Positions 1 through 34,261 of a DNA stretch of 34,261 bases are shown piece after piece. Position 1 is the stretch's first letter, and each line of letters opens with the position of its first letter. Source of the stretch: Halanaerobium saccharolyticum subsp. saccharolyticum DSM 6643 (GTDB lineage: Bacteria > Bacillota > Halanaerobiia > Halanaerobiales > Halanaerobiaceae); NCBI RefSeq assembly GCF_000350165.1, contig NZ_CAUI01000004.1, positions 1 to 34,261 of the forward strand, in the 5' to 3' direction. Under the pieces are notes generated by a model. That model did not search any database and was not told the origin of the DNA. It worked only from the letters and a program-made list of their open reading frames with translations. The position numbers and the translations under genes are program-made.

Positions 1-222
1 CACCGATGGTGAATCAGTTGTTCCACCAGGAGCATAGCTGAGTAGCTAAGTGTGGAAAAGATAAGCGCTGAAAAGCATCTAAGCGTGAAACAGACTTCAA
101 GATTAGGTATCTCACTTTGTTAAGAAGGTAAGATCCCTTAAAGATGATAAGGTAGATAGGCCAGAGGTGTAAGTGTAGTAATACATTAAGCTAACTGGTA
201 CTAATAGATCGAGGGCTTAATC
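1..222 (+). rRNA. 23S ribosomal RNA, 3' end (partial)
   Basis: The window begins inside the last domain of 23S rRNA. The recognisable 3'-terminal signature (ggtactaatagatcgaggg followed by cttaat) sits at about 198-222, where bacterial 23S genes normally end. The exact mature 3' end is estimated. The 5' part lies outside the window. The 5S gene and tRNA cluster follow on the same strand. Confidence 0.93.
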
Positions 223-274
223 ATTATTTCCTATATGTATCTTTGAATTTACAGTTTTAATTTCAATCACCAAT

Positions 275-380
275 TAATTTTTAACGCATTTAACAACTTT
301 TTTTCAGTAAAAGAAAGAACTCGCTGCGCTCAAACAGCTTTCTTTTTTAACCTTCAAAAAAGTTATGAAATGCTAAATTA
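275..380 (+). repeat. Long imperfect inverted repeat in the 23S-5S spacer
   Basis: Outer arms at about 275-304 and 354-380 are near-complementary (..gcattta.acaactttttt against aaaaaagttatgaaatgc..). Inner arms aaaagaaag (309-317) and ctttctttt (338-346) extend the structure. The transcript could fold into a long hairpin between 23S and 5S. A small perfect palindrome, aacagaaattctgtt, follows at 399-413. A role in rRNA processing is inference. No gene is visible in 223-502. Confidence 0.5.
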
Positions 381-502
381 ATAAGGTTCTGAAATTAAAA
401 CAGAAATTCTGTTAGCTTTTCTCAAAGTGAAAAGATCAAAATAATAGATCAAGTTAGCTTTAGAAGAGAGCAGAGTACATGAAAACAACAATTTTATAGA
501 TT

Positions 503-618
503 TCCGGTGGTAATTGCGGAGGGGCAACACTTGTTCCCATCTCGAACACAAAAGTTAAGTCCTCCAGCGCCTATGGTACTGCATTGGTAACGATGTGGGA
601 GAGTAGGTCGCTGCCGGT
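503..618 (+). rRNA. rrf: 5S ribosomal RNA
   Basis: About 116 nt with the usual 5S features: the ggaggggcaacac and cccatctcgaacac blocks, aagttaagtcctccagcgcc, and the ggtaacgatgtgggagagtaggtcgctgcc 3' half read in pieces. The closing helix pairs ccgg at 504-507 with ccgg at 614-617. A T-run follows directly at 621-626, but transcription probably continues into the tRNA genes. Confidence 0.95.
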
Positions 619-657
619 CCTTTTTTCCAAGCTTTGATGATTGTTTATTTATTGTAT

Positions 658-732
658 TGGGGTGTAGCCAAGCGGTAAGGCACTGGGTTTTGGTCTCAGG
701 ACGCGTAGGTTCGAATCCTACCGCCCCAGCCA
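658..732 (+). tRNA. tRNA-Gln (UUG)
   Basis: Complete cloverleaf of 75 nt with encoded CCA. The anticodon loop 688-694 gives TTG at 690-692. First tRNA after 5S. Confidence 0.97.
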
Positions 733-753
733 TTAAATTATCATCATTTATTT

Positions 754-829
754 GGGCCATTAGCTCAGTTGGCAGAGCACCTGACTTTTAATCAGGTTGT
801 CGGAGGTTCGAATCCTCCATGGCTCACCA
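754..829 (+). tRNA. tRNA-Lys (UUU)
   Basis: 76 nt with encoded CCA. Acceptor gggccat pairs with atggctc. Anticodon loop cttttaa gives TTT at 787-789. Confidence 0.97.
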
Positions 830-836
830 TTTATAG

Positions 837-913
837 CGCGGGGTAGAGCAGTCTGGTAGCTCGTCAGGCTCATAACCTGGAGGTCATCGGTTCGAATCCG
901 GTCCCCGCAACCA
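837..913 (+). tRNA. Initiator tRNA-fMet (CAU)
   Basis: 77 nt with encoded CCA. It is the initiator because base 1 is C and faces A72 (837 against 909), the unpaired end that formylase recognises. Anticodon CAT is at 871-873. The anticodon stem is tcagg/cctgg, so pair 29-41 is A-U (866-878) rather than the G-C that completes the usual three consecutive G-C pairs of initiators. Confidence 0.96.
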
Positions 914-969
914 TTTTAAAATATAATAATTTTTATATATACATCAGGCAAAAATTTTATGGTAATGAT

Positions 970-1046
<77 letters not shown>

Positions 1047-1054
1047 TATAACAT

Positions 1055-1131
1055 GGGTCTATAGCTCAGTTGGCTAGAGCATGTGGTTCATACCCACAGT
1101 GTCAGAGGTTCAAGTCCTCTTAGACCCACCA
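1055..1131 (+). tRNA. Elongator tRNA-Met (CAU)
   Basis: 77 nt with encoded CCA. Acceptor gggtcta/tagaccc is fully paired, unlike the initiator. Loop ttcatac with flanking gg/cc resembles Bacillus elongator tRNA-Met. A CAU-reading tRNA-Ile that TilS would modify cannot be excluded from the anticodon alone, but the loop favours Met. Confidence 0.9.
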
Positions 1132-1142
1132 TTTGTATTCAT

Positions 1143-1235
1143 GGAGAGGTACCCAAGTGGCTGAAGGGGCGGGTTTGCTAAACCTGTAGCAGGGTATTTA
1201 CCCTGGCGAGGGTTCGAATCCCTCTCTCTCCGCCA
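1143..1235 (+). tRNA. tRNA-Ser (GCU)
   Basis: 93 nt with the long variable arm of class II tRNAs and encoded CCA. Anticodon stem cgggt/acctg, loop ttgctaa, anticodon GCT. Confidence 0.96.
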
Positions 1236-1245
1236 TTTAATTTAT

Positions 1246-1321
1246 GCCCTCATCGTCTAGGGGTCTAGGACACCAGGTTTTCATCCTGGCGGCAGGGGTT
1301 CGAATCCCCTTGAGGGTACCA
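1246..1321 (+). tRNA. tRNA-Glu (UUC)
   Basis: 76 nt with encoded CCA. Loop ttttcat gives TTC. The first acceptor pair is a G1-U72 wobble (1246 against 1317), a form also known from cyanobacterial and plastid tRNA-Glu. Confidence 0.96.
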
Positions 1322-1328
1322 TTTTTGC

Positions 1329-1404
1329 GGGCGAATAGCTCAGTTGGGAGAGCACCTGCCTTACAAGCAGGGGGTCACAGGTTCGAGCCCTGTTTCGCCC
1401 ACCA
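1329..1404 (+). tRNA. tRNA-Val (UAC)
   Basis: 76 nt with encoded CCA. Acceptor gggcgaa/ttcgccc. Anticodon stem cctgc/gcagg with loop cttacaa gives TAC. Confidence 0.97.
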
Positions 1405-1437
1405 TTTAAATATGAAGTATATTGTTAGATTGGAAGA

Positions 1438-1468
1438 GATTCCTTTCTCGACATCTTACTTCCTACAT
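1438..1468 (+). repeat. Spacer repeat copy 1 (pairs with 1806-1837)
   Basis: The 15-base string tcttacttcctacat at 1454-1468 recurs exactly at 1823-1837. Both copies also carry gattcct 10-16 bases upstream (1438 and 1806/1813), and both lie just before a tRNA gene starting with ggag. The two copies bracket the Asp-Thr-Ala tRNA block. Confidence 0.5.
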
Positions 1469-1476
1469 CCAAATAC

Positions 1477-1553
1477 GGAGGTGTAGCGTAGCGGTTTAAC
1501 GCGCCGGCCTGTCAAGCCGGAGATCGCGGGTTCAAATCCCGTCTCCTCCGCCA
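1477..1553 (+). tRNA. tRNA-Asp (GUC)
   Basis: 77 nt with encoded CCA. Anticodon stem ccggc/gccgg with loop ctgtcaa gives GTC. The acceptor stem ggaggtg/ctcctcc has a U6-U67 mismatch. Confidence 0.96.
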
Positions 1554-1561
1554 TTTTTTTT

Positions 1562-1638
1562 GCCGATGTAGCTCAGTTGGTAGCAGCGCTTCCATGGTAA
1601 GGAAGAGGTCACCGGTTCAACTCCGGTCATCGGCTCCA
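1562..1638 (+). tRNA. tRNA-Thr (GGU)
   Basis: 77 nt with encoded CCA. Acceptor gccgatg/catcggc. Anticodon stem cttcc/ggaag with loop atggtaa gives GGT. Confidence 0.96.
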
Positions 1639-1655
1639 TTAGTTTAAACAGCCAT

Positions 1656-1731
1656 GGGGATATAGCTCAGCTGGGAGAGCGCTACACTGGCAGTGTAGAG
1701 GCCAGGGGTTCGAGTCCCCTTATCTCCACCA
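1656..1731 (+). tRNA. tRNA-Ala (GGC)
   Basis: 76 nt with encoded CCA. Anticodon stem ctaca/tgtag with loop ctggcag gives GGC. Confidence 0.96.
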
Positions 1732-1805
1732 AAGTATATTTTATTTTGATGGAGAAATACAATTTAATAATTAAATTAGAAGGAGAATAGGATTTTTTAT
1801 TATAA

Positions 1806-1837
1806 GATTCCTGATTCCTACTTCTTACTTCCTACAT
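1806..1837 (+). repeat. Spacer repeat copy 2 (pairs with 1438-1468)
   Basis: Second copy of the tRNA-spacer element. It has the exact tcttacttcctacat match at 1823-1837, preceded by two tandem gattcct units at 1806-1812 and 1813-1819. Confidence 0.5.
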
Positions 1838-1844
1838 TTATTTT

Positions 1845-1929
1845 GGAGGGGTGCCCGAGTGGTTAAAGGGAGCAGACTGTAAATCTGCCGGCGATGCCTA
1901 CAAAGGTTCAAATCCTTTCCCCTCCACCA
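1845..1929 (+). tRNA. tRNA-Tyr (GUA)
   Basis: 85 nt with a long variable arm and encoded CCA. Anticodon stem gcaga/tctgc with loop ctgtaaa gives GTA. Confidence 0.97.
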
Positions 1930-1937
1930 TTAAATAT

Positions 1938-2012
1938 GCGGGAATAGCTCAGTGGTAGAGCATCACGTTGCCAACGTGAGGGTCGCGAGTTCAAATCTCG
2001 TTTCCCGCTCCA
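1938..2012 (+). tRNA. tRNA-Gly (GCC)
   Basis: 75 nt with encoded CCA. Anticodon stem tcacg/cgtga with loop ttgccaa gives GCC. Last gene of the tRNA array. Confidence 0.97.
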
Positions 2013-2023
2013 TTTGATATTTT

Positions 2024-2045
2024 GCACCTATTGGGTGCTTTTTTT
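2024..2045 (+). terminator. Intrinsic terminator of the rRNA-tRNA transcript
   Basis: Stem gcacc (2024-2028) pairs with ggtgc (2034-2038) around a short loop and is followed by seven T residues. It lies 11 bases after the last tRNA. Confidence 0.88.
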
Positions 2046-2195
2046 ATTTTTATATATATCTTAATATTCAAACAATTAATTTATGCTTTATAAATTTAAT
2101 TATTACTGCTATAATAATATATAATTATATACAAGAATTGAGAAGAGAGTAATTCAGTTTTAAACTGAAAATATATTTTATGAGGTGTTTACAAA

Positions 2196-3266
2196 ATGCA
2201 TGAAAAACTATTTACTCCAGGCCCAACAGAAGTGAGAACAGAGCTATTACAGCAGTTATCAACTGCACAGATTCATCACAGAACTGAAGAATTTTCTCGA
2301 GTTTATGATGATATTCAGGTTAATTTACAGAAACTACTTTATACAGATAATCCAGTTTTATTATTTTCTTCGTCTTCAACAGGTGCAATGGAAGCGGCAG
2401 TGACTAACGGTGTTAAAAAACGCTGCTTAAATTTTGTTAATGGGGCTTTTTCAGATCGTTGGCATCAAATCACTAAAAAAAATGGGGTTCCTTGTGATAA
2501 AGTACAAGTTCCATGGGATCAAGCAATTAAGCCTGAACTAGTAGAAAAAAGACTTAATTCTGGTAATTATGATGCTATTACGGTTGTCTTAAATGAAACT
2601 TCTACAGGTTTGATGAATCCAATAAAAGAAATTGGCGAAGTTGTAAAGAAATTTGATGATGTTTTATTTTTGGTTGATGCTGTATCTGGGATGGCGGGTA
2701 CAGAAATTAGAGTAGATGATTGGGGTATCGATATGTGTCTGGCTGGGGTACAGAAGGCTTTTGCTTTACCAGCTGGTTTAACTGTGGCTTCAGTTAGTAA
2801 AAAATTATTGAAAAGATCAGAAACAGTTGAAAATAGAAGTTATTATTTTAATTTGCCACTTTTATATAAATATCATCAAAGATCTCAGACAAGAACCACT
2901 CCTGCAATACCACAAATATTTGCATTGCAGAAGCAATTAAATGATATTGTAGATGATGAAGGAATTGAAAATAGATTTGAAAGACATAAAGAAATGGCTG
3001 AATATGTTCAAAATTGGGCTTTGAAGTATTTTGATATTTATGCTGAAGAAGGTTATTGGTCAAATACTGTTACCTGTATTGAGAATAATAGGGGTATAGA
3101 TGTTAGTAATTTAATCAATGAACTTGTAGAAAAGTATAACATTAGAATTGCAAATGGTTATGGTGATTTAAAAAATAAAGCTTTTAGAATAGGCCACATG
3201 GGAGATTTAAGTTTGGTTGATATTAAAGGTTTATTAGCAACTATTGAAGATATATTATCTTTATAG
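2196..3266 (+). CDS. Class V PLP-dependent aminotransferase (alanine-glyoxylate / serine-pyruvate / phosphoserine type)
   Basis: 356-residue fold-type I aminotransferase of the alanine-glyoxylate/serine-pyruvate subfamily, near full length for the family. It starts with the N-terminal FTPGPTEV motif. Asp161 in DAVSG should contact the PLP ring nitrogen, and Lys187 in AGVQKAFALPAG is the expected Schiff-base lysine. The ATG is supported by tgaggtg at 2181-2187. In anaerobes that lack canonical serC, proteins of this group next to serA are thought to serve as 3-phosphoserine aminotransferases. The convergent serA supports that role here, but the substrate is inferred. A palindrome, ttcagttt-t-aaactgaa (2153-2169), lies in the leader between a possible -10 (TATAAT, 2110-2115) and the RBS and could be an operator. 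It shares a bidirectional terminator with serA. Confidence 0.88.
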   Translation: MHEKLFTPGPTEVRTELLQQLSTAQIHHRTEEFSRVYDDIQVNLQKLLYTDNPVLLFSSSSTGAMEAAVTNGVKKRCLNFVNGAFSDRWHQITKKNGVPCDKVQVPWDQAIKPELVEKRLNSGNYDAITVVLNETSTGLMNPIKEIGEVVKKFDDVLFLVDAVSGMAGTEIRVDDWGIDMCLAGVQKAFALPAGLTVASVSKKLLKRSETVENRSYYFNLPLLYKYHQRSQTRTTPAIPQIFALQKQLNDIVDDEGIENRFERHKEMAEYVQNWALKYFDIYAEEGYWSNTVTCIENNRGIDVSNLINELVEKYNIRIANGYGDLKNKAFRIGHMGDLSLVDIKGLLATIEDILSL

Positions 3267-3298
3267 TTATTAACAGTATAGTTTTAAAAATTTAAATT

Positions 3299-3331
3299 AA
3301 AAATAGCAGCCAATTTAAGGCTGCTATTTTT
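3299..3331. terminator. Bidirectional terminator between aminotransferase and serA
   Basis: A perfect 13-bp stem (aaaaatagcagcc, 3299-3311, against ggctgctattttt, 3319-3331) with a 7-base loop. A-rich and T-rich flanks let it end transcription from both convergent genes. Confidence 0.9.
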
Positions 3332-3347
3332 AACATTTATATATATT

Positions 3348-4952
3348 TTAGATTTCTAAAAAACATAAATCTTTTACTTTTGTATCTAATTCATCTAATT
3401 GAGTTCTAATTTCTTCCAATATTTCCTTCGATGGTTTAGAATCAATCTGCATCATCATTATAGCATTTCCACCAATTTCTTTACGACCTACCTGCATATT
3501 TGCAATGTTTATATTTGCCTCACCTAAAGTAGATCCAATTTTGCCAATAACTCCTGGTTTATCCTGGTAACTTACTATAATAAATTCTCCAGAGAGGTCT
3601 AAATCAATTCTTAATCCATTGATTTCAATTAATCTAAAACCTATAGGTAAGTAAGTTCCAGCGAGACTATAATTATCAATGTCAGTTTTAAGATTGATTT
3701 TAATTATATTATTTAGTTCACCCTCATTTTGGATTTGGCTTTCTTTGAGAGCAATCCCTCTTTCTTGAGCCACATGCATTGCATTTACTAGATTAATTCT
3801 ATCATCTAAAATTGGTTCTAAAATAGATTTAACTAAACTTAAGGTCATTGGTTTGTGATTATATTGATTAATTTCTCCACCATACTCAACTTCAACAGCT
3901 TCAATTCTTTCGTGTCCCTTCCATTTTGCCATAAAATTACCTAATTTTGTTATCAGATTTATATAGGGCTTAGCCTGATTAAACTCTTGTGGATCCATAG
4001 CTGGTATGTTTAATGGAGATGCAGGTAAATTATTTTTTAATACGGATACAACTTCTTCCGCTGCAGTTATAGAAACATTGTCCATAGCTTCTGTAGTTGT
4101 TCCTCCCAAATGACAGGTCATTATTACCTTATCTTCAAATTTAAGCAGTGGGTTGTTACTTGCTCTTACCGGTTCTTCCTCGTGCACATCAATTGCTGCA
4201 CCGGCTATTTTATTTTTTTCTAATGCCTTAGCTAAAGCTTCAGTATCAACATTTTGACCTCGAGCACAGTTAATAACACGAGCATCATTTTTCATTATTG
4301 CAAACTCTTTATGACTTAGAATATGGTATGTTTCATCAGTCAAAGGAGTATGTAGGGTAATGTAATCGGATTTTTCTAAAACCTCTTTAAATGGTAGTAG
4401 AGAAACATTTATTTTTTCTGCTTTTTTAGGTGATAAATAAGGATCATTAGCAATTACTTTCATACCAAAACTTTGTGCCCTTTTTGCAACTCTGCTTCCA
4501 ATTCTACCAAGGCCAATAATTCCTAAAGTTTTACCGTTGACTTCTACCCCCATATATTTCTTTCTATCCCAGATATTATTGTGTAATGCTTGATTAGCCT
4601 GGGCAATATTTCGAGAAAGAGAAAGCATCATTCCCAATGTATGTTCTACTGCAGAAATTGTATTACCTGTAGGAGTATTAAAAACAAATATTCCATTTTT
4701 AGTTGCTTCATCCAAATCAATATTATCATAACCAGTTCCAGCTCTACCTATAACTTTAAGTTTTTTAGCTTTATTTAATGCTTCTTTATCCAAAAGTGTC
4801 ATGCTGCGCACAATTATTCCATCATAATTACTAATAATTTTCAAAAAATATTCGCGGCCTAACTCTGGCTTAAAATCAACTTCCATTCCTGCTTCTTCTA
4901 AAACGTCAATACCTTTTTGAGCAATATTGTCACTAACTAACACTTTGTACAC
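3348..4952 (-). CDS. serA: D-3-phosphoglycerate dehydrogenase
   Basis: 534-residue long-form enzyme catalysing the first step of serine synthesis (3-phosphoglycerate to 3-phosphohydroxypyruvate, NAD-dependent). The Rossmann motif GLGRIG is at about 147-152. Expected catalytic residues are Arg231 (NCARGQNVD), Glu260 (DVHEEEP) and His281 (TCHLGG). An intervening allosteric substrate-binding-type region follows, and a C-terminal ACT domain (about 461-534) suggests serine feedback. Translation starts at GTG with ggag 9-12 bases upstream. The gene is transcribed towards the aminotransferase and away from the DUF1015 gene. A good promoter lies at 4995-5023. Assignment is secure; feedback control is inferred from the domain. 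Confidence 0.96.
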   Translation of the reverse strand: MYKVLVSDNIAQKGIDVLEEAGMEVDFKPELGREYFLKIISNYDGIIVRSMTLLDKEALNKAKKLKVIGRAGTGYDNIDLDEATKNGIFVFNTPTGNTISAVEHTLGMMLSLSRNIAQANQALHNNIWDRKKYMGVEVNGKTLGIIGLGRIGSRVAKRAQSFGMKVIANDPYLSPKKAEKINVSLLPFKEVLEKSDYITLHTPLTDETYHILSHKEFAIMKNDARVINCARGQNVDTEALAKALEKNKIAGAAIDVHEEEPVRASNNPLLKFEDKVIMTCHLGGTTTEAMDNVSITAAEEVVSVLKNNLPASPLNIPAMDPQEFNQAKPYINLITKLGNFMAKWKGHERIEAVEVEYGGEINQYNHKPMTLSLVKSILEPILDDRINLVNAMHVAQERGIALKESQIQNEGELNNIIKINLKTDIDNYSLAGTYLPIGFRLIEINGLRIDLDLSGEFIIVSYQDKPGVIGKIGSTLGEANINIANMQVGRKEIGGNAIMMMQIDSKPSKEILEEIRTQLDELDTKVKDLCFLEI

Positions 4953-4994
4953 TTATTACCACTCCTTCTCTCTTCTTGCTACTAATTTTTATTA

Positions 4995-5023
4995 ATTATA
5001 TCTAAAAGTAATTGATAAAGCAA
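4995..5023 (-). promoter_or_regulatory. serA promoter
   Basis: On the minus strand TTGCTT (5023-5018) and TATAAT (5000-4995) are separated by exactly 17 bases and lie about 30 bases upstream of the serA RBS. The -35 overlaps aagcaagcgttt, a half-resemblance to LacI-type operators. Confidence 0.6.
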
Positions 5024-5091
5024 GCGTTTAATTCTTTAAAGTGATAAAATTATTATAAAAGACTAATTTTTGTTGTTATTATATTTCAAAC

Positions 5092-5120
5092 TTGCCGTAG
5101 AGCTAATTAAAATATATAAT
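5092..5120 (+). promoter_or_regulatory. Promoter of the DUF1015 gene
   Basis: TTGCCG (5092-5097), 17-base spacer, TATAAT (5115-5120). The predicted start near 5127 leaves a 5' leader of about 15 bases holding little more than the RBS gaggag at 5128-5133. Confidence 0.6.
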
Positions 5121-5141
5121 GAATAAAGAGGAGTGATAAGT

Positions 5142-6425
5142 ATGGCAAAAGTATTTCCATTTAAAGCTTATAGATATAACCAGGAAAAAGTTAAAGATTT
5201 AGAGAAAGTAGTAACCCAACCATATGATAAAATTGATACTAAACTACAAAATAATTATTACGAACAGAGTCCTTATAATATTGTTCGTTTGATTTTAGGG
5301 AAAGAAGAAAATCGTTATCAAAGTGCAGCAAAATATTTAAAAAAGTGGATTAAAGATGAAGTTTTAATTCAAGATCAAAAACCTGGATTTTATATCTATA
5401 CTCAAGAATACGAAGTAGCTGGGGAAAAATTCATTCGCAAAGGTTTTGCGGCTTTAGGGGAGTTAGAAGTTGGTGAAGGTGTAAAAGAACATGAGACTAC
5501 TATGGAAGGCCCTAAGGCTGATCGTTTAAACTTAATTCGAGCAACTGAAGCAAATTTCGGACATATATTTATGCTTTATTCTGATCAAAAAAACGAAATA
5601 AATAATTTATTGATAAAAAAAATGAAAAATGAAGCACTTATAAAGGTTAAAGATGAAGATAAAAATATTCATAAAATCTGGAAGTTAGAAGATGATAAGC
5701 TGATAAAAGAAATAAAAGAAAAAATGGAGAATAAAAATTTATATATCGCTGACGGCCATCATCGTTATCAGACAGCCTTAAATTATCAAAAAGAATGTAT
5801 AGATAAAGGTTGGGAAGCTGATGGGGTAGAAAGTTTTAATCATCGCTTAATGACTTTTATTAATATGGATGATCCAGGTTTAAGAGTATTACCAACTCAC
5901 AGATTGTTATATGGGATAAAAGATTTTAACCTTAATTTATTTCTAAAAAAAGTAGCTGAGGATTTTAGTATAAAAGATTTTGAGAGTAAAGATAAAATGT
6001 ATGAGTATTTAGATGCGAACACAGATAATAAAGTATTTGGTTTTAAAGCAGTAGAAGCTGATAAACATTATGTTTTTGAATTTGAAAATGAGGAAATTTT
6101 AAATGAAATTGAAGAAAAATATTCTAAAGAATACAAGAAATTGGATGTTAGTATTCTGCATAATATTTTATTAGATAAGTATCTTGGCATAGATAAAAAA
6201 GCGCTAGCTGCTAAATCTAATTTAGATTATATTAGATATCGTGATACAGCTCTAAAAAGCCTTGAAAAGGATAAATATCAGGCTGCATTTATTTTAAATC
6301 CAACTTCTGTTAAAGAGGTTAAGGAAATTGCTGATTTTGGTGAAAAAATGCCGCAAAAATCTACAGATTTTTACCCAAAATTATTAACCGGTCTGGTTAT
6401 TAATAAACTTTCAATTAAAAAGTGA
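5142..6425 (+). CDS. DUF1015 family protein, possible serine/phosphoserine-metabolism enzyme
   Basis: 427 residues counted from ATG 5142. That start is preferred over the in-frame GTG at 5133 because gaggag (5128-5133) overlaps the GTG and sits 8 bases before the ATG. Family signatures are TQPYDKI near residue 25-31, a conserved central ADGHHRYQTAL (about 203-213) and VLPTHR (about 249-254). No signal peptide or membrane segment is seen. The DGHHR motif resembles the signature of the ParB/sulfiredoxin-like fold, which includes the free-serine kinases SerK and SbnI. It is divergent from serA and close to a putative phosphoserine aminotransferase, and no phosphoserine phosphatase gene is visible in the window. 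A role in phosphoserine/serine interconversion is therefore an attractive inference. Family membership is firm; function is not established. Confidence 0.85.
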   Translation: MAKVFPFKAYRYNQEKVKDLEKVVTQPYDKIDTKLQNNYYEQSPYNIVRLILGKEENRYQSAAKYLKKWIKDEVLIQDQKPGFYIYTQEYEVAGEKFIRKGFAALGELEVGEGVKEHETTMEGPKADRLNLIRATEANFGHIFMLYSDQKNEINNLLIKKMKNEALIKVKDEDKNIHKIWKLEDDKLIKEIKEKMENKNLYIADGHHRYQTALNYQKECIDKGWEADGVESFNHRLMTFINMDDPGLRVLPTHRLLYGIKDFNLNLFLKKVAEDFSIKDFESKDKMYEYLDANTDNKVFGFKAVEADKHYVFEFENEEILNEIEEKYSKEYKKLDVSILHNILLDKYLGIDKKALAAKSNLDYIRYRDTALKSLEKDKYQAAFILNPTSVKEVKEIADFGEKMPQKSTDFYPKLLTGLVINKLSIKK

Positions 6426-6437
6426 TAGAGTGAAAGT

Positions 6438-6471
6438 CTGCTCGCAAATCTCGTGGGCTTGCCCCGAGCAG
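6438..6471 (+). promoter_or_regulatory. GC-rich structured leader element upstream of the ABC transporter (unidentified)
   Basis: ctgctcg (6438-6444) pairs perfectly with cgagcag (6465-6471). Alternatively ctcg-t-ggg (6450-6457) pairs with ccc-cgag (6462-6468) around cttg, so two exclusive folds compete for the same 3' strand. GC content is strikingly above the flanks. No cobalamin riboswitch core or B12 box is seen, and there is no strong T-run for a terminator. Confidence 0.4.
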
Positions 6472-6536
6472 GGTCAATTTATTCTAGTTGAAATTCAAAC
6501 TGTAATTATAGAGATTTTGTTATAAGGATGGGATCT

Positions 6537-7550
6537 ATGTTAGAATACAAAAGGAACATATTAATATATCTGACAGCAATAATCCTTTTAGTCTTACTTG
6601 GATTTGCAGCTTTATTTATAGGATCAAGTGATATTAATTCAAAGGATGTAATTTCTTATATATTTAATAGCAGTGAAGTTTCTGTTTCAATCAGCATCAT
6701 TATTTTTGAAATTAGATTGCCAAGGATTGTTTTAGCTTTTATTGTAGGTGCGGGTTTGGCTGTAGCTGGTTCTGTGTTTCAAGCTATCATAAGAAATCCG
6801 ATGGTTGATCCATATATTATTGGTATTTCTGCTGGCGCTGGTACTGGAGTTATGCTGGCCTTATTTTTAGGTATAGAAATTGCTATTTTTAATCTTAATA
6901 CAATTCCAGTCTTTGCTTTTTTGGGAGCAGCTTTAACTGTTTTAACTGTTTATCAATTGGCCAGGGTCGGCAGAAAATTACCCGTTTTAACTTTCTTATT
7001 AGCTGGAGTTGCAATGAGTTTTATCTTAAATTCGCTTATGTCATTTTTAATGGTGCTTAGAACAGAAAATCTGCAGCAATTAGTATATTGGCTAATGGGA
7101 AGTTTAGCCGGATCATCCTGGAATGATATTAATATGATATTACCTTATTTTTTAGTTGCCTTATTAGTTATAGTTTTTCATTTAAAGGATTTAAATATTT
7201 TACTACTGGGAGAAGAAAGTGCAGCCCATTTAGGATTAAATGTTGAAAGAACAAAAGTCATTTTATTAGGGGCTGCCTCATTGATTACTGCTTCAGTTGT
7301 TTCAGTGAGTGGGAGCATTGGCTTTATTGGATTAGTGGTACCTCATATTACAAGGATGATTATTGGCCCTGACCATAGAAAATTAATACCGCTTGCGGCA
7401 GTAATAGGAGGATCATTTTTGCTGATTGCTGATACAGCAGCAAGAACCTTAATGGCTCCGATGGAATTACCGGTAGGAATAATAACTGCTCTAGCTGGAG
7501 GACCATATTTCATTTATTTATTGCGCAATAAATCTAAAAATATTTGGTGA
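6537..7550 (+). CDS. FecCD/BtuC-type ABC transporter permease (iron complex or corrinoid uptake)
   Basis: About 337 residues with many hydrophobic spans (roughly nine to ten), typical of FecCD/BtuC permeases. Signatures are RLPRIVLAFIVGAGLAVAG, FQAIIRNPMVDPYIIGISAG, and near the C-terminus GLVVPHITRMIIGPDHR, the ATPase coupling region. The ATG at 6537 is preferred over 6528 because the RBS (aagga/ggatgg, 6524-6531) overlaps the earlier codon. The cognate ATPase follows 5 bases after the stop. No substrate-binding protein (BtuF/FepB type) is encoded nearby, so it must be elsewhere or shared. The corrinoid assignment comes from the ATPase fusion next door. A siderophore or haem substrate remains possible. 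Confidence 0.88.
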   Translation: MLEYKRNILIYLTAIILLVLLGFAALFIGSSDINSKDVISYIFNSSEVSVSISIIIFEIRLPRIVLAFIVGAGLAVAGSVFQAIIRNPMVDPYIIGISAGAGTGVMLALFLGIEIAIFNLNTIPVFAFLGAALTVLTVYQLARVGRKLPVLTFLLAGVAMSFILNSLMSFLMVLRTENLQQLVYWLMGSLAGSSWNDINMILPYFLVALLVIVFHLKDLNILLLGEESAAHLGLNVERTKVILLGAASLITASVVSVSGSIGFIGLVVPHITRMIIGPDHRKLIPLAAVIGGSFLLIADTAARTLMAPMELPVGIITALAGGPYFIYLLRNKSKNIW

Positions 7551-7555
7551 AAATT

Positions 7556-8833
7556 ATGTTAAAAACAAATAATATTGAATTTAGTTATAATCAAAAAAAT
7601 ATTCTTAAAGGTATTGATTTACAAATAAATAAAGGTTCTTTTATTGGGATTATTGGTCCTAATGCTTCTGGTAAATCTACTCTTTTAAAAAATATCAGCA
7701 GAACTTTAATAGCTGATAAAGGAACGGTTTATCTTGATAAAAAAATATTAAATGAATATAGTTCTTTAGAATTAGCAAAAAAAATGGCTGTTGTACCTCA
7801 AAATACAGAAATAAGCTTTAATTTTAATGTTTATGATATTATAATGATGGGGAGGCATCCATATCAAAAAAGATGGTCAGGATTAAACGAAGAGGATAAG
7901 AAAATAGTAAAAGAGGTAATGGTAGTTACTGATACTTTGAAATTAAAAAATAAATTAATTAATGAACTATCCGGAGGTGAAAGGCAAAGAGTCATAATAG
8001 CTAGAGCTTTAGCTCAAAAACCGGATATATTATTATTGGATGAACCAACCTCTAACTTAGATATTAATTATCAGGGAGAAATTTATGATTTATTAAAATA
8101 TTTAAATCAGGAATTTAATCTAACTATCATTACAGTATCTCATGATTTGAATTTAACTGCCCAATATTGTGAAGAGTTATTATTACTTAAAGAGGGGGAA
8201 ATATTTGCTGCTGGTTCAGCAGCAAAAGTATTAACTGAAGAAAATATAAAGAAAGTTTATAAGGCTGAGGTTTTAATAAAAATGAATCCTATTTCTGAGA
8301 AACCATTTGTTACTGTAATTCCTGAAGCAAATAACAAATTTAGAAAAGAAAGATATAAAGATTTTAAAATACATGTAATAGCAGGTGGAGGAACAGCCCA
8401 AAATTTTCTATATAAATTAGATAATGCAGGCTATCCATTAAGTATCGGGGTCTTAAATGTTGGTGATGCTGATTGGCAGGTAGCAAAAGAACTTGGGATC
8501 GAAATTGTTGAGGCACCACCATTTATAGATATTTCTAGGAAAGCAATTGAAAAAAATAGAAAATTAATTCAAAAGTCAGATTTGGTTATTTTAAGTGACT
8601 TACCATTTGGACATGGAAATCTTGCTAATTTAGAGATTCTTCTTGATTTCCCCAAAAAGAAAAAGGTTCTTTTTTCGAATCATAGTATTAAAAAAAGGGA
8701 TTATATTGAAGGAAAAGCGGAATTAATCTGGAATAAGATAATAATGGAAGATGAAAATGTTATTTTGTTAAAAGATAAAAATAATTTAATAAATAAAGTC
8801 AAGGAATTGGAAAACGTGGAGATGGAGATGTGA
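7556..8833 (+). CDS. ABC transporter ATPase with C-terminal extra domain (BtuD/FecE type)
   Basis: 425 residues from ATG 7556 (RBS ggtga overlapping the permease stop); TTG 7544 and GTG 7547 are alternatives. Residues 1-250 are a standard FecE/BtuD ATPase: Walker A GPNASGKST (34-42), Q-loop near 82, signature LSGGE (138-142), Walker B ILLLDEP (158-164), H-loop His196. The remaining 155 or so residues (270-425) form an extra domain with a glycine-rich HVIAGGGTAQNFLYKL start, GVLNVGDADWQVA and EAPPFIDIS motifs. It looks like a Rossmann-like nucleotide-binding fold. I recall this extension from putative corrinoid ABC ATPases of archaea and anaerobes; its function is not known to me. The stop overlaps the start region of the next gene, suggesting translational coupling. 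Confidence 0.88.
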   Translation: MLKTNNIEFSYNQKNILKGIDLQINKGSFIGIIGPNASGKSTLLKNISRTLIADKGTVYLDKKILNEYSSLELAKKMAVVPQNTEISFNFNVYDIIMMGRHPYQKRWSGLNEEDKKIVKEVMVVTDTLKLKNKLINELSGGERQRVIIARALAQKPDILLLDEPTSNLDINYQGEIYDLLKYLNQEFNLTIITVSHDLNLTAQYCEELLLLKEGEIFAAGSAAKVLTEENIKKVYKAEVLIKMNPISEKPFVTVIPEANNKFRKERYKDFKIHVIAGGGTAQNFLYKLDNAGYPLSIGVLNVGDADWQVAKELGIEIVEAPPFIDISRKAIEKNRKLIQKSDLVILSDLPFGHGNLANLEILLDFPKKKKVLFSNHSIKKRDYIEGKAELIWNKIIMEDENVILLKDKNNLINKVKELENVEMEM

Positions 8834-8835
8834 TT

Positions 8836-9411
8836 ATGATAAAGGCTGCAGACTTAGAAAATGAATATTTTTTAGTTTTAATTCCTGGGAAAGAACTTGT
8901 AGAAACTGCTTCAAAGGTTCAAAAAATTGTTTCTGAGCATTATAATCTTTATCCAGATCAAATATATCCGCAGCTTCATATTACAATTGATAGAATAGAT
9001 AAAAATAAAGTGGCAGAAGCTAAAGAAATTTTATCTAATAAAATTAAGGAATTCGGTAAAATTGAAATAGAAGTAGATAGATTTAGCTGTATTAAGTTTT
9101 CGGATCAACACCAGCTTGTTTTAGAAGTTAATGAAACAGAGTCCTTGCAAAATTTTTCTAAAGCTGTTCATCAGACTTTAATTAATAATGGTATTTCGAC
9201 AATAGAAAATTATGAAGAATGGATGTTTCATATTACAATAATAAGCAATATATTTGCTGAAAACCCTATACCAATGGATGAACTAACAGAAATATGTTTG
9301 TTTATGGAAGGGATGTCTAGACCATTAGCTGCTGCAGCTAATAAAATTGAAATATGGCGTCCAACTTTAGATCCAGTAGAAAAAATAATCGCTAGTTTTG
9401 ATTTAGCTTAG
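8836..9411 (+). CDS. 2H phosphoesterase superfamily protein (2'-5' RNA ligase / cyclic phosphodiesterase-like)
   Basis: 191 residues from ATG 8836; GTG 8830, which overlaps the upstream stop by 4 bases, is an equally plausible coupled start. The two H-x-T/S-x motifs that define the superfamily are present as QLHITI (about 47-52) and FHITII (about 131-136), spaced as expected for the twin-lobed active site. Members hydrolyse or ligate 2',5' or cyclic phosphate bonds in RNA or nucleotides. The natural substrate here is unknown. Tight coupling to the fused ABC ATPase hints that it acts on a phosphoester-bearing compound related to the transported ligand, which is inference. Confidence 0.82.
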   Translation: MIKAADLENEYFLVLIPGKELVETASKVQKIVSEHYNLYPDQIYPQLHITIDRIDKNKVAEAKEILSNKIKEFGKIEIEVDRFSCIKFSDQHQLVLEVNETESLQNFSKAVHQTLINNGISTIENYEEWMFHITIISNIFAENPIPMDELTEICLFMEGMSRPLAAAANKIEIWRPTLDPVEKIIASFDLA

Positions 9412-9459
9412 AGTTTTATAGGTTAATTTTATTTGAATAATATAATGGGAGTGATGAAT

Positions 9460-10110
9460 ATGGCAAAAGAAATTAAAGCTTTTATCTTTGATCTTGACGG
9501 TGTAATTACAGATACAGCAGAATATCATTATAAAAGTTGGCAAAGTTTGGCGGATGAAGAAGACTTGTTTTTTAACCGTGAAGTTAATGAAAAATTACGT
9601 GGAGTTTCTAGAATGGCTTCTTTAGAAATAATTTTAGATGGTAAAGAAGTTGATGAAGATACAAAAAAAGAATGGACAGATAGAAAAAATAAATATTATC
9701 AAAAATATTTAGAAGAGATAACTAAAGAAAACATTTTAGATGATATGGAAGCTAAATTAGAAAGACTAAAAAATGAGGGCTATAAAATTGCTGTAGGATC
9801 ATCAAGCAGAAATGCAAGAAAAGTTTTAAAACAGTTAAAAATATATGATATGTTTGATGCGATTTCAGATGGTAATAGTGTAGAAAATGCAAAACCAGCG
9901 CCAGATTTATTTCTACATACTGCTAGAAATCTTGGGGTTGAGCCAGAAGAATGTGTTGTTTTAGAAGACGCAGAATCTGGCGTAGAAGCCGCACTAGCTG
10001 CTAATATGAAAGCAGTTGGAGTAGGTCCTGAAGCTAGAGTTGGAAAAGCAAACTTAGTTTATGGAAACGTAGATTCCATAGATTTTGATGAAATTTTAGA
10101 AAAATTATAA
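9460..10110 (+). CDS. pgmB: HAD-superfamily hydrolase, beta-phosphoglucomutase-like
   Basis: 216 residues, the usual size of beta-phosphoglucomutase. The ATG at 9460 is chosen because gggag (9447-9451) lies 8 bases upstream; the frame is open to TTG 9433. HAD motif I is FDLDGVITDT with Asp11 as nucleophile and Asp13 as acid/base. Motif II is GSSSRNA, motif III the lysine in ENAKPAPDLF, motif IV LEDAESGVEAALAA. The cap begins with HYKSW, as in PgmB. It would convert beta-glucose-1-phosphate, made by disaccharide phosphorylases, to glucose-6-phosphate. The LacI regulator and MsmX-type ATPase downstream fit that pathway, although no phosphorylase gene is present. A different sugar-phosphate phosphatase specificity cannot be ruled out. 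Confidence 0.8.
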   Translation: MAKEIKAFIFDLDGVITDTAEYHYKSWQSLADEEDLFFNREVNEKLRGVSRMASLEIILDGKEVDEDTKKEWTDRKNKYYQKYLEEITKENILDDMEAKLERLKNEGYKIAVGSSSRNARKVLKQLKIYDMFDAISDGNSVENAKPAPDLFLHTARNLGVEPEECVVLEDAESGVEAALAANMKAVGVGPEARVGKANLVYGNVDSIDFDEILEKL

Positions 10111-10138
10111 AAAATATTTCAAAAAAAGAAGGAGTTTT

Positions 10139-10192
10139 AGAGTCTGTAAAGAATATTAATATTAAGAGTCAATTATTACAGACTCTTTTTTA
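10139..10192 (+). terminator. Terminator after pgmB
   Basis: An 11-bp perfect stem (agagtctgtaa, 10139-10149, with ttacagactct, 10176-10186) runs directly into a T-run. The 26-base loop contains a smaller palindrome, aatattaatatt. Confidence 0.82.
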
Positions 10193-10202
10193 TTTAAATC
10201 TT

Positions 10203-10216
10203 CGCAAGCGCTTGCG
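10203..10216 (+). promoter_or_regulatory. LacI-family operator upstream of lacI-type gene
   Basis: The perfect 14-bp palindrome cgcaagcgcttgcg has the central CG typical of LacI-family operators. It sits between the pgmB terminator and the regulator's RBS. A weak promoter (TTCGCA 10201, GATAAG 10224, 17-base spacer) would place the operator inside the spacer, so autorepression is likely. Confidence 0.75.
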
Positions 10217-10250
10217 TAAATTTGATAAGTTATTTACTTGGAGGTTAAAG

Positions 10251-11261
10251 ATGCAAATTACTCTTAAAGATATTGCCAGAATGGCTGATGTAGCAGAATC
10301 AACTGTTTCTAGAGCTTTAAATGATAAACCTGGTGTTGGCAAAGATACAAAACGTAAGATTTTAAAGATTGCACAAGAAAATAACTATCGTCCTAATCAA
10401 CTTGCAAGAGGATTAGCTGCTAACAAAACAAATATGATAGCAGTTATTCTTTCAGAAATGGATAGTCCCGGCAATATTGAGATAGTAAAAAGCATAGAAA
10501 AATCTGCTGATGAAAAAGGGTATCAAATAATTCTTTGTAATACAAATAACCAAGAGGAAAAAGAAAAAAATTATCTCTCACTTTTAGAATCAAATCAAGT
10601 TGATGGAGCAATTTTTATTGGTGGTAAGCTTGTAGGAAGTCACCTTTTGAGGGCTAGTTTTAGTCCAAAGAATAATATAGTTTTAGTTAATCGTCTTGCA
10701 GAAGAAAATTTTTTTACTTCAGTTTTAACTGATTATAGTCAGGGTATTTTTAAAGCTGTAAAACATCTTGTAGGAGAAGGTTTTAAAAATATAGCTCTTA
10801 TTTGCGGCCACCAAAATGATCTAATTGAAGAAGAAAAAATTAGTGGTTATAAATTAGCTTTAAGGGAGGCTGGTCTAGAAGTTAAGCCAGAACTAATATT
10901 CCCAACTAAAGCTGATAGACAGGCGGGTTATGATGTTTTTTTAGATATCATTGAAAAAGATGTTATTCCAGATGCTTTTATTTCAACAAGAGAATTAACA
11001 ACAATTGGACTTGTAGAGGCCATTAAAATGGGAGGATATTTTATCCCGGATGATTTTGCTGTGGTTGGTTATGGCGATAATATACTGACATCGATAATAG
11101 ATCCACCACTTACTGTTATAAGTGAACCGGTGGGAAAAATAGCTAATTATTCTTTTGAATTTTTATTAAAATTAATTAATGAAAAAATGAATGAGCAACA
11201 AATTGAAGTTTTAACTCCCGAATTAATTATTAGGGAGTCATCAATATCAAAATACAATTAA
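10251..11261 (+). CDS. LacI-family transcriptional regulator
   Basis: 336 residues from ATG 10251 with RBS ttggagg at 10238-10244. The frame extends upstream to a TTG, but that would run through the operator palindrome. The N-terminal helix-turn-helix and hinge are clear (TLKDIARMADVAESTVSRAL, then YRPNQLARGL), followed by a periplasmic-binding-protein-like effector domain (about 60-336). The effector is probably a sugar or sugar phosphate, but the sequence does not say which. It is followed 21 bases later by an MsmX/UgpC-type ATPase, which it probably controls, and preceded by pgmB beyond a terminator. Confidence 0.92.
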   Translation: MQITLKDIARMADVAESTVSRALNDKPGVGKDTKRKILKIAQENNYRPNQLARGLAANKTNMIAVILSEMDSPGNIEIVKSIEKSADEKGYQIILCNTNNQEEKEKNYLSLLESNQVDGAIFIGGKLVGSHLLRASFSPKNNIVLVNRLAEENFFTSVLTDYSQGIFKAVKHLVGEGFKNIALICGHQNDLIEEEKISGYKLALREAGLEVKPELIFPTKADRQAGYDVFLDIIEKDVIPDAFISTRELTTIGLVEAIKMGGYFIPDDFAVVGYGDNILTSIIDPPLTVISEPVGKIANYSFEFLLKLINEKMNEQQIEVLTPELIIRESSISKYN

Positions 11262-11282
11262 AATTATGAGGAGGATTTTTTA

Positions 11283-12392
11283 ATGGCAAGTGTAACTTTA
11301 GAACATGTTTATAAGCGTTTTGGTGACTTAGTGGCAGTAAAAGATCAGAGTTTAGAGATTAAAGACAAAGAGTTTGTTGTCTTGGTTGGCCCATCTGGAT
11401 GTGGTAAATCTACTACTTTAAGAATGATTGCTGGTTTGGAAGAAATTAGTGAGGGTGACATTAAGATTGGTGACAATATAGTTAATGATGTAGCTCCCAA
11501 GGATAGAGACATTGCTATGGTTTTCCAGAACTATGCTCTTTATCCTCATATGAACGTTTATGATAACATGGCTTTTGGTCTTAAATTACGTAAATTTCCT
11601 AAAGATGAGATTGAAAGACGGGTCCAGGAAGCTGCCGATATTTTAGGTATTGAGCAGTTATTAGAAAGAAAACCTAAACAGTTATCTGGTGGTCAGAGAC
11701 AGCGTGTTGCTTTAGGACGTGCAATTGTACGTGAACCTCAGGTTTTCTTAATGGATGAGCCTCTTTCTAACCTTGATGCAAAACTAAGGGTTCAAATGAG
11801 AACTGAATTATCTAAATTACATGATGAATTACAGACAACAATGATTTATGTAACTCATGATCAGACTGAAGCGATGACTATGGGAGACAGAATTGTTGTG
11901 CTTAAAGATGGTGTAATCCAGCAGGTGGATGATCCATTATCTTTATATAATCACCCGAATAATATGTTTGTAGGTGGATTCATTGGTTCTCCAGCTATGA
12001 ACTTTATGGATGCTAAAATTGAGAAAGAAGGAGACACCTACTATATAGATGGTGATGGTACCTTTAGAATTCGTGTGCCTGAAGATAAAGAAGATTATAT
12101 TAAAGATTATGCAGGTAAAGATGTAGTTTTTGGTGTTAGACCGGAAGATATTGTTGATACTGATATTAATCACGACTTTGAAGTTAAAGAAGATAATTCT
12201 TTTGAAGCGGATGTAGATGTTGTTGAGCCGATGGGTTCAGAGATCTATCTTTATTTAGCTGAAGAAGGACATTCTTTAATTGCGCGTGTAGAAGCTGAAA
12301 GTAAGGCGCAAACTGGTGACACAATTTCTCTTGGTGTTGATTTAAGAAAAATCCATATCTTTGATGCTGAAACAGAAGAATGTATATTCTAA
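11283..12392 (+). CDS. ugpC: Carbohydrate ABC transporter ATPase, UgpC/MsmX/MalK type
   Basis: 369 residues, the usual MalK/MsmX length. Walker A GPSGCGKST (36-44), signature LSGGQ (134-138), Walker B FLMDEP (155-160), D-loop SNLDAKLR, switch His192, then a C-terminal TOBE/OB regulatory region from about 235 on (FVGGFIGSPAMNFM at the junction). RBS gaggagg (11268-11274) is optimally placed. ATPases of this type energise several sugar permease/binding-protein sets. No permease or binding protein is in the window, so it may be a shared ATPase as MsmX is in Bacillus. Cotranscription with the LacI-type gene suggests sugar-responsive expression. Confidence 0.93.
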   Translation: MASVTLEHVYKRFGDLVAVKDQSLEIKDKEFVVLVGPSGCGKSTTLRMIAGLEEISEGDIKIGDNIVNDVAPKDRDIAMVFQNYALYPHMNVYDNMAFGLKLRKFPKDEIERRVQEAADILGIEQLLERKPKQLSGGQRQRVALGRAIVREPQVFLMDEPLSNLDAKLRVQMRTELSKLHDELQTTMIYVTHDQTEAMTMGDRIVVLKDGVIQQVDDPLSLYNHPNNMFVGGFIGSPAMNFMDAKIEKEGDTYYIDGDGTFRIRVPEDKEDYIKDYAGKDVVFGVRPEDIVDTDINHDFEVKEDNSFEADVDVVEPMGSEIYLYLAEEGHSLIARVEAESKAQTGDTISLGVDLRKIHIFDAETEECIF

Positions 12393-12440
12393 GTTAAATT
12401 TATAAAATTTATTTACAATTAAAATTAAATATATTAGTTA

Positions 12441-12476
12441 AAAAGGCAGCTGAAATTTTAATTCAGCTGCTTTTTT
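12441..12476 (+). terminator. Terminator after the sugar ABC ATPase gene
   Basis: Stem gcagctgaa (12446-12454) pairs with ttcagctgc (12462-12470), loop attttaa, followed by six T residues. Confidence 0.9.
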
Positions 12477-12503
12477 GATTAATTTTAAAATTTAAAGTAT
12501 AAT
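12475..12503 (+). promoter_or_regulatory. Promoter of the divIC-tex region
   Basis: TTGATT (12475-12480), 17-base spacer, TATAAT (12498-12503). The -35 overlaps the end of the preceding terminator's T-run. Confidence 0.6.
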
Positions 12504-12552
12504 AATTATTGTAAGTAGATATAAGACAATGGTTTAATTAGGAGGATTAATG

Positions 12553-12891
12553 ATGCCTCGACAAAAAAAAGATTTTTTGTTAAATCCAGTAGTTATAATA
12601 ATTATAGTTATTATAGCTGTGATTTCTGTGTTTAATTTTTACCAAAATACAACTAAAATCAATCAGATTGAAACTCAGATAAGTGAAATCGAAACTCAAA
12701 TTGCTAAAGAAAAAGCTAAAAATGAAAAATTAGAAAAACAAATAAAAAACAGCGATGATAATGAATATATAGAAGAAATTGCTAGAGAGAAATTGGGGCT
12801 AGTTAAGCCAGGAGAAAAATTATTAATACCAGTGGAATCAGAAAATAAAAATGAAAATCAAGAAAAAGATAAAAATGACAAAAAAAATTGA
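12553..12891 (+). CDS. divIC: Septum formation initiator, DivIC/FtsB family
   Basis: 112 residues from the second of two adjacent ATGs; 12553 lies 7 bases from ggagg (12541-12545), whereas 12550 lies only 4. Short basic cytoplasmic start, one membrane span at about 9-29 (NPVVIIIIVIIAVISVFNF), a glutamate/lysine/glutamine-rich coiled coil (about 35-65), then the family's IEEIAREKLGLVKPGEKLL block and a charged tail. It would act in the divisome with FtsL and DivIB/FtsQ. The downstream YabR-like, DUF501 and ppx genes match known divIC neighbourhoods. The family is sure; DivIC against FtsB naming is conventional. Confidence 0.88.
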   Translation: MPRQKKDFLLNPVVIIIIVIIAVISVFNFYQNTTKINQIETQISEIETQIAKEKAKNEKLEKQIKNSDDNEYIEEIAREKLGLVKPGEKLLIPVESENKNENQEKDKNDKKN

Positions 12892-12945
12892 AAGCAAATT
12901 TAATAATTTATATAATTTTAATATAAAAAATAAAGGAGTTTTTAA

Positions 12946-15117
12946 ATGTCAGAATATATAAAGGTAGATTTATTTAAATTAGCAGCTTCAAAATTAAATT
13001 TAAAAAAAGAAAATATTAAAACAACAGTTGAACTATTAGATGCTGGGAATACAGTCCCGTTTATTGCGCGTTATAGAAAAGAAATGACAGGAAGTCTTGA
13101 TGAAGAGGAAATAAGAAATATTGAAGAAAAAATAGATTATCTACGTCGACTAAATGAGCGAAAAAATGATGTTGCTGCAGCAGCGGATAAGCAGGATAAA
13201 TTGGATGAAGAAATTTTAAACAAACTTAAGAAGGCTGATACCTTACAGGAAGTTGAAGATTTATATCGCCCCTTTAAGGTTAAAAAACAGACAAAGGCTG
13301 CTAAAGCAATTGAAAAGGGCTTAAAGCCTCTTGCCGATTTAATTTTTAATCAGGAAAAAAATGCAGCAGAAATCAAAGCCCTGGCCCAGGAGCAGCTGGA
13401 CCCAGAAAAAGAATTGAAAAATATAGAAGATGTTTTAAGTGGGGCGGAAGATATAATTGCTGGAGAAATATCAGATGATGCTGAGCTCCGAAAAAAATTA
13501 AGAGATTTTGTATTCAAAACTGCTAAAATTACTTCTGAACAAAAAAATGAGGATGAAGAAGGAAAATATCAGGATTATTATGAGTTTAAAGAATCAATCA
13601 ATAAAATTCCTCCACACCGAATTTTAGCTTTAAATAGAGGAGAAAACGAAGATATTTTGCGTGTTAAAGTAGAAGTTGATGATGACCGGGCAGTGGAAAT
13701 GATTTATAATCTTTATGAATTCGATAATAGAAAAAGTGGAACTTTTGAACATTTAGTTAATGGTGTTGATTATGCTTATAAAAGACTTATTTTTCCTTCT
13801 TTAGAGAGAGAAGTTCGCAATCATCTAACCGAGAAAGCAGAAGAGAAAGCAGTTAATAACTTTTCTACAAATCTAAAATCTTTATTGATGCAGCCCCCTT
13901 TAGAAGATCAAAGAGTACTTGCTGTTGATCCGGCTTTTAGAACTGGGTGTAAATTAGCTGCTTTAGCAGAAGACGGCCAGTTATTAGATACAGGAGCTAT
14001 TTATCCTCATCCGCCAGTTAATAAACAAGGAGAAGCTGCTGAAATGGTGGCTAAATTGGTAAAAAAGCATGAGATAGATATAATTGTAATAGGTAATGGT
14101 ACTGCAAGCAGGGAGACGGAAACTTTTATTGCAGAGCTAATTAAAAGTGGTATGGATGTCGAATATACTATTGTAAGTGAGGCAGGTGCTTCTGTTTACT
14201 CTGCTTCTAAATTAGCACGGAAAGAATTTCCTGATTTAGATGTTTCAATTAGAGGGGCAATTTCAATTGGACGTAGAATACAGGATCCACTTGCTGAGTT
14301 GGTGAAAATTGATCCTAAATCATTGGGTGTTGGCATGTATCAACATGATATTTCACAGAAACGTCTGGAAAAAGCTCTTAATGAGGTTGTAATTGATGCT
14401 GTTAATCATGTTGGAGTAGAAATTAATACTGCCTCTGCTGCTCTTTTGACTTATGTTGCCGGAATAAGTTCTAATAATGCTGAAAAAATAATTGAGCATC
14501 GCAGTCAAAATGGAGAGTTTAAAGAGCGTAAAGAGCTGCTTGATGTATATGGTTTTGGCCCTAAAACTTATGAGCAGGCGGCTGGGTTTATTCGTTTAAA
14601 CTCCAAAGAGGATCCATTTGCAATTACTCCTATTCATCCTGAGTCTTATCGGGCAGCAGAAAAAATATTAGAAAACATTAATTATATTGCTGCAGACATC
14701 AGGGATAAAGAAAAGCTTAACCAGGTAAGAGAAAAATTAAATAATATTGACTTAGTAAAAATAGCCACAGATTTAGAAATTGGACTTCCGACTGCTAAAG
14801 ATATTGTTGCTTCGCTTAAACAACCAGGTCGTGATCCAAGAGATTCTATGCCGGCTCCTATTTTTAGAAAAGATATTTTGAAAATAGAAGATATTAAATC
14901 TGGCATGATATTTAAAGGAAAGGTTAGAAATATAGTTGATTTTGGAGCATTTGTTGATATTGGTTTAAAACAAGATGGACTGCTGCATATTTCCGAAATG
15001 AGTCAGATGTATGTTAGCGATCCTTTTGAAATTGTCGAAATAGGTCAAAATATAGAGGTTAAAGTTCTTGATGTTGATCAAAAAAGAGGTAGAATTTCTT
15101 TAACTTTAAAATTTTAG
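12946..15117 (+). CDS. tex: Tex family RNA-binding transcription accessory protein
   Basis: 723 residues, full length. Order: N-terminal helical Tex region with the conserved VPFIARYRKEMTG (about 37-49), a YqgF/RNase H-like fold beginning at LAVDPAFRTGCKLA (about 324-337), tandem helix-hairpin-helix (about 490-560, with GFGPKTYEQAAGFIRL), and a C-terminal S1 RNA-binding domain (about 650-723, VDFGAFVDIGLKQDGLLHIS). Tex is a conserved nucleic-acid-binding protein implicated in transcription and stress or toxin expression; the precise role varies. RBS aaggag lies upstream of the ATG. It is inserted between divIC and the YabR-like gene, which are adjacent in Bacillus. Confidence 0.97.
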   Translation: MSEYIKVDLFKLAASKLNLKKENIKTTVELLDAGNTVPFIARYRKEMTGSLDEEEIRNIEEKIDYLRRLNERKNDVAAAADKQDKLDEEILNKLKKADTLQEVEDLYRPFKVKKQTKAAKAIEKGLKPLADLIFNQEKNAAEIKALAQEQLDPEKELKNIEDVLSGAEDIIAGEISDDAELRKKLRDFVFKTAKITSEQKNEDEEGKYQDYYEFKESINKIPPHRILALNRGENEDILRVKVEVDDDRAVEMIYNLYEFDNRKSGTFEHLVNGVDYAYKRLIFPSLEREVRNHLTEKAEEKAVNNFSTNLKSLLMQPPLEDQRVLAVDPAFRTGCKLAALAEDGQLLDTGAIYPHPPVNKQGEAAEMVAKLVKKHEIDIIVIGNGTASRETETFIAELIKSGMDVEYTIVSEAGASVYSASKLARKEFPDLDVSIRGAISIGRRIQDPLAELVKIDPKSLGVGMYQHDISQKRLEKALNEVVIDAVNHVGVEINTASAALLTYVAGISSNNAEKIIEHRSQNGEFKERKELLDVYGFGPKTYEQAAGFIRLNSKEDPFAITPIHPESYRAAEKILENINYIAADIRDKEKLNQVREKLNNIDLVKIATDLEIGLPTAKDIVASLKQPGRDPRDSMPAPIFRKDILKIEDIKSGMIFKGKVRNIVDFGAFVDIGLKQDGLLHISEMSQMYVSDPFEIVEIGQNIEVKVLDVDQKRGRISLTLKF

Positions 15118-15126
15118 CCCATAAAT

Positions 15127-15156
15127 TTGACAGTTCTGACTAAATTAAGTTATAAT
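15127..15156 (+). promoter_or_regulatory. Promoter of the S1-domain (yabR-like) gene
   Basis: TTGACA (15127-15132), 18-base spacer, TATAAT (15151-15156). It starts about 10 bases after the tex stop, so the small S1 gene can be expressed independently of tex. Confidence 0.75.
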
Positions 15157-15194
15157 GAGTACAATATTAATATCTAGGGAGGAATTTTTTAAAG

Positions 15195-15560
15195 ATGTCC
15201 ATTGAAGTTGGTACTATAGTTGTAGGAGAAGTTACAGGGATAACAAATTTTGGTGCTTTTGTTGAGTTGGAAAGTGGAGAGACTGGCCTTGTTCATATTT
15301 CAGAGGTTGCTAACACATATGTAAAAGATATTAGTAATTTCTTAAAAGAAGGCGATGAAGTTAAGGTTAAAGTTATTAATGTTGATGACGACGGGAAAAT
15401 TGGTCTTTCCATCAAACAATTAGAGGACCCAGATGACAGAATTGATCATGCTCCAGAGATGTCCTTTGATGAAAAAATGGAACGTTTCTTGAAGCAGAGC
15501 AGTGAACGTCAGCAAGATCTAAAAAGTAGAGAGGCAAAGAATGGCGGAAGCTCCAACTAA
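15195..15560 (+). CDS. yabR: Small S1-domain RNA-binding protein, YabR-like
   Basis: 121 residues: one S1 domain (about 1-75; GTIVVGEVTGITNFGAFVEL, then GLVHISEVA and KVKVINVDDDGKIGLSIKQ) and an acidic to basic, probably disordered tail. Size and context match Bacillus YabR (general stress protein 13), encoded next to divIC. It should bind RNA or the ribosome; the specific target is unknown. The RBS agggagg is 10-12 bases upstream. A dedicated promoter and a downstream terminator make it a monocistronic unit. Confidence 0.88.
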   Translation: MSIEVGTIVVGEVTGITNFGAFVELESGETGLVHISEVANTYVKDISNFLKEGDEVKVKVINVDDDGKIGLSIKQLEDPDDRIDHAPEMSFDEKMERFLKQSSERQQDLKSREAKNGGSSN

Positions 15561-15588
15561 ATATTTGCCAATTTTTTATTAACTTTTT

Positions 15589-15627
15589 AAACATCCTTTA
15601 ATTCGTTTAAGGGGTGTTTTCTCTTTT
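15589..15627 (+). terminator. Terminator after yabR-like gene
   Basis: aaacatcctttaa (15589-15601) pairs with ttaaggggtgttt (15607-15619, two G-T pairs) and is followed by a T-rich run. Confidence 0.8.
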
Positions 15628-15668
15628 TATATTAAGTTAATAATAAAAAAATACAGGGAGAAGTAATA

Positions 15669-16214
15669 ATGAATGAGCATAAGATTATAGAACTTCAGTT
15701 AGATAGAACTATTAATAATTTTTTTAAAACAGCTAAATACTGTCCATTTGGTTTTCCAGCTGTAATAACTGTCAATCCATTTGTTAATAATATTCCAGCA
15801 CCAACAATTTATTGGCTGAGTTGTCCTTATTTAAATTATAAAGTCGATCGTTTAGAAGCTGAAAGTAATTTAATTTCAGATTTAAGAAATAAATTACAAT
15901 CTGATCAAAATTTTAAAATTAAAATGATTGAAGCTCATAACAAATATGCAAAGCAAAGGAAAAAGTTATTGTCTGAGGAACAATTAAATCAAGCAAAAGA
16001 TGTTTCTGAAGATTTATATAAGACACTTATGAATTCTGGTGTTGGTGGAATCAGGGAAAAAGAAGGTATAAAATGTTTACATACACATCTTGCTGATTTT
16101 TTAGTTAATAAGTTTAACCCAGCAGGTGAAATTGTGTTTAGCAAGATTAATTGGCCTGATAACTGTCAAATTTGCAAAGAAAGGATTGATGAATTTGAGA
16201 GCAGCTGCGGTTGA
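15669..16214 (+). CDS. DUF501 domain-containing protein
   Basis: 181 residues, soluble, of the DUF501 family, whose function is unknown. Visible landmarks are CPFGFPAVITVNP (about 25-37), YWLSCPYLNY, a long charged helical stretch in the middle, GVGGIREKEGIKCLHTHLADFL (read in two parts, about 124-145), and a C-terminal CQICKERIDEFESSCG with three cysteines. Conserved Cys and His residues (CPYL, KCLHTHLA) suggest a metal or redox site. It overlaps the following ppx/gppA gene by 26 bases. DUF501 genes lie between divIC and ppx in many phyla, including Mycobacterium, so a role linked to division or polyphosphate/(p)ppGpp is possible but unproven. Confidence 0.88.
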   Translation: MNEHKIIELQLDRTINNFFKTAKYCPFGFPAVITVNPFVNNIPAPTIYWLSCPYLNYKVDRLEAESNLISDLRNKLQSDQNFKIKMIEAHNKYAKQRKKLLSEEQLNQAKDVSEDLYKTLMNSGVGGIREKEGIKCLHTHLADFLVNKFNPAGEIVFSKINWPDNCQICKERIDEFESSCG

Positions 16215-17097
16215 CATTGGAACAAATTCTTGTCGATTATTAATAGCTGAGAAAAAAACAGATGAGTCTTTTAATATTTTAAGCAGAAAGTTAGAAATTA
16301 CAAGACTTGGTGAAGGTGTAGATCAAAATAAAATTTTAAAAAAAAGAGCTGTTAACCGAGTTTTTAAAGTTTTGAAAAAATATAAAGCAATAATAGATGA
16401 ATTTCAGGTAGACAGGGTCCGTATTGTTGGGACAAGTGCTCTAAGAGATGTAGAAAATTCTTATTTATTAACTGAAAAAATTAAGGATTTAGGACTTAAA
16501 TTAGAAATAATAAGTGGGGAAAAGGAAGCTAAATTAAATTATTTGGGCGCAGTCTCTAATTTGGAAGATAATTTTTTATTAGTTGATATTGGAGGTGGAA
16601 GCACCGAATTCATTTGGTCAAATTCCTCGGAAATAAATTTTAAAAGTTTGGATGTTGGCTGTGTTAGAATGACAGAGAAATTTATAGCTGACCCTAATGA
16701 GAAAATTAGTTTAGCTGAAATTAATGAAATTCAAAGTTATGTAGATAATTCACTTTCAAAAGAACTTGAATTAGATAAAAAATTTAAAGTTAAAGGTGTG
16801 GGTGGTACAATAACTACGTTGGCTGCTGTTAAACTTGCTTTAGAAGTATATGATAGCAGTAAAATAGAAGATTTAAAACTGAAATATTCTGAGCTTGAAA
16901 AAATCAGGGATAGATTAAAGGATCTTAAATTAAAAGAAAGAAAAAAAGTTAAGGGTCTACAGCCTAAAAGAGCTGATATTATTGTGTCAGGTCTTATTAT
17001 TTTAATGACAATCATGAAATATATAAATAGTCAGGAGCTTTACGTTAGTGATCATGATTTATTATATGGTTTATTAAAAGAAGAGTTATTTAATTAA
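16189..17097 (+). CDS. ppx: Exopolyphosphatase / guanosine pentaphosphatase family (Ppx/GppA)
   Basis: About 302 residues, a single Ppx-GppA domain of the ASKHA phosphotransferase fold without the C-terminal HD extension of long forms. The N-terminal phosphate-binding loop is VDIGTNSCRLLI, and the second is LLVDIGGGSTEFI. VRIVGTSALRD and GVGGTITTLAA are also typical. Start is uncertain: ATG 16189 is only 3 bases after aagga (16181-16185), while TTG 16195 has ideal 9-base spacing. The protein is translationally coupled to DUF501 by overlap. It probably hydrolyses polyphosphate or pppGpp; the two activities cannot be told apart from sequence. Confidence 0.9.
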   Translation: MNLRAAAVDIGTNSCRLLIAEKKTDESFNILSRKLEITRLGEGVDQNKILKKRAVNRVFKVLKKYKAIIDEFQVDRVRIVGTSALRDVENSYLLTEKIKDLGLKLEIISGEKEAKLNYLGAVSNLEDNFLLVDIGGGSTEFIWSNSSEINFKSLDVGCVRMTEKFIADPNEKISLAEINEIQSYVDNSLSKELELDKKFKVKGVGGTITTLAAVKLALEVYDSSKIEDLKLKYSELEKIRDRLKDLKLKERKKVKGLQPKRADIIVSGLIILMTIMKYINSQELYVSDHDLLYGLLKEELFN

Positions 17098-17154
17098 CTA
17101 AATGATTGATTATATAATTGATTTTTAAAAAGTTAAATGGTGGAGGCTTTTATA

Positions 17155-18549
17155 ATGAAAAGCAGATTCAAAGATTTTATTGAGAAAAATAATTTACTTA
17201 ATAATTGTAAAAGCTTATTAATTGCTGTGTCCGGAGGACCTGATTCCTTAGCAATGCTAAATCTTTTTTATGAATTAAGTGATGATTTTGAAATAAAAAT
17301 AGCAGCTGCTCATTTAGATCATATGTTTAGAGAAGAATCTTCTGCTGAAGCTGATTTTGTAGAAAAATTTACCCGGGATAAAGGGATTGAATTTTTTCGC
17401 AAAAGTGAAAATTTGCCAGAGTTGATTAAAACGAAAAATATTTCTGCTGAGGCAGCAGCTAGAAAAGTTAGATTTAATTTTTTTAGTGAAATTATGAATA
17501 AATACAATTACGACTCATTGGCTCTTGCTCATCATAGAGATGATCAGGCAGAAACTGTTTTGTTAAATTTATTTAGAGGTAGTGGTTTAAAGGGCTTAAG
17601 TGGAATTCAGCCTGAAGTAAAGGTTGATGAATTAAAAATTATTCATCCCATGCTCTGTTTTAGTAAAGAAGAAATTTTAGCTTATTGTCAAGAAGTAAAT
17701 CTAAAGCCTCGTTTTGACAGCAGCAATGAAGAAAATATCTACAGTAGGAATGTAATTCGCAATAAAATTTTTCCTATTGTAGAAAATAGAATTAATGAAA
17801 ATGCAAGAGAGGTAATTGCCAGGAGTAGTAATATCATCGCTGCCGAAGATCAATTTATAGAGCAGTTGGCATTAAAAAAATATAAAAAAATTTTAATAGA
17901 AGAAAATAGTGATAAAGTTATAATTGACTTTAATAAATTCCGAAATATTGATCAAGTTTTACAGCGTAGAATATATAGGATTATTTATAATAAAATTAAC
18001 AATAATCTTGACGATTTATATTTTGATCATATATTAGAAATCGAAAAATTAATTGATGATGATCAAACAGGAAGAGGAATAGATATAGCCTCTGAAATCA
18101 GAATAGAAATTAGTTATTCTAATTTAATTTTTTTTAAAAAAGACATTTTAAATATTGATAGTCAAGAAGATATAGAAATAAAATTAAATCAAGAAATTCA
18201 AATTGATAAAAAACGCAGTATAAGTTCAGCAGTTATAGCTAAAAAAGATTTTTCTTTTGTTGACAACTCTTGCCGTTCTGCTTTTGATTTTAATAAATTA
18301 AATTTCCCTTTAAAAATAAGAAGAAGAAAGCCGGGAGATAAATTTATTCCTTTAGGGATGGAGGGCCATAAGAAAGTCAAAGATATTTTGATTGATGAAA
18401 AAGTTCCAAAATATTTAAGGGAAGAGGTCCCGTTAGTTGTCGATGCTGAGGATAATATAATTTGGCTGGCGCCATATAGAATTTCTGATGATTATAAGAT
18501 TACTAAAGAAACAGATAAGATTTTAATTTTAAGATTAAAATATAAATAG
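17155..18549 (+). CDS. tilS: tRNA(Ile)-lysidine synthase
   Basis: 464 residues from ATG 17155, chosen because ggtggagg (17139-17146) lies 8 bases upstream; ATG 17137 overlaps that RBS. PP-loop SGGPDS is at 26-31, with AAHLDHMFREES and LALAHHRDDQAETVLLNLFRGSGL motifs of the N-terminal ATP-pyrophosphatase domain. A linker and the C-terminal TilS domain follow (KIRRRKPGDKFIPLGM, KVKDILIDEKVP). It puts lysidine at C34 of the CAU-anticodon tRNA-Ile so that it reads AUA. AUA codons are frequent in this AT-rich genome. The tilS-hpt-ftsH order is as in Bacillus. Confidence 0.96.
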   Translation: MKSRFKDFIEKNNLLNNCKSLLIAVSGGPDSLAMLNLFYELSDDFEIKIAAAHLDHMFREESSAEADFVEKFTRDKGIEFFRKSENLPELIKTKNISAEAAARKVRFNFFSEIMNKYNYDSLALAHHRDDQAETVLLNLFRGSGLKGLSGIQPEVKVDELKIIHPMLCFSKEEILAYCQEVNLKPRFDSSNEENIYSRNVIRNKIFPIVENRINENAREVIARSSNIIAAEDQFIEQLALKKYKKILIEENSDKVIIDFNKFRNIDQVLQRRIYRIIYNKINNNLDDLYFDHILEIEKLIDDDQTGRGIDIASEIRIEISYSNLIFFKKDILNIDSQEDIEIKLNQEIQIDKKRSISSAVIAKKDFSFVDNSCRSAFDFNKLNFPLKIRRRKPGDKFIPLGMEGHKKVKDILIDEKVPKYLREEVPLVVDAEDNIIWLAPYRISDDYKITKETDKILILRLKYK

Positions 18550-18559
18550 GAGGATCACA

Positions 18560-19120
18560 ATGGGGAAAAATACTGTTTTTTCAGATGACATTAAAGAGAT
18601 TGTAATTGATGAGCAAGAATTGAAAGATAGGATATCAGAGCTGGGCAAGGAAATTACAGATAGTTATGAAAAAGATGATGATATAGTAATGCTCTGTATT
18701 TTAAGGGGAGCTATTTTATTTATGGCTGATTTAGCAAGGGAAATTGATTTGCCAGTGGTATTTGATTTTATGGATGTTTCAAGTTATGGTGCTTCAACAG
18801 AATCATCAGGTGTTGTTAGAATTATAAAAGATATGGAAGAAAATATAGAGGGAAGACATCTTTTAATTGTTGAAGATATTATTGATACTGGTAGAACCTT
18901 AAAACATGTTGTAGATATGCTCGAAACTCGTGACCCCAAAAGTATTAAAGTAGTTACCTTATTAGATAAACCAGATAGAAGGGTACAAAAAGAGATGGAT
19001 GCAGATTTTAATGGTTTTGAAATACCTGATAAATTTGTCGTAGGTTATGGTCTTGATTTTGCTGAAAAATATCGAAATCTTTCATTTATTGGTGTGTTAA
19101 AAGAAAAATTATATATATAA
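18560..19120 (+). CDS. hpt: Hypoxanthine phosphoribosyltransferase
   Basis: 186 residues, normal for bacterial HPRT. The PRPP-binding loop LLIVEDIIDTGRTL is at about 101-114, with ILRGAILFMADL near 47-58 and the FDFMDVSSYG block at 68-77. It salvages hypoxanthine and guanine to IMP and GMP. RBS aggagg lies 8 bases before the ATG and just after the tilS stop, so it is cotranscribed with tilS. The conserved tilS-hpt-ftsH arrangement supports the assignment. Confidence 0.96.
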   Translation: MGKNTVFSDDIKEIVIDEQELKDRISELGKEITDSYEKDDDIVMLCILRGAILFMADLAREIDLPVVFDFMDVSSYGASTESSGVVRIIKDMEENIEGRHLLIVEDIIDTGRTLKHVVDMLETRDPKSIKVVTLLDKPDRRVQKEMDADFNGFEIPDKFVVGYGLDFAEKYRNLSFIGVLKEKLYI

Positions 19121-19263
19121 ATACTCAGCGGCTTAAATATTAATATTTATATATATTATTTTCTAATTAAAATTTAATATTCATAGTTTATAATGTATTT
19201 TAGCTGAGCATTTTAGTATTGTTTTGATTAAGGAAAATTAGTAATAACTATCAAGATAGATTA

Positions 19264-19292
19264 TTTACAAAATATAAATATTATGTTATAAT
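19264..19292 (+). promoter_or_regulatory. ftsH promoter
   Basis: TTTACA (19264-19269), 17-base spacer, TATAAT (19287-19292) preceded by TGt, an extended -10. The rest of the 215-base gap between hpt and ftsH is very AT-rich with no gene visible. Confidence 0.75.
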
Positions 19293-19335
19293 ATTTTACT
19301 GTATATGATTTAAGTCGTAGGGGAGGTAAAGAAAT

Positions 19336-21243
19336 TTGAATAAGTTTGTTAAAAATATAGGATTTTATTTAATTCTGATTGCTATATCTATTTTAGTTGC
19401 TCAATTTTTTATGCAGCAGGGACCATCTACTATAGAAGAATTCACATACACTAATCTTTTACAAGAGGTTGAAGCTGACAATATTAATGAAGTAACTATT
19501 ATAGGAAATCAGGAAGTGACAGGTACATTTAATAATAAAGAATTTAAAGTTCCGGTTCCACCGGAGGCTATTCCATCTTTGATGCAGGAATTAAGAGCTG
19601 GTGATGTTAATATTAAAACAGAACCACAACCAACAACACCCTGGTGGATTAATATTTTAAGTTATATTTTACCTGTTGTGATTTTAATTGTTGCCTGGAT
19701 TTTCATTATGCAGAAAATGCAGGGTGGCGGCAGCAAAATGATGTCATTTGGTAAAAGCAAAGCCAAACTGAATGAAAGTGATGTTAATGTAACATTTGAG
19801 GATGTTGCAAATTATGATGAGGTAAAAGAAGAACTGCAGGAAGTAATTCAGTTTTTACAAAAGCCGGATAAATTTACTGAGTTGGGTGCTGAAGTGCCTA
19901 AAGGAGTATTGATGGTTGGCCCTCCAGGAACTGGTAAAACCTTAATGGCAAAAGCAGTTGCAGGAGAAGCTGGTGTTCCATTCTTCTTTATCAGTGGATC
20001 TGATTTTGTGGAAATGTTCGTTGGTGTTGGAGCATCTCGAGTCAGAGATTTATTTGAAAAAGGTAAAAAGAATTCACCTTGTATTATCTTTATTGATGAA
20101 CTTGATGCTGTTGGTCGTCAACGTGGTGCTGGCCTTGGAGGCGGACACGATGAGAGAGAACAGACATTAAATCAACTTTTAGTTGAAATGGATGGTTTTG
20201 AACCAAATGAGGGTATAATATTAATGGCTGCTACAAATAGACCGGATGTATTAGATCCTGCTTTATTAAGACCTGGACGTTTTGATAGACAGGTAATGGT
20301 TGATAAACCAGATAGATTGGGAAGACAGAAAATATTAGAAATTCATGTAAAAAATAAACCTTTAGATGATAATATTGATTTGGAAATCTTGGCTAAAAGA
20401 ACTCCAGGCTTTACTGGTGCAGATATGGAGAATTTGGCTAATGAAGCTGCAATTTTAGCTGCTAGAAGATCGAAAAAAATTATTGCAATGAAGGAATTTG
20501 ATGATGCAATTGATAGAGTGATTGCAGGCCCAGCCAAGAAAAGCAGAATTGTAACTGATGAAGAGAAAAATCTTGTTTCCTATCATGAAACAGGACATGC
20601 TTTATTGGGTGAGTTATTAGAACATGCTGATCGCACACATAAAGTAACAATAATTCCTCGTGGTAGAGCGGGTGGATTTACTGTTCCACTTCCCTCAGAT
20701 GATCAGAACTTTATGACTAAAGGACAACTTCTGGATAAAGTTACCAGTTTAATGGGAGGAAGAGCTGCAGAATCTATTTTCCTTGATGATATTAGTACAG
20801 GTGCTCAGAATGATATAGAAAGAGCAACTAAAATTATTAGAGCAATGGTAACTGAATATGGTATGAGTGAAAATTTAGGCCCTTTAACTTTAGGTCAGAA
20901 ACATGATCAACAGGTCTTTTTGGGTCGAGATATTTCTCGCCAAAGAAATTATAGTGAAGAAGTTGCTGCTCGTATTGATAAAGAGATTAGTAAAATGGTC
21001 GAGGAATGTTATAGTAAAGCAGAAAGGCTTCTAAGAGACAATTCTGAGACAGTAGAAAACATTGTTTCTGCTCTGAAAGAACATGAGACTTTAAATTCTG
21101 ATCAGATTAAGCGTATAATGAGGGGCGAAGAAATAACTGGTGATCCCGATAAAGACAGAATAGAAGAAGATGATTCTGATGGAGATCAGGATAATCAAGA
21201 GAGTATAATCACTACTTTTAAACCTGAACCACAGAATGCTTAA
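19336..21243 (+). CDS. ftsH: ATP-dependent zinc metalloprotease FtsH
   Basis: 635 residues, full length. Two membrane segments (about 8-26 and 107-127) flank an extracytoplasmic FtsH-ext domain. The AAA module carries Walker A GPPGTGKT (195-202), Walker B IIFIDE (250-255) and the second region of homology [20 protein letters not shown] (301-320). The protease zinc motif is HETGH (417-421); most FtsH proteins have HEAGH, but the ligands are intact. An acidic C-terminal tail follows. Translation starts at TTG with strong RBS ggggagg (19320-19326). It degrades membrane and regulatory proteins. It is a separate transcription unit from hpt, with its own promoter and terminator. Confidence 0.97.
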
Positions 21244-21260
21244 ATATAAGATTAATCTAA

Positions 21261-21287
21261 AAGACCAGCGTATGCTGGTCTTTTTTT
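21261..21287 (+). terminator. ftsH terminator
   Basis: Stem gaccagc (21263-21269) pairs with gctggtc (21274-21280), loop gtat, followed by seven T residues. Confidence 0.92.
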
Positions 21288-21357
21288 GTTATATTAATAA
21301 TAAAATGTAAGCAGTTTACTTTATTTTTTATTATCGAAAGTCTATAATAGAAATCAA

Positions 21358-21372
21358 TATCGATAAACGATA
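21358..21372 (+). promoter_or_regulatory. Probable PadR operator
   Basis: Inverted repeat tatcg-N5-cgata, with a further half-site ttatcg at 21331-21336. It lies just downstream of a possible -10 (TATAAT, 21343-21348) and just before the padR RBS, as expected for an autorepressor. Confidence 0.55.
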
Positions 21373-21385
21373 AAGAGGTGAAAAC

Positions 21386-21694
21386 ATGAAAAATAGTATT
21401 TTAAGAAAAATGTTTTTAGCATTTATGAGGATTCATATTCTTCATCATGCCAAAAAAGAAGCTTTTTTTGGTTTATGGATGATTGATGAACTCAAAAGTC
21501 ATGGATATGAAATAAGCTCAGGTACTCTATATCCAGTTCTGCATTCTATGGAAGCTGATGGTATACTGATTAGTGAGGAGAAAACAATTGATGGGAAAGT
21601 GAGAAAGTATTACAGTCTTACTGATAAAGGAGCAGAAGTTTTAGAAGAAGTTAAGAAAAAAACCAGTGAACTTAGTCGAGAAATAATTGAGTAA
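21386..21694 (+). CDS. PadR-family transcriptional regulator
   Basis: 102 residues, a compact PadR winged-helix protein. HILHHAKKEAFFGLWMIDEL leads into the recognition region (GYEISSGTLYPVLHSMEADG, about 43-62), the wing (EKTIDGKVRKYYSLTDKG) and a short C-terminal dimerisation helix. RBS aaagaggtg precedes the ATG. The gene is followed by a FetAB-type exporter pair on the same strand and preceded by a matching palindrome. It probably represses this operon and responds to metal or another small ligand, which is inferred from position. Confidence 0.9.
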   Translation: MKNSILRKMFLAFMRIHILHHAKKEAFFGLWMIDELKSHGYEISSGTLYPVLHSMEADGILISEEKTIDGKVRKYYSLTDKGAEVLEEVKKKTSELSREIIE

Positions 21695-21738
21695 TTATTT
21701 TTGATTATGGATAATCTTATTTAAAAAAAGGGGGCAAT

Positions 21739-22365
21739 ATGTTTAAACTTAAAGATGTAAAATTTAAAAATATTTTAAATGTCGAAGATATAGAGCTGGA
21801 AGAAAAGATGATTACTGCAATTTTAGGAAGTAGTGGTGGTGGAAAAACAACATTTTTAAAACTGCTTAATAACATGATAACCGCTGATCAAGGGATAATA
21901 AAGTATAAGGGTGAAGAAATAGAAAATTATGATCCAGTTAAATTACGAAGAGAAGTTGTAATGCTTCCGCAGGATCCTAAAATTTTCAAAGGTACTATTA
22001 AGGAAAATTTTGAATTAACAGAAGAAATCACTGGTAATAAAGCTTCTAAAAATTTAAATTATAATGATCTTTTAAAGAAAGTATCCTTAACGCAAAATAT
22101 TGATGATTCTGCTGATAATTTGTCTGGGGGAGAAAAACAACGTTTGGCCTTGGCAAGAGTTATGTTATTAGAACCAAAAGTTTTACTTTTAGATGAACCA
22201 TCTTCTTCTTTAGATAAAATAACTGAAGAAAAAATTATTAATATGGTAGTCGATTATGCAAAAGAAAATAATAGAACTTTAATTATGGTAACTCATAGTC
22301 CAGAAATTGCCAAAAAATTTGCTGATAAAATAATTAATATTGAAAATGGTGAGATAGTTGATTGA
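21739..22365 (+). CDS. fetA: ABC transporter ATPase, FetA (YbbL) type
   Basis: 208 residues. Walker A GSSGGGKTT (30-38), LPQDPKIFKGTIKENF near 76-91 (Q-loop region), signature LSGGE (128-132), Walker B LLLDEP (149-154), switch histidine in MVTHSPE. RBS aaaaaggggg lies just upstream. It is paired 29 bases later with a UPF0014/FetB membrane protein. FetAB of E. coli exports iron and protects against oxidative stress. The substrate here is inferred from the pair. Confidence 0.88.
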   Translation: MFKLKDVKFKNILNVEDIELEEKMITAILGSSGGGKTTFLKLLNNMITADQGIIKYKGEEIENYDPVKLRREVVMLPQDPKIFKGTIKENFELTEEITGNKASKNLNYNDLLKKVSLTQNIDDSADNLSGGEKQRLALARVMLLEPKVLLLDEPSSSLDKITEEKIINMVVDYAKENNRTLIMVTHSPEIAKKFADKIINIENGEIVD

Positions 22366-22394
22366 ACTTTAACTTATAGAAGGAGTGAACATAA

Positions 22395-23174
22395 ATGAGT
22401 GAAACTATAGATATTCAAATAACTCAACTAGTTTTTGCTTATATATTTGTTATAGTATTATTGTTTATTGTTAAGAAAAAAGGAATAGGACACAAGGGAG
22501 AAATCTTATTAGCTTCAGTTCGGATGACTATTCAATTAGTTGCAGTAGGATTTATATTAGATTATGTTTTTGCTAATCAAAATCCCATTTATAGTTTGTT
22601 GATTTTATTTATTATGGAGGTCTTTGCTATATATAACATTTATGGAAGAGTTAATGGTAAAATTTCTAAAAAATTAAAAATAATTATTGCCAGCTCAATG
22701 TTTTTAGGGACCTCAATCAGTATCTTCTTTTTCGTGCTTGCTGTGGTAGGCCTTGATCCCTGGTTTAGGGCAGACTATTTCATTCCTCTTTCTGGAATGT
22801 TAATTGGTAATTCAATGACAGGGATTTCTTTAGGAGTCAATCATTTGATAAATGGAATTAGGGATAATAAAGATTTAATTGAGAATTATTTAATGCTAGG
22901 TGCTGAGCCAGAAACTGCTGTGAAAAAAATTAGTAACAGAGCTTTCTATAATGCAGTTTTACCAACAATAAATTCCATGATGGGGATGGGAATTGTATTT
23001 CTACCAGGAATGATGACCGGTCAAATTTTGGCTGGAGCTTCGCCAATTATTGCTATTAAATATCAAATTGCAATAATGATGGGTATTTTGGGTAGTGTTA
23101 CTTTAACTGTATTTTTTATGATTAACAAAGGTTCTAAAACCTTTTTTAATTCTAGAAAACAATTGAAAATTTAA
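22395..23174 (+). CDS. fetB: FetB (YbbM/UPF0014) family ABC permease, putative iron exporter
   Basis: 259 residues with about seven hydrophobic segments. Family signatures include the early SVRMTIQLVAVGFILDYVF (about 41-59), the cytoplasmic loop LMLGAEPETAV and the highly conserved MMGMGIVFLPGMMTGQILAGASP near 199-221 (shown here in outline). RBS aaggag is 10 bases before the ATG. It forms the membrane half of the exporter with the preceding ATPase. No terminator is obvious after it, and fhs has its own promoter. Confidence 0.9.
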   Translation: MSETIDIQITQLVFAYIFVIVLLFIVKKKGIGHKGEILLASVRMTIQLVAVGFILDYVFANQNPIYSLLILFIMEVFAIYNIYGRVNGKISKKLKIIIASSMFLGTSISIFFFVLAVVGLDPWFRADYFIPLSGMLIGNSMTGISLGVNHLINGIRDNKDLIENYLMLGAEPETAVKKISNRAFYNAVLPTINSMMGMGIVFLPGMMTGQILAGASPIIAIKYQIAIMMGILGSVTLTVFFMINKGSKTFFNSRKQLKI

Positions 23175-23214
23175 TTTTAGTCTAGATATTAAAGAAGTAA
23201 TTCTTAAAATAACA

Positions 23215-23243
23215 TTGAAATATTCAGCTAAAAAATATAAGAT
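23215..23243 (+). promoter_or_regulatory. Candidate fhs promoter
   Basis: TTGAAA (23215-23220), 17-base spacer, TAAGAT (23238-23243), the same -10 hexamer used by the three rRNA promoters at the end of the window. It lies 20 bases before the fhs RBS. Confidence 0.5.
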
Positions 23244-23276
23244 TAAGGTAAAGAAATTATCTGAGGGGGAAATATA

Positions 23277-24947
23277 GTGAAAAGTGATATTCAAATTGCT
23301 CAGGAAGCTAAAATGGAAGAGATAACAAAGATTGCTGAAAAAGTTGGTTTAGAGGAAGATGATTTAGAGTTATATGGTAAATACAAGGCAAAGGTTAAGT
23401 TAGATGTTTTGAAAAGGTTATCTGATAACTCGGACAGCAAGCTAGTTTTAGTAACTGCAATTACACCAACTCCAGCTGGTGAAGGTAAAACGACCACTAC
23501 TGTTGGTTTAGGTCAGGCATTAAATAGAATTGGGGAAAATGCAGTAATTGCAATTCGCGAACCATCTTTAGGACCGACAATGGGAATTAAAGGTGGAGCA
23601 GCTGGTGGTGGTTATGCACAGGTAATTCCAATGGAAGATATTAATCTTCATTTTACAGGAGATATTCATGCTATTGGTGTAGCGCATAATTTGCTTGCAG
23701 CAGCTATTGATAATCATATCAAACAAGGTAATGAATTAAATATTGATCCAACTCAAATAACCTTTAAAAGAGCCTTAGATATGAATGACCGTGCACTTAG
23801 AGAAACTATAGTTGGATTAGGTGGAACAATAAATGGCCAGCCTAGAGAGGATGGTTTCTTAATTACCGTTGCTTCGGAGATAATGGCAATACTTTGTCTG
23901 GCAAATGACTTGATGGAATTAAAAGATAAATTAGGTAAAATTGTTATTGGTTATAGTTATGATGGTGAAAGTATTACTGCTCATGATTTAAAAGTCGAAG
24001 GTGCAATGACTGCTCTTTTAAAAGATGCGATTAAACCTAACTTAGTTCAGACTTTAGAAAATACACCTGCCTTTATTCATGGAGGACCATTTGCCAATAT
24101 TGCTCATGGCTGTAATAGTGTAATGGCGACTAAATTCTCAATGAAACTGGGCGATATTACTGTTACAGAAGCAGGTTTCGGTGCTGATCTGGGGGCGGAG
24201 AAATTTTATAACATAAAATCTAGATTTGCTGATTTAAAACCGGATGCGACTGTTCTTGTAGCAACTATCAGAGCTTTAAAAATGCATGGGGGAGTAGACC
24301 TAGCAGATCTAAAAGAAGAGAATCTAGAAGCTTTAGAAGCTGGCATGGAAAATTTAGAAAAACATATAGAAAATGTGCATAAATTTGGAGTGCCTACAGT
24401 TGTAGCAATTAATAGATTTCCTGATGACACTGAAAAAGAGTTAGCTTTAGTTCGAAAAAAATGCGAAAAATTGGGGGTTAATGTAGCTCTGTCTGAAGTT
24501 TGGGCTAAAGGTGGAGAAGGTGGAGAAGAATTAGCTAATGCAGTTGTTGATGTTTTAGAAAACGAAAAAAGTCAATTTGAATTTCTTTATGATGAAAAGG
24601 CACCGATAAAAGATAAAATTGAAAAAATTGCTAAAGAAATTTATGGAGCTGATGGAGTTAACTATAGTGATACTGCTCTTGGTCAAATTGAAAAGTATGA
24701 AAAACAGGGATATGCAGATATTCCAGTTTGTATGGCTAAAACCCAAAGTTCAATTTCTGATAACCCTAGTTTAAAAGGGCGGCCTAGTGGTTTTAAGATT
24801 AATGTTAATGAAATTAATCTTTCAGCAGGTGCTGGTTTTTTAGTTGTAATGACTGGTCCAGTCTTAACAATGCCTGGATTACCCAAAAGACCTTCTGCAG
24901 AGGATATAGATATTGATGCAGATGGTAAAATTTCTGGATTGTTCTAA
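23277..24947 (+). CDS. fhs: Formate-tetrahydrofolate ligase
   Basis: 556 residues, standard length. The nucleotide-binding loop [11 protein letters not shown] is at 64-74. [19 protein letters not shown] and the C-terminal [20 protein letters not shown] blocks are characteristic. It makes 10-formyl-THF from formate, THF and ATP, feeding purine synthesis and formyl-Met-tRNA formation in anaerobes. The start codon is GTG with RBS gaggggga (23263-23270) 6 bases upstream. It is followed by the THF riboswitch and folT, so folate supply and use are adjacent. Confidence 0.97.
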
Positions 24948-24952
24948 ATAAC

Positions 24953-24981
24953 TTTAAAAAGGTTATTAAATAAGTTATAAT
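24953..24981 (+). promoter_or_regulatory. Promoter of the riboswitch-folT unit
   Basis: TTTAAA (24953-24958), 17-base spacer, TATAAT (24976-24981). The predicted start near 24988 is about 9 bases before the riboswitch P1 helix. Confidence 0.55.
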
Positions 24982-24996
24982 AAATTAAATAATATA

Positions 24997-25095
24997 GTGA
25001 TAGAGTAGACAGGAGGCGTAGAGTGTTCAAAGATGGGACGTTGCTTTGAAACGAAAGCTTGTTAGCTGCGGTCTCCTTGTCGCGTCCGCTGTCAC
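24997..25095 (+). promoter_or_regulatory. Tetrahydrofolate (THF) riboswitch
   Basis: The order of conserved blocks matches the folT-type THF riboswitch: gagtaga (25003-25009), gcgtagagtg, a P3 hairpin (ttcaaag/ctttgaa) with a gggacg loop, acgaaagc, tgcggt and cgtccgct. P1 pairs gtgatag (24997-25003) with ctgtcac (25089-25095). The pseudoknot is kept by covariation: ggacg (25036-25040) with cgtcc (25083-25087). Downstream, caccaaag/ctttggtg (25093-25118) shares bases with P1, and cctcttt (25104-25110) can pair with aaagagg (25142-25148) beside the RBS. Control at translation initiation is therefore likely. Confidence 0.92.
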
Positions 25096-25170
25096 CAAAG
25101 TTTCCTCTTTCTTTGGTGCAGATAAAACTATCATCCTAACCAAAGAGGGAGGGAGGTGGAAAAGATTATA

Positions 25171-25707
25171 ATGAGTACAAAAAAAATAGCTTATCTTTCA
25201 TTTTTAACGGCCTTAACAATTATTTTAACTAGAATTTTAAGTATTAGAATTCCAATTGCTGGGGTAGAAGGAGTAAGAATTGGTTTTGGAGCACTCCCGA
25301 TTATATTTGCTGGAGTGGCATTTGGTCCGGTTGCTGGAGGTATTGTTGGAGCTTTAGGTGATTTGCTCGGTTATTTTATAAATCCTTTAGGAGCTTATAT
25401 GCCTCATTTTACTCTAACTTCTTTTTTAACAGGTTTCATTCCTGGGTTTATGGTTTTTTATATTTTAAAAAGATGTAGAACTTTGCCGGTGATATTCATT
25501 TCAATTTCTGTTGGGCAATTAATTTCTTCTTTAATTTTAGTACCATATTTTATCAATACATTGTTTGGGGTGCCATTTGCTGTTTTAATGCCACCTAGAT
25601 TAGTAAGTCAGTTAATTAATATACCAGTTTATGCATATTTTATTAGATTATTATTAAATTATGATGCAGTTAAAACTAGAAAAATTAAAGCTGGTACCAG
25701 CTGTTAA
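25171..25707 (+). CDS. folT: Folate ECF transporter S component
   Basis: 178 residues from ATG 25171; the frame is open from GTG 25156, which lies inside the gggaggtgg RBS (25151-25159). About six membrane segments. FolT-type features include LTIILTRILSIRIP at the start and GFGALPIIFAGVAFGPVAGG followed by GDLLGYFINPLGAYMPHFTLT (about 40-85). It binds folate and works with a general EcfT/EcfA module encoded elsewhere. The THF riboswitch directly upstream fixes the substrate with good confidence. The last codons overlap a perfect palindrome, agctggtaccagct (25688-25701). Confidence 0.95.
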   Translation: MSTKKIAYLSFLTALTIILTRILSIRIPIAGVEGVRIGFGALPIIFAGVAFGPVAGGIVGALGDLLGYFINPLGAYMPHFTLTSFLTGFIPGFMVFYILKRCRTLPVIFISISVGQLISSLILVPYFINTLFGVPFAVLMPPRLVSQLINIPVYAYFIRLLLNYDAVKTRKIKAGTSC

Positions 25708-25728
25708 TAAAGAATTGAACAATAAACT

Positions 25729-25753
25729 AAAGGGCCCAATTTGGGTCCTTTTT
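25729..25753 (+). terminator. Terminator between folT and birA
   Basis: aaagggccca (25729-25738) pairs with tgggtccttt (25742-25751, one G-T) around a 3-base loop and is followed by a T-run. It ends only about 15 bases before the birA ATG, so it may attenuate rather than fully isolate birA. Confidence 0.75.
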
Positions 25754-25768
25754 CTAGGAGAATTTAGC

Positions 25769-26617
25769 ATGAATAAATTAAATTTGTTTAATTACGATCA
25801 AATCAAAGTAAATCTTAATAATACTTTTAATGGAAAAGTCTTTTTGAAAATATTTGATCGTATAGATTCCACAAATGATCAGGCTAAAAATCATCTAAAA
25901 GAACTTAAAGAGAAAAATAATAGAATTTATGATAAACAGATAGGAATTTTTGCTGCTGACTTTCAAGAAAAAGGACGGGGGCGAAGAGGTCATAACTGGT
26001 TTTCAGGTGGCCCAGCGGGTATATCTGTCTCTTTTTTATTTGAAGCAGGTGGTGATATAGCTCAAATCCCACTAATTACAGCAGCAGCAGCACTTGCAGT
26101 GAATGATAATTTTAAAGATTTTGCTTTAAAGACTAAGGTTAAATGGCCAAATGATATTTTAATTGGAAATAAAAAAATTGCTGGTATATTAACAGAATTA
26201 GTTTTTGATGAAACTCAATCTGCTTTTGTTATAATAGGTTGTGGTATAAATTTAAATAATAGTACTTTTAATAATAAAATAAGTGATTTTGCAACTTCTT
26301 ATTATTTAGAAAAAGGAGAAAAAATCAATAAAAATATATTTTTGGCTGGATTAATTAACAAAATGCAGTATTATATAGATGGTTATCTTTATGGAGATAG
26401 AAATGATATAATTGAAAGTTGGAAAAAAGAATTGGGTCTAACAGGTAAAAAAGTTGATTTTATTTATAAAAACCATAGTTATACCGGAGTAATTAAAGAA
26501 ATATTAAATAATGGAGATTTATTAATCAAATTGAAAAATGGTAAAACAAAGCAGCTTGATTCTCTAAATACTTCTTTAAATTATAAGAGTTTAGCTAAAT
26601 ATAATGACTTTAAATAA
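25769..26617 (+). CDS. birA: Biotin-[acetyl-CoA-carboxylase] ligase, monofunctional
   Basis: 282 residues from ATG 25769 (RBS aggag 25756-25760, spacing 8). The open frame upstream runs through folT and the terminator and is not real. Catalytic features are DSTNDQAK (33-40), GRGRRGHNW (69-77, the biotinyl-AMP loop), KWPNDI with the key lysine (125-130) and KKIAGILTE (135-143), then a C-terminal SH3-like domain. The N-terminal winged helix of the bifunctional repressor form is missing, so it should biotinylate carrier proteins without acting as a repressor. Confidence 0.93.
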   Translation: MNKLNLFNYDQIKVNLNNTFNGKVFLKIFDRIDSTNDQAKNHLKELKEKNNRIYDKQIGIFAADFQEKGRGRRGHNWFSGGPAGISVSFLFEAGGDIAQIPLITAAAALAVNDNFKDFALKTKVKWPNDILIGNKKIAGILTELVFDETQSAFVIIGCGINLNNSTFNNKISDFATSYYLEKGEKINKNIFLAGLINKMQYYIDGYLYGDRNDIIESWKKELGLTGKKVDFIYKNHSYTGVIKEILNNGDLLIKLKNGKTKQLDSLNTSLNYKSLAKYNDFK

Positions 26618-26637
26618 TCATAAGAAAGGTGCTAAAA

Positions 26638-27600
26638 ATGAAATTTAAATTAATACTATTTTTATTACTATTTTCATTACTAGTTTCATTTTCTGTTTCA
26701 GCTCAATATCTAGAGGTAGCATTAGTTAGTGACATTGGAGGTTTTGGAGACAATAGTTATAATGATCAACTGCGGTCAGCCATTAATGAAATGGATAAAA
26801 AAATTAATTTATCAGTAGATTATAGAGAATCAAAATTAATGACTGAATATCTGGAAAATATTAATTATTTTGCAGAAAACAAATTTGATTTAATCTGGGG
26901 TGTTGGTTTTACTATGGAGCAGGCGATTGAAGAAGCTGCTCAAATGTATCCAGAAAGAAATTTTGTTATATTTGATGGGGTAGTTGAGGAAGAAAATGTT
27001 ATGTCGCTTACTTTCAAAAAAGAAGAAGCTGGATTTTTAGCAGGTGTTATTGCTGCTCTAGAGAGTCAAAACTCTGCCGTAGCATTTATCGGGGCTAAAG
27101 AAAATAAAGCAATGCAAAAATATCAAGCTGGTTTTAATACAGGCGTTAAAGCTGTAAATTCTGATATAAAAATAATGAATAAATATGTTGGTAGTTTTAA
27201 TGATTTTTCTATGGCTAAAAAAATAACTACTGAATTAATAAAAGAAAGTGTTGATATTATTTTTTATGCTGCAGGATCTGCTTCACATGGAATTATTGAT
27301 CAGGCTATAGAAGAAGATATTAAATTGATTTCTCTAGACAAAGCAGATATAAAGTTGGCTCCGAATAATATCTTAACTTCAATTTTAAAAAACACTGAAC
27401 ATATAGTAGAAGATGTTATAAAAGCTTATTATAACGATAATTATGTAAATGAAATAAAAGAATATGGGATTACTGATAATGCATTTATTTTAGAGGAGAA
27501 ACAAGCAGAAAAGTTTATAAGTAGTGATAAATTAGTTAAAATTGAAGAATATAAACAGCAATTTTTGGAAGGTGAAATAGAAATAAGGTCAGAACTATAA
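26638..27600 (+). CDS. BMP-family (Med/PnrA-like) substrate-binding protein
   Basis: 320 residues from ATG 26638 with RBS aaaggtg at 26625-26631. A classical signal peptide (KFKLILFLLLFSLLVSFSVSA, residues 2-22 in outline) has a likely cleavage between Ala22 and Gln23 and no lipobox cysteine. The mature protein has BMP features: VALVSDIGGFGDNSYND, WGVGFTMEQAIEEAA, VIFDGVVEEENVMSLTFKKEEAGFLAG in outline, and a final lobe with SLDKADIKL. Relatives bind nucleosides for ABC import or, as with Med, regulate. No permease or ATPase is adjacent. Secretion without lipidation suggests a periplasm, so an outer membrane. The ligand is unknown. Confidence 0.85.
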   Translation: MKFKLILFLLLFSLLVSFSVSAQYLEVALVSDIGGFGDNSYNDQLRSAINEMDKKINLSVDYRESKLMTEYLENINYFAENKFDLIWGVGFTMEQAIEEAAQMYPERNFVIFDGVVEEENVMSLTFKKEEAGFLAGVIAALESQNSAVAFIGAKENKAMQKYQAGFNTGVKAVNSDIKIMNKYVGSFNDFSMAKKITTELIKESVDIIFYAAGSASHGIIDQAIEEDIKLISLDKADIKLAPNNILTSILKNTEHIVEDVIKAYYNDNYVNEIKEYGITDNAFILEEKQAEKFISSDKLVKIEEYKQQFLEGEIEIRSEL

Positions 27601-27713
27601 TTATTTATCCTAAGAAAAAAATGACCAATAGTCAATATATCATTTAAATCTGCATAATTCTATGATAAGATAAAATAGAATTAAAAGTTAAAGAAAATTT
27701 TAGGAGTGATAAA

Positions 27714-28655
27714 TTGAAATTACCTGAATTAAAAATTGCTGATTTAAAACTGGAATTTCCTATTATTCAAGGTGGGATGGCAATTCGTGTATCAATGGCT
27801 GAACTTGCAGCAGCGGTTGCTAATGAGGGTGGAATTGGAGTTATTGGAGCTTCAGTTATGACTGCAAAAGAATTAAAAGCTGAAATAAAAAAAGCGAAAC
27901 AACTTAGTGATGGAATAATTGGTGTAAATATAATGTTTGCTGCTTCTGGATTTAGTGAGCTGCTTCAGGCTTCGGTAGAGGCTGGAATAGATGTTATTAT
28001 ATCCGGTGCTGGTTTTTCCCGCGATATGTTTAATGTTGGAAAGGAGACTAATACACCCGTAATTCCTATTGTTTCATCTTTGAAACTTGCAAAAATTTCT
28101 GAAAAGCTAGGAGCTTCAGCAGTTGTTGTAGAAGGTGGAAATGCTGGGGGACATCTAGGAAGTGATGAGTATAGTTTTGATTTAGTAAAAAAAATTGTAG
28201 GAAAGATTAATATACCTGTTATTGGGGCTGGAGATGTTGTAACTCCAGAAGATCTTGAAAAAATGCTAAAACTTGGTGTTGACGGAGTTCAGATGGGCAC
28301 TAGATTTTTAGCGAGTAAAGAAGCATCTGTAGCAGATAATTTCAAAAAATTATGTGTTGAAGCTTCATCCGAAGATGTTATGAAAATCATGAGTTCTGTT
28401 GGTTATAAAGCTAATTCAATAAAAACTAGATTTTCAGAATTGATAAAAGCCGGAGAAGCACCACCTCCTGCTAACTGTACAGATTGTTTAAAATCCTGTA
28501 CTAAAAAATTCTGTATTAAGGATGCATTGGTTGCTGCTAAAGCTGGAAATATGGACACAGGTGTATTTTTTACTGGTGAAGGAATTGGGAGAGTTAATAA
28601 AATTTTATCTACTAAAGAAATTTTCAAGGAAATAAAAGATTACTTTAGAGAATAA
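27714..28655 (+). CDS. Nitronate monooxygenase / FabK-like FMN-dependent TIM-barrel protein
   Basis: 313 residues. Start is TTG with ggag (27703-27706) 7 bases upstream. IIQGGMAIRVSMAELAAAV, VIGASVMTAKELK, GGNAGGHLG (the FMN phosphate/active-site glycine loop) and GVDGVQMGTRFLAS are all family signatures. A C-terminal cluster Cys255-x2-Cys258-x3-Cys262-x4-Cys267 could bind iron-sulfur or zinc. It occurs in a clostridial subgroup of this family, as I recall. It could oxidise nitronates or act as an enoyl-ACP reductase. No fatty-acid synthesis genes are beside it, so FabK is less likely. A short inverted repeat, tgac-N5-gtca (27622-27634), lies upstream. Confidence 0.85.
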   Translation: MKLPELKIADLKLEFPIIQGGMAIRVSMAELAAAVANEGGIGVIGASVMTAKELKAEIKKAKQLSDGIIGVNIMFAASGFSELLQASVEAGIDVIISGAGFSRDMFNVGKETNTPVIPIVSSLKLAKISEKLGASAVVVEGGNAGGHLGSDEYSFDLVKKIVGKINIPVIGAGDVVTPEDLEKMLKLGVDGVQMGTRFLASKEASVADNFKKLCVEASSEDVMKIMSSVGYKANSIKTRFSELIKAGEAPPPANCTDCLKSCTKKFCIKDALVAAKAGNMDTGVFFTGEGIGRVNKILSTKEIFKEIKDYFRE

Positions 28656-28672
28656 CTTAGAGTTAATTTTAT

Positions 28673-28709
28673 AGGCTGCAGATACTTATTAATTTTCTGC
28701 AGTCTTTTT
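28673..28709 (+). terminator. Terminator after the nitronate monooxygenase-like gene
   Basis: aggctgcaga (28673-28682) pairs with tctgcagtct (28696-28705, one G-T) and is followed by a T-run. Confidence 0.85.
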
Positions 28710-28747
28710 ATAGTGCAAATTATCTAAATTAATAAGGAGAAATTGAA

Positions 28748-29521
28748 ATGATTTTAACAATGGATATTGGGAATACTAATACAGTTCTTGGTTTATATGA
28801 GGGAGATGAATTAAAAACACATTGGAGAATTTCAACAGATAGAAATAAAACTCCGGATGAGTATGGGATGCTGTTTAAAAATCTATTTGAATCAGCAAAT
28901 ATTAAAAATGATGCTGTTGATTCGATTATAATTTCTAGTGTAGTTCCTCCAATATTGAGAATACTAAAGAAAACAGCTTATCGTTATTTTAATGTAAATC
29001 CACTCGTAATTGGCCCAGGTGTTAAAACAAGTATGAATATTAAAACTGATAATCCAAAAGAGGTAGGGGCAGATAGGATTGTTAATGCAGTTGCAGCAGG
29101 TCACCTTTATGATGGTCCTCTTATAATTGTAGATTTTGGGACAGCTACTACTTTTTGTGCAATTTCAGCTAAAGGGGAATACCTAGGTGGATCTATAGCG
29201 CCGGGTATTGGTATTTCTGCTGAAGCACTATTTAGTCAATCTGCTAAATTACCAAGAATTGAATTAATTGAGCCAGGCCATGCAATTGGGAAAAATACAA
29301 TTGATGGGATGAAATCAGGGATAGTCTATGGTTTCGTCGGCCAGGTTGAATATTTAGTTAAAAAATTCAAAGACGAATTATCGCAAGATGCTGTTGTTAT
29401 AGCCACTGGTGGTTTAGTGAGCTTGATAGCTGCGGAAACTGATTCTATAGATTATGTTGAACCATTTTTAACTTTAAAAGGATTAAAATATATTGCAGAT
29501 ATTAATGGGGTTGGATCTTAA
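28748..29521 (+). CDS. coaX: Type III pantothenate kinase
   Basis: 257 residues, the normal CoaX length. ASKHA-fold motifs: [13 protein letters not shown] (5-17, phosphate 1), the [12 protein letters not shown] region, [15 protein letters not shown] (phosphate 2) and [13 protein letters not shown]. It phosphorylates pantothenate as the first step of CoA synthesis and, in this class, needs a monovalent cation and is not inhibited by CoA. RBS aggag is 8 bases before the ATG. dusB begins on the base after its stop codon, so the two form an operon. coaX-dus adjacency is common in Firmicutes. Confidence 0.96.
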
Positions 29522-30490
29522 ATGAAAATAGCTGATTTAAAAATTGAGCCAGAGGTCTTTTTAGCTCCAATGGCTGGTGTAAGCGATTATCCTTATCGAC
29601 AGCTTGTAAGAGAAATGGGAGTAGAGCTAATATACACTGAAATGGTTAGTTCTAAAGGTTATGAATATGGAAATAAAAGAACTGCTGAATTGATTGAATT
29701 TGATAAAGGTGAAAATGGGAAAATAGCGGTTCAAATTTTTGGAGAAGAACCTGAATTTATGGCCAGGGCTGCTGAGGGGATTTCAACAGAATATAATATA
29801 GATATCATAGATATTAATATGGGATGTCCAGCCAGAAAAATTGTTAAAAATGGTGCTGGCTCAGCTTTAATGAAAGATCCAGGTCTTGCATTTGAAATAA
29901 TAAAAGCAACTGTTAATTCAGCTGAAGTACCTGTAACTGTTAAAATGCGCAGTGGTTGGGATGAAGATAATATTAATGCTGTCGAAATAGCAAAGATCTC
30001 AGAAGCAGCAGGTGCAGCAGCAGTTGCAGTTCATGGCCGAACTCGTAGCCAATTCTACAAAGGGCAGGCTGATTGGGACATTATAAAAAACGTAGTTGAT
30101 TCAGTTAAAATACCCGTTATTGCAAATGGGGATATTTTTTCTGCGAAAGATGCTGAAGAAATATTTAATGAAACAGGTTGTGATGGGATTATGATTGGGA
30201 GAGCTGCACAGGGATATCCGTGGATTTTTAAGGAAATTATTGAATTTCTGAACACGGGAAGATTAATAGATGCGCCTTCTAATAAAGAAAAAATTGAAAT
30301 GGCTTTAAGACACTTAGAATTAGCAGTTGACTATTATGGTGAAAAACATGGGATTCCAATTATGCGCAAACATATTTCATGGTATTTAAAAGGAATGCCA
30401 AATGCAGGCGTAATAAAAAATAAAGTTAATCAATTAGCAAAAAAAGATAAATTGATTTCTTTTTTAAGTGAATATAAAAAAGAATTATAG
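29522..30490 (+). CDS. dusB: tRNA-dihydrouridine synthase
   Basis: 322 residues, FMN TIM barrel. FLAPMAGVSDYPYRQLVREMG opens the protein (shown in outline), with DINMGCPARKIVKNGAGSALM carrying the catalytic Cys102, VKMRSGWD, VHGRTRSQFYKGQADW and GIMIGRAAQGYPWIF following. The helical RNA-recognition domain is C-terminal. It reduces uridines in the tRNA D loop. The DusB assignment among Dus paralogues is by overall resemblance. The ATG directly follows the coaX stop with a weak RBS, implying translational coupling. Confidence 0.94.
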   Translation: MKIADLKIEPEVFLAPMAGVSDYPYRQLVREMGVELIYTEMVSSKGYEYGNKRTAELIEFDKGENGKIAVQIFGEEPEFMARAAEGISTEYNIDIIDINMGCPARKIVKNGAGSALMKDPGLAFEIIKATVNSAEVPVTVKMRSGWDEDNINAVEIAKISEAAGAAAVAVHGRTRSQFYKGQADWDIIKNVVDSVKIPVIANGDIFSAKDAEEIFNETGCDGIMIGRAAQGYPWIFKEIIEFLNTGRLIDAPSNKEKIEMALRHLELAVDYYGEKHGIPIMRKHISWYLKGMPNAGVIKNKVNQLAKKDKLISFLSEYKKEL

Positions 30491-30542
30491 TTTTTGAATC
30501 ATGTATTTTGGCATATCCTGTTAAAATAGTGTTAAAAGCTTC

Positions 30543-30571
30543 TTGACAATAAAACTAAAGTTATTTATAAT
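30543..30571 (+). promoter_or_regulatory. Consensus promoter of greA
   Basis: TTGACA (30543-30548), 17-base spacer, TATAAT (30566-30571), an exact match to the housekeeping sigma consensus. The predicted start near 30578 leaves a leader of about 150 bases before greA. Confidence 0.9.
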
Positions 30572-30596
30572 GATTAATAATTGTAGATTAATATGG

Positions 30597-30653
30597 GTGT
30601 CAGGTTATATACCTGGCACACTTTGTTGTTGGGCTAATTTTGATGGCCCTTTT
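30597..30653 (+). promoter_or_regulatory. Structured greA leader with tandem hairpins
   Basis: Hairpin 1 is a 9-bp stem (30597-30605 with 30611-30619, loop tatat). Hairpin 2 pairs gggcta (30631-30636) with tggccc (30644-30649) and is followed by four T residues, like a weak intrinsic terminator or pause site. Together they could make a short leader RNA and attenuate greA. It matches no riboswitch I know. Confidence 0.5.
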
Positions 30654-30729
30654 GGTAGTTTTAGATATATTAGATAATTTAGAGAATTATAAATTTTGAA
30701 TATAATTTAGAAAGTAGAGGTAGATATTT

Positions 30730-31215
30730 ATGTCAGAACAACAAGTGATGTTAACAGAAGAAGGTTTTGAAAAATTAGAAAATGAACTTGAATATTTAGA
30801 AACAGAAAAAAGGCGTGAAGTTGCTAAAAGGATTAAAGTTGCAAGAGAGTTTGGAGATATTAGTGAAAACTCAGAATATGATGATGCTAAAAATGAGCAG
30901 GCGTTTGTTGAAGGTAGAATTCAGGAAATAAAAAATATGCTTAATAATGCTCATGTTGTTAAAGATGAAGATATAACTGACAAAAAAGTTAATTTAGGTA
31001 CCACTGTTATGCTTCATGACCTTGATAGTGACGAAAAAATCAGCTATACTTTAGTTGGGTCAGCAGAAGCGGATCCTTTAAACTATAAAATTTCTAATGA
31101 ATCTCCGATTGGTAAAGCAATTTTAGGGCATGTAATTGGAGATGAAGTGAAAGTAGAAACTCCAGGTGGAGACGTTGATTATGAAATAATTTCAATCAAA
31201 AAGGTTAAACATTAA
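30730..31215 (+). CDS. greA: Transcription elongation factor GreA
   Basis: 161 residues, typical. The N-terminal coiled coil has the acidic tip FGDISENSEYDDAKNEQ (41-57; Asp43 and Glu46 correspond to the residues that coordinate magnesium in the RNA polymerase active site). The FKBP-like C-terminal domain (about 80-161) contains SPIGKAILGHVIGDEV. It stimulates transcript cleavage by backtracked polymerase. greA upstream of lysS is a common Firmicutes order. No terminator is seen before lysS, so readthrough is likely. Confidence 0.97.
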   Translation: MSEQQVMLTEEGFEKLENELEYLETEKRREVAKRIKVAREFGDISENSEYDDAKNEQAFVEGRIQEIKNMLNNAHVVKDEDITDKKVNLGTTVMLHDLDSDEKISYTLVGSAEADPLNYKISNESPIGKAILGHVIGDEVKVETPGGDVDYEIISIKKVKH

Positions 31216-31314
31216 AAACAAATTTTAATATGAATTTTATGCTTTGTTTTTAACAATTTGCCAGAAATAGGGTTAGGACTCTATTATAATTAAATAAGGA
31301 GTTGGGTATTTATA

Positions 31315-32796
31315 ATGAGTGAAAATATGCTCGAAGACATGAATGAGTTAATGCTGCAAAGACGGGAAAAGCTATCTCAATTAAGAGAAGAACGAGAAAA
31401 GGCTTTTGCCGATAAATATGAAGTCACTTATCATGCAGCAGAAGTAGAAAGTAATTTTGAAGAACTTGAAGAAAAAGAAGTTAAATTAGCAGGTCGTTTA
31501 ATGGCCATTCGTACTCATGGTAAAGCTAGCTTTGCTGATTTAATGGATATGAGTGGAAAAGTCCAGTTATATGTAAAACAAAATAATATTGGTGAAGATC
31601 GTTATGAATTTTTCCAAGATTTAGATCTTGGTGATTTAGTTGGAATAACTGGTACTGTTTTTAAAACCAATCGGGGGCAAGTATCAATCAGAGTGTCTTC
31701 TTTTGAACTCTTAACTAAATCTTTAAGACCTTTACCAGAAAAATTTCATGGATTAAAGGATAAAGATATTCGATATCGCCAGCGTTATTTAGATCTAATA
31801 GTAAATCCAGATGTTAAGGAAACTTTTGTAATTAGAAGCAAAATTATTAAAGAGATGAGAAGGTATTTAGAAAACAAAGGATTTTTAGAAGTAGAAACTC
31901 CAATGATGCATCCGATTGCAGGTGGAGCTACTGCACGTCCTTTTGTTACTCATCACAATACCTTAGATATGGATTTATATTTACGAATTGCACCAGAACT
32001 TTATCTTAAAAAGTTAATCGTTGGTGGATTTGAGAAGGTGTTTGAAATCAACAGGAACTTTCGTAATGAAGGTATGTCATATAAACATAATCCTGAATTT
32101 ACAACAATGGAGCTTTATCAGGCTCAAGCAGATTATCATGATATGATGGAGTTAACTGAAAATCTGGTTAGTCATTTAGCTGAAGAAGTTCTTGAAACTA
32201 AAACTTTAGAGTATGAAGGGACTGAACTTGATTTTACGGCTCCCTGGGATAGAATTACTATGGTAGAAGCTGTAAAAAAATATGCTGATGTAGATTTCAG
32301 TGAATTTGATACAGCCGAAAAGGCATATGAAGCTGCAGCCTCTGTAGGTGTAAAGCCTGAAGAAGGACTTTCTTATGGTGAGGTTTTAAATGAGGTTTTT
32401 GAAATAAGAGTGGAAGATAAGCTAATTCAACCTACCTTTATTATGGATTATCCAATAGAAGTGTCTCCTTTAGCTCAGAAGATAGAAGATGATCCACGCT
32501 TTACCTATCGTTTTGAGGCTTTTGTCTATGGTAGAGAAATTGCTAATGCTTTTAGTGAGTTAAATGATCCGGAAGAACAGAAGCGCAGATTTGAAAAACA
32601 AGTAGAAATGCGTGAAGCTGGAGATGAAGAAGCCCAGATGATGGATTATGATTTCATTAGAGCTTTAGAATACGGTATGCCTCCTACAGGTGGTTTAGGT
32701 ATTGGTATTGATAGATTAATTATGTTATTAACTGATTCTAGTTCCATTAGGGATGTTATTTTATTCCCAACTATGAGACCAGAAAGTAATGAATAA
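31315..32796 (+). CDS. lysS: Lysyl-tRNA synthetase, class II
   Basis: 493 residues, standard. The N-terminal anticodon-binding OB fold spans about 55-160 ([20 protein letters not shown], in outline). The class II catalytic core has motif 2 [15 protein letters not shown] (Phe249, Arg250 onward) and motif 3 [13 protein letters not shown] with Arg467. Upstream, aaggag lies about 13 bases before the ATG, a longer gap than usual. A TATAAT at 31285-31290 lacks a convincing -35, so expression probably relies mainly on the greA promoter. The window also carries a tRNA-Lys gene. Confidence 0.97.
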
Positions 32797-32815
32797 TAGA
32801 TTTATGAACTTGAAT

Positions 32816-32850
32816 ATAGCCGGGATTTAAATATCCTGGCTGTGTTTTTA
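32816..32850 (+). terminator. lysS terminator
   Basis: atagccggga (32816-32825) pairs with tcctggctgt (32834-32843, two G-T) and is followed by gttttt. Confidence 0.82.
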
Positions 32851-32925
32851 CACTTAATTAATTAAATTTTCAGTCAAAAAGAACTTAACTTATTGTTAGT
32901 TCTAAAATTAAAAGAGGTGTTTGTA

Positions 32926-33324
32926 ATGTTTAAAAAATTATCCATTAAAACAAATGATAAGGTGGAGCTTATTGATATCACAACAGAAATTCAAAATGCA
33001 GTTAAAAAAGCTGGATTAAAATCTGGTTTGGTTCAGATTCATATACCCCATACAACTGCTGCAGTTACTATAAATGAAAACGCTGATCCGGATGTTAAAG
33101 CAGACATAAAAAAAGAAATTAATAAAATAGTTCCTTTTGATGATAATTATGCACATTTAGAAGGGAATTCAGCTGCTCATATAAAATCCAGTTTATTTGG
33201 TGTGAATCAGAGTATAATGGTTGAAAATAGAAAACTATTATTGGGAACCTGGCAGGGGATATATTTTTGTGAGTTTGATGGTCCAAGAACTAGAAATATT
33301 TATTTAAAAATTATTCAAGATTAG
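32926..33324 (+). CDS. YjbQ (UPF0047) family protein
   Basis: 132 residues from ATG 32926 (RBS gaggtg 32914-32919, spacing 6). The frame is open further upstream but without an RBS. Conserved family blocks are VQIHIPHTTAAVTINENADPD (about 36-56, in outline), YAHLEGNSAAHIKSSLFG and GTWQGIYFCEFDGPR near the C-terminus. The fold is a small beta-rich trimer. Some members show weak thiamin-phosphate-synthase-like activity; the physiological role is unsettled. An inverted repeat, gaacttaac/gttagttc (32881-32902), precedes the RBS and could be an operator or hairpin. It is the last gene before the rRNA promoters. Confidence 0.9.
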   Translation: MFKKLSIKTNDKVELIDITTEIQNAVKKAGLKSGLVQIHIPHTTAAVTINENADPDVKADIKKEINKIVPFDDNYAHLEGNSAAHIKSSLFGVNQSIMVENRKLLLGTWQGIYFCEFDGPRTRNIYLKIIQD

Positions 33325-33347
33325 ACTAATTTTTTATTGTTATATCC

Positions 33348-33376
33348 TTGACAATTATCAAATTTGATGCTAAGAT
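33348..33376 (+). promoter_or_regulatory. rRNA promoter P1
   Basis: TTGACA (33348-33353), 17-base spacer, TAAGAT (33371-33376), then a gtcgctga discriminator/start region. First of three promoters of identical architecture before 16S. Confidence 0.82.
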
Positions 33377-33442
33377 AATGTATGTCGCTGAAAAGTAATC
33401 AATAATATTTTTTTGGCCGACAAAAATTATTTTAAAAAGTTC

Positions 33443-33471
33443 TTGACAAAGCAAAAAGAGCTTGATAAGAT
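33443..33471 (+). promoter_or_regulatory. rRNA promoter P2
   Basis: TTGACA (33443-33448), 17-base spacer, TAAGAT (33466-33471), then gtcgca. It shares aaaaagttcttgacaaag exactly with P3. Confidence 0.85.
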
Positions 33472-33487
33472 AATAGACGTCGCACAA

Positions 33488-33535
33488 ATAATCTCCTAAA
33501 ATTTGAGATCAAAAATAAGCTCAAATAGAGATTAT
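33488..33535 (+). repeat. Nested inverted repeat between P2 and P3
   Basis: Outer arms ataatctc (33488-33495) and gagattat (33528-33535) enclose inner arms atttgag (33501-33507) and ctcaaat (33520-33526). It begins within about 10 bases of the expected P2 start, so it would fold at the 5' end of P2 transcripts. A further hairpin, tttctctt/aagagaaa, lies at 33564-33591. Confidence 0.6.
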
Positions 33536-33645
33536 AAAAGAGCTAAATTTTAAAGCTTAAATATTTCTCTTCTTTATATATATAAGAGAAAATAAAGTTT
33601 TGAAAATCAAGAAAAATATTCTAAAAAAGTTTTTCTAAAAAGTTC

Positions 33646-33674
33646 TTGACAAAGTGTGGCAGAGTTGATAAGAT
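33646..33674 (+). promoter_or_regulatory. rRNA promoter P3
   Basis: TTGACA (33646-33651), 17-base spacer, TAAGAT (33669-33674), then gtcgctga as in P1. It is nearest to 16S, leaving a leader of about 230 bases. Confidence 0.85.
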
Positions 33675-33681
33675 ATTAAAT

Positions 33682-33914
33682 GTCGCTGATAAAAAACGCG
33701 GCAGAAAATATAGAAGATAATTTGCAGAAAAGCAGATTTTGTGCGCTGGCCTCGATGGCCAAGTACAGAGCCGACCATTCGTAATAAAATGAAGGCTCAG
33801 TGAACCTTGAAAATTAAACAGCAAGCCAACGTTAATATACTTTGAGTGTTAAAACTTAAAAGTAATTATAGTTTAAAGCTTATATTAAATAATATGAGTC
33901 AAATTCAAATTCTT
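33682..33914 (+). other. Leader of the second rRNA operon
   Basis: Transcribed spacer between P3 and 16S. It has a compact hairpin tggcc-tcgat-ggcca (33747-33761) and a longer one closed by gagcc/ggctc (33768-33772 with 33794-33798). Next comes ccttgaaaattaaacag (from 33803), the motif that commonly precedes rRNA genes in Firmicutes. Antitermination and RNase III processing roles are inferred. No coding gene is present in 33325-33914. Confidence 0.6.
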
Positions 33915-34261
33915 TATATGGAGAGTTTGATCCTGGCTCAGGACGAACGCTGGCGGCGTGCTTAACACATGCAAGTCGAACGGTCTACCTCGACTGAAAC
34001 CTTCGGGTTGACGACGAGATCTAGATAGTGGCGGACGGGTGAGTAACACGTGAATAATCTGTCCTCAAGTCTGGGATAACCTGGCGAAAGTCGGGCTAAT
34101 CCGAGGTAAGCTGAGAGTGTGGCATCACACAATCAGAAAAAGGTGGCTTTGCCATCGTTTGAGGAGGAGTTCGCGGTAGATTAGCTAGCTGGTGAGGTAA
34201 CGGCTCACCAGGGGCAACAATCTATAGCTGGTCTGAGAGGACGATCAGTCACACTGGAACT
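33915..34261 (+). rRNA. 16S ribosomal RNA, 5' end (partial)
   Basis: The universal 5' sequence agagtttgatcctggctcag begins at 33922, placing nucleotide 1 near 33915. gacgaacgctggcggcgtgc, acacatgcaagtcgaacgg and tggcggacgggtgagtaac follow in order. The gene continues past the window edge. Confidence 0.97.

Follow-up and report, generated by a model that had tools for sequence, protein, structure and literature searches.

What might a protein of a family without assigned function, DUF1015, do beside serA in a locus in which no phosphoserine phosphatase is visible? The question is raised by positions 2196-6425 of a 34,261-nucleotide stretch of Halanaerobium saccharolyticum subsp. saccharolyticum DSM 6643, which was analysed as a whole and is called the window here. 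A preliminary description of the locus had named a class V aminotransferase gene, serA and a divergently transcribed DUF1015 gene, and all three were located where it had placed them. At its 5' end the window holds the tail of an rRNA operon together with a tRNA array, followed by the aminotransferase gene, serA, the DUF1015 gene and a BtuC/BtuD-type transporter. The features of the locus are the following:

2196-3266, + strand: class V aminotransferase (PF00266, E 7e-27; no NCBIfam equivalog reached)
3297-3334, both strands: bidirectional terminator-like hairpin with a stem of 15-16 bp
3348-4952, - strand: serA, D-3-phosphoglycerate dehydrogenase (TIGR01327, 607 bits against a cut-off of 454)
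5092-5120, + strand: predicted promoter-like sequence TTGCCG-N17-TATAAT before the DUF1015 gene
5142-6425, + strand: DUF1015 gene with a product of 427 aa (PF06245, 282 bits against a curated cut-off of 25.8)

The aminotransferase is probably a SerC-type phosphoserine aminotransferase, and its homologues adjoin SerA and DUF1015 in many genomes. Its gene converges with serA at the hairpin. The SerA protein of the window carries the intervening (PGDH_inter) and ACT domains, and its gene diverges from that of DUF1015 across a gap of ~190 bp. The TTGC and TATAAT elements of the putative promoter are kept in all five other genomes of the genus that were aligned, the fifth sequence being shorter. 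Translation of DUF1015 most likely starts at the ATG at 5142, which stands behind GGAGTG, rather than at the GTG at 5133. The divergent and adjacent arrangement of DUF1015 and serA was seen in 5/5 fetched genomes of the genus, and the aminotransferase gene was present on four of the fetched pieces. In two relatives from the genus (L172:7136-8296 and L174:2879-4042), a gene for an MFS transporter, possibly an amino-acid exporter or importer, lies between the aminotransferase gene and serA, and a tandem pair of serA genes, 90% and 72% identical to the window SerA, stands beside DUF1015 in L175:5551-8919.

The window protein is a clear member of PF06245 (COG4198), a family to which Pfam assigns no function, and has no match among the NCBIfam models. 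Half of the phylum genomes sampled carry DUF1015, which is scattered among numerous bacterial phyla and also occurs in some archaea. The following elements were distinguished within the gene:

5145-5384, + strand: N-terminal extension of ~80 residues without counterpart in SerK, holding a conserved PYD (5220-5228)
5490-5501, + strand: H-E-x-T motif, model residues 116-119, proposed equivalent of SerK H29-E30
5745-5765, + strand: IADGHHR motif, model residues 201-207, equivalent of SerK DGHHR 69-73
6348-6380, + strand: MPxKSTxFxPK motif, model residues 402-412, with K-S-T equivalent to SerK K221-T222-T223

The conservation of these elements was examined in 104 diverse homologues. The histidine of H-E-x-T was present in 104/104 sequences and its glutamate and threonine in 102/104 each, the K and T of KST as well as the following F and PK were 98-100% conserved, and the PYD of the extension reached 98-99%. 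The preliminary description had called the DGHHR motif conserved, and since ADGHHR is kept at 98-100% in these homologues, it is not a product of chance. The HE, DGHHR and KST motifs are near-invariant in both of the clades (A and B) described below, which suits one conserved chemistry. A distant PF06245 subgroup (L048:1804-3177 and relatives in L051, L052 and L053) has TExT, GDGNHS and RKTF in place of HExT, ADGHHR and KSTxF, and possibly represents a paralogue with a different substrate.

The structure of the window protein was predicted by AlphaFold2 with 27 homologues (pLDDT 93.8, pTM 0.92), and a second model was obtained for a clade A protein, L060 (18 sequences, pLDDT 94.5). The comparison with SerK and SbnI that the preliminary description had proposed placed these proteins first for both models. 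In the Foldseek search of the PDB, ranks 1-9 were occupied by six SerK-type and three SbnI entries, with E values from 2e-8 to 3e-3 for the window model and from 5e-9 to 8e-6 for L060; rank 10 was noise after an abrupt drop. As the same nine structures came out on top for the second subfamily, the match to SerK is a property of the family. VIA-align superposed the window model on SerK with a Z score of 14.6 over 230 of the 240 SerK residues and the L060 model with a Z score of 13.7 over 223 residues, both values being those of predicted models. The Z scores of the two models against SbnI were 11.6-12.3, those against sulfiredoxin were ~5 (5.2 over 99 residues), and canonical ParB reached 3-4.4 against the clade A model over 72-89 aligned residues. 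The VIA alignments of SerK mostly start at residue 80-91 of the DUF1015 model, and residues 1-80 of the model, like a segment that lies between HE and DGHHR, are additional to SerK. It should be noted that the identity between DUF1015 and SerK is ~15% and the rmsd ~5 Å, which counts against reading the protein as a kinase. A library of viral folds contained no match for the DUF1015 model at E 0.001.

The relation was also traced by sequence profiles. When the profile of 27 DUF1015 homologues was compared with 177,635 PDB sequences, the four best matches were SerK entries, the best of them (1vk1) with an E value of 0.016, which is marginal alone; the alignment to SerK in this search included the DGHHR motif. 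SerK was missed in the PDB search when a narrower profile, built mainly from clade A sequences, was used, and single-sequence phmmer with DUF1015 against the PDB gave nothing useful. Profile-profile comparison (hhalign) of DUF1015 with two SerK sequences as in the PDB gave a probability of 93.6% and an E value of 2e-7, the strongest part being the C-terminal region that ends in K-[ST]-T; this region is absent from the shorter sulfiredoxin structures. Under relaxed settings, DGHHR paired with DGHHR and H116-E117 with H29-E30 of SerK (PHE) at low local confidence, and a second, independent sub-alignment, likewise of low confidence, brought the HE helix and strand into the identical register. DGHHR and K-[ST]-T, and HE under this tentative pairing, are colinear between the two proteins, and residue 30 of SerK is the position substituted in the E30A and E30Q entries of the PDB.

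DUF1015 shares with SerK, the archaeal ADP-dependent enzyme TK0378 (PDB 5x0b-k, 1vk1), a fold predicted over nearly the full length and the colinear motifs DGHHR and K-[ST]-T, with HE as a proposed third. It differs from SerK in the N-terminal extension with PYD, in an insertion that sets HE and DGHHR 86 residues apart instead of 39, and in its distribution, which is mainly bacterial and very widespread, whereas SerK is archaeal. SbnI, a free-serine kinase of staphyloferrin B synthesis that has been termed a serine-kinase homologue (PMC12704722), has the same fold but belongs to a siderophore context and is 9-14% identical to DUF1015. Sulfiredoxin and the ParB N-domain have a small nucleotide-binding core in common with DUF1015 (Z 3 to 5 over ~70-100 residues), and sulfiredoxin is without the C-terminal half of SerK and DUF1015. 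The HAD phosphatase SerB is unrelated in fold and would share the metabolite. We consider it almost certain that DUF1015 is homologous to SerK; fold, profile, catalytic motifs and gene neighbourhood all lend good support to the kinship with SerK and SbnI suggested in the preliminary description. Sequence and models together suggest that DUF1015 forms a remote bacterial branch of the SerK/SbnI group of free-serine kinases. No paper linking DUF1015 or COG4198 to SerK or to a serine kinase was found in the open-access literature searched, and the priority of the relation is uncertain.

SerK phosphorylates free serine with ADP at a kcat of about 200 per second and is inactive on threonine, homoserine and a peptide (PMC5120207). 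In Desulfurococcales, serK lies near genes for 3-phosphoglycerate dehydrogenase and an aminotransferase, and this trio was proposed to cooperate in serine assimilation; the authors saw no clear-cut bacterial homologues of SerK (PMC5120207). The DUF1015 locus repeats this neighbourhood in bacteria. The modelled fold and the motifs held in common with SerK and the gene linkage are the observations on which the proposed function is built. Among 107 DUF1015 loci, picked by profile score and spread and not at random, the commonest neighbour was a SerA-type dehydrogenase gene, which almost always lay immediately beside DUF1015; class V and SerC aminotransferase genes came next. The FastTree phylogeny of 108 DUF1015 proteins contained a clade A, mostly with the order aminotransferase-serA-DUF1015 on a single strand, and a broad clade B, which includes the window protein and is mostly without serA adjacency, a finding that counts against the kinase. 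The serA-linked members of clade B come from Bacillota, Planctomycetota, Chloroflexota and Gemmatimonadota, and the linkage changed at least 10 times on the tree, at least 5 of these changes being forced by well-supported (starred) branches. With the window left out and the other genes of the same loci as the control, SerA or the aminotransferase accounted for 9/265 clade B genes at most two positions from DUF1015 versus 0/511 genes further away (p 6e-5). In five clade B loci (L040, L057, L074, L078 and L081), a gene for a PHP-domain protein (PF02811 for L040) is divergent beside DUF1015; a PHP phosphatase could be a candidate for the phosphoserine phosphatase.

The two proteins also tend to occur in the same genomes. 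In the 59 genomes of the window's class, DUF1015 and SerA occurred together in 18, DUF1015 alone in none, SerA alone in 18 and neither in 23 (Fisher p 2e-5, shared ancestry ignored). The corresponding counts for the 299 genomes of the phylum were 129/19/90/61 (p 6e-8, likewise ignoring shared ancestry), and in the genus 10 genomes had both and 2 had neither. In some DUF1015 genomes of the class, serA lies far off, for example at ~80 kb. In six loci from class members that are without DUF1015 (L182, L183, L184, L186, L187 and L188), the aminotransferase-serA pair is followed by a gene for a protein of 424-428 aa, which in L182 is seryl-tRNA synthetase.

The preliminary description had noticed no phosphoserine phosphatase, and this holds for the window and for the complete genome with respect to both the SerB and the PspA type. 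The best score in the genome for canonical SerB (TIGR00338) was 35.9 bits against a cut-off of 144, and the sole PF00300 protein, a GpmA-type mutase, scored 64.7 bits against the PspA-type cut-off of 350 (NF045917). The beta-phosphoglucomutase encoded at 9433-10110 was considered as the phosphatase and ruled out by its family score. A canonical serB, together with a fold unlike that of SerK and a lack of activity on serine or phosphoserine, had been named as evidence against the proposal; no SerB scored over the cut-off, and the model resembles SerK at the Z score of 14.6. Meanwhile, canonical serB was present in 1/299 genomes of the phylum and missing from the other 298, DUF1015 present or not, and several class relatives with SerA and without DUF1015 had no SerB-like PF12710 match at all. 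As SerB is missing both with and without DUF1015, its absence is uninformative on DUF1015, and we rejected it as evidence for the role of the protein. Of the co-occurrence that had been expected, the part concerning SerA was borne out and the part concerning the absence of serB was not; similarly, the proposed place of DUF1015 in the phosphoserine pathway retains its link to serine through adjacency and co-occurrence and loses the argument from the missing serB. Another, uncharacterised phosphatase, e.g., another HAD protein, may perform the phosphoserine step.

We consider it fairly probable that DUF1015 acts on serine or phosphoserine. The kinase direction is the likeliest main role, predicted with about even confidence, and is favoured because of the homology to SerK and its precedent (PMC5120207). 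DUF1015 would then be an elongated bacterial relative of SerK that moves a phosphoryl group between a nucleotide, perhaps ADP or ATP, and free L-serine, its presumed substrate. In this putative mechanism, E117, a glutamate of the SerK residue-30 type, would work at the hydroxyl group of serine, the phosphates of the nucleotide would be bound by ADGHHR, and the active site would be completed by K-S-T near the C-terminus. The O-phosphoserine formed could be converted by the adjoining aminotransferase and SerA to 3-phosphohydroxypyruvate and then to 3-phosphoglycerate, and the locus would give the cell a way to channel serine into its central metabolism. The genome also encodes a serine dehydratase and a serine acetyltransferase (cysE); serine catabolism as such and cysteine synthesis thus need no DUF1015, a point against the kinase reading, and the protein would add a route for serine without being its sole outlet. 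As cysE is present, cysteine synthesis from phosphoserine is unlikely as the main role here. The widest form of the proposal, in which a bacterial free-serine kinase branch serves a reversible SerC/SerA route between serine and 3-phosphoglycerate and fills the phosphatase step in some lineages, is put forward tentatively and is itself rather doubtful.

The main alternative is that DUF1015 works in the opposite direction and dephosphorylates phosphoserine, passing the phosphate to AMP, ADP or water and replacing SerB where it is absent. The clade A order aminotransferase-serA-DUF1015 puts the gene at a place where serB might sit, the genome is without canonical SerB and PspA, and 450 gut genomes have SerA and SerC with no known phosphoserine phosphatase (PMC9026213). 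However, the phylum-wide lack of canonical SerB is irrespective of DUF1015, and the 18 class members with SerA and no DUF1015 include several also without a PF12710 match; these genomes must therefore possess some other phosphatase. ATP and ADP are better phosphate donors than phosphoserine, so net transfer to a nucleotide would be uphill, though chemically possible. Nor is the SerK fold known to serve as a phosphatase, and we regard this alternative as unlikely.

A different task for the SerK fold is somewhat less improbable than a phosphatase, yet still a minority view: DUF1015 could phosphorylate some other small molecule or be a nucleotide- and serine-binding regulator, its linkage to serA then reflecting regulation. 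Most clade B members lie away from serine genes, one PF06245 subgroup has changed motifs such as GDGNHS, and the ParB/Srx fold binds diverse NTPs in many roles, binding alone being no proof of function; the paper that describes this calls SbnI a serine-kinase homologue (PMC12704722). The almost invariant HE, DGHHR and KST motifs across both clades and the origin of the serA linkage on separate branches speak against it. That DUF1015 stands beside serA by coincidence and is unrelated to serine is very improbable and is already disfavoured: most clade B genomes show no adjacency and some class members have serA far away, e.g., at ~80 kb, but SerA and the aminotransferase are enriched beside DUF1015 over the other genes of the loci, the two proteins are jointly present or absent in the genus, and DUF1015 is structurally akin to a serine kinase.

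The placement near SerK gives this large family a specific and cheap test, serine plus nucleotide, which concerns thousands of genes. It bears on the assimilation of serine through phosphorylation in bacteria and on the handling of phosphoserine in hundreds of Firmicutes that have SerA and SerC and no known phosphatase.

A glycine riboswitch has been linked to COG4198 in metagenomes (PMC2211319), which could suggest a biosynthetic setting and counts against the serine kinase. No glycine riboswitch was found before DUF1015 in the window, in 30 loci at the gathering score, in 7 DUF1015 loci at a permissive threshold, or near DUF1015 among the phylum matches listed, and the published link was not reproduced in these sets. 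In six genomes (G016, G017, G090, G125, G288 and G004), glycine riboswitches lie ~1.5-3 kb upstream of a SerA gene on the matching strand; in several Bacillota, serC-serA may thus be controlled by glycine. Elsewhere in the window, a tetrahydrofolate riboswitch was detected at 24999-25093 (+ strand, 72.9 bits), possibly with a one-carbon metabolism gene 3' of it. Directly 3' of DUF1015 and BtuC, a BtuD-like ATPase is encoded at 7544-8833 (+ strand), and its C-terminal extension resembles the corrinoid ATPase model PRK09536.
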